Assembly: GCA_021292105.1 (NCBI GenBank)
Contig: CM037872.1
Coordinates: 8,915,291-8,979,290 of the forward strand
Reading direction: 5' to 3'
DNA: 64,000 bases
From: Anadara kagoshimensis
Lineage: Eukaryota > Mollusca > Bivalvia > Arcoida > Arcidae
Part shown: one piece after another, positions 1 to 64,000 of the stretch
How positions within the stretch are numbered: the first letter of the stretch is position 1
Layout: the number at the start of each line of letters is the position of its first letter
Notes under the pieces: model-generated
The model's input: only the letters and a program-made list of their open reading frames with translations
What the model was told of the DNA's origin: nothing
Databases searched by the model: none
Program-made: the position numbers and the translations under genes

Positions 1-250
1 AGTTTTAGCAGCCCCAATTGCAAAATTCCTCAGTTTATACTAAAAAACTAAGGTATATTCCTTCATGTAAAGTATTTTCTTCGCTAAATTCGGTAAAATA
101 TATTTTCGGTCCTTTGAGTATATCTTCAACATATTGATAACAATTTTGGTTTAATAATTTTGGTCCAAGCACTACTGGTGAGGAATTGTATTCTGAACCG
201 GCCTAATGCTGTAAAATTAAAGCTGGTATAATATGTAATTTATACAAATG
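1..250 (+). mobile_element. RZ (retrozyme-like) copy 1, degraded
   Basis: This is a copy of the RZ repeat running in the ribozyme-sense direction and probably cut by the left window edge. Its body matches the body between the two ribozymes at 8933 and 9252 when that locus is reverse-complemented, including the segments TTTTCAACAT-like, CAATTTTGGT and AACTGGTATAATATG-like. A mutated hammerhead lies at 168-210. It is old and not expected to be active. Confidence 0.75.
168..210 (+). ncRNA. degenerate hammerhead ribozyme (RZ copy 1)
   Basis: Stem I arm AGCACTA is followed by CTGGTGA in place of CTGATGA and by GGAATTGTATTC. The GAAA box reads GAAC and the GTC cleavage triplet is deleted before TAATGCT. 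Several invariant positions are lost, so self-cleavage is not expected. It is recognisable only by comparison with the intact copies near 9 kb. Confidence 0.7.
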
Positions 251-520
251 TACATAAATTTTATGAGAGGAAAATCGCGTTTATATTTCATGTTGCGAAA
301 CATGTTTGGTATGGATTGGAAAAAAATTGCTGCGAAATTAAAGTAATTTACATTATATAGTTATCTATGATTTGCTAAAATTACATTCTTAACTAACTTT
401 GTCGAAAATAAATGGTTCTAATTGCAATTTTTTTTTTTATATTCTTCACAATATGAATTCGATTTATTTCGGACAAATTTTCATGGGTAGGAACAGTGGT
501 TTGAACATGGACGGTATGTT

Positions 521-866
521 TGAGTTGAGTTGAGTAATGGTGTTTAACGTCCCAGTCAAGAATATTTCACTTATATCGAGACGTCGCCAGCTATAGGCAA
601 AGGTGCAGAAAGTTTGCCTGTGCGTTGCGCTTATGGCATTATACAGCAGGGTTCTTTAGCGTGCCAAGCCCGTCGTGACACGGGACCTCGTTTATTTTAA
701 GTTCCCATCCGAAAGAACCGTGACTTTCATTTCGTAATGCTGAGTGCTTTGGCGAAAGAACAGTCACTACCCACTTTCAAGTCTTGGGTCAGACCCGGCC
801 GGGGTTCGAACCCACGACCTTCCACTTAAGGAGCGAGTACTCTACCAACTGAGCTACCGCAGTGGT
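521..866 (-). mobile_element. tRNA-headed SINE, type D
   Basis: Read on the minus strand, it starts with a tRNA-like head: an A box resembling GTAGCTCAGTTGGTAGAG and a B box GGTTCGAACC. A conserved body of about 270 bp follows, holding GACTGTTCTTTCGCCAAGCACT-like and GGCGACGTCTCGATATAAGTG-like blocks. The 3' end is CTTGACTGGGACGTTAAACACC followed by a short ATTACTCAACTCAA tail. Several other copies occur in the window (16583, 16981, 39763, 50173, 51613, 54338, 56370). The layout fits V-SINE or other molluscan SINE superfamilies, but the exact superfamily is not established here. Confidence 0.85.
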
Positions 867-889
867 CTGTTTGTGTTTGAGCGTGATAT

Positions 890-1165
890 ATACTGTACAC
901 TGCCCACAATAAGAACTTTAAAATTTTATATTTCCCATAGGTTTACATTATAATCATCATATATAATTTTGTCCCCACAATTCAAATATTGAAGTTTTTC
1001 CTGTATTTGAAAGTGATATCTTAACATTTATGATCAAAATGTATGAAATTAAGTTGTTTTTCTTGAAAATCAATTTTGTAAGAATAATCTGAAATTTTGG
1101 GTGAAAAATATCAAACACTCAGATTTAGCGTAATGATGTTTTAAAAAAAGTATTGTTGTGAAGAT
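890..1165 (+). repeat. dispersed repeat L, copy 1
   Basis: This stretch aligns by eye with 24245-24540 in the same orientation. Shared blocks include CATATTATAATCA-, AATATTGAAGTTTTT-, AAACACTCAG- and AATGTTTTAAA-like segments. No coding capacity or terminal repeats were seen, and the class is unknown. Confidence 0.55.
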
Positions 1166-1367
1166 TTTAAGTCTGCTATGATAGGATGAGTTATGGTAAT
1201 TTTTGAAGGGCAGTGTATGTAGGCTACACTCTAATAATGACATTAGATCATATGATAAAAAGTTACATGGCCATATTTACAATAGTGTTGCGTGTCAGTA
1301 TTAAAAATTCTCCTGGTAATATTTGATATCCCTCAGTTCCATTTTTAATTCTAATTAAAAACGTTAC

Positions 1368-1500
1368 GGGTGTAGCTGGCAAAAAAGAATGTGTTTACTC
1401 CTCCGGGACACCTGGCATCTCGTATAAGTGGTGGTACACAGTTCAATTGTCAAAGCTTTTACTGTGATTTTGGATTGTGAGTTAGACATAGATTTTATGT
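1368..1500 (+). mobile_element. family A retroelement 3' fragment
   Basis: A diverged 3' portion of family A: GGTGTAGCTGGC, a CTCCGGGACACCTGGC-like block and the ending GATTTTGGATTGTGAGTTAG. It is immediately followed by a better-preserved copy in the same orientation, giving a head-to-tail pair. Confidence 0.6.
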
Positions 1501-1770
1501 CATCACAGTATTGTTGATAAGTTTATGTGTCTAGGATTGCCATGGATATATTTGACGTCTCATAGTTCCATGTTCCTTTCACACAATTTTGGATACACAC
1601 GTGGCGGGTGATGCTAGCTAAACAGGAGGTGCTTACCCTTCCGGAGCATTCGGCCTCACTTCCCTGGTGAAAGTTCACGTGTCTAACCTAAAATGTCAGT
1701 ACCAAAGTTTTTACTTTGCTTCTGGATTGTGATTCGGACATGGATTAGTATGTTTGTTTTTGATTGATTG
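1501..1770 (+). mobile_element. family A retroelement, 5'-truncated copy
   Basis: It begins in the CATCACAGTATTGTTGATAAG segment that in longer copies follows the protein tail. It then runs through GGCGGGTG(atg)CTAGCTAAACAGG, GTGCTTACCCTTCCGGAGCA and CTTCTGGATTGTGATTCGG to the common 3' terminus GTATGTTTGTTTTTGAT. The variable 5' ends and shared 3' end across copies are typical of target-primed retrotransposition. Confidence 0.75.
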
Positions 1771-1798
1771 ATCAATTTAGATTTTTTATTTCCTAATA

Positions 1799-1945
1799 AT
1801 TACATATTGTACCAAATTAATTCTACGGCACTAGACAGCCGTTTCGAAATACACGTCCTCATCAGAAGCACTTTGAAGAAAGTTGTTACACCAAATCTTT
1901 TTTCAAGATGTTGAAAAGATACCCAAAGTACCAAAATATAATAGT
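1799..1945 (-). mobile_element. RZ (retrozyme-like) copy 2, partial
   Basis: One ribozyme-bearing end plus about 70 bp of RZ body (AAGATGTTGAAAAGATACCC, then CCAAAATATA). It lies just downstream of a family A copy. The rest of the monomer is absent. Confidence 0.7.
1828..1873 (-). ncRNA. hammerhead ribozyme, core kept, stems decayed (RZ copy 2)
   Basis: On the minus strand the core boxes CTGATGA and GAAAC and the GTC cleavage triplet are all present. Stem II (GGAC versus TTTC) pairs weakly. The 5' stem I arm (AGTGCTT) no longer complements the 3' arm (TAGTGC). Activity is therefore doubtful although the catalytic residues survive. Confidence 0.7.
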
Positions 1946-2229
1946 TTGCAAGAGGGATTGTTTTACAGCAGTATGTATGCATATAGATATACTATATATG
2001 ACCGAACCACTAAACGTAAGAAAATATGTCAATAATCTGATTGTTTCATATCGGATTGATTTCAATCCATAAATTTATGAAGCAGATGGATGATATATGA
2101 TGATTAATAACAAAAATACGGTTATTCATTATAAGACCACATGTAGTGTCTGTTATTGGAAGGATGCACTATTATTTAACCTTTAATCTCGCTTAATTTT
2201 CATGTTAATCTTCACAAATACAATACATA

Positions 2230-2345
2230 GTCAAACCTGTCTATAAAAACCACCAAAGGGAACCACTAAAAGTGGTTTTTATGAAGATGTAGCCCTTATA
2301 TATAGGTCCATAACATGAATAAAGAGCAATTTGGATAAAATTTTA
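2230..2345 (+). mobile_element. dispersed repeat J, copy 1 (MITE-like)
   Basis: Starts ATAGTCAAACCTGTCTATAA, followed by AACCACTAAAAGTGG and a GAATAAAGAGCAATTTGGAT-like block. Related copies are at 9428-9550 (same strand) and 20381-20525 (opposite strand). It carries internal inverted CCAC/GTGG motifs and has no coding capacity. A DNA-transposon-derived MITE is likely, family uncertain. Confidence 0.6.
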
Positions 2346-2432
2346 CTGTCTTTTAAAAGCAGATGGTTTTTTTATAGATGTGACCTTTAAGACAGTTCGA
2401 ATGTACTTGAAGAAATGATATATCATTATCAT

Positions 2433-2525
2433 TTTCAAACTTTTCATTGAAGAAAAGATCAAAGGTCATTTTATTACATCTGTCATTAACCCGAATGAGA
2501 CGTCGAAGAAGAATAAATTGCAAAA
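2433..2525 (+). repeat. dispersed repeat M, copy 1
   Basis: The segment containing GAAGAAAAGATCAAAGGT, then GTCGAAGAAGAATAAATTG, recurs at 5118-5220 with a few changes. Nothing further is recognisable. Confidence 0.5.
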
Positions 2526-2659
2526 AAAATTCGTTCTTCGATATTGCTCAATGTTTTTCAGCAACTAGAAACTATGTTCTTGTTTTTGTGTAAAATCTTT
2601 ACTTGGTATGTCAGATACGGTGTAAACAAAACAGTTGACGTGACATTCTCTATAACGAA

Positions 2660-3075
2660 ATCACAAAACGCTTACGGTGTATTTGTTTCCCAATCAATAC
2701 GCTATGGTAGAGCTTGTTCCCACTACGATAACTTTGTACAACGAAGCAGGCTGCTTGCAAATAAATTGTTGACTCAAGGATATTGCAAGCCTAGGCTTAT
2801 TAAGGCCCTCAGAAAGTTTTGATGACAGTCATTACAGTATTGTTGATAAGTGTGATGTCTTTGTGTTCAGGATTGCCCTGGATATATTTGACGTATCATA
2901 GTTCAATGTTCCTGCCACACAATTTTGATTAAAAAGGAGGAGCTAATCCTTCTAGAGCACTCGGCCTCACTTCCCTTGTGGAATTTCACTTGTCTAACAT
3001 GACTCTCAGTTCCAAAAATATAACTTTGCCTCTTGATTGTGATTCAGACATCGATAAGTACATGTATGTTTGTTT
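2660..3075 (+). mobile_element. family A retroelement copy with protein tail
   Basis: This is one of the longer A copies. It contains the degraded protein tail (2667-2822) followed by the usual 3' region, ending near GACATCGATAAGTACATGTATG-like sequence at 3075. It lacks the CACGTGGCGGGTG block, so it is internally deleted. Confidence 0.75.
2667..2822 (+). pseudogene. C-terminal tail of a reverse-transcriptase-type protein (family A)
   Basis: The frame reads NAYGVFVSQ, then RACSHYDNFVQRSRLL and GYCKPRLIKALRKF before a TGA. In the longer copy at 13868-14130 the same frame continues through the equivalent position as FYGRHHSIVDKFDVS, so this stop is a mutation and not the natural terminus. From general knowledge, AYGV(F/Y)(V/I)SQLIRY followed by a basic KFYGR segment is the end of reverse-transcriptase-containing proteins that are abundant in mollusc and lancelet genomes. 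The element class is not settled here. The catalytic part is absent, so this is a truncated fragment without function. Confidence 0.6.
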
Positions 3076-3346
3076 TTTAGTATAGTATGTCGAAAAGTTA
3101 AAAAAAAAATACATTACAAATATAACAACTGTTATAAATTAATAAAGCACGGGTCAATTAAAGACTGCTCAAATGATATTTTTACATTTATGAGATTTTT
3201 TTACCTTTGCATAAAAACAACTGTCAAAATCATTTATTATAATCCCCTTTTTATTTTATCTAAGCTGGCGTTTATTACTTCTGCAATTAACCTGATTCAA
3301 GTTGTAGAATATGTATCGAAAAATAAACAAGCATATTCAGTGAATT

Positions 3347-3622
3347 AGAACCCCCGCCAACAGTTGTTTTTTTGCCATTTTTACATATGTTGAAAGGGCA
3401 ATAACTCCAAGGAAAACCAAACCAACTCAGGTTAACGATTTGCGCATCTCCTATCAGAGTTGATGCTCTGCACCAAGTTTTGTGAAATAGCGCTTCATAG
3501 TTTTGGAGAATTTCGGAAGGACGGTCGGACGGACGGATATTCGAATTTAATAGCACCATCTTTCTACGAAAGTTGTTCATAGCACTTAATACGACCCTCT
3601 TTCTACGAAAGGCGGGGATAAT
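3347..3622 (+). mobile_element. dispersed repeat K, copy 1 (MITE-like)
   Basis: It opens with ACCCCCGCCAAC and closes with AAAGGCGGGGATAATATG, short inverted GC-rich ends. Inside are GGCAATAACTCC, GATTTGCGCATCTCCTATC and a GGACGG run (3520-3537). A second member with CCCCCC ends and GGACGG runs lies at 31099-31330. This style is common in bivalve genomic DNA, based on general knowledge. Confidence 0.6.
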
Positions 3623-3984
3623 ATGCCACTAGTAAAAATCATGATTGGTATTGTCACTTTTTTGTTTTGTCCAGTATGTATTTAAATTTACTGTTCGTCA
3701 AGATTTATGTGTGATACGAAAGAGTTGTTGCAAAAATTACCTTAGCAGAAAAAATTGCCATAAAAATATTGATCAAAACCTTAACCATCTCTTATTTAAT
3801 TGAAGAAGTTCATCTAGTCAGCCATGGTGAAGTGAACAAATGGCACAAAGTGTCCCCTCAAAAAGGGACTAGACGCCACTGCCACTGCAATTTAATCCGT
3901 ATTATTTGCGCTTGAATAAAATGAATTTTACAGATCATATATATTTTTGACCCACGATATAAAAACAATTTTGAATTAGTAAAT
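3623..3984. other. no recognisable feature
   Basis: AT-rich sequence with no convincing frame, repeat or RNA motif. A block near 3830-3890 (GCACAAAGTGTCCCC) could not be matched to anything else in the window. Confidence 0.5.
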
Positions 3985-4145
3985 ACTCTAAATTACTCAA
4001 AAACTATATATTTTGGTCCATTGGGTATCTTTTCAACATCTTGAAAACAATTTTGGTTTCTTAATTTTGCTCCAAGCATTACTGATAAGGAATTGTATTC
4101 TGCAACGACGTCTATTGCTGTAAAATTAAAACTGGTATAATATGT
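3985..4145 (+). mobile_element. RZ (retrozyme-like) copy 3, partial
   Basis: RZ body segment (TTTTGGTCCATTGGGTATCT, then CTTTTCAACATCTTGAAAAC) leading into a ribozyme-like end and the AAAACTGGTATAATATGTA tail block. It runs in the ribozyme-sense direction. Confidence 0.7.
4075..4119 (+). ncRNA. degenerate hammerhead ribozyme (RZ copy 3)
   Basis: Stem I arms AGCATTA and TATTGCT still pair at six of seven positions and the GTC triplet is present. The core reads CTGATAA, so the invariant G is changed, and GAAAC is GCAAC. It should be inactive. Confidence 0.7.
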
Positions 4146-4411
4146 ATTAAGAACCAAGACGCAATCAAACTATTTGATTGACAAATGGCTGCAAATAGAC
4201 CGCTAAGGTACCAGATAAATATGTCGCTAAGGAATAACAAAAACATAAATTGGTCGCACACATACTGGGTCATAAAAAGGTCATTCTGGTGCTAGATAAA
4301 TGGAAAGAATAAACATAAGATTAGGAGATTCAGATGATTAGTATTTAGTATACCTTATCCCACTGATTTCCCCGGTGAAAATCCATGTGGAAGAACAACT
4401 ACTGTACTAAA

Positions 4412-4730
4412 TTGGTACATTGCTCACTTGGTATGTGAGAGGTCGTAGGTTCGAAGCCGCACTGGATCCAATCAAGACTTGAAAATAGACAGGGTCTGTT
4501 TGTTCACCAAGTACTCGCATAGTGCATTTAAAAATAAATGTTACATGTTTCTTCGGAAAAGACCTAAAACCCGATGCTGTGTCACGACAGGTGTCGCACG
4601 TTAAAGAACTATCCCTGAATATTTTCCTGAACGTAATGCAAAGGAAAATAACCCTGCTACTTTACCTATGACTGGTGACGTCTCGATATTAGTGAAATTT
4701 GTTGACTGAGATGAAAAACCTTATTCAATC
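4412..4730 (+). mobile_element. tRNA-headed SINE, diverged subfamily
   Basis: A weak head (TGCTCACTTGGTATGTGAG with a B-box-like GGTTCGAAG) is followed by AATCAAGACTTGAAAATAG. The GTCACGACAGGTGTCGCACG block and GGTGACGTCTCGATATTAGT come next. The tail is a short tandem of AATC. Relatives are at 20137, 39190 and 56693. Confidence 0.7.
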
Positions 4731-5117
4731 AATCAATGATGCGTTAAACTCAATTTGCTTGTTTCAAGTTCTAACTTTTGCTTTGATTTGTACATTAATT
4801 TGTATTTGTTTTTGATATATATTATATTCTATGAATATAAGGTAACAATAGAAAAAATAAATATATAATTACACACAAACAGACAAGTTTAAATAATACT
4901 AGTTATCCCAAATCAACAGCAAAGTAAAAAATAGAAAAAACTGTCAAATTAGGTATTAAAGGTGAATTTTCACCAGGGAAGTGAACCATTTGATTTGAGT
5001 GTACTTTAATAACTGAAACTATCATTGTGTAATGACAAAAGCACAGTGTAATTTTAATAGCATTTTAATATCACTACTTCGCATGGTTCACCTTTGCCAA
5101 CATAGAAGTGAATTATG

Positions 5118-5220
5118 ATGTTAATTTTTCAAATTTTACATCGAAGAAAAGATCAAAGGTTACTTAATTACTTCTGTAGTTAACTCGTTTGAGCTGTCGA
5201 AGAAAAATAAATTAGTCCAG
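5118..5220 (+). repeat. dispersed repeat M, copy 2
   Basis: Matches 2433-2525 through TCGAAGAAAAGATCAAAGGT and GTCGAAGAAAAATAAATT. Class unknown. Confidence 0.5.
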
Positions 5221-5714
5221 TTTAATTGACTCCAAAATCATAAAATACCACCTATCATTTGTTAAGAAAAAAACATTATTTTCAAAACCGTTTGCCATCA
5301 TATGCGTTGTCCAGGTAGAAAAACAAAGCCCATGAAATGAGATGAACAATGACAAATGATCACTAAATCCTTGTTGTATTATTTATCAGGTACAAGTACT
5401 TTATAAACGTTTGTAACTCCATTGTACGTTCTTTAATCCTGACCTCTGTCGCACTTTTGGAAACAATTAGCATAATTTGCCCCGCCCTTGTTTTATAAAC
5501 AAAATAATTATTAGTATGATTTATATTTTTCTTTCACCTTTTTTCATATTAACGTTTTGATATATCGTTATTTGTTACAAGTTTTTTTTACACAAAAATA
5601 GTTAGTGATGTAGTATTACATTGGTTCTTCTTATATATTGCTTTATTTTACAACAATTGGTAGCCAAGGTATTTTTAATGAAAGCTTACGTATATATTAT
5701 TTTCTGGGTAATTT
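5221..5714. other. no recognisable feature
   Basis: Low-complexity AT-rich sequence with no supported frame or repeat. Confidence 0.5.
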
Positions 5715-5957
5715 TTGATACAGGGACATCACACGTATCAACAATATTATGATGACGGTCACAAAACTTTTTGGTGGTTTTGTTGAACCTTGACCTGCAA
5801 TATCCCTGGATCAATCAAAAACAAATACACTAATCCAGGTCCGAATCACAACCAAGAAGCAAAGTTAAAACTTTGGAACTGACAAGTTAGGTTAGACACG
5901 TGAACTTCTACTAGGGAAGTGAGGCCGGGTGCTCCGGAAGAGTAAGCACCTCCTGTT
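5715..5957 (-). mobile_element. family A retroelement, two pieces with a joined 3' end
   Basis: On the minus strand the 3' region (5957 down to about 5813) ends in the normal TTTTTGAT terminus. It then continues without a gap into TGATCCAGGGATATTGC, which belongs inside the protein-tail region of another A copy. The same joint occurs at 8155-8440, so it is either a head-to-tail dimer joint or a distinct subfamily structure. Confidence 0.65.
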
Positions 5958-6189
5958 GTGATATATGTAATGAAAGCTTAAGTATATACTTTTGCAAAGT
6001 ATCTTTATTACTATATTTTGAACACTACGATAGCCGAGTTGGGAGATTGCTCTTCCGTATATCGGAAATCGGCGCTGTACATACCGTGATCGAACTATAA
6101 GGTAAAAGTTTCTACAATATCACAAACATCTTGTGACGCCCGGTAATATAACCGAGATGTTCTTTGATCCGATTGATGTTTTTACTCTA

Positions 6190-6420
6190 TATATAATATG
6201 AAATTTCAGTTTGTTTCCATAAAGGCATATTCATATAAATAAAAATTAAGAAACTAAGGATTGCATAAGGGGGATTAGGTAAAATACATTTTTGTCTTTT
6301 TTTTAATTTCAACATTTCAAAAAATATTTGCATTTCCACATTTTTGGTCAGAGTACTACATGTGAGGAATTTTATTCCGAAACGACCATCTAGCACTGCA
6401 AAATTACGTCTGATTTAATA
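6190..6420 (+). mobile_element. RZ (retrozyme-like) copy 4, diverged
   Basis: Ribozyme-sense direction, strongly diverged body, with a mutated hammerhead at 6352-6397. The stretch after the ribozyme is duplicated in tandem (see 6391-6705), suggesting a shorter monomer variant of about 160 bp. Confidence 0.6.
6352..6397 (+). ncRNA. degenerate hammerhead ribozyme (RZ copy 4)
   Basis: Stem II is intact (GGAAT, loop, ATTCC) and GAAAC is kept. The CTGATGA box reads CATGTGA and the cleavage triplet GTC reads ATC. Stem I arms AGTACTA and TAGCACT have one mismatch. Loss of the CTGATGA box argues against activity. Confidence 0.65.
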
Positions 6421-6705
6421 ATGAACATAATCTTAAGTACATTAGATTGTCATATATTTAGAAATCAAACCTCTATTATTACTGGAAATTCAAAGCAACG
6501 TATTTTACCTTAACTGGCGAAAATTGCATGTATGTTAATTAATATTTTTTTTTAATTTAGCACTGCAAAATTGTAACTGGTTAAGTAAAAATTATATCCT
6601 TAAATGTATTTGATTGCAATATATTTAGAATTCAAGCCTAAATGACTAAATTACTAGGAACGTATTTTACCTTAACTGGCAAAAATTGCATGTATTTTAC
6701 TTTTT
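6391..6705 (+). repeat. tandem pair of about 160 bp starting at the ribozyme end
   Basis: Both units begin TAGCACTGCAAAATT (6391 and about 6556) and contain ACGTATTTTACCTTAACTGGC, then AAAATTGCATGTAT. They look like two short RZ-derived monomers. The second unit lacks the ribozyme core. Confidence 0.65.
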
Positions 6706-7684
6706 TTATTTTCATTTCAATTTAATGCCATCTTCTTGAATCTTCTGTAGAGAAAACGAAGATAAATAAAAATAAAAAAGTAAAAGAAAATTTATTCAGG
6801 TGTATGATTACATATAAATATTACGTATTTGATTCTAATTTATGTAAGATAGAAATCCAATATTAAATGGTTTTATTGCTTAAAGAACTAAAGTCATTGC
6901 AAAATGTGCAATTTTCCTCTCAAACCATTCTGAATAACAATTATTTTCATTGAATCTTATTAATCATCGTGGCAATAAAACAAGGGAAATTTCTACTCAA
7001 ATTTTATAAAATTCATGAATTTCTTTTAGTTTTAAGTATATTCAGTGTTTTATACCACTTCTTTAACATTTGAGATACTCTAATGAGGACTATAAAATAC
7101 TATAAATTACCAAAAGAAATGTGCGCACACTATATCGAATTTCACGTAAAAAGCTTTGAAAGATATTCAGTGGCAGTTATATCAAATGATTTAATTGTAA
7201 ATCTCATAATTTGACTGAAAAAGAAATTTATCTTAACGTTTGATTCATGGATTACGGGAGTTTTATAAGCTACCTAATTTTTATTTCTCATAAGTAGGTT
7301 ATCTTAAGAAGGTCAGGGTGAAGTTCATTTTGACCTATTCTCATCAACAGACACTATTTTTTTAATTTGAAATAAAAGAAGAAAATTGGAAGCTAAAACA
7401 TGTTATTGGCCAAAGCCGACCAACAAAGTTAGAACATGAATTGATCAATCAATAAAAAAAAAATTAAAAAAAAAAAGCAAAAAAGCGATTTAAGTTAAAC
7501 ACGTGAGCTTCAACTTGAGAAGTGGGACCGGGTGTTAAATAATGGATTTAAGGGAAGGAATTAATATGGTTAAGGTTGATCCTAGTACGGGAACTTTATA
7601 CCACAAAATAAACTACCTATAAATAAATTGTACACGCAGTAATATTGGAAGCCTTGGTCTAACAAGAGCCTAAAAACGTTTATT
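6706..7684. other. no recognisable feature
   Basis: AT-rich, with poly-A stretches around 7447-7480 and a weak family A trace (7498-7540, ACACGTGAGCTTCAAC). No supported gene. Confidence 0.5.
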
Positions 7685-8045
7685 ACCATGGTAACAATAC
7701 TGTTGATAAGAGAGAAGTCACTGTCCCATAGTTTTATGTTTCATTCATTACCAATTTTGATACACTCATACACTGAGTGTGTGGCTAGCTAGAGGTGCTT
7801 ACCCTTTCGGAGCACCCGGTCTCGCATCCCTGGTGAAAGTTCGCTTGTTTAACTTTATTTGCCTAGTTTAACTTTATTTTCATTCTCAATTTTGATTTTA
7901 CACTGAGTGTAGCTAGCTATACAACAGGTACTTACCCTTACGGAACACCCGGTCTCGCATCCCCGGTGGAAGTTCACTTGTTTAACTTTATTTACCAGTT
8001 TTTAAAGTTTTTAAGTTGCTTTTGAGATTTTGATTTTGACATGGA
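7685..8045 (+). mobile_element. family A, two diverged copies in tandem
   Basis: Two successive 3' regions, each with a GTGTAGCTAGCTA-like block, a TTACCCTT(T/A)CGGA block and TCTCGCATCCC(T/C)GGTG. They are about 130 bp apart and the second reaches the GATTTTGACATGG end. They form a subfamily in which GCATCCC replaces ACTTCCC. Confidence 0.65.
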
Positions 8046-8154
8046 AAAGTATTTTATGTTTGTTTTTCTTAACTTGTTTATTTCAATGTTTTTATTTTTG
8101 GTTGCCACAAATCCGTTGCTTAGGGTCCTACAACAAAAACAAAAACAAAACACG

Positions 8155-8440
8155 ACTAAACATTATTTCCATGGTTATTTTGGATACAGAAACATGCGTA
8201 TCAACATTTTTGTGATGATTGCCATACTTTTTGATGGTTTTGTTAAGCCTTGACTTGCAATATTCATAGATCAATAAAAAACAAACAAACTAATCCATGT
8301 CCGAATCACAATCCAGAAGTAAAATAAAAACTTTGGAACTGAAAAGTTAGACACGCGAACTTCAACCAGGGAAGTGAGGCAGGGTGCTCCGAAAGGACAC
8401 GCACTTCCTGTTTAGCTAGCTACACCGTTACATGTGTAAT
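8155..8440 (-). mobile_element. family A, minus copy with joined 3' end
   Basis: The 3' region (8420 down to about 8275) ends at the TTTTTGAT-like terminus. It is joined to a protein-tail segment (CAAGGCTTAACAAAACC on the minus strand), the same joint as at 5813. Confidence 0.65.
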
Positions 8441-8899
8441 TAAAATTGTGAGTATGTTTTTGTAAACAACTTGCTATGTTGTCTACAGCTTCCGTTGTGG
8501 TAAAAAAAAAACTATATCATAGCGTACTAATTGTTATTGTAGAACAAATACAAAAAAGCATGAGGACCAGTTAAAGTGCGCCAAGTTTGGCCTGGCCGTT
8601 TGACCTTTAATTTAAATATTTAAACAAACATATTCGTTGTGTAATTTAGGCGCTATATAAAGTTAATATATTAGGATAGATGATAGCAATACTCGTTATC
8701 CAGTGTTTATGGTAATAAAACCTGCCTGCTGTCCTACCTAAATCACAGCCTATTAGCCCAATCAAATATTCAAATTTTAAAGGTCAAACAGCCAAGTCAA
8801 ACATGACGTTGCTGCTTAGAAACGAACTGTTGACGATACAAAAATGAAGTCAACACATAAAAATTTTAAAACAACAATACAATGTAAACTGATTTACTT
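8441..8899. other. no recognisable feature
   Basis: No supported frame, tRNA-like box or repeat match. Two inverted stretches around 8590 (GTTTGACC) and 8780 (GGTCAAAC) suggest a weak fold-back MITE, unproven. Confidence 0.4.
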
Positions 8900-8932
8900 A
8901 GTAATTACATCTTATACCAGTTTTATATTTAC

Positions 8933-8978
8933 AGCACTAGACGGCCGTTTCGGAATACAATTCCTCATCAGCAGTGCT
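8933..8978 (-). ncRNA. hammerhead ribozyme, type I, intact core
   Basis: Read 5' to 3' on the minus strand, the order is arm AGCACTG, CTGATGA, stem II GGAAT/ATTCC with loop TGT, then GAAA. Stem III is AC/GT closed by GGCC, followed by cleavage triplet GTC and arm TAGTGCT. Stem I pairs at all seven positions with one G-T wobble. All invariant core residues are present. The short stem III suggests cooperation between two ribozymes in a dimer, as known for short-stem-III hammerheads. Predicted cleavage follows the C of GTC. Confidence 0.9.
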
Positions 8979-9251
8979 TGGACCAAAATTATGAAACCAA
9001 AATTATTTTGAAGATGTTGAAAAGCTACCCAAAGGACAAAAATATAGCTAAGGAAAAACTTTGCATTAGGGAATATACCTTAGTTTTTGAGAAATTTCAA
9101 ATTTTAACTTGCAGGAAATTTAGACAATTATATTTCTGACAATAATACGGAAGTATTGCCTACTGAGTTTGTGATATCCTTGGGGCACCAGCCACCAGCA
9201 GAGATATCGGCTCAGGGGTTTAAATTAGATCTTATACCAGTTTTATTTTAC

Positions 9252-9297
9252 AGCACTAGACGGCCGTTTCGGAATACAATTCCTCATCAGTAGTGCT
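9252..9297 (-). ncRNA. hammerhead ribozyme, type I, intact core
   Basis: Identical to the motif at 8933-8978 except that the 5' stem I arm is AGCACTA, which pairs perfectly with TAGTGCT over seven positions. Core boxes, stem II, the short stem III and the GTC triplet are all intact. It lies 319 bp from its partner. Confidence 0.92.
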
Positions 9298-9427
9298 TGG
9301 ACCAAAATTATGAAACTAATACTAGAAAATTAACCATGAAAATTATAGACTGATTCGCACATTTTCATAAAAGAATTAACTACCAAGGACGTTCGGATAC
9401 AGATATAAACATCCATAATTCAATAGT

Positions 9428-9550
9428 ACACAGTCAAATATGTCTATAAAGGCCACCCAAGGGAACCAGTAAAAGTGGCCTTAACGGACAGGTGGCCTTT
9501 ATATACAGGTTCAAATAATATGAATAAAGAACAATTAGGATACAATTATA
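9428..9550 (+). mobile_element. dispersed repeat J, copy 2 (MITE-like)
   Basis: Starts CACAGTCAAATATGTCTATA, then AAGGCCACC and an inverted GGTGGCCTTTATATACAGG, and ends with GAATAAAGAACAATTAGGAT. It is the best copy of J in the window. The internal inverted GGCCACC/GGTGGCC pair would form a hairpin. Confidence 0.65.
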
Positions 9551-11191
9551 CTGCAAACTCAGATCTGTTTATTTATTGTACATTTTGTATTTTGTAAGTA
9601 TAAATTGTTGTTAATTTTCTATCATAAATGTTTTTAAAAAAAATTCAAAGTGTTGTTGGTTTGTTGGTTTTATGTCCTGTTATTTTTCCATTAAAGTTTA
9701 TTGCTGTCTGTAACATTAGAAAACTAATGTTCTAATAGTTGTCGTGTTGTGCAAACTGATCTATTTTAAATGCAGATTTAACTAACTTTGACTACCTTGA
9801 TGGGTTTTTTGAGGGGATCCTATATAAAATTCACAGATTTATTATTGAGACAGGGCAACTTTAATTCGTAGAAAACAGCACAATCCACACGTGCAAATAA
9901 TCATGACATATACAAATTCACATGTGCATAAAAAAGTTTGTAAAAAATCTACATCATGGCGATTAATTTTACTCACTCTTGAGATAAACTTCACAATTTA
10001 GAAAAAAAAGTTTTTAAAAAAGTTTTGATTTTTCAAATTGATATTTGTTAATAAATTTGAAATAAGCATTGTCTGTTCACATTCAGAAAAAGAAAGGGAT
10101 AAATTAATTTTTCGTAAAAAGTTCTCGAGTATGTTTAAAGTACACAGGGAATAAGAGGGGCCAAAAAGGTTGAAAATTACACTATTTCTTATTTGTATCA
10201 AACGAAAGACGATATTTGTTCTGTTAATGCCGACATTAACTCCGAATCTAATTGTTATTTATCTAACGGCAGGTGAACATTTAAAAGGTCAAAGGTCAAT
10301 CAAAATTTATGACGTAACATAACCTCTTTTTGCGTTGGGATACAACAGAACATCCGCTTGCATTGGTTAAGTGCATATCTGTCTGATTTTTTGCGTACTT
10401 TTTTCACGCGGAAGAATAAAATAACCCTTCATGTTATTTGTCTTTTGGTTCTGTTAAGTGTCGTTCCGCGCTAAGTAAACACAAAATGATTAAGTTACAT
10501 AGTGAGAGGCTGCTACTTAAAACGTACAATACTGACTCTTAAACTTAACAAAAGAGATATGCATTATCCCGGTTTAAAGATTAATATTTCAAAATTATAC
10601 AAATCAACTTTAAAAGGTTTGTTTTTTATATATTTTTTTAAAAAAGCAAACAATTGTTTTGGGTATTTTTTGCAAAAATAATCAAATTTAAATGACACAA
10701 AATTTTCATCTGATAAACTGCACAGCATGTGTGTCACGTTCAGTTAAACCATATCCATTCCACACGTGCAAGTTGCGCGTGTTCGATTGTCGTCTGCAAC
10801 CATGCGGACGTGTGTAGCTATTTTTCTCTGTATTATTTATTTGTAAATTAAGGTAAACTGCACGCCATTGTTTGCTCAGGGAAGGAATTAGGTGCATCGA
10901 CGTAAAATTTCTTCAGATTTAAATTTTTGAGAAGATCTTAACTTAACCGACTTCCTTATTGCCCTTCCGTCTAACAGACTGCGCATGACACCAGGAAGTA
11001 ACTGCTACACGGTTCCAACACCAAACATATGCATACACCTGTTGAAGCTATTTGCGGTTGAATCAATTAAAAATTAAATTAAAATATTATGAATTAATTT
11101 AGGTACATAATAGAGTTAGATGAAACGGATGCTTTACCATAAAACGCGGTAATTTTTGTACTCTTTCACTGGATATCGTTATATCTTGGAA

Positions 11192-11195
<4 letters not shown>
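9551..11195. other. no recognisable feature
   Basis: About 1.6 kb without a recognisable repeat, frame or RNA gene. Base composition is more even around 10200-10500 and 10700-10900. An unidentified host exon or regulatory segment there cannot be excluded. Confidence 0.45.

Positions 11196-11257
<62 letters not shown>
11196..11257 (+). repeat. (CT)n microsatellite
   Basis: About 31 uninterrupted CT dinucleotides. The Arg-Glu frame read from the opposite strand is an artefact of this run. Confidence 0.98.
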
Positions 11258-11259
<2 letters not shown>

Positions 11260-11339
11260 GTACTGATGGATAGATTTGAGTTACTTGAAAAAGGGTTTTA
11301 ACAACATACTGATATTTCGAATACAAACCTGTCAATAAG

Positions 11340-12340
11340 ATAACGAAAAAAACGTCGAAACTCGTTTGTCGAAACTTTGATATCTAGTGACCGAAAAGCT
11401 GAAAAAGATATAGATAGCAGCTACCGTAAAGCAGACATGATATAGATAGCAGCTACCGTAAAGCAGACATGATATACAAAGCAGATATCGAAAATTTGTA
11501 AAGATATAGATACCAGCTACCGAAAAGCAGTCATGATATACAAAGCAGATATCGAAAATTTGTAAAGATATAGATACCAGCTACCGAAAAGCAGTCATGA
11601 TATACAAAGCAGATATCGAAAATTTGTAAAGATATAGATACCAGCTACCGAAAAGCAGTCATGATATACAAAGCAGATATCGAAAATTTGTAAAGATATA
11701 GATACCAGCTACCGAAAAGCAGTCATGATATACAAAGCAGATATCGAAAATTTGTAAAGATATAGATACCAGCTACCGAAAAGCAGTCAAGATATAGATA
11801 GCAGCTACCGAAAAGCAGTCAAGATATAGATACTAGCTACCGAAAAGTAGTCAAGATATAGATAGCAGCTACCGAAAAGCAGTCAAGATATAGATAGCAG
11901 CTACCGAAAAGTAGTCAAGATATAGATAGCAGCTACCGAAAAGTAGTCAAGATATAGATAGCAGCTACCGAAAAGTAGTCAAGATATAGATAGCAGCTAC
12001 CGAAAAGTAGTCAAGATATAGATAGCAGCTACCGAAAAGTAGTCAAGATATAGATAGCAGCTACCGAAAAGCAGTCAAGATATAGATAGCAGCTACCGAA
12101 AAGCAGTCAAGATATAGATAGCAGCTACCGAAAAGTAGTCAAGATATAGATAGCAGCTACCGAAAAGCAGTCAAGATATAGATAGCAGCTACCGAAAAGC
12201 AGTCAAGATATAGATAGCAGCTACCGAAAAGTAGTCAAGATATAGATAGCAGCTACCGAAAACCAGTCGAGATGTACATGTAGCTAATGAGGGGCCTAGA
12301 AGAGAACCTTATTCACGTCTAATTTGTTAAGCTATACGAA
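11340..12340 (+). mobile_element. family C element expanded by an internal tandem array
   Basis: The left flank (CGTCGAAAC, then ATCTAGTGACCGAAAAGCTG) and right flank (GTAGCTAATGAGGGGCC, then TCTAATTTGTTAAGCT) match inner parts of family C. The array at 11407-12262 sits at the position where ordinary copies have a single AGATAGCAGCTGCCGAAAAGC-type segment. It is therefore best explained as one C element whose middle has been amplified. Confidence 0.7.
11407..12262 (+). repeat. 32-bp tandem array with 64-bp higher-order units
   Basis: The monomer is 32 bp (GATATAGATAGCAGCTACCG, then AAAAGCAGTCAA), about 27 copies. Between 11471 and about 11790 two monomer types alternate. One reads CAAAGCAGATATCGAAAATT, giving five 64-bp higher-order repeats at 11471, 11535, 11599, 11663 and 11727. 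The rest is homogeneous with GCAG/GTAG variants. No frame of interest runs through it. Confidence 0.95.
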
Positions 12341-12420
12341 AGAAAGGTTAAATATGCAATTCATAATCTGTTTCTTAAAGCTGTTAACAGTGTTGTAGCC
12401 TATATTAAGTTAAACTAAAT

Positions 12421-12850
12421 AAAGTACAGACCATTTCGAAAGTTTAACACTGAGCTGCCGAAAAATGAGTCGGGACCCGGCTGTCGAGTGTCCAAGATAT
12501 CGATACCTAGTGGCCGAAAAGCTGTTGAATGATAATTGAATAGCTACTGTCGAGATATAGCCAACGGAGGTCGAGATGAGCTGCCAATTGGCGTATCGCC
12601 GGCCACGCCCACAATGTTTCGTCAAATGGCCGGATGCTTGATTTTCACGCAAAAAAGAATGAAAACTTGGCCTAATTAGCGCCTTTTAATGACGTCACTG
12701 ACACTAGTACGTCAATAGTTGCCGTGACGCTGCTTTGGTAGCATGATGATATGGCGGCCAGTGTCGGAAAATTGTCAGCGTGGTCGGCGATACGTCAATT
12801 CGATTCTTATCCCTTACACTAGTGTTAAACTTTCGACAGGTCTTTAATGT
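12421..12850 (+). mobile_element. family C element, complete inverted-repeat MITE
   Basis: The left end is ACAGACCATTTCGAAAGTTT plus AACACTGAG. The right end is the inverse, CTAGTGTTAAACTTTCGACAG plus GTCT. The inner arms also carry mirrored motifs. At about 430 bp it is one of the longer copies. It has no transposase. Its ends lie in TA-containing sequence, which would fit a Tc1/mariner-type MITE, but the superfamily is unproven. Confidence 0.75.
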
Positions 12851-13169
12851 AAATATAACCTGTTTGATGTATTACCTGAGTATCCTGATACACGTAGTTA
12901 AGTAGATTTATGTCCTCCGAGTGTACACGAATTATCCCCAATGACTCTTTTTGCTTAGTAACAAAGTGGCCATACTTTAACACCCTAACTATGTTAGTTT
13001 TACAGTACAGACTTGATAAACTTTTTTATGTCAAAACACAAGTATAACCGGTCAAGGTTGAAATGACAATCACAAAAGCAAAATCTGAAACTTTGAAAAT
13101 TGTCAAATTTGATAGAAAATGAGAAATTTCACGTGAATTTTGGAAGATAAACTAAACATGTCGAAAGTT
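12851..13169. other. no recognisable feature
   Basis: No supported gene or repeat was found between the family C element and the family A fragment. Confidence 0.4.
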
Positions 13170-13290
13170 TAATATCAAACTCAAACCGCAATCCAAAAAA
13201 TAAAGTAAAATACTTTAAAAACTAGCAAATTATTTTTAACACATGAACTTCCACCAGAGAAGCGATGTCGGGTGCTCTGGAAAGGTAAGC
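13170..13290 (-). mobile_element. family A 3' fragment, interrupted
   Basis: The minus-strand 3' region (CCAGAGCACCCGACATCGC, GGTGGAAGTTCATGTG) is broken by the small element at 13287-13431. It resumes at about 13432 with CATTTAGCTAACG, equivalent to the CTAGCTAAACAGG block. Confidence 0.6.
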
Positions 13291-13431
13291 TTTGTAACAG
13301 CTCCTAATGAAGTCCGACGCCTAATGATGTCCGGACTTCAATAGCGCGTTGACAATTTCGACGCCCAATGAAGTCCGTCCGGACTTTTTTATGCGTTAGT
13401 CTTTATTAGATGTTGTTACAAAGCTTGCATT
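13287..13431 (+). mobile_element. small terminal-inverted-repeat element nested in family A
   Basis: The left end AAGCTTTGTAACAGCTCCTA is mirrored by a right end whose reverse complement is AAGCTTTGTAACAACATCTA. The interior repeats TGAAGTCCG or ATGTCCGGAC three times. It is about 145 bp, non-coding, and splits a family A copy. Confidence 0.7.
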
Positions 13432-13530
13432 TAGCTAACGAATTATTACCGAATCAACAACTTAACTATGCCCCTCCTTAGCTGTATTTCGATAGCAGCT
13501 GAAAACAATCTCTCGGCAGTTGATAGTAGA

Positions 13531-13663
13531 GTTGTCATGTAATACTTTTGAATTTTTATGAAATTAACATCTAAAAGTAGCAATTGACAATTAATTCCCA
13601 TGCGATACTTTTGAGTGTATTATGAATGTATTTTCATAAAAATGCAAAAGTAGCATATGACAG
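13531..13663 (+). mobile_element. palindromic MITE-like element, about 130 bp
   Basis: The left arm TTGTCATGTAATACTTTTG, then AATTTTTATGAAA, is mirrored by the right arm, which read in reverse complement is CTGTCATATGCTACTTTTG, then CATTTTTATGAAA. Only one copy was seen in this window. Confidence 0.6.
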
Positions 13664-13667
13664 TAAT

Positions 13668-14130
13668 CAAAAGCAAGCATATTAATCCATGTCCGAATCA
13701 CAATCCAGAAGCAAAGTAAAAACTTTGTAACTGACAAGTTAGGTTAGACACGTGAACTTTCACCAGGGAAGTGAGCCCGGGTGCTCCGGTAGGGTAAGCA
13801 CCTCCGGTTTAGCTAGCTACACCCACCACGTGTGTAAACAAAATTGTGTGAGAGGAAAATGGAACTATGAGACGTCAATTATATCCAGGGCAATCATAGA
13901 CATAGAGACATCAAACTTATCAACAATACTGTGATGACGGCCATAAAACTTTTTGAGGGCCTTGATAAGCCTAGGCTTGCAATATCCCCGAGTCAACAAT
14001 TTATTTGCAAGCAGCCTACTTCGTTGTGCAACGTCTCCGTAGTGGGAACAAGCTCTACCATAGCATAATAATTGGGAAACAAATACACCATAAGCAGAAG
14101 AAGCGGGTGCATTGCTGCTGTAAATATGTA
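13668..14130 (-). mobile_element. family A retroelement, longest copy
   Basis: It runs on the minus strand from a protein tail (14130-13868) through the full 3' region to the common 3' end at about 13676 (AATCCATGTCCGAATCACAA as read on the plus strand). It gives the reference order for the family: protein tail, spacer, GCTAGCTAAACCGGAGGTGC block, CTGGTGAAAGTTCACGTG block, 3' terminus. Confidence 0.75.
13868..14130 (-). pseudogene. C-terminal tail of a reverse-transcriptase-type protein (family A), best copy
   Basis: The minus-strand frame reads SSNAPASSAYGVFVSQL, CYGRACSHYGDVAQRSRLL, GYCKPRLIKALKKFYGRHH and SIVDKFDVSMSMIALDI before a stop. It is about 85 residues without a break, the longest undisturbed piece of this protein here. 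The SSN-P-AYGV-SQL-Y order followed by a basic KFYGR segment matches, from general knowledge, the end of reverse-transcriptase proteins of a mollusc-rich retroelement group. Catalytic motifs would lie upstream and are absent, so this is a 5'-truncated insertion. Confidence 0.6.
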
Positions 14131-14322
14131 TATGATGATCATATATGGCCATCATCTATGCTACTGATGATAGCTCTCTCGACAGCTTTTCGGCTAATAC
14201 CTCTAAATACCTTAGCCAATTGCAGTCGAGCTTCGTCTCTTTTGCGTGATCATAGTGTTTAACTTCTGGCAGTTCAATTGCCTTATTCGATATTATCATC
14301 AATACCTTGAAATATTTGAAGA

Positions 14323-14323
<1 letters not shown>

Positions 14324-14360
<37 letters not shown>
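14324..14360 (+). repeat. (CA)n microsatellite
   Basis: Uninterrupted CA dinucleotides of about 18 units. Confidence 0.98.
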
Positions 14361-14362
<2 letters not shown>

Positions 14363-14530
14363 TGTCTGCTTACAAGGTGGTGGGCAAGCCAGCTTACCAA
14401 TAAACAGCTTACAACAAAGGTTTAGCCAAAGACACAATTGATACCTGCATATTTAGGACTTGTACTAATTTACTTCAATAATTGCATTTTGTTTGTCCGT
14501 TTGTTTTTATGTTTATTTTCTCAAGCTTAA

Positions 14531-14757
14531 GTACAGGCTTGTTTAAAGTTTAACACTGGGTTTACGATAAGGAGACTCTTGGCTGTCGAATTGCCGAGAT
14601 AGAGATAATTTGGATAGCCCGTCCCCGAAAAGCTACCGAGAAATAAATAGCTGCCGATAAGCTGCCGCTGAAATATAGCTAACAAGAGGCCAATATGAGA
14701 TGCTGATTCGGATCTAATTTCTTAGCTAAGTGTTTAACTTTCGACAGGTCTGTATTG
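14531..14757 (+). mobile_element. family C element, complete
   Basis: Left end TACAGGCTTGTTTAAAGTTT plus AACACTGG, right end GTGTTTAACTTTCGACAGG plus TCTGTA. The interior holds the usual GCCGAGATAGAGATA and CGAAAAGCTACCGAG motifs. Confidence 0.75.
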
Positions 14758-16221
14758 CTCTTATAAGAAGCGGGTCCTATATGATTTCTATCTTCACTGG
14801 CACGCAAGAGTTGTTTTTAAAATTGGATTTAATTCGTAATTAGCAAATAACCAGCATAAACATTACGCAATTTTCAATTTTATTTTAATTTTTATTTTTT
14901 AAATTTCATGCTTCAATGAAATTATTTGAGATTAAATAGTTATCAAGTTGAAGTTTTAGAAATTCAGAATTTTTCACACTGATACGAAATTACCCAATAC
15001 TGTCTATTAAAAAGACACAGCGAGTTTTAGAAATATTAAAATATGTTTTGAACACAATAATTGATATTAAATGAATTTAAACCATGCTAACTTGTGTTGT
15101 TCAATTCCGAGGGCTGACGGCGTAATAGAGAAATTGGACCCATATTACATCTCGGTTGGATTCCGTTTAAAACTCCATGACATAAATTATTTTATACAAA
15201 AACATGCAAGGATGCATTACAATCGTCAAAAATTAATTTGCATATGTGCAAATGCTTCAAACTTTAATATTTGTTGCTAAATGAGATGGAAGAAATATTC
15301 TATTGTTGGGCCAGTACTTAAAAAGCGCAAAGAAATAATTCAAAACAATAATTTAATTCAAGGCTACCTGGAAATGTAAATTTCATCCGAATGCGAAAAT
15401 CGTAAATATTAAAACACGTTCGAACAAGGAGACAGAAAAGGCCGTTTATAAATAATGTTTCCGATTGATTAAAACTGAAAATGGTTTAGCACTTTAAATA
15501 CAAGTTATGACCGTCCATTGGAAGAGTTTAACCTTTGATAACGAGGTTACAAACAAATATCTTCTTTTGAAAAATAGTCTTTTTAATATCGCACACTATC
15601 CGGGCACCTGGGTATTTTTTCTCCTCACTTGGTTACATATGTTTTGCATTAATGTTCTCAAAGGAAACTCACGGGCAAACTCAACTATTCACGTGTAATT
15701 GTCATGCAGGTGATGGTCTTTTGAAATGAACATTTACTTTCAGTTAAGGATGGTGACCTCTCGGTGTTTTTAATATAACTTGTTTCAGACGGTAATTTAT
15801 TTTCTTTTAATTCCGAATGCTACAATGGTTTCTTAATTATTTCGTTTTTAACAAAGTAACACATCTTTTCCGATTTTTTTTTCTTTTTCATTTTTTCTGC
15901 TTAAATACTACTGGAAATGGCCATTACAAGTTTTCGTTAAGAGAAGGATTTTATATATTTTTATGAATGTAGTTTAAATAATAAATACGCTGGTTGTATA
16001 AATAATTTTCGTTATACAGTATATAGAGAGAATGTGTTGGTTTTTTAAAAAATACTTCGTTTTTATTTTTTATTTTTTAACTTTTCTGCAAAAATCCATT
16101 TCAGTTGTTTTTTTTTAATTAAGAAAATTGTTTTATTTATAAAGGTATTATAAAATTGGCTTAATTTAATGAGCCGATTGAAATTAACGGATATAAAAAA
16201 TAAGATTTAAAATTATATACG
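14758..16221. other. no recognisable feature
   Basis: About 1.46 kb of AT-rich DNA with short frames only. No repeat of the families named here was recognised. Confidence 0.45.
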
Positions 16222-16487
16222 GAGCAGGACCCAGTTTAACAATTATTTCTTAACTAACATATTCCTGAACTTTAATATAGCCAATTTTGGCGATATGTTA
16301 TTCCACCTACAAATGGATATTTTTGCATATATTATTACAGGTGTTTGAAGGTTGATGCGATCTTCAAAATTACATCTTCAATTACTTGTAACTTAAAAAT
16401 CATCAAAATTATAACAAATGTCCAATTTATCAGATTTAAATTAAGGGAAATCTTACTTAAGGAATGATTGTGAAACTGGTGCCAGGA
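16222..16487 (+). mobile_element. family G palindromic MITE
   Basis: The left end is a diverged form of CACAATCATTCCTTAGCTAAG. The right end keeps GGAATGATTGTGAAACTGG. The ends are inverted copies and the centre has a GATCTTCAAAATTACATCTT block shared with other G copies. About 265 bp and non-coding. Confidence 0.7.
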
Positions 16488-16582
16488 TAGTCAGTTTTCT
16501 AATTTTTATTTCACAATATACTGAAACACTTGCCTGTAAGTGTTTTAGTAAAAGTAGTTGTTTGTTATAACCGATCCATTGA

Positions 16583-16910
16583 CCACTGCGATAGGTCAGT
16601 TGGTAGAGTGCTCGCTCCGTAAGTGGGAGGTCGTGATTGAGAACCCCGACCAGGTCTGACCCAAGAGATGTAACTGTTCTATCGCCCAAAAACTCGGCAT
16701 TACGAAATGTAAGTCACGGTTCTTTCGGATGGGGACTTAAATAAACGGGGTCCCGTGTCTTGGTAGGATTGGCAGGATAAAGATTCCCGCTGTATAATGA
16801 ATGCCATCAGTGCAACGAACAGGCAATATTTCTATCTATACCTGACAGCGTCTCGATATAAGTGAAAATTCCTTGACTGGGAACTTAAACACCATTACGC
16901 AATTCAACTC
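16583..16910 (+). mobile_element. tRNA-headed SINE, type D
   Basis: The head has a TAGGTCAGTTGGTAGAGTGC A box but a damaged B box (GTGATTGAGAACCCC). The body and the CTTGACTGGGAACTTAAACACC-type end are present with an ATTACGCAATTCAACTC tail. A second SINE of the same type follows 70 bp downstream. Confidence 0.85.
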
Positions 16911-16980
16911 CAATGTCGATCTAAGCAAATTGAATAACACAAGACGCGCTATTACTCAACCTAACACTATAAAGATGTAA

Positions 16981-17320
16981 CCACTGCGGTAGCTCAGCTG
17001 GTAGAGTGCTCGCTCCGTAAGTTGGATGTCGTGGGTTCGATCCCCGGCCGGGTCTGACCCAAGACTTGAAGGTGGGTAGTGACTGTTCTTTCGCCAAGCA
17101 CTCGGCATTACGAAATGAAAGTCACGGTTCTTTCGGATGGGAACTTCAAATAAACGAGGTCCCGTGTCACGGTGGGCTTGACACGTTAAAGAACCCTGCT
17201 GTATAATGCCATCAACGCAACGCACAGGCAACATTTCTGCACCTTCGCCTATAGCTGGCGACGTCTCGATATAAATGAAATATTCTTGACTGGGACGTAA
17301 AACACCATTACTCACTCACT
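16981..17320 (+). mobile_element. tRNA-headed SINE, type D, full length with target duplication
   Basis: This is the best full-length copy. The A box is TAGCTCAGCTGGTAGAGTGC and the B box GGGTTCGATCCC. The body is complete, the 3' end is CTTGACTGGGACGTAAAACACC, and the tail is a (CTCA)n-like run. It is bounded by a 14-bp direct repeat at 16967-16980 and 17321-17334 (CTATAAAGATGTAA and CTATCAAAATGTAA, 12 of 14 identical), which I read as the target site duplication. It is RNA polymerase III-derived and depends on a LINE for copying (known for SINEs). Confidence 0.9.
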
Positions 17321-17377
17321 CTATCAAAATGTAAAGTTTAGTCTGTCATAATGTTAACACTTAATATAAAACGAATT

Positions 17378-17562
17378 ACAGTAGTACCGAATTGACCGCT
17401 CATCACAGCTATTCGATAGCTGAATCTCGAAGGGTTTTCGGCAGCTGCTATCTATCTCTCGGCAGCTTATCGGCCACGAGCTATCTGTTTCTCGGCAACT
17501 CGATAGCCCAGTTTCTACTCTTTTTGTTGGCTCAGTGACAAAATTTCGAAAGGTCTGCAATG
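17378..17562 (-). mobile_element. family C element
   Basis: In minus orientation it begins GACCTTTCGAAATTTTGTCAC and includes CGAGAGATAGATAGCAGCTGC and CGAAAACCCTTCGAG. The far end is weaker. Confidence 0.65.
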
Positions 17563-17592
17563 TATATATTGATAATTTGTAACTTAATTTTA

Positions 17593-17855
17593 GAACGTTT
17601 ACTATCGATTCGTATGTGGGATGTGTTGGGTTCGAACCCCGGGCGGGGTCTGACTAAATATTGGCTTTTCATTCACCAAACAATCAGCATTTAGAAATAA
17701 AAGTCACGGGATCCTTCGCATGAGACTTTAAAAACTGATAACCCATGTAACGTTTAAGGTCAAAATTTTTGCAACTTCACCAAAAGCTGGTGACGTCGTG
17801 GAATCAGTAAAATATTCTTGACTGGGACGTAATACCATTCAATAAACAATAAAAT
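17593..17855 (+). mobile_element. tRNA-headed SINE, type D, 5'-damaged
   Basis: It starts close to the B box (GGGTTCGAACCCCGGGCGGG). The body is shortened and the end CTTGACTGGGACGTAATACC is present. Confidence 0.7.
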
Positions 17856-18061
17856 ATCTGTCAAATGTAAATCTGATGACAATTGAGACAATAATGACAC
17901 TATACAAAACTTCAGCATTATATGACACGTGTCGTGAACATCTCCTGTAGCTAAACTCTTAATACTGCAATATCTTCAGGGTATTTTAATCAATTAATAT
18001 GCAAATTTGAATTGTGACTTAGAGATTTAAATCAAGAGTCCCCGTTATGTCTAACAAAACG

Positions 18062-18362
18062 TGGCTAAAATTGACAAAACGCGCACATCTTTCCTGTTTT
18101 TTGTAAAACTGAATGAAATAACATATTGGCAATACAATAGAATCCTAATTAAACGTGATGCAATACAGACCTGTCGAAAGTTTGACAACGAGCTTAATAA
18201 GGGACTCGAAGTCTATCGTCGCGTTGCTAAAATTAACAAAACGCGCACATCTTCCCTGTTTTTGTAAAATAAAACTTATTAACATATTCACATAACAATA
18301 GAATCCTAATGAAACGTGATGCAATACAGACCTGTTGAAAGTTTGACAACGAGCTAAAGAAA
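18062..18362 (+). repeat. direct tandem duplication, about 163-bp period
   Basis: Two units begin GCTAAAATTGACAAAACGCG (18063) and GCTAAAATTAACAAAACGCG (18226). Each ends in a family C left terminus (CAGACCTGTCGAAAGTTTG / CAGACCTGTTGAAAGTTTG), so the unit contains flanking DNA plus a C end. Confidence 0.8.
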
Positions 18363-18394
18363 AGGAGTTGAAATTCGTCAAATGTCGATTGCTT

Positions 18395-18770
18395 GGTTGG
18401 TTAAATGTTGCTTTACGTCGCATTAGCAATTTTTCGGGTATTCGCAATGAGAACTATTTTCATGTATTAAGCTATGAACAAGTTCGTGTATGCATGTGAA
18501 GCGCTAGTGTGTTATATGAGCCGCCTTGTACCAGAGCGCACACATAGTGACTTTAAGGTGCTAGTTCAACAAGTCCGTACGCCGCAGACAAACGTATCAC
18601 TCCCCAAGTCACATTTTACTGATACCTGGGGAACAAGTGAAAACCAACGTCAAGGAAAATTCATTTCCAACATTGTTGTCTGAGCGGGACTCGAACTCAC
18701 AGTGGTGAGACACCCTGGATTTGTAGACTGACGACGTCTTATCCATTAGGCCACCGCGACCTCTCGTCGA
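18395..18770 (-). mobile_element. tRNA-headed SINE, type E
   Basis: The minus strand begins GAGGTCGCGGTGGCCTAATG (A box) with B box GAGTTCGAGTCCCGC. It continues CCAGGTATCAGTAAAATGTG, then a GGTACAAGGCGGCTCATATA-like stretch and ACTTGTTCATAGC. It is a different SINE from type D. It lies inside a family C copy, whose halves resume before 18395 and after 18770. Relatives are at 46490 and 57110, with a possible trace at 44500. Confidence 0.75.
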
Positions 18771-19031
18771 CTGCCAAGTTGTCAATATACTATGTATGGA
18801 TGGATAGCTTCTGGTCAAAAAGCTGCCAAGAAACAGATACAGTATCCTGTCCAAAGTTTAACATAGAGCTAACGAAAAGCAGCCAAAGGTCGACTGCCGA
18901 GTGGTATACAGATAGTAGCCGAATGTTTGTAGCGAAATAAATAACGATCACTAGCTATCCACATCTTAGCCACTCGGCAACCAACTTCGAATCAGTTCAA
19001 TTTTAGACTTTCGACATATCTGTTTTGTATA
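18771..19031 (+). mobile_element. family C remnants, fold-back arrangement
   Basis: The remaining half of the C copy split by the SINE is followed by a second C copy from about 18840. That copy runs from CTGTCCAAAGTTTAACATAG to TTTTAGACTTTCGACATATC, with inverted inner arms (GACTGCCGAGTGG versus CCACTCGGCAACC). Confidence 0.65.
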
Positions 19032-19440
19032 TACACATGATATCGGATAATTATATAATTAGTATTTAAGAAGATGAACATCTCCAATCAAACCGAAGAT
19101 AATAAAGATTTTGGACAGATTTTGTTACACTTTCTGCTAAGTTAATATTTTAATTTTTAATTTTTATTTTTATTTAGTTTTCAATAGTTTAGTTGCATTT
19201 GAAATGTCAAAAAACAATCATTTCTCAAGAACACTTTTAGAAAAAGCGATTTGAATTTTGTTAAATAATCGATATATATCGAAAAGTTACTTGTTATAAG
19301 AGAGGTTTCTGAAATTAATAACTTTGCAATGAACAGTAAGAATTTTACCGTACCACTCCTGCAATGACACAGGACATTGCGGATGGGTTTTTTATGGTCG
19401 CTTCCAAAGGTCCGTCAGCTGTTACGGGCATACCCATTGT
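19032..19440. other. no recognisable feature
   Basis: AT-rich sequence without a supported frame or repeat. Confidence 0.4.
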
Positions 19441-19962
19441 TTCTGAAAAAAACGCACGCCTTGGTTATTAAGATTGCATTAACCCTTGGATAAACAAAAA
19501 CAAACCACAAAGATTTTCCAAGAAATTTAGCATTTTAATATAACATCCATTAGTGCCATTTCGATATGGTACATGGCAAATACAAAGAATGATTTATGTA
19601 ATTTTGGAAAAACCACTGAAAATTTAAAAAAGATGCGACAAATTAACCTTTCAAATAAATAACGCGGGAAACTGAACGCGCACACGGCTATGTTATGACT
19701 TTTTTTCAGAGTTATGGGGCATGACACTTTTAAATTTTGCTCTTTTTATAGATTTTTTTTCGAAAGTGGTTCTGGGATTTTTTTTAAGTGTGCACACGTA
19801 CATTTTATGGTTTCAACTCTTTAATTAGGTTTAATCAGAGCTATAAATTTACTTTTTCTTTTCGGGATTTTCTTTACATCTTTTTCATTTCTTCTTTCTT
19901 TTTCCCTTTCCCGTTTGTAGTTCGCCACAGATTTTAGTATAATTAGCTGAATTAGGCAACGA
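19441..19962 (+). repeat. segmental duplication I, copy 1
   Basis: About 520 bp that recurs at 20522-21036 in direct orientation with few changes. Shared blocks are GATATGGTACATGGCAAATA, AACGCGGGAAACTGAACGCG and GTTCGCCACAGATTT. The start-to-start distance is about 1080 bp. No coding frame is conserved across the pair. Confidence 0.9.
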
Positions 19963-20136
19963 CCATACAAATGTGTTTAAACCACAATCTTTGAATTTTC
20001 AAAGTAAATGTCGTATAGATAGATTATGATTTACGTGTCTCAAATTGCTTGTCTGAATGAATGAATCTTTGTTAACGCATGTTCTTGTCGTCATCACTTT
20101 TGCTAAACACCCATAAATCACGCACTTGTTGTTTTT

Positions 20137-20245
20137 TGGTCTTCGGAAGAGACCTTTAGCATTGATATCCCGTGTAACAGTAGGAGTGACACGCTAATTT
20201 AAAAGAATCTTCTCCGAACATTGTCCCGAACGCACTAATAATGTT
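20137..20245 (+). mobile_element. SINE fragment (diverged type D body)
   Basis: GTCTTCGGAAGAGACCTTTA, then CCCGTGTAACAGTAGGAGTG and ATTGTCCCGAACGCACTAAT, correspond to the central body of the diverged SINE at 4412 and 56693. No tRNA head is left. Confidence 0.55.
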
Positions 20246-20380
20246 TAAAAAACCAAACATACCGGTTCATATCAAACTAAAAAGTGAGACTAATAAATTA
20301 AACTTTTATAACAAAAAAACCCCGAGAATATTGACGGTAGAGATCGCCTGTCAAGTTTGCTACACGCGTCACGCGTAAAA

Positions 20381-20525
20381 TACAGTCCAACCTGGCTTTA
20401 AAGACCACCTCTATATAAGGGCCACCTGCTTATAAAGGTCAGTAGAATTGTATCCCAATTCTTCTTTTTCATATTATTAAAACCTATATATGAGGGCCAC
20501 CTGCCTATAAAGCCCACTTTTACTG
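20381..20525 (-). mobile_element. dispersed repeat J, minus copy
   Basis: Plus-strand reading is ACAGTCCAACCTGGCTTTAA at one side and TGCCTATAAAGCCCACTTTT at the other. Both GGGCCACC and its inverse neighbours occur, so it appears as two J ends facing each other. Confidence 0.55.
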
Positions 20526-21036
20526 AAAAACGTACGCCTTAGTTATTAAGATTGTATTAACCCTTGTAAAAACAAACAAAAAATACCACGAAAATTTTCC
20601 AAGAAATTTAGCATTTTAATATAACATCCATTTAGTGCCATTTAGATATGGTACATGGCAAATACAAAGAATGCTTTATGAATTTTTTGGAAAAACTACT
20701 GAAATTTTAAAAAAGATGCAACAAATTAACCTTTCAAATAAATAACGCGGGAAACTGAACGCGCACACGGCTATGTTATAACTTTTTTGAGAGTTATGGG
20801 GCATGACACTTTTAAATTTTGCTCTTTTAATGGAGTGGTTCTGGGGATTTTTTAAGTGTGCACACGTACATTTTATGGTTTCAACTCTTTAATTAGGTTT
20901 AATCAGAGCTATAAATTTACTTTTTCCTTTCGGGATTTTCTTTACATCTTTTTCTTTTTTTTCTTCCTTTTTTTCCTTTCCTGTTTGTAGTTCGCCACAG
21001 ATTTGTGTATAATTAGCTGAATTAGGCAACGGCAAT
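20522..21036 (+). repeat. segmental duplication I, copy 2
   Basis: Direct repeat of 19441-19962. The second copy lacks a short poly-T insertion and is followed directly by a type F SINE, whereas the first copy is followed by unrelated sequence. Confidence 0.9.
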
Positions 21037-21044
21037 GATTGTGG

Positions 21045-21330
21045 AAGCGCGTGGCCTAGTGGTTAAGGCGTTGGACTCATGATTCGAAGGTCGTGGGTTC
21101 GATCCCTGGACCGGGCGATGTGTTGTGTCCTTGAGCAAGACACTTAATTTCACGTTGTTCCAGTTCACTCAGCTGAAAAATAAATGAGTACCAGCAAAAT
21201 GCTGGGGGTTAACCCTGCGATGGACCGGCGTCCCATTCAGGGGAGAGTCAGCGACTCTCAGTCGCTTAACGCCACCGAAACCGGGATAAGCTCCGGTCTG
21301 ATGGGCCTAATGGCTCGGGACAGACTTTAA
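21045..21330 (+). mobile_element. tRNA-headed SINE, type F
   Basis: The head resembles a tRNA more closely than the other SINEs here: GCGTGGCCTAGTGGTTAAGG (A box) and GGGTTCGATCCCTGGACCGG (B box). It continues with CCTTGAGCAAGACACTTAAT, CCAGTTCACTCAGCTGAAAA and ATGGACCGGCGTCCCATTCA blocks. The TTGAGCAAGACACTTAA stretch is, from general knowledge, shared by SINEs across many invertebrates. I do not assign a superfamily. The 3' end is near GGGACAGACTTTAACT. Confidence 0.85.
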
Positions 21331-21467
21331 CTAATGATTGTGAAAATGGAGCCTAGTGCTATTAAAGGAAAAACACCTCCGGATAGCTAGGTGCATATAC
21401 CATATGTAAACAATGCATTTAATATATATTGTTGTTTAGTATATTATTTTCACAGTTCTGTTTATCC

Positions 21468-21955
21468 AAGACCTGTTAAAATTTTAACACTAAACTTAGA
21501 AAAGGAGTAAAAGTCTGACAGGTGGCCAAGTTATTGATAGCTTGTGGTCGAAAAAACTGTCAAGAGATGGATAGCAACTGCTACAAAGCTGTCAAGATAT
21601 ACACTTACAGAGATGAGCTGCCAAATCGTTAGCTACAGTACAGGCCTGTAGAAAGTGTAATACTTTAGTGTCAAATTAGTGCCGAATCGGCAACTCATTT
21701 CGCAGTTACATCTCAGCCCCTTGTTATCTATAACTCGGCGCCTTTTCGGCAGTTGCTGTCCACCGCTCTGCAATTTTTCGGTCGCTCGGCTAATTGGCGC
21801 CTTTTCGACCCCTCGTTAGCTAGAAAACATCAGTTCAGTAAACATGGCATATACCGCCATACTTTAGAGTGAAAATAATGAAATTAGTCAATTAGAGATA
21901 GGTAGGACAAATTAGCATACGGGCTGTACCGTATGTTAAACTTCGACAGACATGA
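21468..21955. mobile_element. two family C elements in opposite orientation
   Basis: The first (21468-21633, plus) begins AGACCTGTTAAAATTTTAAC. The second (21634-21955) has a left end TACAGGCCTGTAGAAAGTGT and carries GCCTTTTCGGCAGTTGC. It ends ATGTTAAACTTCGACAGACA. Together they form a large imperfect fold-back. Confidence 0.65.
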
Positions 21956-21962
21956 ACTGTAT

Positions 21963-22405
21963 ATACTGGTCCCTGTTTAACAATCATTCCTCAACTAAGA
22001 TTTTTCTTTAACTACATTTAAGCAAATTTTGGCAATCGTTTCTAGAAACTAAAAATAAACATTTTTGACAAAACTATTTGCAATCAAAAACAAACATACT
22101 AATCCATGTCCGAATCACAATCCAGAAACAAAGTAAAAACTTTGGAACTGACAAGTTAGGTTAGACACGTGAACTTCCACCAGAGAAGTGAGGACGGGTG
22201 CTCCAGGATTGGTAAGCACCTCCTGTTTAGCTAGCTACACCTTCCCCTCCACGTGTTAAAATGTTAAATGCATCACGTAATCTTCAAAATGACACGTTAA
22301 AAATTAAATTATCTTCAAACAATAACAAACAAAACTATTAAGGTATCAAAATTTAAGTTAATGAAATTCACAGTTATGGAAAGATTGTGAAACCGGTGCC
22401 CTGAA
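21963..22405 (+). mobile_element. family G MITE interrupted by family A
   Basis: The left half (AACAATCATTCCTCAACTAAG to about 22084) and right half (ATCTTCAAAATGACACGTT to AAAGATTGTGAAACCGGTGCC) are separated by a minus family A copy, showing the A insertion is younger than G. Confidence 0.75.
22085..22258 (-). mobile_element. family A 3' copy nested in family G
   Basis: Minus-strand 3' region from the CACGTGGAGGGGAAGGTGTA-like block to the common TTTTTGATTG end. It is 5'-truncated, about 170 bp. Confidence 0.75.
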
Positions 22406-22452
22406 TTATGTTTTAACTTTATGAAATGGTTTTCATTGATGTTTCTATGATA

Positions 22453-22456
<4 letters not shown>

Positions 22457-22496
<40 letters not shown>
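22457..22496 (+). repeat. poly-T tract, 40 nt
   Basis: Uninterrupted T run. It follows the right end of a family G element after about 50 bp. Confidence 0.97.
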
Positions 22497-22498
<2 letters not shown>

Positions 22499-23281
22499 AT
22501 TGTGCATACCCGTATCGTTGCATAGACTGTAAACGATCTACCTTAGGTGTGTATGCACTTAGTTGAATTTTGTTTAAATGTGTCGTCTAATGCTTAAGTT
22601 TAAAGTAAGTTCACTTTGAAATGAGGCAACCACAAATTATGTGTCCTCACAAGCAGAAACAAACAGAAAAAAAGAACTATTATAACGCCTTAGTGCAATT
22701 TCTTTAAAAAACCATTCCTCATCACTCGCTTAGTAAAAAAAATCAGTTGATACCCACATTTAAAGACATGTGTTAATATCAATCAAATGCGATTATTTAT
22801 TTTTTCATTTTTAAAAAATAAAAAATTATTCCGTCCCAACCAACTAGTAACGTAATTACCGTTGCACTCAGCACGTGGGCAATGGCATCCATATAATCAA
22901 CATAAAAGAAAAATGATTTCTTCAAAATATGAAGTGAGGCAGATACAAAATATTTATAAATTGTCAACAAATTTCAATTTTTGTTCTTAAAAGCCATTCA
23001 TCACTGTGCTAAGCCATTTTTTCTGTTTTCCTTCACGCGTAAGGTTTAATGCATCATTTGATAAATTTTTTTAAATTTATTTTTTCCCGCTGAGCAAAAT
23101 GTCGTCTGCTACAGAATGTGAAAACCTCAAACGTCTATTTGAAACAGATTCTTTTGTAAAACATTGTGAAGACAATTATACACCTGAGGCGTCATACTGT
23201 TAAAGAATCATGCAATATCCCAAATTATGTATGATTTATGAACGATAACGGTACAAAAGTTACTTTTTGGTAGGGATACAG
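22497..23281. other. no recognisable feature
   Basis: About 785 bp with no supported gene, SINE or named repeat. Confidence 0.45.
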
Positions 23282-23415
23282 GGCAGACCCGCCGAAAGTT
23301 TATCACTGAGCTAAAGAAAAGGAATCCAAGTTCGATTGCGGAAGGACTGAGATATGGTAGCTAGTGACCGAAAAGCTGTCGAGAGATAGATTACAGCTGA
23401 AGTCGAGATGGGAAA
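23282..23415 (+). mobile_element. family C element, left part
   Basis: GCAGACCCGCCGAAAGTTTA plus TCACTGAGC, then AGCTAGTGACCGAAAAGCTG and TCGAGATGGG. The right end is missing. Confidence 0.7.
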
Positions 23416-23570
23416 TCTTTTATATACAAAGTAAATAAAAGCGGCGATAATACACAACCTTGTTGTAATCCACAATTGACATGGTAAAAATTGTATAAAA
23501 TCCATTTATACGTACACAACACTTGGGTATTTTGATATCTAATGTATTAAACATGTTATTCTTAATACCA

Positions 23571-23822
23571 AGATCATCAGGATCCAGTTTCACAATCATT
23601 CTTTAACTAAATCTTCCAAATTTGAAATCTGAATAATTTTGTTTATTTTCACGATTTTCATAAAAATTTAAGTGTCATTTTGAAGATCTCCCTAAGCTTA
23701 TTCCATCATTTTTCTAATTTTGTTGAAACTTTTTTAATTGTAATAGATAAAAGTTCGTCAAAATTTGACAGATTTAATTAGTTAGCGATAATTTGAGTTA
23801 TGGTTGTGAAACTGGAGCTAGT
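23571..23822 (+). mobile_element. family G MITE
   Basis: Ends CAGTTTCACAATCATTCTTT and GGTTGTGAAACTGGAGC are inverted copies. The centre has CATTTTGAAGATCTCCC. About 250 bp. Confidence 0.7.
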
Positions 23823-24096
23823 CATCTGAAAAATATGTTTCCTCTGTGCATGAAATAAAGGAAAGATTCGCTTATGAATTCGCTTTATACTTTCAACACT
23901 ATTTAACGTATATTATACAAAATATGACGCGTGATCGGATACAGTTGCACAATTGTTAAAGGGACATGCCTAAATACCTTTTTGAACAGCATACAAAAGC
24001 TGGGTGGTTCGAATTTAAAAAAGTTAACATCCGAAGTCAAGCTGAGTGCATCGCGTAAAATTCTATTGCTACATCCAAAATACATCTTTTGTACAC

Positions 24097-24212
24097 CAGG
24101 TTCCATTTTCACAATCATCCCTTAAATAAGATTTTAAAATTTTAATAATTCTGTTAACTTTTAAAAAATATCAGGATAATCCGTCATTTTGAAGGCGGTT
24201 TCAACCTTAAGC
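24097..24212 (+). mobile_element. family G, left half
   Basis: TTCCATTTTCACAATCATCC, then CTTAAATAAGATTTT and a CGTCATTTTGAAGGCGG centre. The right arm is absent. Confidence 0.55.
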
Positions 24213-24244
24213 GTATAGTATACACTGTCATCCATACATTACTA

Positions 24245-24540
24245 TGCAAATATGTGTTTGCTGTAGGTTCATATTATAATCACCATGTCAAATTTGCCCG
24301 TGAACTGAAATATTGAAGTTTTTGCAGCAATTGAGATATTAAACTTCATTATCTTCATGTATCGAACAAATATTTCCCCTGAAAAACGATTTTCTTGATT
24401 TTTGTTATATTTTAGAGAAAAATATAAAGATGTTGGAAAAATATTTTTTCAAGATGAAAACTCTATTTTAGGTAAATAAAACACTCAGCTTTCGCACAAC
24501 AATGTTTTAAAGAATTCAAATTTGTGGAGATATTTTTATC
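24245..24540 (+). repeat. dispersed repeat L, copy 2
   Basis: Matches 890-1165 (TTCATATTATAATCACCATG, AAATATTGAAGTTTTTGC, AAAACACTCAGCTTTCGC). It has an extra stretch in the middle. Confidence 0.55.
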
Positions 24541-24807
24541 GCAAAAGTTAGCCAGAGTAACGAGGCGCGAAAATAAGGCTTTTTAGTATATTTTAATTTA
24601 TTTCACTTGCAATTACAAATGTAAAATGAACTTGATCCGACGAGCATAAAATACATTTACGCTAATATCTTGAAATAACGATAACTTGCGTAAAAATTAA
24701 CTGACGCGACAATTTCCCAATTTCCTCATAGAATCCTCGAAATGCCGCTTAAAACAGTTGTAGTTCTAAATAAAATGAAATTATATAGTGAATAATTGTG
24801 TTGTTTA

Positions 24808-25085
24808 CAACATATTATATCAATTTTTATTTTACAGCACAAGACGGCCGTTTCGATTTACAATTCCTCATCAGTAGTGCTTGAACCAAAATTGTGAAAC
24901 CAAATCATTTTTCAAGATGTTGAAAAGATAACCAAAGGACCAAAATATATTATTATCAAATGTAACTTCTTTGAATGAGGGAGTATACTTAGTTTTAGAG
25001 GAATTTCAGATTTTACGAGCAGCAAATTTAAAAATAGTATATTTCTTTCAATAATACACAATTATTGCCTACTGAGTGTTTATAA
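24808..25085 (-). mobile_element. RZ (retrozyme-like) copy, one ribozyme end plus body
   Basis: Full-length body from the ribozyme through AAGATGTTGAAAAGATAACC, GGGAGTATACTTAG and AATTATTGCCTACTGAG. The second ribozyme that would close the monomer is missing, because the copy ends near 25085 in unrelated sequence. Confidence 0.75.
24836..24881 (-). ncRNA. hammerhead ribozyme, core intact, stem II broken
   Basis: On the minus strand CTGATGA, GAAAC, GGCC and GTC are all present. Stem I pairs at six of seven positions (AGCACTA with TTGTGCT). Stem II is GGAAT against AAATC, with two mismatches and a wobble, so folding is impaired. Confidence 0.8.
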
Positions 25086-25195
25086 TTTATATTTTAGACT
25101 TTTCGCCTAAAAGCTCATGAAACATAAGTATCAACATTAGATTTAACTGATTTTACATTTTAATAGAGGGTTTAGTACTTGTTTTGTTTTTCTCT

Positions 25196-25227
25196 CCCCC
25201 CCCCCCCCCCCCCCCAAAAAAAAAAAA
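25196..25227 (+). repeat. poly-C / poly-A tract
   Basis: Twenty C followed by twelve A. Confidence 0.97.
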
Positions 25228-27150
25228 TCTCAAAGATTAGAAGTTTAAGATTTTAAGAAAGGCGTAGCCCACCACAATCAGCCACCAAAAACTTTGTGGG
25301 CTGGTACGAAATGAGCTTCTTTCTTATTGTTTGTGACGTCTTAATGTTTGGGTTTCACTTGAACAGATGAATTCTTTGACACTTTGACAACCAAACTTTA
25401 GTTTTTAGCATTTTTCATTCATTTAAACATAATTCAAAACCACTCATCGAACCTTAACGTTGCAACTTGTAAGCGTTATTTGGACATATTTTAAACAAAC
25501 ATTGCGCATACAAAATTAAAATGTATTGTATCCGCACTTTAACGGAGCAACAAAAATCAACTAATGTTGAAATAAGTCCAAAACAAATAAATTTAACTAT
25601 AATTAGTAAATCTAAGCAAATTAAAAATCGTGCCGCTGCATTATTCAACAGCAAGTTAAAATCTAATAATGCTACAATGAGATAACTTTCAAGTCAAACA
25701 TGAACCATTAAAAAGGGATTTAAGATTTCCGTTTGCAAGCTGAATAAATGTCACGTAGGAGAGTGACTTGGAAATATTTACACAATTGAAACATATTTAA
25801 CTCTTTCACTCCCCCTTTTCAAATAGTCTTATTATAAATACAATATTTTCGTTTTTTTTGACATAAATAAATATTTAAGGTTTGAGTATGCACAGCTTAC
25901 TTATTCAAAATGATCAGTCAATTGTTAAGAAATGAACAACAATTCAAAAAAATTCTTAAAACTGTTAGAAATATTCCATGATGCGTATTATAAAATCTTA
26001 CGATTCTATTTCTTTTCTTTCTATTCAAATTTTAACAAAAGACATGATTGAAACTTTATGAGTTCATAATTTCAAGTTAAAATGAGATGCGCATTTTAGC
26101 AGAAATTGCAATTTCTAAACATTTCATTCGTTTTAATCCGTTCAATTCAGGACTAGTTTCTCTAACTCATTTTCATATCTTTTTTAATATTCTTTAAGTG
26201 AAAGTGTAAAACACAAAAGTCATCGCGTTCGTAACACTTTTGCAGGTGCGCTTACGATTAAATACGTATCGTTAGACAGAGAATTTGGTTTATAGTGCAC
26301 AACAAATTATAAAATTATTCTGAAAACAGGCGCATTGTTACGATATATTAATTTCTAGATTTCATATGTTTTTGTCGTTTCATGATTTATACAATAACTG
26401 GGCGGCTGTAGCTGCATACTATTCTTAAATTGTACCGCCGATTGTCATATTTAAGATTTGAATTCTAAAGTCACAGTGAAATAAATAGAGGACAATTGGT
26501 TTTACAAGCGTTACTCCGTCTTAGAAAATGACTTTAATTTCTCAATATTGCAACATTAAGCCGAACAATTAACACCGTGTAGCTGTTTTCATATGGAGTC
26601 TAGATTTTAAATTGATATTATTGCCGATCCATTTGTCACTCGTATTGCGGTTTTCCGATTCTTAATAACCTTCTCATTAAAAAGGTACCCACACCTGGGC
26701 AAAGCAGTCTTTCTAATGAAAATGCAGTAATTGTCAATACCAAAGTTTAATGTTTCAATCTTGTAATCTCCTTTTTACTGTCTTATTAAAGCTGTTTGGG
26801 GGATTTCAAACAGCAAGGATAAAACATTTTGCTAATATTGATCGTATTCCGCAAATTTTTGTTATTGATTTTTTATTAACCAAGAAATAAAATTGGACAT
26901 TAAATGATAAAAACTGAGCAATAAATTTAAAAGCAACTTGGTATTAAATCAAAAACCGGATTTTGAAAAACTTCTTAAATACAAATATTTTTTTTAATAT
27001 TTTCGAATGATTTGCACTCTTAATCTGATTTTCATTTCTTTTTTCGTTTTTCGGTTTTTTATTTTATTTTTGTTTAATTTTTTATTTTTAACAAATGTAG
27101 AGATTGTATTTTATTGAATGATGATGACGTATAAACTGAAGAAAAAGGTA
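25228..27150. other. no recognisable feature
   Basis: About 1.9 kb free of the repeat families described here, which is unusual for this window. No frame longer than about 65 codons and no recognisable protein. It could be unique intergenic or intronic DNA. Confidence 0.45.
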
Positions 27151-27345
27151 TCGTTTTGAAACTGGTATGATATGAAATTTAAACATTTGTCGTTTTGAAA
27201 CTGGTATAATATGTAATTTAAACATTTATCGCTTGAAACTGGTATAATATGTCATTTAAACATTTGTTGTTTTGAAACTGGTATAATATGTAATTTAAAC
27301 CTTTGCTGGTGGATGTTTCCCAGAGATAACATGTCGGTGGTATAA
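27151..27345 (+). repeat. RZ body fragment with a 39-bp tandem repeat
   Basis: Four copies, at 27151, 27190, 27229 and 27267, of a 38-39 bp unit holding TTTTGAAACTGGTATAATATG and AATTTAAACATTTG. This is the RZ segment just beyond the 3' stem I arm. It is followed by GCTGGTGGATGTTTCCCAG, the next part of the RZ body. No ribozyme core is present. Confidence 0.7.
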
Positions 27346-27387
27346 TATACATATACATCACAGTTGATGTCTCTGTGTCCAGGTGTT

Positions 27388-27770
27388 CTGGAGCTTGTTC
27401 CCATTACGGGAACTTTGTACAACGAAGTAGGCTTCTTGCAAATAAATTGCTGACTCAGGGATATTACAAGCCTAGGCTTATTAAGACCCTCAAAAAGTTT
27501 TCTGACTGTCATCACAGTATTGTTAATAAGTTTGATGTCTCTGTGTCCAGGATTGCCCTGGATATATTTGACGTCATAGTTCCATGTTCCTTTCACACAA
27601 TTTTGATTACACGCGTGGCGGGTGTAGCTAGCTATACAGGAGGTGCTTACCCTTCCGGAGCACCCGGCCTCACTTCCCTGGTGGAAGTTCACGTGTCTAA
27701 CCTTACTTGTCAGTTCCAAAGTTTTTACTTTGCTTCTGGATTGTGATTCGGACATGGATTAGTATGTATG
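27388..27770 (+). mobile_element. family A retroelement copy with protein tail
   Basis: It runs from the protein tail through a well-preserved 3' region (CGTGGCGGGTGTAGCTAGC, GTGCTTACCCTTCCGGAGC) to GACATGGATTAGTATGTATG. It is immediately followed by a second copy. Confidence 0.8.
27390..27575 (+). pseudogene. C-terminal tail of a reverse-transcriptase-type protein (family A)
   Basis: The frame reads GACSHYGNFVQRSRLL, GYYKPRLIKTLKKF and SDCHHSIVNKFDVSVSRIA. It begins inside the SQL-RYGRACSHY motif, so it is shorter at its 5' end than the copy at 13868-14130, but it has no internal stop in the family-like part. The frame then runs on into the 3' untranslated region. It is too short to encode a working enzyme. 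Confidence 0.6.
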
Positions 27771-27985
27771 ATGTCCCATAGTTCCATGTTACTTTCACAC
27801 AATTTTGGTTACACACGTGGCGGGTGTAGCTAGCTAAACAGGAGGTGCTTACCCTTCCAGAGCATCTAACCTCGCTTCTCTGGTAGAAGTTCACATGTCT
27901 AACCTGACTTGTCAGTTCCAAAGTTTTTACTTTGCTTCTGGATAGTGATTCGGACATGGGTTAGTATGTTTGTTTTTTATTATAT
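27765..27985 (+). mobile_element. family A 3' copy, tandem to the previous one
   Basis: Starts at the GATGTCCCATAGTTCCATG segment and has the full 3' region. It forms a head-to-tail pair with 27388-27770. Confidence 0.75.
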
Positions 27986-28084
27986 CCAGAATAATTTTGA
28001 TTACATAAACATTAATATTATACTAGTAATTATCGACAATTTGAATTAAAAAGGTTTAGAAATCATTGTAACGACGGTCCTACA

Positions 28085-28160
28085 TATAAAAGCACTAGAC
28101 GGTCGTTTTGGAACACACCACCCCACCAGCAGCGCCCCGGACCAAAATTGTGAAGCTATT
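28085..28160 (-). mobile_element. RZ ribozyme end with clustered base changes
   Basis: Retains AGCACTAGACGG at one side and GGACCAAAATTGTGAAG at the other as read on the plus strand. The 30 bases between (28111-28140) contain no T at all. See the ribozyme entry and the findings. Confidence 0.75.
28091..28138 (-). ncRNA. destroyed hammerhead motif with A-to-G-type cluster
   Basis: Compared with the intact motif, eight of nine plus-strand T positions in the ribozyme core are C, which on the ribozyme-sense strand is A to G. CTGATGA became CTGGTGG and the arm AGCACTA became GGCGCTG. The flanking T residues outside the hairpin are unchanged. It cannot be active. Confidence 0.7.
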
Positions 28161-28224
28161 TTTTATATACATCACTGCTGTACTACGTTTGGGGGGAGGC
28201 TTTTTTTTTTTTACAAAAACTCTA

Positions 28225-28410
28225 TAATACTGATTTAAATCAATTACTGTATTAAAAAACCTAATTCTACAGAAGGTGTTGCCCTTATGCAGCATCCGGT
28301 CTCACTTCCCTGTTGAAAGTCCACATGTTTGACTTGATATGCCAGTTTACAAAGTGTTAACTTTAATTTTTGGTATTGTGACTTGGAGATGGGCTAGTAT
28401 ATTTTTTATT
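28225..28410 (+). mobile_element. family A 3' fragment, diverged
   Basis: AAGGTGTTGCCCTTATGCAG, then CTCACTTCCCTGTTGAAAG and a GGCTAGTATATTTTTTATT end. The poly-T at 28201-28212 precedes it. Confidence 0.6.
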
Positions 28411-28639
28411 TATCCAAACATGGAACCAACAGCGCTGTTGGTATGCAATGTCTGAAAATTACAAAAAAAACATAATATTTGTATTATCTTATTATTATTA
28501 TTATAGAAATAAATCATTTTTTTTAATCAACTGGACTTTATTCACAATTCACGTATAGAATGATGATTTGTATGCAAAGTGTCCAATTTTTCATTTTTTC
28601 TACCGTGACAAAAAGGCCAATTCATAATTTAATTAATCC

Positions 28640-28930
28640 AATTCCGACTACGGACACTTTTTACAACGAAGCAAGTTGCTAACAAATCAATTGTTGACGC
28701 AAGGGTATTGCAAACCTATGCTCATCAGAGCCCTTAAAAATTTTCATGGCCATCATCACAGTTTTGTTGATAAGTTTGATGTCTCTTTGTCCAGCATTGT
28801 CATGGATATATTTGACGTCCCATAGCTCCATGTTCCTTTCATCCATTTTGATTACAAACGTCTTGAGTGTAGATAGCTAAACAGGATGTGCTAACCTTGC
28901 TGATGCACCCGACCTCACTTTTTATTTTAG
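28640..28930 (+). mobile_element. family A copy, 3'-truncated
   Basis: Contains protein-tail-equivalent DNA (ACAACGAAGCAAGTTGCTAA, GGTATTGCAAACCTATGC), the TTGTTGATAAGTTTGATGTC segment and TAGATAGCTAAACAGGATG. It stops at CGACCTCACTTTTTATTTT. Confidence 0.7.
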
Positions 28931-30484
28931 TTCATTTTTCTAAATTTCAATACGGTAAACATAATTATTTCGCGGTGTACTAATTTTCGCTTATTTTGCA
29001 GTCGTTTGTTTTGCGCAAAAATTAATACTCGGCGAACATTATATTATGCTTATTTTGTTATAATACATATTTCAAAAATAGGAAAATTTAACTACGCAGA
29101 TATGTCAAAATTTACTGCGAAAATAAATACACAGAAAATGAAATACGTTTACAGTATTAAATCTAATCTTTTTAGTTATTTGCTGAGTATACGGGGCCTT
29201 GACTGATGTTTTAAATGTCGACGACGCTGTCAGTGTAGATACGTGCTCAGAAATTATAACTTTATACCTGTATGTTCAAATCATATATCTCCATAATGTT
29301 GTATTCACTTTGAAGATCATTCATCCTGAAGTGGATGCATGTCGTATAAGTGTGCCATATTTGCATAAATAAAACATTTATTTATCAATAATATATCATA
29401 TTTTTTACGGTCTTAAAAGTCGAATCTATGAAGACGGCAAATGGAAGTCAGGCGGAGTTGTCGGAACCAAACCGGAACGGCAAATGGAAACAATGACCGG
29501 TCTTACGCGTGGCAGTAGTTAATGCCCCACGCGTAGGGCGATATGTTGACACTACAGAGAGAGATTTATAAAGTTTACATTTATCACAAACGGCGTTAAA
29601 TGTTAAATGGTTTTGTATTCAGTAACATTTAGTATACGTTTGATTAATTTGTCTGTTTTTAGTGTAACAAATTGTCTACACGTTTTTCTATAAAAAATAC
29701 TGAGTGCAAAGTTCATGAGGCGAATAAAACCGACGACGTCAAAACAATAAATACAAGATTTGTCTGTTGTTAGTAGTCTTCAAATAATAAAGTCAACTTA
29801 TGAAACTTTTCAAAAAGTGTTTTGCAGCATAAAATTAGAAGTTATTCAAATTTATTAGAATTAAATTAATTTCTAGTTTTGCAGACTCACCGCCCTCATG
29901 TAACATTTAGGATAAAGAAAAAAAATCATGTACAAATTATATTCCGCCAGTCCAAAATATCCCTCTTTGGCGACAACGACGTCCGTTAACAATACCAGTG
30001 TTTGTAAATCCATCACCAGAAATGATATAATTAAAACTCTTGTTCTATTGATTTTCCTGGTTCGAACTTTGTGCGTCTGAAGAATTTATTTTAGAAAAAA
30101 GATATTTGATTTTCAATTGCTCGTTCGCTTCCATTTTTTTTTAAATTCCGTAGAACTAAAAATTCATTTGGTATGGCCTTACAATTCGCCAAAAAACTGG
30201 ATTTCAAAATTTATTTTGCTGGTCTGTTGATATATAATATAAACATTTTATATTTTAAATTTTAATAAAAATTATATTTACAATGTAGACCTTAACAGTC
30301 GTTGTTTTTTGAATTCACAAATACGACTTTTTCGCAAAACAAATTTTCCATTCATAAAAATAATATATGTTTCTTAATTAACATAACTAAATTAATAAGT
30401 CATTTTGCTATATCGAGAATGATTACAGTTATGTAACACCTGTCTTTTATTAAAATCTGAGACTTTCTATAAGTATATTAATCC
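28931..30484. other. no recognisable feature
   Basis: About 1.55 kb without named repeats. A GC-richer patch at 29430-29540 (CGGAACGGCAAATGGAAAC, CCCACGCGTAGGGCG) stands out but has no supported frame. Confidence 0.45.
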
Positions 30485-30900
30485 AACATAAACATGCCCA
30501 TCCATGTCCAAATTACAGTCCCAAAGCAAAGGGAAAAATAAAAACTGACGAATCAAATTTCACATGTGACATGTACCAGGAAAGTGATGCCCGGTGCTCC
30601 GGTAAGCACCTCATGTTTTGCTAGCTTCAATCGTTACCTGTGTAATCCAGTTTGAGATTGTAAGTAATATGGAACCTTCAAACGTCAAATATATCCATAG
30701 TAATTTTAGACATTAAAACACCATACTTATCAATAATATTCTTTTGACGGCCATAAAAAAATTGAAGGTCTTATTAAGCCCAGGCTTGCAATATCCCTGA
30801 ATCAACAATTTATTTCTTAGCAGATTGCTTCGTTCTTTAAAGATACCGTAGTGGGAACAAGCTCTACAATAGAGCATTGTCTGTGAAACTAGTACCAATA
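30485..30900 (-). mobile_element. family A copy with protein tail, minus
   Basis: Minus-strand protein tail (YCRACSHYGIFKERSNLL, GYCKPGLNKTF) followed by a diverged 3' region ending near 30490. The KFYGR segment is lost through a frame change near 30765. Confidence 0.7.
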
Positions 30901-31098
30901 TTCCAGGAAAGTTTTTCTGTGTTTGTGAAATCAAAAGATCTACTGGCAAAAATAAATGTTGAAGACTTTTTAATCAATTCGTTATGCGTTACTTACATGA
31001 GGGATTCGGAAATAAAAAAATATCGTGTTGAAATGAAAATATGACATTTTTTCTCACTAATTAAACCTCTTTTTTTTAAACTAGAAAAGCATACAAAA

Positions 31099-31330
31099 AT
31101 ACCCCCCGCTCCCCCACATAAAAATCTATTGGATCAAATTTTTAAATAGGGGGTGCACATCTAGATTATATCACAAAGATTCGGTGAAAGTTTCATGAAA
31201 ATCCATTGAAGGGTTTAGGAGCAGTTGCGGATAAGAGATAGGTACCCTAAGGTGTAACGGAAGGACGGACGGACACACGGACGGACACCCCTATCACTAT
31301 ATACCCCCCACTTTTTAAGCGGGGGTATAA
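31099..31330 (+). mobile_element. dispersed repeat K, copy 2
   Basis: Begins ATACCCCCCGCTCCCCC and ends TTAAGCGGGGGTATAA, an inverted pair. Inside are GAAAGTTTCATGAAAATCC and a GGACGGACGGAC run at 31263-31285. Confidence 0.65.
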
Positions 31331-32689
31331 ATATTATAATTCAACTCTCCTTTGTTTCAAGCATTAAGTTAGAACCCCTCTATCACTTTAATATGAATGG
31401 TTTAGCTGTAAGTGACGTCATCTTTAAATGTATGAATTTGTGTGCCATATAGATGTTCTAATTTTCCTTGCCAAGGCTGCATTTTTGTTTAAAATTGTTG
31501 ATTCGTTGCTGAAAAATTCTATAAATTGAATGAAAAAGTAAAAAATAAATATAAAATATTCTTTTGTTTTGGAAAATTGAACGAACTGGGCACACTAAAT
31601 ATAATTCATGCGGAAATTCATAATGCAAATACACATACATGAACTTGGTAGAATCTGTATAGCATATCTCTCCTTACTGACAATCAGAAATAAATAAATG
31701 ACATATAAAAAAACAACAATTAAAATTGAAATAAACTCGAGCAATTAAAATCGATCCATGCGCCAGGCTGCTGAGTATACCGTTGTTCTTAATTAACTAA
31801 ATATGATGGTCCGGCGTTTGATGTCCCGTCTCTCGTACCGGCTGTTGACACCTATTCAGCTATCAAACCTATTTTTTAATGTAACATACGGTAGCCGTAT
31901 TATATTCGAGGTATGTAAAATTTTATACTATTGACAACACTATAACGGGACAAGGGGTTCCCAAGGGAAACACGGAATTCATTCATTAAACCAAAAGGAA
32001 AATATTTCCCAAATAAGTACTACTTTTAAGTTTTTACAAACACCAATTTTTTTTAAATATCAGGATTTTGAAAATAAAAGATGAAATTAAAAACGATTTT
32101 GTTTTAAATTATTCCCCTATAAAACCTCCCCATTCTCAGAAGCCGTATTGATTTCGCGAATGTATAGTATTTGTTAACACCAAGCTGTTGCGCTTCTACA
32201 CTAGAGGAATCAATCCTTTGCCTAAAAACGCAAATATCAATTTTAATACATATATTTCATGAAACATCCAAAGTGTTTTGGAATTATTTTTTGTCAGCAT
32301 TGCGTCACATGTGTGCGCATAGGACAAGCTGTTGACAAAGGTTACATGCGCATAGGGGCGTGACTGGCACGTGTATATTAAACTTTGAAAAAGGAGACGA
32401 TAGGTTAATTAAGTTGCCGAAGTTTGTAGATAAGCTATTGAATGAGAAATTTTAAGGTTTAATTAGGTTTATATTATATTATTATGAAAGAATTAACAAC
32501 ATTATCGCAAATAAATCCGCAAATTGCTAGTCTACGTGTATATCGTAATTATTATTTTTGTAGTGAATAGGTTCATTCAAGCAGAATATTAAAAAGAGTC
32601 TGGTAATATATATTTTATATATTGACAAAATCCATTGTAGACAGCAGTAAAGTACATCTAAACTCTTTATTATATATTATCGCTATATA
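31331..32689. other. no recognisable feature
   Basis: About 1.36 kb, no supported gene or named repeat. Confidence 0.45.
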
Positions 32690-32719
32690 TATAACATATT
32701 ATACCAGTTTTATTTTTAC

Positions 32720-32752
32720 AACACTCGAGGGCCGTTTAGGAAAGTAGTGCTT
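32720..32752 (-). ncRNA. hammerhead remnant, internal deletion
   Basis: As read on the plus strand: AACACTCGAGGGCCGTTTAG, then GAAAGTAGTGCTT. The ATACAATTCCTCATCAG part is missing, and so are stem II and the CTGATGA box. Confidence 0.65.
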
Positions 32753-32865
32753 AGACCAAAATTTTGAAACCAAATATTTTTCAAAGATGTTGAAAAAATA
32801 CGAAGGAAAAATATATTTTTCCAAATTTAGCTAAGGAAATAATCGCATTAGGGAGTATACCTTCC

Positions 32866-32879
32866 TTTTTTTTTTTTGT

Positions 32880-32916
<37 letters not shown>
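32866..32916 (+). repeat. poly-T tract inside RZ body
   Basis: T run broken only by GTG at 32878-32880. Confidence 0.95.
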
Positions 32917-32917
<1 letters not shown>

Positions 32918-33080
32918 AGAAATTTTTGGTTTTATCTAGCAGCAAATTTAGACGATAGTGTATTTCTAAAAAATGCACATAATTTTTGCCTACTGAGTTT
33001 GAGTTGCCTTTGGAAAAACATCCATCAGCAGAGATACAAGCTTAATGGTTCATATTACATATTATAACAGTGTTAATTTT

Positions 33081-33114
33081 ACAACACTAGACTTCCGTTC
33101 CTCATCAGAAGTGA
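33081..33114 (-). ncRNA. hammerhead remnant, internal deletion
   Basis: CTGATGA and the stem I and GTC side are visible on the minus strand. The segment with GAAA, stem III and one side of stem II has been deleted (plus strand: CACTAGACTTCCGTTCCTCA). Confidence 0.65.
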
Positions 33115-33305
33115 TTAGACAAAAATTGTGAAACCAATTTTTTTCAAAGTGTTTGTTTTCACCTCACCTTTCAGTTATTTTAATAAGGGTTATATCAATA
33201 TAATAACTTTGATAACTTGGACCTTCTGTAATTTTGTTTTTGATAATTCTAATTGATTAAGTTGAAAATTTGTCCAAAAAATTATCAATAGGTATGACCA
33301 ATAAC

Positions 33306-33326
33306 ATATATATATATATATATATA
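33306..33326 (+). repeat. (TA)n microsatellite
   Basis: Short AT run directly at the 5' edge of the Penelope-like homology. Confidence 0.95.
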
Positions 33327-33330
33327 CATC

Positions 33331-34432
33331 AAAACTAAGAATCGATTTGGAAACCAATTTTACGATTATATATCTACACAATGGAAACGGTACTTAGACG
33401 ACTGTTTTATATTTGGATAGAACAGCCGAAGACCTCGAGCTATTCCATCAATTAATAAATACATTACACCCTTCCATATCTTTTACAATGGAAAAGCATG
33501 ATCGTGAACTTCCGTTTCTCGATATTAATATTATGAAAGAAGGAAGGAAGTTAATTACTGATGTGTTTTACAAACAAACTGATACACACCAGTATCTTAA
33601 TTTCTTGTCGTGTCACCCTTCCCATACAAAACGTAATATCCCATACTGTATGGCACGAAGGCTTTGCACCATCATTTCCGAACAACAACTTAGAAACACG
33701 CGACTGATAGAATTAAAATCTTTTCTTCTGAAACAAAAATATCCGGTAAAATTAATCGACGACAGTATCCAAAAAGTAAAAAATATTAGTGCATTTGAAC
33801 TTAGAAAACAACACCATAAAATTATTAACGAAGATCTAATACCTTGCGTCACAACACACGATCCCAACATCACTAATATTTTCAGTATTATTAAAACAAA
33901 CCTGCCTATACTCCATCGGAGTACTAAATTTAAGGAACTCATAAAACCAAGTGATATTATCCACAGTCGCAGACAACCAAAAAACTTAAAGAAACACCTA
34001 ACAAAAGCAAAGTTTAAGTCTGTTACCGAAGAAAAGAAAGTGGAAAGATGTAAAGACCCGAGATGTGGCACATGTGGTTTCCTGACCACTGGGAAAGAAC
34101 TCCATCTCAAAAATGGCATGGTTTTCACAGTCAAATCAAACATGAGCTGTGACACAAAAAATGTCCTGTATTGCATCACATGCGCAGGATGCGGGGAAAA
34201 CTATATTGGACAGACGGGAAATTCACTACGTGAACGAACTCGTATTCATAAACAACAGATCCGACAGCCGGAAACCCGCCAAATCCCGCTAAGTGAACAC
34301 TTGGACAATTGTGCAGGGGGTAACTTTAAAATTATGCCATTTTACAAATTCATAGATGACAATCAAAACTTTAGAATAGAGAAAGAAATTTATTTTACCA
34401 GTATTTTCAAAGCAAAACTCAACGAACGATGA
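33331..34432 (+). pseudogene. Penelope-like element (PLE): end of reverse transcriptase plus GIY-YIG endonuclease, 5'-truncated, frameshifted
   Basis: Homology starts in one frame at 33331 (NRFGNQFYDYISTQW) and reaches WKRYLDDCFIF at 33382-33414, which carries the YLDD catalytic motif. A one-base frameshift at about 33410-33416 then moves it to the long frame. From 33416 that frame gives 338 unbroken residues to a TGA at 34430-34432. Along it are FLDINI (near residue 35) and YKQTDTHQYLNFLSCHPSH (53-71). A cysteine cluster CKDPRCGTC (213-221) follows, then the GIY-YIG region: LYCITC (252-257), NYIGQTGNSLRER (263-275), and IEKEIYFTSIFKAKLNE (322-338) with the Glu and Asn expected of the nuclease. 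This domain order and the zinc-binding-type cysteines fit animal Neptune-like PLEs (family knowledge). The N-terminal half of the reverse transcriptase is missing, so it is a dead insertion. The first frame opens only with TTG, so no genuine start is claimed. Confidence 0.9.
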
Positions 34433-34630
34433 GTTATCTCTCTTTAAAAAGAACTCTTCTCTGAAAACAATCGAATGACGTCATAAACAATATGATGACG
34501 TAACAATCACAGTTGTTATGGTATGCTTGAAAAGTCCCAAGAAGGATGAAAACGTTAGCAAAAATGTTATCTTAGTTATTTTTTTGTTTTAAATATTTTC
34601 TACCATGTGTAAGACATTATTTCAATTTTT

Positions 34631-34632
<2 letters not shown>
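34433..34632 (+). other. 3' untranslated region of the Penelope-like element
   Basis: Follows the stop codon and contains two similar blocks, AATGACGTCATAAACAATAT and GATGACGTAACAATCAC. A hammerhead-like remnant follows at 34527-34576. It ends at a (TA)n run. The true 3' boundary is not fixed because no target duplication was recognised. Confidence 0.5.
34527..34576 (+). ncRNA. possible hammerhead remnant of the Penelope-like element
   Basis: The order TTGAAAA, GTCC, loop CAAGAA, GGAT, GAAAA resembles CTGATGA, stem II, GAAA. Two invariant core positions differ. A short stem III (AACG with TGTT, followed by A) can be drawn, but no convincing stem I. Hammerheads are known in the terminal repeats of PLEs, which makes the position plausible. 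On sequence alone it is weak. Confidence 0.3.

Positions 34633-34661
<29 letters not shown>
34633..34661 (+). repeat. (TA)n microsatellite
   Basis: Uninterrupted AT run after the Penelope-like 3' region. With 33306-33326 it brackets the insertion. Confidence 0.95.
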
Positions 34662-35104
34662 CTAGTTAGCAGTTAAGCCCTTGCCTTCAAAATCAAGTTA
34701 AAGAATCTTAAACGCTTTGACACATTTGTTTGTTAGCTACACATATTTTGTTTAAGTTTTATTGTAGAAAATATAAATGCTATCTGTTTAGCAATAAATG
34801 TTCTTTTTTATCATTTTTCATGGTTATATTTATGTCCACAGACAAATTGCAGCCTAAGGTAATGTGTCTCTGGACATCAGTCTTGAGCCAGATTAATAGT
34901 TTGAAAAAAACTTGACCCTTCAGCATAAAGAGGTCATATCGAATTGTCAAGTTACTAGGATACAACAATGGAAGAAAATATAAATAATGGTGACTTTTGA
35001 TCGGACGGCTGCCGTCAAATGTTGTTTTTTCTCCATATATTTGACATTTATTGGTTAAACTATATATGTGTAAAGGTACATAAATTTTCTACACGCTGAA
35101 CACA
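34662..35104. other. no recognisable feature
   Basis: No supported gene or named repeat. Confidence 0.4.
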
Positions 35105-35410
35105 TATGCCATTACCTCATTTTGGTTGGGGTGGTCTTGAGCTTGATAACGTAGATAATCTCTCTTTAAACTTATTTTAAAGGTAAAATACATTGTACAT
35201 AAAATTGGTTTTAAAGTTTTTCTCTTTAAAATGAATTAGAAAGTAAAAGACATCAATTTTATTTTAAAAACATGTTTTATTTACTTTTTAAATTGTGTAG
35301 TTTTATCCGCTTAGAGGCAAGGATGTATTATGTAGATGTCCTAGTTTTGAAAGTGAAAGTCGTTATACTTTGCCCTATTTTTACAATCATTAGTTAGCTA
35401 ATATTTTTCA
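35105..35410 (+). repeat. repeat N, copy 1, with a family G half end
   Basis: ATGCCATTACCTCATTTTGG, GATAATCTCTCTTT and ACTTTGCCCTATTTTTACAA recur at 35942-36188. Its end (TTTACAATCATTAGTTAGC) resembles one arm of family G. Confidence 0.65.
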
Positions 35411-35474
35411 TTCACTTAACTAGAGAAAATTTACAACGTTTTTTTTTACAATACAATATCAGTTTTCATTTTAC

Positions 35475-35520
35475 AGCACCAGTCGGCCGTTTCGGAATAC
35501 AATTCCTCATCAGTAGTGCT
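35475..35520 (-). ncRNA. hammerhead ribozyme with mutated cleavage triplet
   Basis: CTGATGA, perfect stem II and GAAAC are intact and stem I pairs fully (AGCACTA with TGGTGCT, one wobble). The cleavage triplet GTC reads GAC, which also breaks the pair that closes stem III. GAC is not a usual hammerhead cleavage site, so activity is unlikely. Confidence 0.85.
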
Positions 35521-35820
35521 TGAAACAAAATTCTGAAACCATTTTTTTTCAAAACGTTAAAAAGAAAACTAAAACACACAAAATATATTTTACCAAATTT
35601 AGCGAGGGAAAAACTTTGCATGAGGGAGTATACCTGAGTTTAATTTTTTTTTAAAGAAATTTCAGACCTAAACTAGCAGCATATTTTGACAATGGTAAAT
35701 TTCTGACAATAATACACAGTTATTTGCCTACTGAGTTTGTGATATCCTCGGAGATATATCCACCAGCAGAGGTACTGTCTCAATGGTTTAAATTACATAT
35801 TATACAAGTTTTAATTTTAT

Positions 35821-35834
35821 AGCACTAGACGGCC
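35821..35834 (-). ncRNA. hammerhead fragment
   Basis: Only AGCACTAGACGGCC on the plus strand (3' stem I arm, GTC, part of stem III) remains before unrelated sequence. Confidence 0.7.
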
Positions 35835-35835
35835 A

Positions 35836-36190
35836 ATTAAATTTTACAACTGTTTTAGGGTTGAAGTGATCTTCATAATGACATATTGAATTTCGGATAT
35901 CTTAAAATCTCAAAAAATATATATATTACGATTTCAAATACATGCCATCACATTTTGATTGGGATAGTCTCGAGGTTGATTCTTTAGATAATCTCTCTTT
36001 TAATTACCTATAAAGTAAAAAAAATGATTTAAAGTTCTTTTTCAAAGGAAAAAGGGAAAATTTCTTTTTCACTTTTAAAAACGTGTATTTTGTCTGCCTT
36101 TTGACAAAGGTGTTTTATGTGGGACCTACTTTTTAATATGCAAATTATGGCACTTTGCCCTAGATTCACAATCATGTCTTAGCTAAAATC
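35836..36190 (+). repeat. repeat N, copy 2, with family G pieces
   Basis: Includes a family G centre (GTGATCTTCATAATGACAT) at about 35867. The N block follows from 35942, ending CCTAGATTCACAATCATGTC. The N copies are about 840 bp apart in direct orientation. Confidence 0.65.
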
Positions 36191-38359
36191 GAGGCTATTT
36201 TTGTCCACCTGCTGCGGTTGTAACAGTTTCATGATCAAATGCGATCAAGACACGAAATTATTTTTCTTTTTTATTGAAAAATGAAAAACTTGGACAGTAT
36301 GCACACGTTACTTAATATCAAATTTTGTATTTCTCCATAAACAAAAATATCATTATATTTAGAATCTTCAATACCCATTGCGTTGGTTTAATTTTGTGAT
36401 CTCGTATTTTAAATTCATTGGGAGAAACTTTCGTGGAGAAGCGTCCGCCGTGACACCTTCTAACGTTTATTTGGAGCACTTACATGTATTTCCAAGATCA
36501 AGATTGAGATATCCCAATAGAGGATAGAAAAATTAAAACATTTTTCTTTACATTCAATTTCGTGGTACATAAATTCACTATTCTACGGAAAAAAAACGAT
36601 ATTTAATCCCTCACGGATATATTTGTGATTTTAATTATTTCGGAGTATATAGCGTGCTGATTGTACTTAAACGAGGTTTACTTCAATTCTGAAGCTCAAA
36701 TTCACCAACGCAACCAACAATTGTAAAAAGTAATGAAATAAAGTGTTTGAAATTTGTAAGATGATATTAGACCACGAAAAACCAAACATTTACAACCGTA
36801 TGCAAGCGTTCGGTGTGTAAGGAAGTAATTCTACGGCGATAAATGGACATCAAAAGGCTAATTAGAGTATGTTTTGTTATAGTATAGTTATACAATATAG
36901 TTTAATTCTGTTGATAAGTAAATTTCCTACACACGGTCTGTCGTATACCATACCGTGCGCGACCGGACCAAACGGAAACCCGAACAACTTAAAAAAACGA
37001 ACACGCTTACGGAAAATAAAAAATTACACAGACAAGCGGATATGATAATGTTGTATTTAACCTGGAAAACTACGGTAAGGAAAGACTAATTTTCCTTGAA
37101 GACACGTGCATATCCTGAATATTACTCAAACGTTATTTTAAATTCTAACAAGTAATAGTTCCACAGAGGAATAATCCAATACTAAAAGTCATTCAGATGT
37201 CAATAACCAAACGGAGACTGCACGCGAACCGCACGTGCTAAACGCTCACTGTCTTGCTGGCAAAGTCAAGTTTTTACGTACAATGCACGTTCATTTTTAT
37301 AATATAAACGGTTTGTGCATTTTGTCGCGTGCAAATCCTATTATCAATGAATGATCACGTCGTTTACATAGCACATTTACGAATATGTTAATATACAATA
37401 ACGCATTAAATAACATACTCAAATACTGATATTTACGTTTGTTAGGGTTTTTATTTCTGATATCGCCTTGAATAACTGTATGATAATTTTTTTTCTCCGA
37501 AAGACAAAACCGTATGGACATCACCTGTGTTATATGACGTCATTATGCACCGCGGTATGGTGTAGACACGTGTCCCGGTAACCGTTAGAATATATTACAT
37601 CCGCAATTCCAATTAAATATTATTTAACAAATAAAGCATTAAAATTGTTTTATTGATTCGGTGCTTCCTTTTACAAATATATCCGTGTCATCTCACACAG
37701 TGAATTTGTCAATTTACAGAAAATATATTCAAATGAAGAGCAAGGGACGTAGAAATTAATTCAATATTGCTTTGAACATTCGTATCTTGATTAAATGCAT
37801 CGTTTAAAAAATATACCCTTGCAATGAGGCGAATTTGTTCCTCTATAGAAAATACATGTATACATGCAATATCAATTATATCCATATATACCGACACTAA
37901 GTTAGGGCCTTTCACTACTAGGGTGTTTGTTGTTGTGCTTGAGTGGAATTTCAACCGCCAAGATTCGATAAACCTCAAACATATTCTAGTGAAAAAAAGC
38001 CTGCTAGTTCGAATGTCTGTGATTATTTTTTTTATAATTATTATTATTATTTTTTTTTTTTGCTATTACAGAACTGGCTGTCTCGATATAGTGAAAAACA
38101 TCTTGACAGAGTGGGGAAGGGGCAACCAGGCGTGTTAAAAACGACGAACAAATTTATATACCATGTATTTTTATTTGTTCATTCGTTTGTTTTTTGGTAA
38201 AACTATCATTTTTAGAATTTTTTTACTAAGTTAACCGGGGAGCGCTTCATTCTATTACATTGTTTTGGACATTTCTCAAGCAAGAATGTGTCACAGGGTG
38301 AATGCACCAACAATAACTAACCTTGACACCGCGGAAGCATTTAAATATGTTTCATTTCT
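36191..38359. other. no recognisable feature
   Basis: About 2.2 kb free of the named repeats, with somewhat higher GC at 36930-37000 and 37200-37260. No frame is convincing. It may be single-copy DNA. Confidence 0.45.
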
Positions 38360-38520
38360 CGGGTGTAGATAGCTAAACAGGGGGCAATTGTCCTTGGGGA
38401 GCACCCGGTCTCACTTTCCCTAGTTAAAATTCACGTTCAACTAAATATTGCCATTTTTCAAAGTTTACTTCGTATTTTGGATTGTGAATTGAACGTGAGC
38501 CGGTATGTTTGTTGTTGATC
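38360..38520 (+). mobile_element. family A 3' fragment, diverged
   Basis: GTGTAGATAGCTAAACAGGG, then GAGCACCCGGTCTCACTTTC and the GGTATGTTTGTTGTTGATC end. Confidence 0.65.
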
Positions 38521-38814
38521 ATAACGCAAGGTTAACAATCTGGACATTGCCATTTAATGTGTGTTTAAGACAACATGAAGTTATGAAGAATACTGTTATA
38601 GTGCTGTGTTTCTATTCATTAAAAAACAACAAAAAACAAACTATTTTAACAATTTTGTGGAAAAAAAAGAATTTTTTTTAAATCACGAATTAAAAAAAAT
38701 GGTTAAAAATGATTTTGAAATTGTGGAAACATAAAAACATATATGTTACAATGTTAAAATAATATATAAAAAGAAAGTTATGGAAAATCTTTGAAGTTGC
38801 GGAACTTCAGATAG

Positions 38815-39096
38815 ATATGGCCGTCATCACAGTATTGTTGATAAGTTTGATGTCTCTGTGTCCAGGATTGCCCTAGATATATTTGACGTCTCATAGTTTC
38901 ATGTTCCTTTCACACAATTTTGATTTAACACGTGGCGGGTGTAGCTAGCTAAACAGGAGGTGCTTACCCTTCCGGAGCACCCGGACTCACTTCTCTGGTG
39001 GAAGTTCACGTGTCTAACTTGACTTGTCAGTTCCAAAGTTTTTACTTTGCTTCTGGATTGTGATTCGGACATGGATTAGTATGTTTGTTTTTGATA
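38815..39096 (+). mobile_element. family A, well-preserved 5'-truncated copy
   Basis: From GGCCGTCATCACAGTATTG to the TATGTTTGTTTTTGAT terminus. It keeps TAGCTAGCTAAACAGGAGGT and CTTCCGGAGCACCCGGACTC and is a good reference for the 3' region. Confidence 0.8.
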
Positions 39097-39189
39097 TAAA
39101 TGGAAAAAAACTTAATAACATCTCCAGTTTGATTGTAGGTTTTTCTCTATATGTGGCCATTCGCAACTGATTGCATTCCAAACCACTAC

Positions 39190-39427
39190 AGTAGTTCGGT
39201 TATGACCACTGCTGGTTCTGATCAAGACTTGAACAAAGGTAGTGACCTTTCTCGAAAAGCACTTTGCATTTCCAAAATTTATGAAAGTTAGAGGGCCTTC
39301 GAAGAGAACTTAAAAACCGATGTACCGCGTCACGACAAGCGTAGCGCGTTAAAGAATTGCCCTTATAATTAACGCACTGGAAAGGTAAATATCTCCGACT
39401 GGTGTCGGCTCGATCATTCAGTCCATA
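39190..39427 (+). mobile_element. SINE remnant, diverged type D
   Basis: ATCAAGACTTGAACAAAGG, then GTACCGCGTCACGACAAGCG and GACTGGTGTCGGCTCGAT. The tRNA head is unrecognisable. Confidence 0.55.
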
Positions 39428-39490
39428 AACAAACATACCAATCCATGTCCAAACTAAAATCCTAAAGCAAAGTAAAACTTTAAAGCTAAC
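39428..39490 (-). mobile_element. family A 3' end fragment
   Basis: As read on the plus strand: AAACATACCAATCCATGTCC, then AAATCCTAAAGCAAAGTAAA. Only the last 60 bp of the family. Confidence 0.6.
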
Positions 39491-39567
39491 ACCTTACGAA
39501 AGACAGAGATAAACTGAAGATTCGCACCAATTTGTAAACTGAATGTTTTAACTTTCGACAGGCCTGG

Positions 39568-39760
39568 AACAATTCAACTTGTTATAACAATCAGTATTCC
39601 ATAAAAACAAGTTTAAATTTAGTAAAAACAAAAAACCAGAAAAAAAATTGTTTAACCAAACACTGAATCAATTTTATACGTTATACTGAGGTTTTAACTT
39701 TAACTTTTATATGAAACAATATCAATCATTTTAAAATTTAAATTAATTTTTTTCATTAAT
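39568..39760 (+). repeat. direct repeat flanking a SINE, copy 1
   Basis: Matches 40062-40235: CAATTTTATACGTTATACTG, TTTTAACTTTAACTTTTATA and ATATCAATCATTTTAAAATT. The two copies are separated by a SINE. Confidence 0.85.
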
Positions 39761-39762
39761 TT

Positions 39763-40050
39763 TTCGAACCCCGGCCGGGTCTAACCCAAGACTTAAAAGT
39801 GGGTAGTGACTGTTCTTTCGCCAAGCACTCGGCATTATGAAATGAAATTCACGGTTCCTTCGGATGGGAACTTAAAATAAACGAGGTCCCATGTCTTGGT
39901 AGGCTTGGCACGATAAAGAACCCTGCTGTATAATGCCATCAGGGCAACGCACCGGCAAAATTTCTGCACCTTCGCCTATAGCTGGCGACGTCTCGATATA
40001 GGTGAAATATTCTTGACTGGGACGTCAAACACCATTACTCAACTCAACTC
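39763..40050 (+). mobile_element. tRNA-headed SINE, type D, 5'-truncated at the B box
   Basis: Starts TTCGAACCCCGGCCGGG (B box), so the A box is lost. The body is otherwise complete to CTTGACTGGGACGTCAAACACC with an ACTCAACTCAACTC tail. It sits between two direct repeats of about 175 bp. Confidence 0.85.
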
Positions 40051-40061
40051 TTAACAATCCC

Positions 40062-40235
40062 CCTTGCTATAACAACCAGTATTCTATAAAAATAAATTTA
40101 AATTGAGTAAAAACAAAAACAGAAAAAAATTGTTTTAACCAAACTCTGAATCAATTTTATACTTTATACTGAGGTTTTAACTTTAACTTTTATATGAAAC
40201 CATATCAATCATTTTAAAATTTAAATTAATTTTTT
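40062..40235 (+). repeat. direct repeat flanking a SINE, copy 2
   Basis: See 39568-39760. The copies are much too long to be a SINE target duplication, so a local tandem duplication with the SINE between the halves is more likely. Confidence 0.85.
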
Positions 40236-40485
40236 TTCCATTTTGAATTTTTTATCGTTTCTTTTTTATTTTGTTGTGATCGCATTTAGCTGACAAAAAA
40301 CTTAACTTCGACTTTAAAATCTTCCGATTGAGTTAACTCATTAATCATTCGATTTAAGACTTATCCAAAACTGTCTGCATTCGTACTTAACAGAATTATA
40401 AATTCTTAAAATTTGAATTAGTTTGATTTTCAGCAACAAGTCGCTTTGTTACGTTTGACAGATGAAGAATTTGCTGCACACGTTA

Positions 40486-40871
40486 GGGCCATACTAGTCT
40501 TTTTCTTTGTTAAGCGTCCGCCCTATTATCCAAATTTTAACTTCCTATCGGGTAAAAAACATAGCAAAAATAAAAAACGAACATCTTTTATTAAAAAAAT
40601 ATGGAATTTTGAATTTAATACAGTCCAAATATAAAAATAGAACATTAACAGTTGTAACAAAGTATAAAACTTGATAAAAAACAAACTGACATTTTTAAAA
40701 GAATAAAACAAAAATGAAAAATAAATTAAATTGTTAAATGATTGATGTTTTCTCAAAAATAAATAAAAAACGAATCAATTCGATAAAACAAATTGTTTGT
40801 TTTTCACGTTTGAAGTCCCAAAATCTTCCCGCCAGCGGACGCTTAACAAAGACAAAAACCGGCATGGCCTT
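40486..40871 (+). mobile_element. PIF/Harbinger-like MITE
   Basis: The left terminus GGGCCATACTAGTCTTTTTC, then TTTGTTAAGCGTCCGCC, is mirrored by the right terminus, which in reverse complement is GGCCATGCCGGTTTTTGTC, then TTTGTTAAGCGTCCGC. Both ends abut TTA, consistent with the 3-bp TTA target duplication of PIF/Harbinger elements (family knowledge). It is about 385 bp and AT-rich inside, with no transposase. Confidence 0.75.
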
Positions 40872-41399
40872 AACAAAAAGGCGTATAATTGGTTTGAAAA
40901 TGGTAATTATATCACTGCGCGCCTGATAACGACCCTGTCCTTAAATCAATACTCGAGGAGTTTTTTTTGTTAAAAAAAAAAAACCAACACAATTGACTTT
41001 CTATAACATTCTAATTTAGGATCTCTTTAATAAAGTTTTGCAAACAGTATGTTTAATCACTGAATTTGATATAAGAGCCAATTTTGTCAAATGACTTACT
41101 AATTTCTTTTTAATTGCATAGTCATTTAACCGCACTTCAATGTTACTATTTTTCGATGTTGTAATTGGTCCTTTTTCAAGTCCGCCATACTTGACAATTA
41201 TCATTGTGGTAAGTGGCCATTTTAGTCTGTATATGGTTACTGCGTCAACAGATCATAGTTTATGTAAATATGAATATTTGATACTTTCTGCTGTCTTTAA
41301 TAATATTGTTGAAGATACTTTCACAAAGGGTACAGGCTTTTCGAAAATTTTAGTAAACTCTGGTAAAACAGTTATTGTAAAATCGACAGTTTATCAAAT
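40872..41399. other. no recognisable feature
   Basis: No supported gene or named repeat. Frames here run into the neighbouring family C copy. Confidence 0.4.
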
Positions 41400-41560
41400 C
41401 GACAGTTTTTTCTCTTCCCTTCGTTCGTTACATAGCGTAGTTTATTTTCGGCAGCAGCCATCAACCTCTCGTCTCGCTTTTTATTGGCCTCCACCGCGCC
41501 AACACGGCAGCCAAGCTTTAACACATCTTCGTTAAATTTTCGACAGGTCTAAACCGTATA
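41400..41560 (-). mobile_element. family C element, diverged
   Basis: Minus-strand start CCTGTCGAAAATTTAACG, then TGTTAAAGCTTGGCTGCCG and GAGAGGTTGATGGCTGCTGC. Confidence 0.65.
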
Positions 41561-41675
41561 TGAAGCTTATTCAAACAGTTTTTCTTAACTAGATTTCTGT
41601 TAATATGGTACAACAGCATTGTCAATATTATATCGAAAAATAAGATCCTATGTGAAAGGAACTTCGTTTCTTCCT

Positions 41676-41676
<1 letters not shown>

Positions 41677-41712
<36 letters not shown>
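41677..41712 (+). repeat. poly-T tract, 36 nt
   Basis: Uninterrupted T run. Confidence 0.97.
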
Positions 41713-41713
<1 letters not shown>

Positions 41714-41817
41714 TTAAAATTTTCATTGTCATTTTTATTTTATTTTCCAAATGTACATAAGAAGGTTTTTAAATGTTTTGAGTGACATGAATTTAAGATG
41801 ATAATGACATTAGTCAA

Positions 41818-42020
41818 GTACAGTGCAGACCTGTCGAAAGTTTATCACTGCGATAGCGGAAAGGAATCGAAGCTCGGCGGAGGAGTGGCCGAGATTCGAA
41901 AAATTAGTGGTGGCAAATATAGAAAAACTACCGAATTGGAGTTGACTAGCGAAATGGACGAGCTACCGATTCGGTTTTAATTTGTTAGTTTAGTGTTAAG
42001 CTTTCCACAGGTCTGTATTG
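41818..42020 (+). mobile_element. family C element, complete, compact
   Basis: Left end CAGACCTGTCGAAAGTTTAT, right end TGTTAAGCTTTCCACAGGTC plus TGTA, with GGAGTGGCCGAGATTCG and GAGCTACCGATTCGG inside. About 200 bp. Confidence 0.8.
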
Positions 42021-42711
42021 TACATCCCAAGTTCGATATAGAAACGTTATCTAAAACAGAGGGGAAACATCCATTCAGTTCATTTGGTAAGCATGGTGAA
42101 ATTGTCACCATGTGCACCATGCCTCAATGCCACACGGTTTACTACACGGATGATCATGACATTGGCCATACTCACACGCTCTCTTCGAAGGTAAATTAAC
42201 ACTAATTTCACATGTAAGCGCGTTAATTTGAAAATATTATATAACCTACGGAAGACTTGTCGAATGTTTAACCAGTCCTCAAACTGGGGCACATCTACAG
42301 ATCGATGCCTTGAATTTATCAATACTTTGAAAACTATAAAAATTATTTAAATTACAAATATATTTGATGTAAGTTAAGGAACCCCTTTGTTGCAAAAAAA
42401 CAACGGGTTATGAAACTGGGTAACGTAAGACAACAATAAATTTTATTGGGTCAAGGTCATCTTCTGTATTAGAGTACAACAGGTAGTATCAAAATTAATG
42501 TCTATTAAATGTCATTTCTGCCAAACGTTTTTAAGACTATACTAAATCGTCATGACAACAATAGACGCTTTAAGATTAATGCTTATATCTACCTTATTTT
42601 TATTTGTAGGTCTAATATGTTCTCAGATTACTTATATACTACTATTCTTTTGGGGAGAGGTTTTTTTCGGATAGATCTAGAAAAGATTTCTTTTATATAT
42701 TCATTGATTGA

Positions 42712-42905
42712 ATGAAGTTTGACAGCCCAGTCAAGAACATTTCACTTATATCGAGACGTCACCAGCTATAGTCGAAATGGCAGAAATTTTACCTTGGCAG
42801 TGAACTCAGGGAAATGTAAAGGGAGGATTCTTTAACGCGCCACACCCGTCATGAAACTTGGCATCGGTTTTTTATTTCAAGGTCTATTCCGAAGGACCCC
42901 TTGAC
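42712..42905 (-). mobile_element. SINE 3' half, type D relative
   Basis: The plus-strand reading begins at the 3' end (CCCAGTCAAGAACATTTCAC, TATCGAGACGTCACCAGC) and continues into the body (GCGCCACACCCGTCATGA). The tRNA head is lost. Confidence 0.75.
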
Positions 42906-42919
42906 GTTCAAATATATAT

Positions 42920-43630
42920 GCCAAGCAGAGGTGCTTACCATTCTTGATCACCAGGCTTCACTTCCCTGGAGGAAGTTCGCGTGTTCAATTTCATATATCA
43001 GTTGTCAAGGTTTTTCTTTGATTTTGAGATTGAGATTTAGCCTTTTGCCGATAATTTTGTGTTTCACGCAAGTGAAATTCGTACATGTAATTTGGTATTA
43101 CTGGCTAGATTTCGACGCAATGACGGGACAGTTAACTTGACTCAAGTTAGATTTTCCTTTCATTTTCAATTGCTGAGCTGTAGCTAGTGCTTCTTACTTC
43201 TTCTTACAATTCTTGAGCACCTGGCTTCACTTCTCTTCAGGAAGTTCGCGTGTTCAACTTCATATATCAATTGTCAAGGTTGTTCTTTGATTTTCAGAGT
43301 GGGATTTAGCCTTACACCGGTAATTTTGTGTTTCAAGCAAGTGAAATTTGTCATTTGGTATTACTGGCTAGGTTTCGACGAAACGTGGCGGAATTGTGGC
43401 TAGCAAAGCAGGAGTACTTACCATTCTTGAACACTAGGCTCACTTCCCTGAGGGAAGTTCGCGTGTTCGACTTCATTTGCCAGTTTTCAAAATTTTACTT
43501 ATGATTTTGAGTTGTATTTAACCTTTTGCCGACAATTTTTTATTTTCACGCAAGTGAATTTCGTCATTTGGTATTACTGGTTAGGTTTCAATGCAATAAC
43601 GGGACAGCTGACTTGACTCAAGTAATCCAA
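42920..43630 (+). repeat. three tandem copies of a family A-related 3' region
   Basis: Three units each contain GGCT(T)CACTTC, AGGAAGTTCGCGTGTTC or a close variant, and CAAGTGAAATTCGT-like plus TTTGGTATTACTGGCTAG blocks. The AAGTTCGCGTGTTC marks lie near 42973, 43242 and 43455. It is a distinct subfamily with TTCGCGTG in place of TTCACGTG and a longer 3' part. Confidence 0.75.
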
Positions 43631-44324
43631 GCTTATCCTGTGGTCCACATGAACAGTACAGGCGGATAAGAAAATTGACCATCAAAACTAAAGACGGATA
43701 AAAACCAAAAATAAAAACATTTAGAGATTAATAAAAGAGACGTCGACGCAAAACCGCGAGACGTTTAACGTGCATGTACACGTGACTCAATAATAAGATG
43801 AAAAATGACAGTTTTTATCTTCACGATAAAATTTTGAATAGCTACACTCCCCGGGCGCGTGTCAGTTTGGTGGGATAAGCAGTCCCTTAAAACGGCATTA
43901 TTTTCATTATATTTCATTTATAACATTAATGCCCTTAGAATCCGGAATAAACCTGTATTCAACACCAGTTAAGCGTTTGTCAACACTGATCCATCATTCA
44001 AACCATTCAATAGTACAAGATTTATGTGAAGGGTTTTATATAAAACATAAAGTAATTCACAAAAGGGAAGACGGTCTTCATTTAAATCTAATCTGCGTCA
44101 TCGGACATTACAATGATAATCGCATGGTCGTCTTTCGACATTAAATCTAACTCCGTTTTAAAATTATTGACTACTCTTTACATATGATTAAACACCTTTC
44201 ATATAGATTTCCTCTGCGTTCGACCCATGGCCGTCACCACACGAATTTTATTTTTATTATTTTTTTCAAAATTTCAAGTTACCTTTTTGCACTTTTATTG
44301 TTTTTAAATATGTTATATTTATAC
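43631..44324. other. no recognisable feature
   Basis: No supported gene or named repeat. The GC-richer patch at 43730-43870 has no convincing frame. Confidence 0.4.
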
Positions 44325-44445
44325 AGTGCAGTCCTGTAGAGAATCCTGACATAGCTATTGAGGGGCTGATATAATTAACCACCTGCCGAATCGGCACAAA
44401 TTAGTTAGCTTAGACGGGTTAACTTTTGACAGGTCTGTACTTTAG
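44325..44445 (+). mobile_element. family C element, short
   Basis: Left end CAGTCCTGTAGAGAATCCTG, right end GGGTTAACTTTTGACAGGTC plus TGTA. The middle is mostly deleted but CTGCCGAATCGGCAC remains. Confidence 0.7.
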
Positions 44446-44499
44446 ATGAATATAACCACTGTCAACCCCCTCCAAGTGCCTTTTAACGAGAGCAAGGTC

Positions 44500-44755
44500 A
44501 TTTATCTCTAAGGATTTGTCTAAGACCAAGTCCATGTGTGCGTGAGATGTGTGCGTGTGTTTTATGGTCTGTCTTCCACTAGCGCCCATACTGCTCCCCC
44601 AGTCATATTGCCCTATAGCTAATTAACGTCTTTAGGCAAGAAAGCAGTATCTCTAATTTTAAAGTCTAACGTAGGACCTTGTCCGGGTTCGAACCTACAA
44701 CCTCCCTCTGTCAAGGCAGACGCTCTGCCACTAAGCCATCCAAGCGGTTTCCTGT
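44500..44755 (-). mobile_element. tRNA-headed SINE, minus
   Basis: The minus strand starts CGCTTGGATGGCTTAGTGGC (A box) with B box GGTTCGAACCCGG, then GGTCCTACGTTAGACTTTAA. The distal part has AGACAGACCATAAAACACAC, shared with the type E copy at 46490. Confidence 0.75.
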
Positions 44756-45534
44756 TCATGAATGGGAAAACCAAAGCATTATGGCATGTACATATGTGCA
44801 TTATAATTACCCGGCGACCACTCGCATATGTAATTCTAAATCCGGTTTAAAACTAGCGCGTGTATTGCAATTGGACCGTGCATTTCTATCTCGCGACCTG
44901 TTGAAGGCGGAACAAAAATCTAAAATTAAATAGAAATGTACGTTTTTGTAATTTATTTGCAAAAAGATTATAATATCAATTTTAATTATTTATATCTTTT
45001 TTGCAACCTACGCATTCAAATCCGTGATATATGCTCCACGTGTCGATGAATCTCAGAGAGGTTATCTAAAATAACGAATTGACATTCAAATCACGTGATA
45101 GCCAAGATGGTTTTCAAATGTATAAAAAAAATTAAACGTTAACAGAAATTCGATACATTTTTACCTCGTCTTTAAATATAGCCTAATTATAATAATTTTA
45201 ATCGGCATTTTGACTAAAATGTTGATATGACCATTTAGTTGCTTAATATTTCGTGTTTTTAAATTGCGGTTTATAATTAAGCTTTCAAAATTTGAATTGT
45301 AAGTACAATTTATCAGTTAATTATGATAATTTGACCATTTTTGGTCATTTTGCTGTTTTGCTATCAATTCAAATACATCTGCCCTACTAAAGATAACCTC
45401 TTATAAACCGCCTATTATTAGAAATATATTACCATTTAACAGAGATAGAATGTCACTAGATATTATCAAATGTACAAATAATTGCAAGATCCAAAGAGGT
45501 AATTTGACTTATATTTCCTGGGACGTATAGGACA
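44756..45534. other. no recognisable feature
   Basis: AT-rich, no supported gene or named repeat up to the minisatellite. Confidence 0.4.
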
Positions 45535-46055
45535 AAATCCAAAATATTTCTTATAAAGCACCAAAGAAAATGTATGTATAGGACAAAATCCAAAATATTT
45601 CTTATAAAGCACCAAAGAAAATGTATGTATAGGACAAAATCCAAAATATTTCCTATAAAGCGCCAAAGAAAATGTATGTATAGGACAAAATCCAAAATAT
45701 TTCTTATAAAGCACCAAAGAAAATGTATGTATAGGACAAAATCCAAAATATTTCTTATAAAGCACCAAAGAAAATGTATGTATAGGACAAAATCCAAAAT
45801 ATTTCCTATAAAGCACCAAAGAAAATGTATGTATAGGACAAAATCCAAAATATTTCCTATAAAGCGCCAAAGAAAATGTATGTATAGGACAAAATCCAAA
45901 ATATTTCTTATAAAGCGCCAAAGAAAATGTATGTATAGGACAAAATCCAAAATATTTCTTATAAACCACCAAAGAAAATGTATGTATAGGACAAAATTCA
46001 AAATATTTCTTATAAAGCGCCAAAGAAAACGTATGTATAGGCCAAGATTCAAGAA
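45535..46055 (+). repeat. 51-bp minisatellite, about ten units
   Basis: The unit contains ATGTATGTATAGGACAAAAT, CCAAAATATTT and ATAAAGC(A/G)CCAAAGAAA. Because 51 is a multiple of three and the unit has no stop in three of the six frames, frames of about 170-213 codons stay open on both strands. Variation at two positions (TTATAAA/CTATAAA and GCACC/GCGCC) changes amino acids in every open frame, so coding selection is not visible. Regulatory signals were not seen. Confidence 0.95.
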
Positions 46056-46129
46056 ACTGGAGGGTATTTTTTCTAAGTTCCAAAATATATGACATCAATA
46101 AATACACAAATGTACCTATGAGTCAAGAT

Positions 46130-46437
46130 GCACCTGTCAACTATAACATTAAACTTACGAAAAGTGGTCGACGTTAGGCTTCCAAGTAACCGAGATATGG
46201 ATAGCTAGTGGCCAAGACGCTGCCGAGCACTGACCAGTCGAAAATTTAACACTGAGCATACAAAAATAAGTCAAAGTTCGACTGCCGAGTGGCCGAGATA
46301 TGGACAGCCAGTCGCCAAACAGCTGTTGAGAGATAGAAAGCAAGTGCCGAAAAGCTAAGGATGTCCCGCTGAAATGCACTGAGGTAATGTGTTGCTAGTA
46401 TTTACCTTATAGTTAAACTTTCGACGCTCTGTACTGT
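46130..46437 (+). mobile_element. family C, two joined copies
   Basis: Left ends at 46133 (CCTGTCAACTATAACATTA) and 46233 (CCAGTCGAAAATTTAACACT), with a shared right end (TAGTTAAACTTTCGACGCTC plus TGTA). GGATAGCTAGTGGCC and GGACAGCCAGTCGCC are the paired inner motifs. Confidence 0.75.
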
Positions 46438-46489
46438 ATGTACTATGTCTCTTAAATCAAAGTTTTATTCAAGATCCAAAGAATGTTGA

Positions 46490-46765
46490 CTGTTGATTAA
46501 CGTCGTATCAGCAATGTATCAGCTATTCGTGACGATAACTACTTTATTTATCTCTTTGCTTTAATCCTTGAACAAGTTCGTGTATGCATGTGAAGTGCGA
46601 GTGTGTTTTATGGTCTGTCTTGTACCAGCGCGCTCTCGGGGCGACTTTTTGGTGCTAGCTCACCGAGTCAGTACGCCGCAGATAGGTGCACCACTCCCCA
46701 AGTCAGATAATCCTGAAACCGGGTGAACCAGTAAATGCCAATGGCAAAGAAAATTCACTTTCCAA
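46490..46765 (-). mobile_element. SINE, type E, 5'-truncated
   Basis: Plus-strand reading shares ACAAGTTCGTGTATGCATGT, GTACGCCGCAGA and CACTCCCCAAGTCA with 18395-18770. The tRNA head (right side) is missing. Confidence 0.75.
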
Positions 46766-47269
46766 GACCCAAAGAAGCGAAATGACACAAATACAAAATG
46801 TGTGTCAAAATGTAAGATACCTCTCTTAAAGCACAGTGTTATTTAAGGTCTAAATTAGGTAAATACATGTATCTTCTTTAAGTCACAGCCTGGATCAAGA
46901 TCCAAAAAAACCGAATGACATCAGTACCGGCATTGTATAAGTCAAGATATTTAAAACGGAGTTTGTATCAAGATCTACAATGTGTGATGAGTGCGCATGT
47001 ACATGTACGCATGAATCAAGTTTCAAAACATTTCTTTTAAAAATATTAGGTAGGGGAATAGCATCAAAAAGTACAACTGTACGCATGAGTTCAGATCCAG
47101 CATACATATATTTTCAAGTCCAAAGTAGAGAAATTGCTGTCTACAAAACTACATCAGTGCGAAGTTTGAGTCCAGATCCAACATTTGTAGTTTAAATGTG
47201 ATTATTTTTCTGATTTTGCTTCAAAATGATTTTTATACAATATCAAATAATTTTATTTGTTATCTCTCC
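46766..47269. other. degenerate direct repeats, otherwise nothing
   Basis: AAGATCCAAA- and AGTCAAGAT-type blocks recur at 46465, 46770, 46896 and 46940 and also at 46065-46130. This suggests a worn minisatellite related to the edge of the 51-bp array. No gene supported. Confidence 0.4.
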
Positions 47270-47410
47270 AAAAGAGCATTTGCAGAGGTTGCAGATCACC
47301 AGCCCATTGTCCTAACACGGGGTAATTATATGTCGGCAGCAAAATGAAATGAAGTAACTTGCTCAAGTGCTCAAGGTCACACCATGCCGCCGTAGAGATA
47401 CGAACTACCG
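47270..47410 (-). mobile_element. possible SINE remnant
   Basis: A minus-strand GGTCGGTAGTTCGTATCTC could be a decayed B box, followed by TGAGCACTTGAGCAAGTTAC. That last block resembles the TTGAGCAAGACAC block of SINE type F. The A box is not recognisable. Confidence 0.4.
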
Positions 47411-47734
47411 ACCTTTAGATCTGTCATATACTACTTTTTTAATCTGTTTTATGATTATGTTAAATTAAAAGTTGGTATATAACAGATCTGGAGTCCGACG
47501 TGCTAACACACCTTGCTCGTTTTAGCTTTACTAGGTAAACTCAGATCCTTAGACTACCTCCTTTGAAACCGGGGCCGAATAGAGTCAAATGCTGTGAGAA
47601 TTTTTTATCTTTGTTTGATGCAGATTCTAAATTGTGTGTAGTACGACATGGCCGTCGAAAGTCTATGATGAATAAAAATATACCCAAAACGTGTTGGAAA
47701 AGTTTTCTTTTTTTAAAATCGATGTACATTTAAA

Positions 47735-48255
47735 AGTTTAAAAGCTCTTGATCCTCTCGGTCCCTCATTTCCCCGATAGCTTTTTGGTAGCTGCTATCTA
47801 TCTCTCGATATTTTTTCGGGCACTAGCTATTCACTAAGCCGCCGAGTTTTGATTCTTTTTCGTCAGCTCGTTGTTAAACTTTTGACAGTTCTGTAATGTA
47901 GTTCCGAAACGGAAGCTCATCTTAGTCCCTCGTTAGCTATATCTCGACAGCTTTTCGGTATGGTAGCTGCTATCTATCTCTCGGAAGCTTTTCACACACT
48001 AGATATGTCTTCAACCGCCGAGTTTTGACTTTTTTCGTCAGCTCATTGTTAAACTTTTGACAGGTTTGTACTGTAGTTCCGAAACGGAAACTCATATTGG
48101 TCCCCCGTTAGCTAAATCACAACAGCTTTTCGATAGCTGCTACCAATACATCCACAGCTTTTCGGCCACACGCTTTTCCTATTTCGGCTTATCAGCAGCC
48201 AAGCTTCGACTTCATTTCTTTAGCTTAACGTTTAAATGTCGACATTTCCGAACCA
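47735..48255 (-). mobile_element. family C, three copies in tandem
   Basis: Three right-to-left units have ends TGTTAAACTTTTGACAGTTC (47874), TGTTAAACTTTTGACAGGTT (48048) and a weaker one near 48230. Each contains an AGCTGCTATCTATCTCTCG or GCTGCTACCAATACATCC motif. Period about 170 bp. Confidence 0.75.
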
Positions 48256-48297
48256 GGAAGAAGAACGCAACTTCCATTGACCAATGGGTCTCTTTTA

Positions 48298-48545
48298 TAA
48301 GTATGATGTCGCTGTGTCCAGGATTGCCCTGGATAAATTTTACGTCCCATAATTCCATGTTCTTTTCATTCAATTTTAATTACACACGTGGCGGGAGTAG
48401 TAGCTGGCTTCACAGAATGTGCTTACATTTCCGGAGCACCCGGTCTCACTTCCCTGGTGGTAGGTCACGTGTCTAACCTAACTTGATAGTTTCCTTTTTT
48501 TACTTTGCTTCTGGATTGTGATTCGGACATGGATTAGTATCATTG
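48298..48545 (+). mobile_element. family A, 5'-truncated copy
   Basis: From AAGTATGATGTCGCTGTGTC through CACACGTGGCGGGAGTAGTA to GGACATGGATTAGTATCATTG. The last bases of the terminus are missing. Confidence 0.75.
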
Positions 48546-48721
48546 AAGTTAATGCGAGAGAGATCAAGAATCTAGCGTATAAAAACCTTAAACCAGACCC
48601 TAGATAAAGTTTTTATTTAGTTTGGCTTGGCTATGGTTGTGGTCTATCAATTTGACATTTTATTTCATTTTAATTATCGATAAAAATTTAAAACTTTGTT
48701 CTTTGAAACTTTGAAAATTGC

Positions 48722-49065
48722 AGATACAATACAGACCAATCGAAAGTTTATCACTAAGCTATCTAATTAGTGCCGAATCGACAGATAATCTCCCCCTTTA
48801 GCTAGGTATAGTTTTTGTAGTGTACATGTACATTACAGGCCCGTCGAAAGTTTAACGCTAAGCTTACCAATTGGTGACGAATACTAGTAGACAGCCTATA
48901 TTGGTCCCTCGTTAGCTACTAGAATACCCTTACATCTCTTTGAACAGCAGCTGTTATCCATCTCGGTCTCTAGCTATCCATATCGAGGTCACTTGGCTGT
49001 CGAACTTCGATTGCCTTTCGTATGCTCGGTGTTAAACTTTCGACAGGTCTGTACTGTACTTCCTT
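48722..49065 (+). mobile_element. family C, two copies
   Basis: Left ends CAGACCAATCGAAAGTTTAT (48733) and CAGGCCCGTCGAAAGTTTAA (48837). Right end GTGTTAAACTTTCGACAGGT plus CTGTACTGTA near 49058. Confidence 0.75.
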
Positions 49066-49445
49066 TTAAAACGGTTTTAGACAGAAAGACAAATTTGGAA
49101 TGAAGTCTACAGCTTTTCGGCAAATGTACATGACTTTAAGTCTTTTAATATTTCGGCCCTGCAGCAGGCCAGCTTTGAGTAGTTTTTCGTCAACTCATTG
49201 TTTAACTTTTGATAGGCTTGTACTGTACTTCCTTTTAAAAACGGTTACAGACAGACAGATTTGGAAAGAACTCTGCAGCCTTTCGGCCAGTATGCATGAC
49301 TTTTAATATTTCGGCCCCGCAGCAGCCCAGCTTTGATTATTTTTCGTCAGCTCATTGTAAAACGTTTGATAGTTCAGTAGTGTACATGTACTTCCTTTTA
49401 AAACGGTTTTAGACAGACAGACAAATTTGGAATGAATGAACTCTG
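49055..49445 (+). repeat. family C-derived tandem repeat, about 165-bp period
   Basis: GTACTTCCTTTTAAAA(A)CGG marks occur near 49056, 49219 and 49387. Between them are the CAGC(T/C)TTTCGGC and TTTTTCGTCA(A/G)CTCATTG family C motifs. Two full units and the start of a third. Confidence 0.8.
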
Positions 49446-50070
49446 AGATAAATATAGAACAAACTTTATTGCTTTCTCATCAATCAATCTAACAAGAAAA
49501 TGAAGAAGATGACAGGTGCGTATTAAATTAATATGAAAATAATTTACATATACTATTTCATTATATGCAAATATTGGTACTGTGATATTTGAATTTATTA
49601 TTCCGGGCTCGTCTGATACTTCCTTTTATCTTGAACCCCAAATCTAGAATCTAAACTCAAATTTATTCTTCAAACATATTGTTTATTAAATTTAAATCAA
49701 TCGTAAGGCCATACCAAATTAATTTTTTGATTTACGATTTTATTTTATTTTTCTAAATTACAATTCAAAATTAAATGTGTTATTTTTTCATTTTTTGTCT
49801 AAAAAGAAACACTTTTCTTAAGGTGAACAAAACATTTAACAACACGAATGAGAAAAAAGGACAATAATAGTCATCGCATAAAAAGGCAAAAAAAAAGGCA
49901 TGCACAACTAACAAAAGGATAGAATATGCTGGTTTGGCCATTTTTTTAATGTAATATTCGAGCGATTCAGAATTAAATGCATTATTTATTCATTTTTTCT
50001 TAAGGTGAACAAAATTTAAACAACACAAGTAAGAAAAAAAGGGACAAGAATTTGTCGTCGTATCATAAAA

Positions 50071-50073
<3 letters not shown>
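49446..50073. other. no recognisable feature; local AT-rich duplications
   Basis: CTTAAGGTGAACAAAA with AAACAACAC(G/A)A and AGAAAAAAG(G) occurs at about 49815 and 49999, and ATAGAATATG(C/T)TGGTTT at 49919 and 50136. A tandem duplication of about 190 bp is likely. No gene. Confidence 0.55.

Positions 50074-50107
<34 letters not shown>
50074..50107 (+). repeat. poly-A tract, 34 nt
   Basis: Uninterrupted A run inside the second of the two AT-rich duplicates. Confidence 0.97.
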
Positions 50108-50109
<2 letters not shown>

Positions 50110-50172
50110 ATGTACAGACACAACTCGCAAAACGATAGAATATGTTGGTTTAGCATATTTTTAGGAGGTAGA

Positions 50173-50473
50173 TGGTTGAGTAATAGTGTTTAACGTCCCA
50201 GTCAAGAATATTTAACTTATATCTAGACGTCGCCAGCTATAGGCAAAGTTGCAGAAATGGTATCTGTTGCGCTGATAACATTATACAGCGGGGTTCTTTA
50301 TCGTACCACGCCTACCGTGACACTAAAACGCGTTCATTATAAGTCCCATTGGAAAGATAGGTGATTCTCATTTTGCAATGCCGGGTGCTTGGCGAAAGAA
50401 CAGCCACTACCTACTTTCAAGTCTTGAGTCACACCCGGTCGGGGTTTACTAACTGAGCTATATCACAGTGGTT
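50173..50473 (-). mobile_element. tRNA-headed SINE, type D, head damaged
   Basis: Plus-strand reading begins GAGTAATAGTGTTTAACGTC and TTAACTTATATCTAGACGTC and ends ACACCCGGTCGGGGTTTACT, then AACTGAGCTATATCAC. About 35 bases of the head between the two boxes are deleted. Confidence 0.8.
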
Positions 50474-51439
50474 TCTATGTAGAATAGCAAGGTGTAAATA
50501 TAATAAAATCCCGGTGGTGGAAAATGCCGAAACAACAAACACGGTGATTGTAAACGGACGTCGCCGTCGCCGACGTTCTGATGGTGTTAAAAATTTCATA
50601 TAACTAACCCAAATTAAAAAAAATGGAGCAAACTTGTCCTGCGGGATTTTTGGGACAGGGTAAAAGCAATTTGATTTTTTCTTAATTCTCAATTTTACAG
50701 GCTGGAAGGTTCGACGAACTAAAAATTAATTTTGAATGGCCTTATGTCTGGTAGAGACGAACCACAAACGCTATCGGGAATCAAAATCAATACTTCCTCA
50801 TAAAATGCCAAATTCGAGGTTTTTGCTCTTAACTTAATTTTATTTTTTTGTGAATTTGGTTTGGCGTCAGTTTAATTTTTTTTTAAATTTTAATTTTTGA
50901 GATCATTTTAACAGATAAAAACTTCAACTGTTTGCACAAAATGCATTTTTTTGTGCATTTTTGTGAGTTCATTGAAAAGTTATAATTACATTTGGAGATA
51001 AGATAAGATAAGATGACATATATGTGTTTAGAGACCAACTAACCGACATGATAATGTTTTATTTTCAAAAAAAATTAAAATATAACATTTTGAACAACTT
51101 TCAAAATTTAATAGGCAACGGGAATATGGACAGATATTTTACGGAATTAAAATTTTCGCTCCTTCGATTGCCATAAGGCGTGATTTAGAAGTGTAGTACA
51201 GTGGATTAATGGTGGTTTGCACACCAGTAAAAGGTTTTTCACTTAAAGAGACGGTCAAGTTCTGGGGTGGCGAAGGAAACCAGAGTGCCCGGAGAAATCC
51301 ACGGACCTTCGCCAATTTAACTGACAAACTTTCTCCCATTAGGATCTTACGTCCGAATTGATTCCAAACGAACCTTGCAGGGTGCCCTGTTCTGATGTGC
51401 TGGTACTAAATCTGTTAAAAATAAAAATAGCAAAAAGTA
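50474..51439. other. no recognisable feature
   Basis: No supported gene or named repeat. The patch at 51170-51400 is more GC-balanced but no frame could be assigned. Confidence 0.4.
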
Positions 51440-51610
51440 CAAACCAGTCTAAAGTTAACGAATCAATGTCTGATTGCTAATCTCGGTCCCTTGTAAGCTT
51501 TATCATGTCAGCTTTTTGACAACTGTTGTCTATTCTCTCGACATCTTTTCGACCATTAGCTATCCACATCGCGGTCACAATTTTTCGTAATGTCAGTGTT
51601 TAACATCCGA
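51440..51610 (-). mobile_element. family C element, worn
   Basis: CCAGTCTAAAGTTAACG at the left and TGTCAGTGTTTAACATCCG at the right as read on the plus strand. Between are CAACTGTTGTCTATTCTCTC and TTTTCGACCATTAGC. Confidence 0.65.
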
Positions 51611-51612
51611 TT

Positions 51613-51885
51613 GATTGATTGAATGGGGGTTTACGTCCAAGTCAAGAATATTTGACTTATATCAAGATGTCGCCCGCTATAGGTGAAGCGGCAGAAATTT
51701 TGCCTGTACATTGCGCTGGTGGCATTATACAGCAGGGTTCTTTATCGTGCCGCGCCTACGGTAACACGGGACCACGTTTATTTCAAGCTTCTATCCGAAG
51801 AAACTATGACTTTCATTTCGTAATGCTGAGTGCTTGGCAAAAAAAAACAGTCACTGACCACGGTAAGGGTTCGAACCTGACATTG
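51613..51885 (-). mobile_element. tRNA-headed SINE, type D, head truncated
   Basis: The 3' end and body are complete in minus orientation. The B-box side remains (AGGGTTCGAACCTGAC as read on the plus strand) but the A box is gone. It abuts a family C copy. Confidence 0.8.
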
Positions 51886-52044
51886 TACATTAGGTCGCTT
51901 CCTAATAAGATGATACAACTAAACAAATGTAAAATTTTGTAAAATGTAACTATAATCTCTGAAAAACGGGTTTTTATTAATAATGATTATATGCTTTTGA
52001 CGGCGAAAGTCAATGTGTTTGTAAGCGCGATTTGGATCTCTCGG

Positions 52045-52200
52045 TCAGCGAGACCTAAATGTTTGTGCTTACCCTTCCAGACCACCCGGTCTCACTTCCC
52101 TGGTGGAAGTTCACGTGTTTAACCTAACTTGTCAGTTTCAAAGCTTGCTACTGGATTGTGATTTGGACTTTGGACACTGATTAGTATGTTTGTTTTTGAT
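52045..52200 (+). mobile_element. family A 3' copy
   Basis: GTGCTTACCCTTCCAGACCA to TTAGTATGTTTGTTTTTGAT, with a small duplication (GGACTTTGGACACTG) before the terminus. Confidence 0.75.
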
Positions 52201-52449
52201 TTGATAACAATATTATCATATAATCTATTCATTTTATTTTCAATATATGTTTTTTTTTTCTTATCTCTGTGCTTTTCATTTATTAATTTTTGTTCCCATA
52301 ATGTATTATTCTTTATTCAGCCATAAGTAACAACAACTCATAGGCAAACATAAATTTGAAAAATATGAACAATAAATAAATAATAATAATATTATATATT
52401 TGTGAAAAAAAACTTGGTGATTGCATAATGTTTGCAAATTTTATTGTCA

Positions 52450-52592
52450 GCTTAAACAGTAGGTGCGCGCTTACTCTTCCGGAGGTCCCGGCCTCACTTA
52501 CCTAGTGAAATTTAAAGCTCACGTATTTAACAAAATCTGACAGTTTCAAAGGTTATAACTTTTGTTTTTTATTGTGATTTTGACATGGATTG
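52450..52592 (+). mobile_element. family A 3' fragment, diverged
   Basis: GCGCTTACTCTTCCGGAGG, CCTCACTTACCTAGTG and TTTATTGTGATTTTGACATG. The terminus is missing. Confidence 0.6.
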
Positions 52593-52595
52593 GTC

Positions 52596-53042
52596 TCCAG
52601 TTTCCAATTTAACTAAGATTTTTCTTGACTTAAATTTCACATTTTGGCAATCTCTATTGGAACTATGGATGTTCATTTTTCATGAAACTAATGCAGATTT
52701 TATGAGATTTGTCATATACCATTTTTTTAATTTAATCATAAAATACATTCAGAAAATATTGTTATATACCATTTTTTTAATGTATTTTATGATTAAATTC
52801 AAAATGTCATATACCATTTTTTAATGTATTTTATGATTAAATTCAAAATGTCATATACTATTTTTTTAATGTATTTTATGATTAAATTTAAAAAATGGTA
52901 TATGACAGATTAAAGTAATCTTCAAAATAACACCTCAAATTTCTAAATATCCTTAGAAATTCGAAATAATTCAGATTTCAATTTTTCCAGATTTGAATTA
53001 AGAAAAATGTTAGTTAAGGTGTGATTGTGAAACCTGGGTCTG
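52596..53042 (+). mobile_element. family G MITE with an expanded centre
   Basis: Left arm CCAGTTTCCAATTTAACTAA, right arm GGTGTGATTGTGAAACCTGG. The centre contains a tandem array (52711-52907) that other G copies lack. Confidence 0.7.
52711..52907 (+). repeat. tandem repeat, four units of 44-50 bp
   Basis: Units start at 52711, 52761, 52806 and 52850 with G(T)CATATACCATTTTTT, then AATGTATTTTATGATTAAAT. The last unit ends with the inverse ATGGTATATGAC, so the array closes in a hairpin. Confidence 0.9.
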
Positions 53043-54029
53043 ATTCACAAAAATTCAACTAGAAAAATTAATTGATTTGACAATAAATTATATGTATTCT
53101 AAAAATTACAACAAACCCCCAAAATTTTTGATATCATGTCGTAAGGTTTTTTTTATCATTATTTTTTATTTTATCATAATCTCATTAATATTTTTATTTT
53201 ACTCCCTTTTTTACCGAATCTTTATTAATAATCTATTTTCCCCACTGTTGATGGTTTTGCAGCTGATGAAAATAGCACGCTTTGTGTAGCTACGCGTAAA
53301 AATTATATTTCTTAAACCTTTATCTTAAAGTAATGACCAAAAGATATTAAAAATAAGACCAATTTTGAAAGGTTAAAATAATTTGACTTTACACCTTGAT
53401 AACGATTTTATCGCAGGCATTCTTGATTTATAAATTTTAGATTTTGAAAGCGATAATACAAATTGAAATCAAAAAGTCACTCCTGACTGCTTAAGAAAAA
53501 CTCATTATTAAAAAACATTTTTATATTCAAATTTGAATTTCGACAATAATTTTTTCGAGGAAAAAAATGCATTTATTCCAATTAATCATTTAAACATCTT
53601 TGATTTTTATGTCGGACTGCTTAAATTACAATATAAAGAAAATAGAGAAAAAAAAATTAAAAATGAGAAATAAATTTTAATTTTCATGAATTTTGGTTAT
53701 TTTAAAAATGCTGACTCTTATACGAAATAATAAGTGGTTTGAAAAAAAATGAAAAAGTAAAATGAAATAAAATGAAAAAGTAATTAAGCAGAAAATGATG
53801 AAATTTAAATGAAAATTACCAGCGAGAAAATCATGTTAATGGACTTTGTATGAGGCGTAGATTTTCGCGATTCGGCTGGATACGCATGACACTTCTTTTT
53901 ATCAAAACATTTTTTTTAAATTAAAAAAAAAAATAACCACGAGTTAAATAGCATTGTTATGAATTGTTTGTTTTTTCCGACGTTTATTGTAATAAATAAA
54001 CAAACATTATATATTAATTCCAAATACAA
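53043..54029. other. no recognisable feature
   Basis: Very AT-rich, no supported gene or named repeat. Confidence 0.4.
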
Positions 54030-54215
54030 AAGTACAGGCATGTTGACGAAAATTTAACATTGAGCCAACGAATAAGTGTCAAATCGACAGCTCATGATCA
54101 TCTCGACCCTTCATAAGCTATATCGAGACAGCTTTTTGGCAGCTGCTACCTTTCATTCGGCAGCTTTTCGATCTCTTAAACTTTCAATATCTCCGTCACT
54201 AGCTAAGCAGTCCAT
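54030..54215 (-). mobile_element. family C element
   Basis: ACAGGCATGTTGACGAAAATT at the left, then GAGACAGCTTTTTGGCAGC and CATTCGGCAGCTTTTCG. The right end is weak. Confidence 0.65.
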
Positions 54216-54324
54216 CTTAGTTTAAACAATATTTTATTTTGATGAAATACATGATACATAATTACAACTAGATACAACAAGGATTCCGGAACAAGAGTGA
54301 AACTCTTATATAACTCAGTCTCCT

Positions 54325-54427
54325 TCAATATAATATGAGTTGAGTTGAGTAATGGTGTTTAACGTCCCAGTCAAGAATATTTCACTTATATCGAGACGTC
54401 GCCAGCTATAGGCGTCAATATAATATG
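54325..54427 (-). mobile_element. severely truncated SINE type D with perfect target duplication
   Basis: Only the last 77 bp of the SINE (54338-54414) were inserted. It is bounded by an exact 13-bp direct repeat TCAATATAATATG at 54325-54337 and 54415-54427. This is direct evidence for insertion by target-primed reverse transcription and, given the perfect repeat, for a recent event. Confidence 0.92.
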
Positions 54428-54537
54428 TTACAATATATAAATTAACATGAAGTTACAATATCAATAAATTAACTAATGGTATCTAATTAATTATTGAATT
54501 GATTAAATAAATAAGTAAACAAAGACGAGCAAAAATA

Positions 54538-54627
54538 AATATAATATAATATAATATAATATAATATAATATAATATAATATAATATAATATAATATAAT
54601 ATAATATAATATAATATAATATAATAT
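54538..54627 (+). repeat. (ATAAT)n microsatellite
   Basis: About 17 pentamer units in one frame, followed by an irregular ATATAT part. Confidence 0.97.
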
Positions 54628-54667
54628 ATGATATATATAATATAATATGTGGGTGTTTTTCAGTAAA

Positions 54668-55895
54668 GAATAATCTTCGACTTTTTTCGATAGATAAGTA
54701 TTAAACTTTCGACAGTTATATATGTCGCTAACAAAATAGAGCAGATCGGCAGCTCATGTATCCTCGCTTGCAACATATTATATCTCACCAGCTGCTTTCG
54801 ATCTCTCGGCAGCGTTTAGACCTCTAAAGGGTTCCATATCTACGTCACTAGCTAAGCGGCCCATCTTCGACTTTTTTTCGATAGCTAAGTATTAAACTTT
54901 CGACAGTTATTTACTACACAGTACAGGGCTGTCGCTAACGAATTACAGTAGAATCGACAGCTTATCCAGGTCCCTTGTTAGCTACATATATCTCACCAGC
55001 TGCTTTCTATCTCTCGGCAGCTTTTCGACCGCTTAAGTTGCTTTCAATATCTCTGTCACTAGGCAGTCCAGTCCGTCTTCGACTCCTTTTCGATACCGCG
55101 GCACAGTGTTAAATCTTCGACAGCTACGTCTTATACAGTACAGACCTGTCGCTAACGAATTACAACATAATCGGCAGCTCATCTAGGACCCTCGGTAGCT
55201 ACATATATCTCGCCAGCTGCTTTCAATCTTTCGGCAGCGTTTAGACCTATCTCCGTCACTAGGCAGTCCAGTCCGTCTTCAACTCTTTCTCGATAGCTCA
55301 ACATTAAACCTTTGACAGCTGTGTTATTATACAGTACAGACCAGTCGCTAACGAATTACAGCAGAATCGATAGCTTATCCAGGTCCCTCGTTAGCTACAT
55401 ATATCTCACCAGCTGCTTTCGATCTCTCGGCAGCGTTTAGACCTCTAAAGGGTCCCATATTTACGTCACTAGCTAAGCGGCCCATCTTCGACTTTTTTCG
55501 ATAGCTCAGTATTAAACTTTCGACAGTTATGTATTAATACAGTATCCAGGTCCCTCGCTAGCTACATATATCTCACCAGCTGCTTTCGATCTCTCGGCAG
55601 CGTTTAGACCTCTAAAGGGTCCCATATTTACGTCACTAGCTAAGCGGCCCATCTTCGACTTTTTTCGATAGCTAAGTATTAAACCTTTGACAGCTATGTT
55701 TTTATACAGTACAGGCCTGTAGCTAACGAATTACAGCAGAATCGACAGCTCATCCAGGTCCCTCGTTAGCTACATATATCTCACCAGCTGCTTTCTATTT
55801 CTCGGCAGCGTTTCGACTTCTTTCCATATCTCCGTCACTCCATCACGGCCTATCTTCGACTTTTTTAAGTCTTTTTCGATAGCTCATTGATAAAG
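54668..55895 (-). repeat. tandem array of family C elements, about six units
   Basis: Each unit has a GTCGCTAACGAATTACAG(C)-like start, ATATCTCACCAGCTGCTTTC, GATCTCTCGGCAGCGTTTAG and TCTTCGACTTTTTTCGATAG. It ends at TTAAAC(C/T)TT(T/C)GACAG. Ends fall near 54709, 54900, 55125, 55312, 55520 and 55687, giving a period of about 165-225 bp. These C units have become a small satellite. Confidence 0.85.
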
Positions 55896-55984
55896 ATTGT
55901 CATTTTACAGATTGCGTCATCTGCATTTTGTTTTATCAAAAATATTTATTCGTAGTTACAAAAAAAAAAGATTGTCAAAATTTG

Positions 55985-56297
55985 CTACATTTAATTTGAG
56001 GAAAATTTTAGTTAAGGAATGTTTGTAAAACCAGCAGGCCCCAGTTTCACAATCATTCCTTAGCTAAGATTTTCCTTTACTTAAATTTAACAAATTTTGG
56101 TATTCTCTTTTTGGAACTATCGATGAATATTTTTGTCAAAACTTAGCGCAAATGTTTCAGTCTGGAGGTGATCTAAAAATAACACCGTAAATTCCCGAAT
56201 ATCTTGAAAATTAACAAATTTATAGCGGTTTAAAATTTTCAAGATTTAAGTTAAGGAAAATCTTAGCTAAGGAATGATTGTAAAATCGGGACCAGGG
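55985..56297 (+). mobile_element. family G: a half copy followed by a complete copy
   Basis: The right half of one G copy (AATTTTAGTTAAGGAATG, then TTTGTAAAACCAGC) is followed by a complete palindromic copy from CAGTTTCACAATCATTCCTT (about 56042) to AAGGAATGATTGTAAAATCG (about 56287). This is one of the clearest G copies. Confidence 0.8.
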
Positions 56298-56369
56298 CTT
56301 GTTATGAAATCTTTACTATACAAAGGGAGATAATGCTAACTTAAATTCAATCAACTTGCAGATTCAACA

Positions 56370-56692
56370 ACCACTACAGTAGCTCAGTCGGTAGAGTGCT
56401 CGCTCCGTAAGTGGAAGGTCTTGGGTTCGAACCCCGATCAGGTAGGACCCAAGACTTGATAGCGAGCGGTGACTGTTCTTTCGCCAAGCACTCGGCATTA
56501 CGAAATAAAAGTCACGGTACTTTAGGATGGGAACTTAAAATAAACGAGGTCCTTAGTAACGGTAAGCGTGGCACAACAAAAAACTCTACTATATAATACC
56601 ATCAGCGCAACGAACAGGCTAAATTTCCGCACTATAGCTGGCGACGTCTCGATATAAGTGAAATATTCTTGACTGGGACACCATTACTCACA
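56370..56692 (+). mobile_element. tRNA-headed SINE, type D, full length
   Basis: A box GTAGCTCAGTCGGTAGAGTG, B box GGGTTCGAACCCCGATC, complete body and end CTTGACTGGGACACCATTAC. It is directly followed by a second SINE in the same orientation. Confidence 0.88.
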
Positions 56693-56980
56693 AACCACTA
56701 CAGTAGCTCAGTAGGTAGAGTGTTTGCTCCGTATGTGGTATGTGGACGATCAAAGGTTGAATCCTTTAATTCTTGGGGGAAAAAACCTCACTTTTTATTC
56801 TTTCGCCAAGCACACGGTTTTTAGAAATGAAACCCATGCGGTCCTTTAAAACAGATATTCCGTGTCACGTTAGGGTCAAGGACCCTCCCCGAATATTGCC
56901 TTGAGTGCACTGCAAAGATAAAAAATTATGCCACTTTACATCTTGGTATAAGTGAAATATTTTTGACTGAATTTAATTAA
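56693..56980 (+). mobile_element. tRNA-headed SINE, diverged subfamily
   Basis: A box GTAGCTCAGTAGGTAGAGTG and a damaged B box (AAAGGTTGAATCC). The body has TTCTTTCGCCAAGCACACGG and CCGTGTCACGTTAGGGTC. The tail is TTTGACTGAATTTAATT. It shares the head region CCACTACAGTAGCTCAGT with the previous SINE. Confidence 0.8.
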
Positions 56981-57109
56981 ATCAATACAAAATGGCAATT
57001 GGTTGTGTTTTGGTCTGCTTTGTAATAGTGAACATTTATAGCGACCTTTAGAGTACAAATAAACTCGCCCGCAATATTGCACATATAATACAGTGCATGC
57101 CAGTTAGTC

Positions 57110-57250
57110 TGTTTTTAAGGTACCACGCCAACATGCAAAAGCCTACTGCGACAAGGAAAAGTCCTTTCTCACTTGAAGTCGAGTGGGTTCGAACTCACAG
57201 CGGTGAATTGAGATACCCTTGGATTTGAAGACTCAGTCATCGCGGCTCTT
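57110..57250 (-). mobile_element. tRNA-headed SINE, type E, short copy
   Basis: Minus-strand order: GAGCCGCGATGACTGAGTC, then B box GAGTTCGAACCCACTCGAC. The A box is altered. The body stops after about 60 bp. Confidence 0.65.
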
Positions 57251-57698
57251 CAAAAAGACAGTTTTAAATTACAAATATCTCAAGTTACAAAATGCTTTAT
57301 TATTTTAGCGAAGTCTTGCGTCCTGAAACAAAGTTACTGATGGTTCAAAGCGAACAAAGAAATATGATTTAGTATCGAGTCAAAGATTTAAAAAAAAAAA
57401 TTTAAACAAATAAAATTATAATACTCACGCGTGTAACCTTTGAACATTACATGGTCGTTGGTCTTCTAATGAATTATGACAGACAAATTCAACCATCAAA
57501 GTTTTATTGAAAGGTTTATTAATATGTATTTAAATATAACGTGGACGGAATAATATCACACTTAATTTCTAATAAACAATATTGTAGTACATTTCATAAA
57601 GCCACAACAACTTGTGTTTTGTGTTTTGTCCTTTTACAATTTTTTATACCTTTTTATTTGTTTATTAGGGATGTTTTTTAAACAAAAAGTTCATTAAA

Positions 57699-57725
57699 GT
57701 GTGTGTGTGTGTGTGTGTGTGTGTG

Positions 57726-57755
<30 letters not shown>
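57699..57755 (+). repeat. (GT)n microsatellite
   Basis: GT run with one interruption (GTTG) near 57726. Confidence 0.97.
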
Positions 57756-57758
<3 letters not shown>

Positions 57759-59214
57759 ATTTAATATCACCACAACAACTTGTTTATTTTGCAATTATTT
57801 TTAGTTTTGTTTTGTTGTTGGTTTATATGGTTTTTTTAAAATTTTATTTTCTATTATTTTTATTATTAGTCATTAAGGTATTTATTTTGTCTTTTGCGAG
57901 CGCTGTGCGTGTGTGGGGTGGGGGTGATTGTTCTTGATTATAGCAAAATTGAAATGGGAAAATTCGGAGTTAAACTATGCAATGGTTAGAAAAAGCATAA
58001 AAAATAAAGTTAAGGGCGTGTGTAAGAAACAATGCAGAGAAAACGACACGAGACACAGACATCAACCCAGATTTACAACAATGATTATATTTTACACATG
58101 GGTTTGACCACGGCGTTTTTTTTAATTCAACATAACATCTATATTTGTTTAATTTCTTTAAATTTTACCCACAGAACGAAGTATTGAAAACTTGCAAAAC
58201 AACCAACTCTAGGAAAAACTGATTTTAACCGCCTTTTGAAAATCACTAATTTTAGTAAGTTCATAAGAAGGACAATGTCACCGAATATGATAATTTTGTT
58301 AAAATAAAACTTAATATTGCAGGAAATATGGAATAATAATGATAAGTAGAAGAAAAAAATAAATAAATAAAAAATAAAAATAAACAAATTTAAAAGAAAC
58401 CCAGTCACTAACAGTTACAATATTTTTGTACCATTGGATTTTTATCTTTCCGGTAATTTCACTGCTCATCGACCACTGGTACCTACTGTTATTAATGACC
58501 GTTACACATTTAAATATCTAACAGTAAAACGTCTATTTAAATAACCACTTAGGTCAAATTTCATGAAAAAAATATTTATTGGATTAATATATTTTAAAAT
58601 CAAAGTTTATTTGAATTCTTAAGACAATTTTTCGTATAAAATTTGACAGACACGTGGCTCCAACAATGACGTGAACTTTATGAAATTGACATGGTGCCAA
58701 TCGTTGTTTTTATTACCTCATGAAGACCTCATCTCGCGTGATCTGACGTGTAATTGCGTTATCAAGTGATCTTGGGCGGCGGGACGCTTTTGGTTCGACG
58801 AACTCAATGGCGAGTGACATTATAAATAAAAAGGTTATTTAAAGGACAATCTCTATACGTAACCTGTTGTAAATGGATTAAAAAAAGCTGGAGGGTAGAA
58901 TTTTACCAAGCAATATATATTTTTAAGATACAAATGTACAATGTTTATTAAAATGTCTAACAGTACATTTTAACAATAATGCTTTTTGCTGTTATCTGCT
59001 TTATAATCAGGGGGCAGATCTAAAAAAAGTCGCCTCTTTATTGACCCCCCCCCCCCTAAACCTTTTTTTGTTAAAAGCAGGAAACATGGTGGATCTTATT
59101 GCCCTATATGTACTTAGTTAGGCTATGTATGTTTCCACCTTCACTTGCATTCAATTATTTATTATTATTTTTTTTTTCATTTTATCTAAATAAAAGATTA
59201 ATCTTGACATAAGT
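57756..59214. other. no recognisable feature
   Basis: About 1.45 kb without named repeats. A GC-balanced patch at 58640-58820 is visible but no frame or motif is assignable. Confidence 0.45.
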
Positions 59215-59477
59215 GGCTGGTTCCAGTTTTACAATTATTCCTTAGCTAAGATTTTCCTTCACTTAAATCTTCCAAAATTTCAAATCTATATAATTTTGTT
59301 AATGTTCGAGAAATTGAGGGATTTAAGGTGTCATTGTTAAGATCACTTCTAAATTAAAACATTTGCATTAGTTTTGACAAAAATATTCACCCGTAGTTTG
59401 AAAAAGAGATTACAAAAATTTCCTAAATTTAAGTTAAGGAAAATCTTAGCTAAGGAATGCTTGTGAAACCGGGCTCT
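59215..59477 (+). mobile_element. family G MITE, complete
   Basis: Left arm CCAGTTTTACAATTATTCCT, TTAGCTAAGATTTTCCTTCA. Right arm AAGGAAAATCTTAGCTAAGG, AATGCTTGTGAAACCGGGC. The centre has AAGATCACTTCTAAATT. It is a good reference copy at about 260 bp. Confidence 0.85.
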
Positions 59478-59680
59478 GTCCCTTTATAACACAAATTTAA
59501 TGAAAAAATCAAAGTGGTTTTGCACATGACTTGCATCAACGTACACGAATTTGAAAACGATCAAAGTTATTACAAGTTCAGTGCGGTGATGTTAAGAGTT
59601 ATATTCTACTAATTTGGCTACCCTCAACATGCCGTTCACGTAATTTTGGGGGTAGTTAGTTACATCAAAATGATCAAAAG

Positions 59681-60082
59681 ACACAATGGTAAACACTTTC
59701 CTCCACAAATGGCTCAGAAGAATTTCAAAAATCTACTGGCCACAGAAAGTATCAAATGAAGAAGTAAGAACAAGAGCCGGGACAGAAAAGATCAGCACCA
59801 CAATCAAAGCAAGTAGGTGGAAATGGCTGAGCCATGTTTTGAGAATTGAAAACAACATGTGCGCAAAACTGGCACCTACCTGGACACCAGAGGGAAAGAG
59901 AAAATTTAAACAGGACGACCCAAGGAGACTTGGAGAGAAACAATTGAAAGAGAACGAAAAGAGCTGGAATACAATTCATGGATTGAGGCAACAAATATAG
60001 CGACAGACAGAGGAAAATGGAGAGAACTTGTAAATGGCCCGATTCTTCTCACTGAGAGACGGAAATAAGTAAGTAAGTAAGC
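59681..60082 (+). pseudogene. 3' end of a non-LTR retrotransposon (LINE), 5'-truncated, frameshifted
   Basis: The translated tail begins HKWLRRISKIYWPQKVSNEE, then ASRWKWLSHVLRIENN and LAPTWTPEGKRKF. A one-base shift near 59908-59913 moves the reading to GRPKETWRETIERERKEL, EATNIATDRGKWRELVNGP and ILLTERRK, with a TAA at 60066-60068. The W-WL-HVLR, TPEGKRK, GRPK-TWR and DR-KWR order is the usual C-terminus of invertebrate RTE-style non-LTR elements (family knowledge, clade uncertain). The 3' tail is a short (TAAG)n run. The insert is bounded by a 23-bp direct repeat at 59658-59680 and 60083-60105 with one mismatch. The reverse transcriptase itself is absent. Confidence 0.88.
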
Positions 60083-60146
60083 AGTTACACCAAAATGATC
60101 AAAAGTAATAATAAGTGACGTGTATCAATGTGGATGACATTTAAAA

Positions 60147-60398
60147 TACAGACCTGTCGAAACAGTCGCCGAGATATAGATATATAGACACCTGTTGAGG
60201 TATATAATTAATAGCTAGCAGCTACCTAAAAGCAACCGAGATATACACCCTTTCGATAAATCGCGACACCTTGCGGGAGAGATATGACTGACAGTAGAAT
60301 GTGACGTCAAACCGGGGTACTTTTCATATGCTCACAAGGGGGTCAAGATGAGCTAATTCGTTAGCTTAATGTTCAACCTTCGACAGGCATGTACTGTG
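60147..60398 (+). mobile_element. family C element, complete
   Basis: Left end CAGACCTGTCGAAACAGTCG, right end ATGTTCAACCTTCGACAGGC. The inner CACCTGTTGAGGTATATAAT and CTACCTAAAAGCAACCGAG motifs are typical. It abuts the satellite. Confidence 0.75.
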
Positions 60399-60509
60399 TG
60401 TCATTTATTTGTTCGTCTGCTGAAACGATTCCAAAAACCTTGAGAATACTTATATATACCTAAAGCAGTGCGGTTAGGTCACGAGTTATTGTTCTCTCGT
60501 GTCTTCTCA

Positions 60510-60720
60510 TGCTCATAGTTCCATGTTCCTTTCACACAATTTTGATTACACACGTGGCGGGTGTAGCTAGCTAAACAGGAGGTGCTTACCCTTCCGGAGC
60601 ACCCGACCGCACTTCCCTGGTGGAAGTTCACGTGTCTAGCCTAACTTGTCAGTTCCAAAGTTTTTACTTTGCTTCTGGATTGTGATTCGGGCATAGATTA
60701 GTATGTTTGTTTTTGATTAT
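60510..60720 (+). mobile_element. family A, 5'-truncated copy inside the satellite
   Basis: From CTCATAGTTCCATGTTCC through ACGTGGCGGGTGTAGCTAGC to GTATGTTTGTTTTTGAT. Satellite sequence resumes directly after it (TATCAGAGAGGCATAGG). Well preserved and probably young. Confidence 0.8.
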
Positions 60721-60768
60721 CAGAGAGGCATAGGCTTATTTTGATATAGCAAAACTACAAGAACGATT

Positions 60769-60892
60769 ATGACTTACTTGACTTATCTCCGTCTCTCCCC
60801 GAGGAGAATCGGGTCGTTTACAAGTCCTCTCCATTTGCCTCTGTCTGTCGCTACTTTTGTTGCCTCAATCAATGAATTGTATCCTAGCTTTT
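60769..60892 (-). pseudogene. 3' end of the same LINE family, minus strand
   Basis: The minus-strand frame reads KLGYNSLIEATKVATDRGKW, RGLVNDPILLGERRR, then a stop at 60783-60785. It matches the last 38 codons of the fragment at 59681-60082. An AAGTCAAGTAAGTCA-type tail follows. It is 5'-truncated to about 120 bp and inserted into the satellite. Confidence 0.8.
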
Positions 60893-63190
60893 TTTGTTTT
60901 AAATGATATGTACAAATGTATATGGCCCGAAAGAACTGAAATTTAGTCATTTATCTCGTCAACTAATGACACCAGTGCAAAAAGCTTGAAGATTGAAAAG
61001 TTTGACTTTTAAACAGTACGGTTAAGTCAAGCTTGATTCTCTCCATATTCCCGTTTTGGGGATAGCAAGTAACGGATAACGATCATACATAAGTAAAAGA
61101 CGTTTACCATGTATATGACCCGAAAAAATGAAATTTTAATCATTTATCTATTCATCTACTGAAACAAAATTGAAGATACTAGTTCGACTAAAGCAGTGCT
61201 GTTTGGTTACGAGTGAATGTCTTCTTATGCTTATTAGAGAAGCAAAGGTTTATTTTTGGGGATAGTAAGTTATGAAGAACAACAATATATAAGAGTAATG
61301 GACGTTTACGAATGTAGATGGCCCGAAAAAAATATTTATCTGTTCATCTACTGACAGCAAGCTTGAAGCTACTAATTTGACTTAAACAGTGCTGTTAGAT
61401 TAAGCATGAATCTCTCCACGTGTCTATCACAGAAGCATAGTTTTGAAGATGTCAAGTTACGTAGAGCGATCATAAATAAGCGTAAATGGCGTGTACCAAT
61501 ATATAACCTGACAAAAATAAAACTTTGTCATTTATCTGTTCATTTTATTACACCAATACAAAAAGCTTGAAGATATTAGTTCGACAAAAGCAGTGCTGTT
61601 AGGTTAGGAGTGAATGTCTCCAAATGTCCATCAGAGAAGCATACATGTAGGGTTGGGGATTGTAAGTTACAGAGAACTATCATACATAAGCGTAAATGGC
61701 GTGTACCAATGTATATGACCTGAATAAAAAATAAAACTTTGTCATTTATCTGTTCATTTAATTACACCAATACAAAAAGCTTGAAGATATTAGTTCGACT
61801 AAAGCAGTGCTGTTAGGTTACGAGTAAATGTCTCCAAATGCCTATCAGAGAAGCATACATGTAGGTTAGGGGATGTCAAGTTACGGAGTACGATCTTATA
61901 TGACGAGTAAATGATGTGTACCATAATAATGACCCGAAAAAATGAAGTTTTGTTCTATTTGCACCAATCCAAGTAACTTGAAGATACTAGATTGACTTGA
62001 ACAGTGCGGTTAGGTTACAAGTAATTCTCTCCATATTTCCATCACAGAAGCATAGGTTTGGAGATGGCAAGTTACGGAAAACGATCATACATCAGATTAA
62101 ATGACGTTTACTAATGTAGATGACCCGAAAAAATGTAATTTTGTCATTTATCTGTTCATCTAATGACACCAATACAAAAATTTTGAAGATATTAGTTCGA
62201 CTTAGTTAGTTATGTTAGATTATGAGTGCGTGTCTTCCTGTGAATGCCTGAAAATACTAGTTCTACTAAAGCAGTGTTGTTAGGTTACGAGAGAGTGTCT
62301 CCAAATGACCACCAGAGAAACATACATGTAGGTTTGAAGATAGCAAGTTACGGAGTACGATCATATATAAGAGTTAAAGACGTGTACCAATGTAAATGAC
62401 CCGAATTAAAAAAATGAAATTTTGTCATTAATCTGTTCATATACTGACACCAATACAAAACGCTTGTAGATACTACTTCAGCTTAATCAGTGATGTTAGG
62501 TTACAAGTGAGTGTCTCCAAATGTCCATCAGAGAAGCATACATGTAGGTATGGGGATAGCAAGTTGTGGAGTATGATCACAACTAAGAGTAAATAACGTT
62601 TACCAATGTGGATAACCCGAAATAAATGAAATGAAATTTATCTGTTAATCTTCTAACCAATTAAAAAAGTTTTAAGATACTAGTTCGACTTGAACAGTGT
62701 GGTTAGGTTAAGCGTGATTGTCTACACATGTCAATCACAGAAGAATGAGTTTAGAGATAGCATGTTATGGAATACAATCATAAATAAGAGTAAATGACGC
62801 ATACCAATGTATATGACCGAAAAAGTTAAATATTGTAATTTATCTGACCATTTAAGTACCGGTACACCAATGCAAAAAGCTTGAAGATATTAGTTCGACT
62901 AAAGCAGTGCGGTTAGGTTACGAGTGAGTGTCTCCAAATGCCTATAAGAGAAGCATACATGTAGGTTTGGGGATAGTACGACCATATATAAGAGTAAATG
63001 ATGTTTACCAATGTATATGACCTGAAGAAATTACATTTTGTCACTTTTCTTTTCATCTTATGACACTAATCCAAAAAGCTTAAAGATACTAGTTCGACTT
63101 GAACAGTGCGGTTAGGTTACACTGTGATTTGTCTCCACATGTCGGTGAGAGACATAGGTCTTTGGATAGTAGTTTACAAAGAAATAATCA

Positions 63191-63667
63191 CGTAGAACCG
63201 TAAATGTAGTAATTGAAGTGTAGCAATGTAAAAGAAAGGATGGATGATCTTAAAAAGTGAAAAATTATGTCATTTTTATGTTCCTCTAGTCCTTCAAAAA
63301 GCATCTGCTTGGGCTTTGTTCCAAGTGACTTAACAACAATTAGCAATTCAAATGTTTGCAATTACAGTTATGTTAAACACCGAAAATGATAAAAAGTTAA
63401 AGGTGTTTTTTTATTACTTTAAAAAAATAATTTCAATCGCTTCATTAAAATGTTTAATTATATAAAACCAAGAAAAAGTTACTGTTGACCACCTCCAATT
63501 ATGGGGTTGTTATAGACGATTACACACGAATATTATTTTAAATTTTATTAACTGGTAAAGCCATGATTTTCTAGATATTTTTTTTTTCAGATAATTTGAA
63601 TATTAATTGTAAATGATAGTGCCATGCAAGTAAGTTACGCCACAGATATGTCGGAAGTTAAGTTTCG
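63191..63667. other. no recognisable feature
   Basis: No supported gene or named repeat. Confidence 0.4.
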
Positions 63668-63882
63668 CTACAGATCTGTCAAAAACACTGAACTAACAAA
63701 AAGGGATCAAAGCTCGACTGTCTATAGGTAGCGAGGGGCCGTAAAACCTGCAGAAAGATAGACAGACTACAGCAGCCAAAATGCTGTCGAGACATCAAAC
63801 GTTGGACTTAAATGAGCTATAAATTCGGAACTAATTCGTTTTTCTAGTGTTAATCCTTCGACAGGCCTGTACCGTTTGAAGA
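63668..63882 (+). mobile_element. family C element, complete
   Basis: Left end CAGATCTGTCAAAAACACTG, right end AGTGTTAATCCTTCGACAGG plus CCTGTA. Inner motifs AGCTCGACTGTC and AAAATGCTGTCGAGAC. Confidence 0.75.
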
Positions 63883-64000
63883 ATTGTTATAACGTAAATT
63901 AGAGTGAAATAATATTATATTTGGTTTCTTTTTAAATGTAATTGATGTCTTGATTCTAACCAATCATTTAATACGAAACCAATTACAGAAAACGTTTCAT

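Follow-up and report, generated by a model that had tools for sequence, protein, structure and literature searches.

A dimeric, retrozyme-like hammerhead element in Anadara kagoshimensis and the usual 3' end of its genomic family

The evidence supports reading one short element in the genome of Anadara kagoshimensis as a dimeric, non-coding, retrozyme-like hammerhead element of an animal genome. This element, hereafter copy A, lies in the 64-kb stretch of DNA that was analysed as a whole (the window). It is not rare, being a member of an abundant family in which its 319-nt unit is shorter than usual. Genomic copies of the family are not delimited by the hammerhead cleavage sites, and most end 33-42 nt beyond the last of these. 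We think it probable that the family belongs to the metazoan-type (non-LTR) retrozymes and is copied through an RNA circle on which reverse transcription starts internally. The type of element is already published, while this member of it is new. A fixed 3' end as a rule for metazoan retrozymes also appears to be new, albeit provisionally: no description was found in the paper sections, titles and abstract openings that were searched.

Copy A carries two minus-strand hammerheads spaced 319 bp apart, and in both the core CTGATGA...GAA...GTC is complete. Since the open helix is stem I, both are type I hammerheads. Stem I has 7 bp, with one G-U pair in the downstream hammerhead, and stem II has 5 bp. 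Stem III has only 2 bp and is capped by a palindromic GGCC tetraloop, and stem and loop together (ACGGCCGU) are palindromic over their whole length and hence self-complementary. The end repeats of copy A, 97-98 bp long, differ by three mismatches and one 1-bp gap, and it is one of these mismatches that converts a stem I A-U pair to G-U. The GC content of the unit is 0.354. The parts of the element are as follows.

8903..9319, minus strand: copy A, a 1.3-unit dimeric retrozyme insertion (alignment to its own repeated unit)
9253..9296, minus strand: hammerhead 1, type I, cleavage expected at 9259/9258 (RF00163 and descriptor)
8934..8977, minus strand: hammerhead 2, type I, cleavage expected at 8940/8939 (RF00163 and descriptor)
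8940..9258, minus strand: 319-nt monomer expected from double cleavage (spacing of the two C17 residues)
8903..8939, minus strand: 3' tail of copy A, reaching 37 nt beyond the last cleavage site, where copies of the family usually end (alignment)

The first-pass annotation, made from the letters alone, had described two complete minus-strand hammerheads 319 bp apart in a non-coding element at 8900-9322, and had proposed a covariance model as a check. The hammerheads were borne out. A strict hammerhead descriptor gave two matches in the window, both in copy A, and five turned up in total when both strands of 100 random 64-kb sequences from a first-order Markov model were scanned as a control. 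In an Rfam search of 381 bases with laxer filters, the two motifs were the top two matches, and Hammerhead_1 (RF00163) was the best family for both. The scores, 28.1 bits (E 5.8e-5) for 9253-9296(-) and 27.0 bits (E 1.3e-4) for 8934-8977(-), lie below the gathering cut-off of 34, and the E-values refer to 381 bases only. Rfam cmscan at the gathering cut-off over the full 64 kb returned no hammerhead, its sole match being a tRNA, and none of the 10 matches at E<=10 over 2.2 kb was a hammerhead. No ORF longer than 55 aa (ATG, GTG or TTG starts) overlaps the element, in keeping with the non-coding claim, and local alignment to a head-to-tail series of its own unit places its limits at 9319-8903 (phases 258 to 36 of the unit), in close agreement with those first drawn.

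Taken on its own, each hammerhead of copy A is predicted to misfold, the catalytic folds having -7.8 and -7.5 kcal/mol against -12.3 and -14.4 kcal/mol for the lowest-energy folds. The lowest-energy co-fold of the pair, by contrast, is exactly a dimeric hammerhead joined via ACGGCCGU, at -34.2 kcal/mol. Because of this difference, dimeric cleavage of copy A RNA looks likelier than single cleavage, on energies that leave tertiary contacts out of account. Axolotl hammerheads with a weak stem III are reported to cleave much better as dimers (PMC7229834). In the predicted circular fold of the 319-nt monomer 61% of the bases are paired, and the circle is no more stable than its shuffles (-55.1 vs -55.8 +/- 4.8, z 0.15). 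Covariation within the family is nearly absent, as the pairs hardly vary, and it neither supports nor weakens the hammerhead.

Blastn and profile searches found nine copies or relics of the family in the window, copy A included. Besides copy A, two of them, B at 1.10 units and F at 1.37, exceed one unit and the other six fall short of it; copy A alone passes the strict descriptor. The other eight are listed below.

35456..35834, minus strand: copy B, 1.1 units, one hammerhead, U16.1 changed to A
32688..33153, minus strand: copy F, decayed dimeric copy, 1.37 units
24803..25077, minus strand: copy C, 5'-truncated, 0.85 unit, decayed stem II
23..245, plus strand: copy D, 5'-truncated, decayed
4007..4150, plus strand: copy E, 5'-truncated, decayed
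1798..1968, minus strand: copy G, 5'-truncated, decayed
6273..6419, plus strand: copy H, decayed relic (E 5e-17)
28091..28165, minus strand: copy I, decayed relic (E 1.6e-9)

Apart from these, a 39-bp unit that includes the retrozyme tail (AAACTGGTATAATATGTAATTTAAAC) is repeated four times in tandem at 27151-27305, and retrozyme-like sequence comes after it. This is apparently a small satellite derived from a retrozyme 3' end, and the tail tandem array (item J, 27198-27301) was left out of the count of nine.

The genome searched is an assembly of 1,115,223,567 bases (1.115 Gb) in 36 contigs. It contains the exact hammerhead core pattern 4374 times and a 20-nt tail pattern 5672 times, with no match to the reversed control of either. 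Of 1580 first-look candidates obtained with a 156-nt query, the 40 that were scored and listed share 94-100% identity with it. Tandem matches are spaced 337-339 bp apart, and in six arrays with 22 units the unit length is 326-340 bp (337-339 bp in 18 of the 22); the longest array among those sampled has 7.2 units. The nine window copies and relics, the 4374 cores and the tandem arrays thus uphold the retrozyme-like dimeric reading of the first-pass annotation. They also show the family to be abundant, and the 319-nt unit of copy A is shorter than the usual 337-339 bp.

Core, stem I and stem II are all kept in 75 of 138 standard-length hammerheads from the sampled loci and the window, a sample chosen largely for intact cores and with a few overlapping fetches counted twice. 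With double counts removed, the lengths of 79 copies range from 0.2 to 7.2 units: 14 have less than 0.5 unit, 25 have 0.5-1, 27 have 1-2 and 13 have more than 2. At least one unit is present in 40 of the 79, and in 12 of 46 copies of the chromosome-C1 set, which was picked only by the exact core. A search of viral contigs for relatives of the element found none. Three matches in contigs of other genomes were bacterial records in which no matching stem I was seen on reading, and they were rejected as relatives.

To map the ends without imposing any, every copy was aligned to a head-to-tail series of one real unit. Of 78 3' ends placed in the host sample, 66 fall at phase 33-42 of 337, a range picked after the data were seen, where 2.3 would be expected if ends were uniform. 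The proportion is 39/46 in the core-picked loci of chromosome C1 and 27/32 in the top-scoring loci. The remaining 12 ends are at phases 17, 19, 24, 27, 28, 29, 44, 45, 47, 187, 208 and 323, the one at 208 belonging to a copy interrupted by another copy (locus L053). Six of the nine window copies end at phase 36-41, and the others (B, H and I) at 25, 14 and 7. Both the C1 and the top-scoring sets were picked by hammerhead-containing sequence, which excludes copies that stop within the hammerhead; a set picked by the tail alone partly offsets this. All 12 of its loci align to the unit (L106 over the tail alone); nine end at phase 37-47, in a pick that itself favours ends beyond 36, and three extend beyond the fetched stretch.

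The 5' starts, on the other hand, are scattered round the unit. With double counts removed, none of 78 lies within 5 nt of the cleavage site (0/80 before removal, with 2.6 expected and P 0.07 for none), in a test to which only the 40 copies of at least one unit contribute, as sets with intact hammerheads cannot show a 37-nt copy. One locus of the 12 in the tail-picked set (L099) starts at about the cleavage site. Duplicates were judged by eye from identical flanks or overlapping fetches and dropped (L021, L032, L036, L039, L048, L059, L062 and L085), and further overlapping fetches (L045-L047, L055 and L066) were left out, as were alignments scoring below 120 and ends or starts 30 nt or less from a locus border. 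An overlap of L050 and L051 had double-counted two copies; their removal left 79 copies and 78 5' starts, with the 3' ends still at 66/78.

A common 3' end inside the unit, together with a junction that is copied through, implies a template joined at the junction and a single starting site of reverse transcription, which is either internal or at an RNA end. A linear hammerhead-cut monomer ends at phase 0 and so does not explain this 3' end, while a circle does. More than one turn of reverse transcription and a fixed internal start would suit both a circular template and the internal initiation reported for one Penelope-like element (PLE). The scenario that we propose begins with an RNA spanning both hammerheads, which would cleave itself, mainly as a dimeric hammerhead via the palindromic stem III. 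Cleavage would release a monomer of 319 nt (337-339 nt in most array units), to be circularised by a host RNA ligase. A trans-acting reverse transcriptase, most likely of the Penelope type, would then initiate at one fixed position inside the circle, some 37 nt downstream of the ligated junction, and proceed 5'-ward over the junction and round the circle, stopping at variable points. The resulting DNA copies would be partial, dimeric or multimeric and would share a single 3' end.

A PLE reverse transcriptase is reported to initiate internally, downstream of the PLE's own hammerhead, and genomic tails match those starts (PMC11167929). The insertion end found here, which is likewise fixed downstream of the hammerhead and inside the transcribed unit (66/78 ends in a 10-nt range), is compatible with mobilisation by a PLE, without being proof of it. 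It counts against a PLE partner that no match to the tail was seen in the PLE fragment of the window or in the flanks fetched at three other PLE loci (three on the 3' side, two on the 5' side); all 12 tail sites fetched belong to the retrozyme family. PLEs have also been put forward as a strong candidate for the mobilisation of metazoan retrozymes, in a report that leaves the primer undecided between target DNA and a small RNA (PMC7229834). We are cautious about the circle because PMC11167929 describes unprocessed RNA as the main substrate and reports that mutating the hammerhead left insertion in vitro unaffected. Multimeric RNA that stays uncut would span the junction too, which counts against the need for a circle.

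An uncut template is likewise at the heart of another explanation. The fixed 3' end might be that of a linear, multi-unit transcript, produced by cleavage and polyadenylation about 20 nt downstream of an ATTAAA or AATAAA hexamer; a LINE-like reverse transcriptase would start there, and the hammerheads would be a by-product or even reduce mobility. Among 66 copies, 46 do have such a hexamer close to the 3' end, and in 36 of the 46 it stops 18-21 nt short of that end; multi-unit source loci are present in the genome, and copy B of the window has an A9 run in its 3' flank. Nevertheless, none of the 66 host-sample copies (window copies being outside this count) has a run of six or more A within 15 nt beyond the 3' end. 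Moreover, array units are homogeneous, and the same class is reported to yield abundant circles in mussel (PMC7229834). We consider this explanation unlikely and continue with the circle as the preferred template.

Within the six arrays, units are 99.1% identical (40 pairs), compared with 95.6% between arrays (191 pairs; 22 units overall). The simplest reading is that each array stems from one monomer via more than one turn of reverse transcription on the circle. The likeness within arrays could also result from unequal exchange in DNA: 26 minor variants inside arrays are private and 11 occur in another array too, and the variants common to several arrays are harder to reconcile with an origin from a single monomer. 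The homogeneity of units in the tandem arrays would agree, too, with an ordinary satellite that spread at the DNA level and in which the hammerheads are passive. This we hold to be highly improbable, as dispersed copies share one usual 3' end, have scattered 5' starts and are inserted into other repeats, once inside another copy (L053), all of which is predicted by retrotransposition and not by DNA amplification.

As for target sites, duplications exceeded the 95% null in 5 of 76 copies, about chance level. Copy B has a possible flanking duplication of about 17 bp (p 0.0015 and 0.0025 in two tests, for one copy of nine), which was not seen with tighter offsets, where there was no overall excess of duplications either. 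Signals at L015, L023 and L052 were discounted, as these loci appear, on our own reading, to sit in tandem repeats. At positions 1251-1795 of L053, one retrozyme copy is inserted in another in opposite orientation, so that the target site lies within known sequence; by our reading of the junction, this nested insertion is compatible with a duplication of 2-5 bp. The flanks of copies are as AT-rich as the genome, and slightly more so at the junction, with a T-run of the element itself contributing to the count there. Rotifer PLE insertions are described as having 8-10-bp duplications in some cases and none in others (PMC3846280).

The window also contains a 5'-truncated PLE fragment at 33340-34432(+), with a GIY-YIG domain and 57% identity to its best protein match. 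The named relatives of its protein all come from molluscs; most are bivalves (Saccostrea, Mytilus, Pinctada, Crassostrea and Ostrea), joined by Haliotis and Octopus. The fragment is bounded by (AT)n tracts at 33306-33334 and 34633-34661, which suggests an insertion into microsatellite DNA, and the 3' flanks fetched at other PLE loci also enter TA-rich tracts, as we read them.

Considering that this fragment sits between copies F and B and that PLEs are reported to have hammerheads and tails of their own (PMC11167929, PMC3846280), one might suppose that there is no independent retrozyme at all, and that the copies are pieces of a PLE, the hammerheads of its pseudo-LTRs persisting as solo repeats. 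Copies F and B, however, are antisense to the PLE ORF. At three further loci, out of 93 PLE matches, the flanks are unlike the unit (best E 0.06), and in these flanks and the window fragment relaxed patterns found no hammerhead and there was no retrozyme-like tail or unit similarity. Such flanks disfavour PLEs as owners of the hammerheads. Furthermore, stem III is present here, while the minimal type I hammerheads of PLEs are described as usually without it (PMC7761336), and the short units form head-to-tail arrays. Among the explanations considered, we find this one the least probable, and we retain an independent retrozyme family for which a PLE may supply the enzyme.

The closest resemblance in known systems is to metazoan retrozymes, for which circular RNA has been reported, with repeats of 350-390 bp in mussel (PMC7229834). 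As a class, these elements lack a PBS and a PPT, have target-site duplications of more than 4 bp where they have any, and are expressed as linear and circular RNA, the circle being described as highly self-paired. Copy A shares with them the type I hammerhead with a full core, the lack of coding capacity and the low GC, and its family consists of repeats within the range of about 150-450 bp, in dimers and longer tandem arrays. Like the non-LTR retrozymes of Mytilus galloprovincialis, it combines type I hammerheads with tandem copies, a GC content below 50% and the co-occurrence of PLEs; about 5000 hammerheads per genome are given for that species (PMC7229834), compared with 4374 exact cores here. 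The unit differs in length (mostly 337-339 bp, 319 in copy A), and the 3'-end rule is put forward here. Hammerhead repeats of newt and axolotl have units of about 330-350 bp and a weak, tetraloop-closed stem III suited to dimeric cleavage; they come from another phylum, and copy A combines a 2-bp stem III like that of HHR_Amex2 with a perfect 5-bp stem II (PMC7229834).

PLEs such as Poseidon of Anolis (PMC11167929) and those of Adineta vaga (PMC3846280) show a genomic tail, 5' truncation and partial tandems, as the present family does, and the internal start downstream of the hammerhead described for Poseidon (PMC11167929) is the one that we propose here. Unlike PLEs, which encode a reverse transcriptase and GIY-YIG, copy A has no ORF above 55 aa; a PLE tail of 31 bp has been reported (PMC3846280), and the distance from cleavage site to end, 33-42 nt here, differs from that of PLEs. 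Plant LTR retrozymes likewise have a non-coding body flanked by two hammerheads, with circular RNA published for the class, but they are described with type III hammerheads in LTRs of about 350 bp, a PBS, a PPT and 4-bp target-site duplications (PMC7761336), whereas the hammerheads of copy A are type I and its repeated ends measure about 98 bp.

More tentatively than for this family, we suggest that a Penelope-type reverse transcriptase may copy circles of animal retrozymes in general to DNA, using a dedicated start site inside the circle, just past the hammerhead junction, and then rolling round the circle. If this is true, the fixed genomic tail is a footprint of priming that shows how a self-made RNA circle becomes a DNA element. 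For the return of metazoan retrozymes to DNA, a family of thousands of copies with a sharp 3' end offers a testable priming-site footprint; it can be checked in mussel, coral and axolotl genomes by computation alone.

Several other repeats of the window deserve a comment. A tRNA-like sequence at 21050-21113 (30.3 bits in Rfam, with no call by ARAGORN) is possibly the head of a SINE. Positions 8300-8450 belong to a different repeat family (CTTTCGGAGCACCC...), which matches 17 more places in the window, with both strands represented. A short repeat at 9420-9560, also present at 2224-2348 and 20440-20525, has internal inverted arms (GGCCACC...GGTGGCC) and is possibly a small hairpin-type element. 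Finally, a 51-bp tandem repeat at 45525-46052 comprises 10.4 copies and leaves three reading frames open (194-218 aa), and it is most likely a satellite, not a gene.
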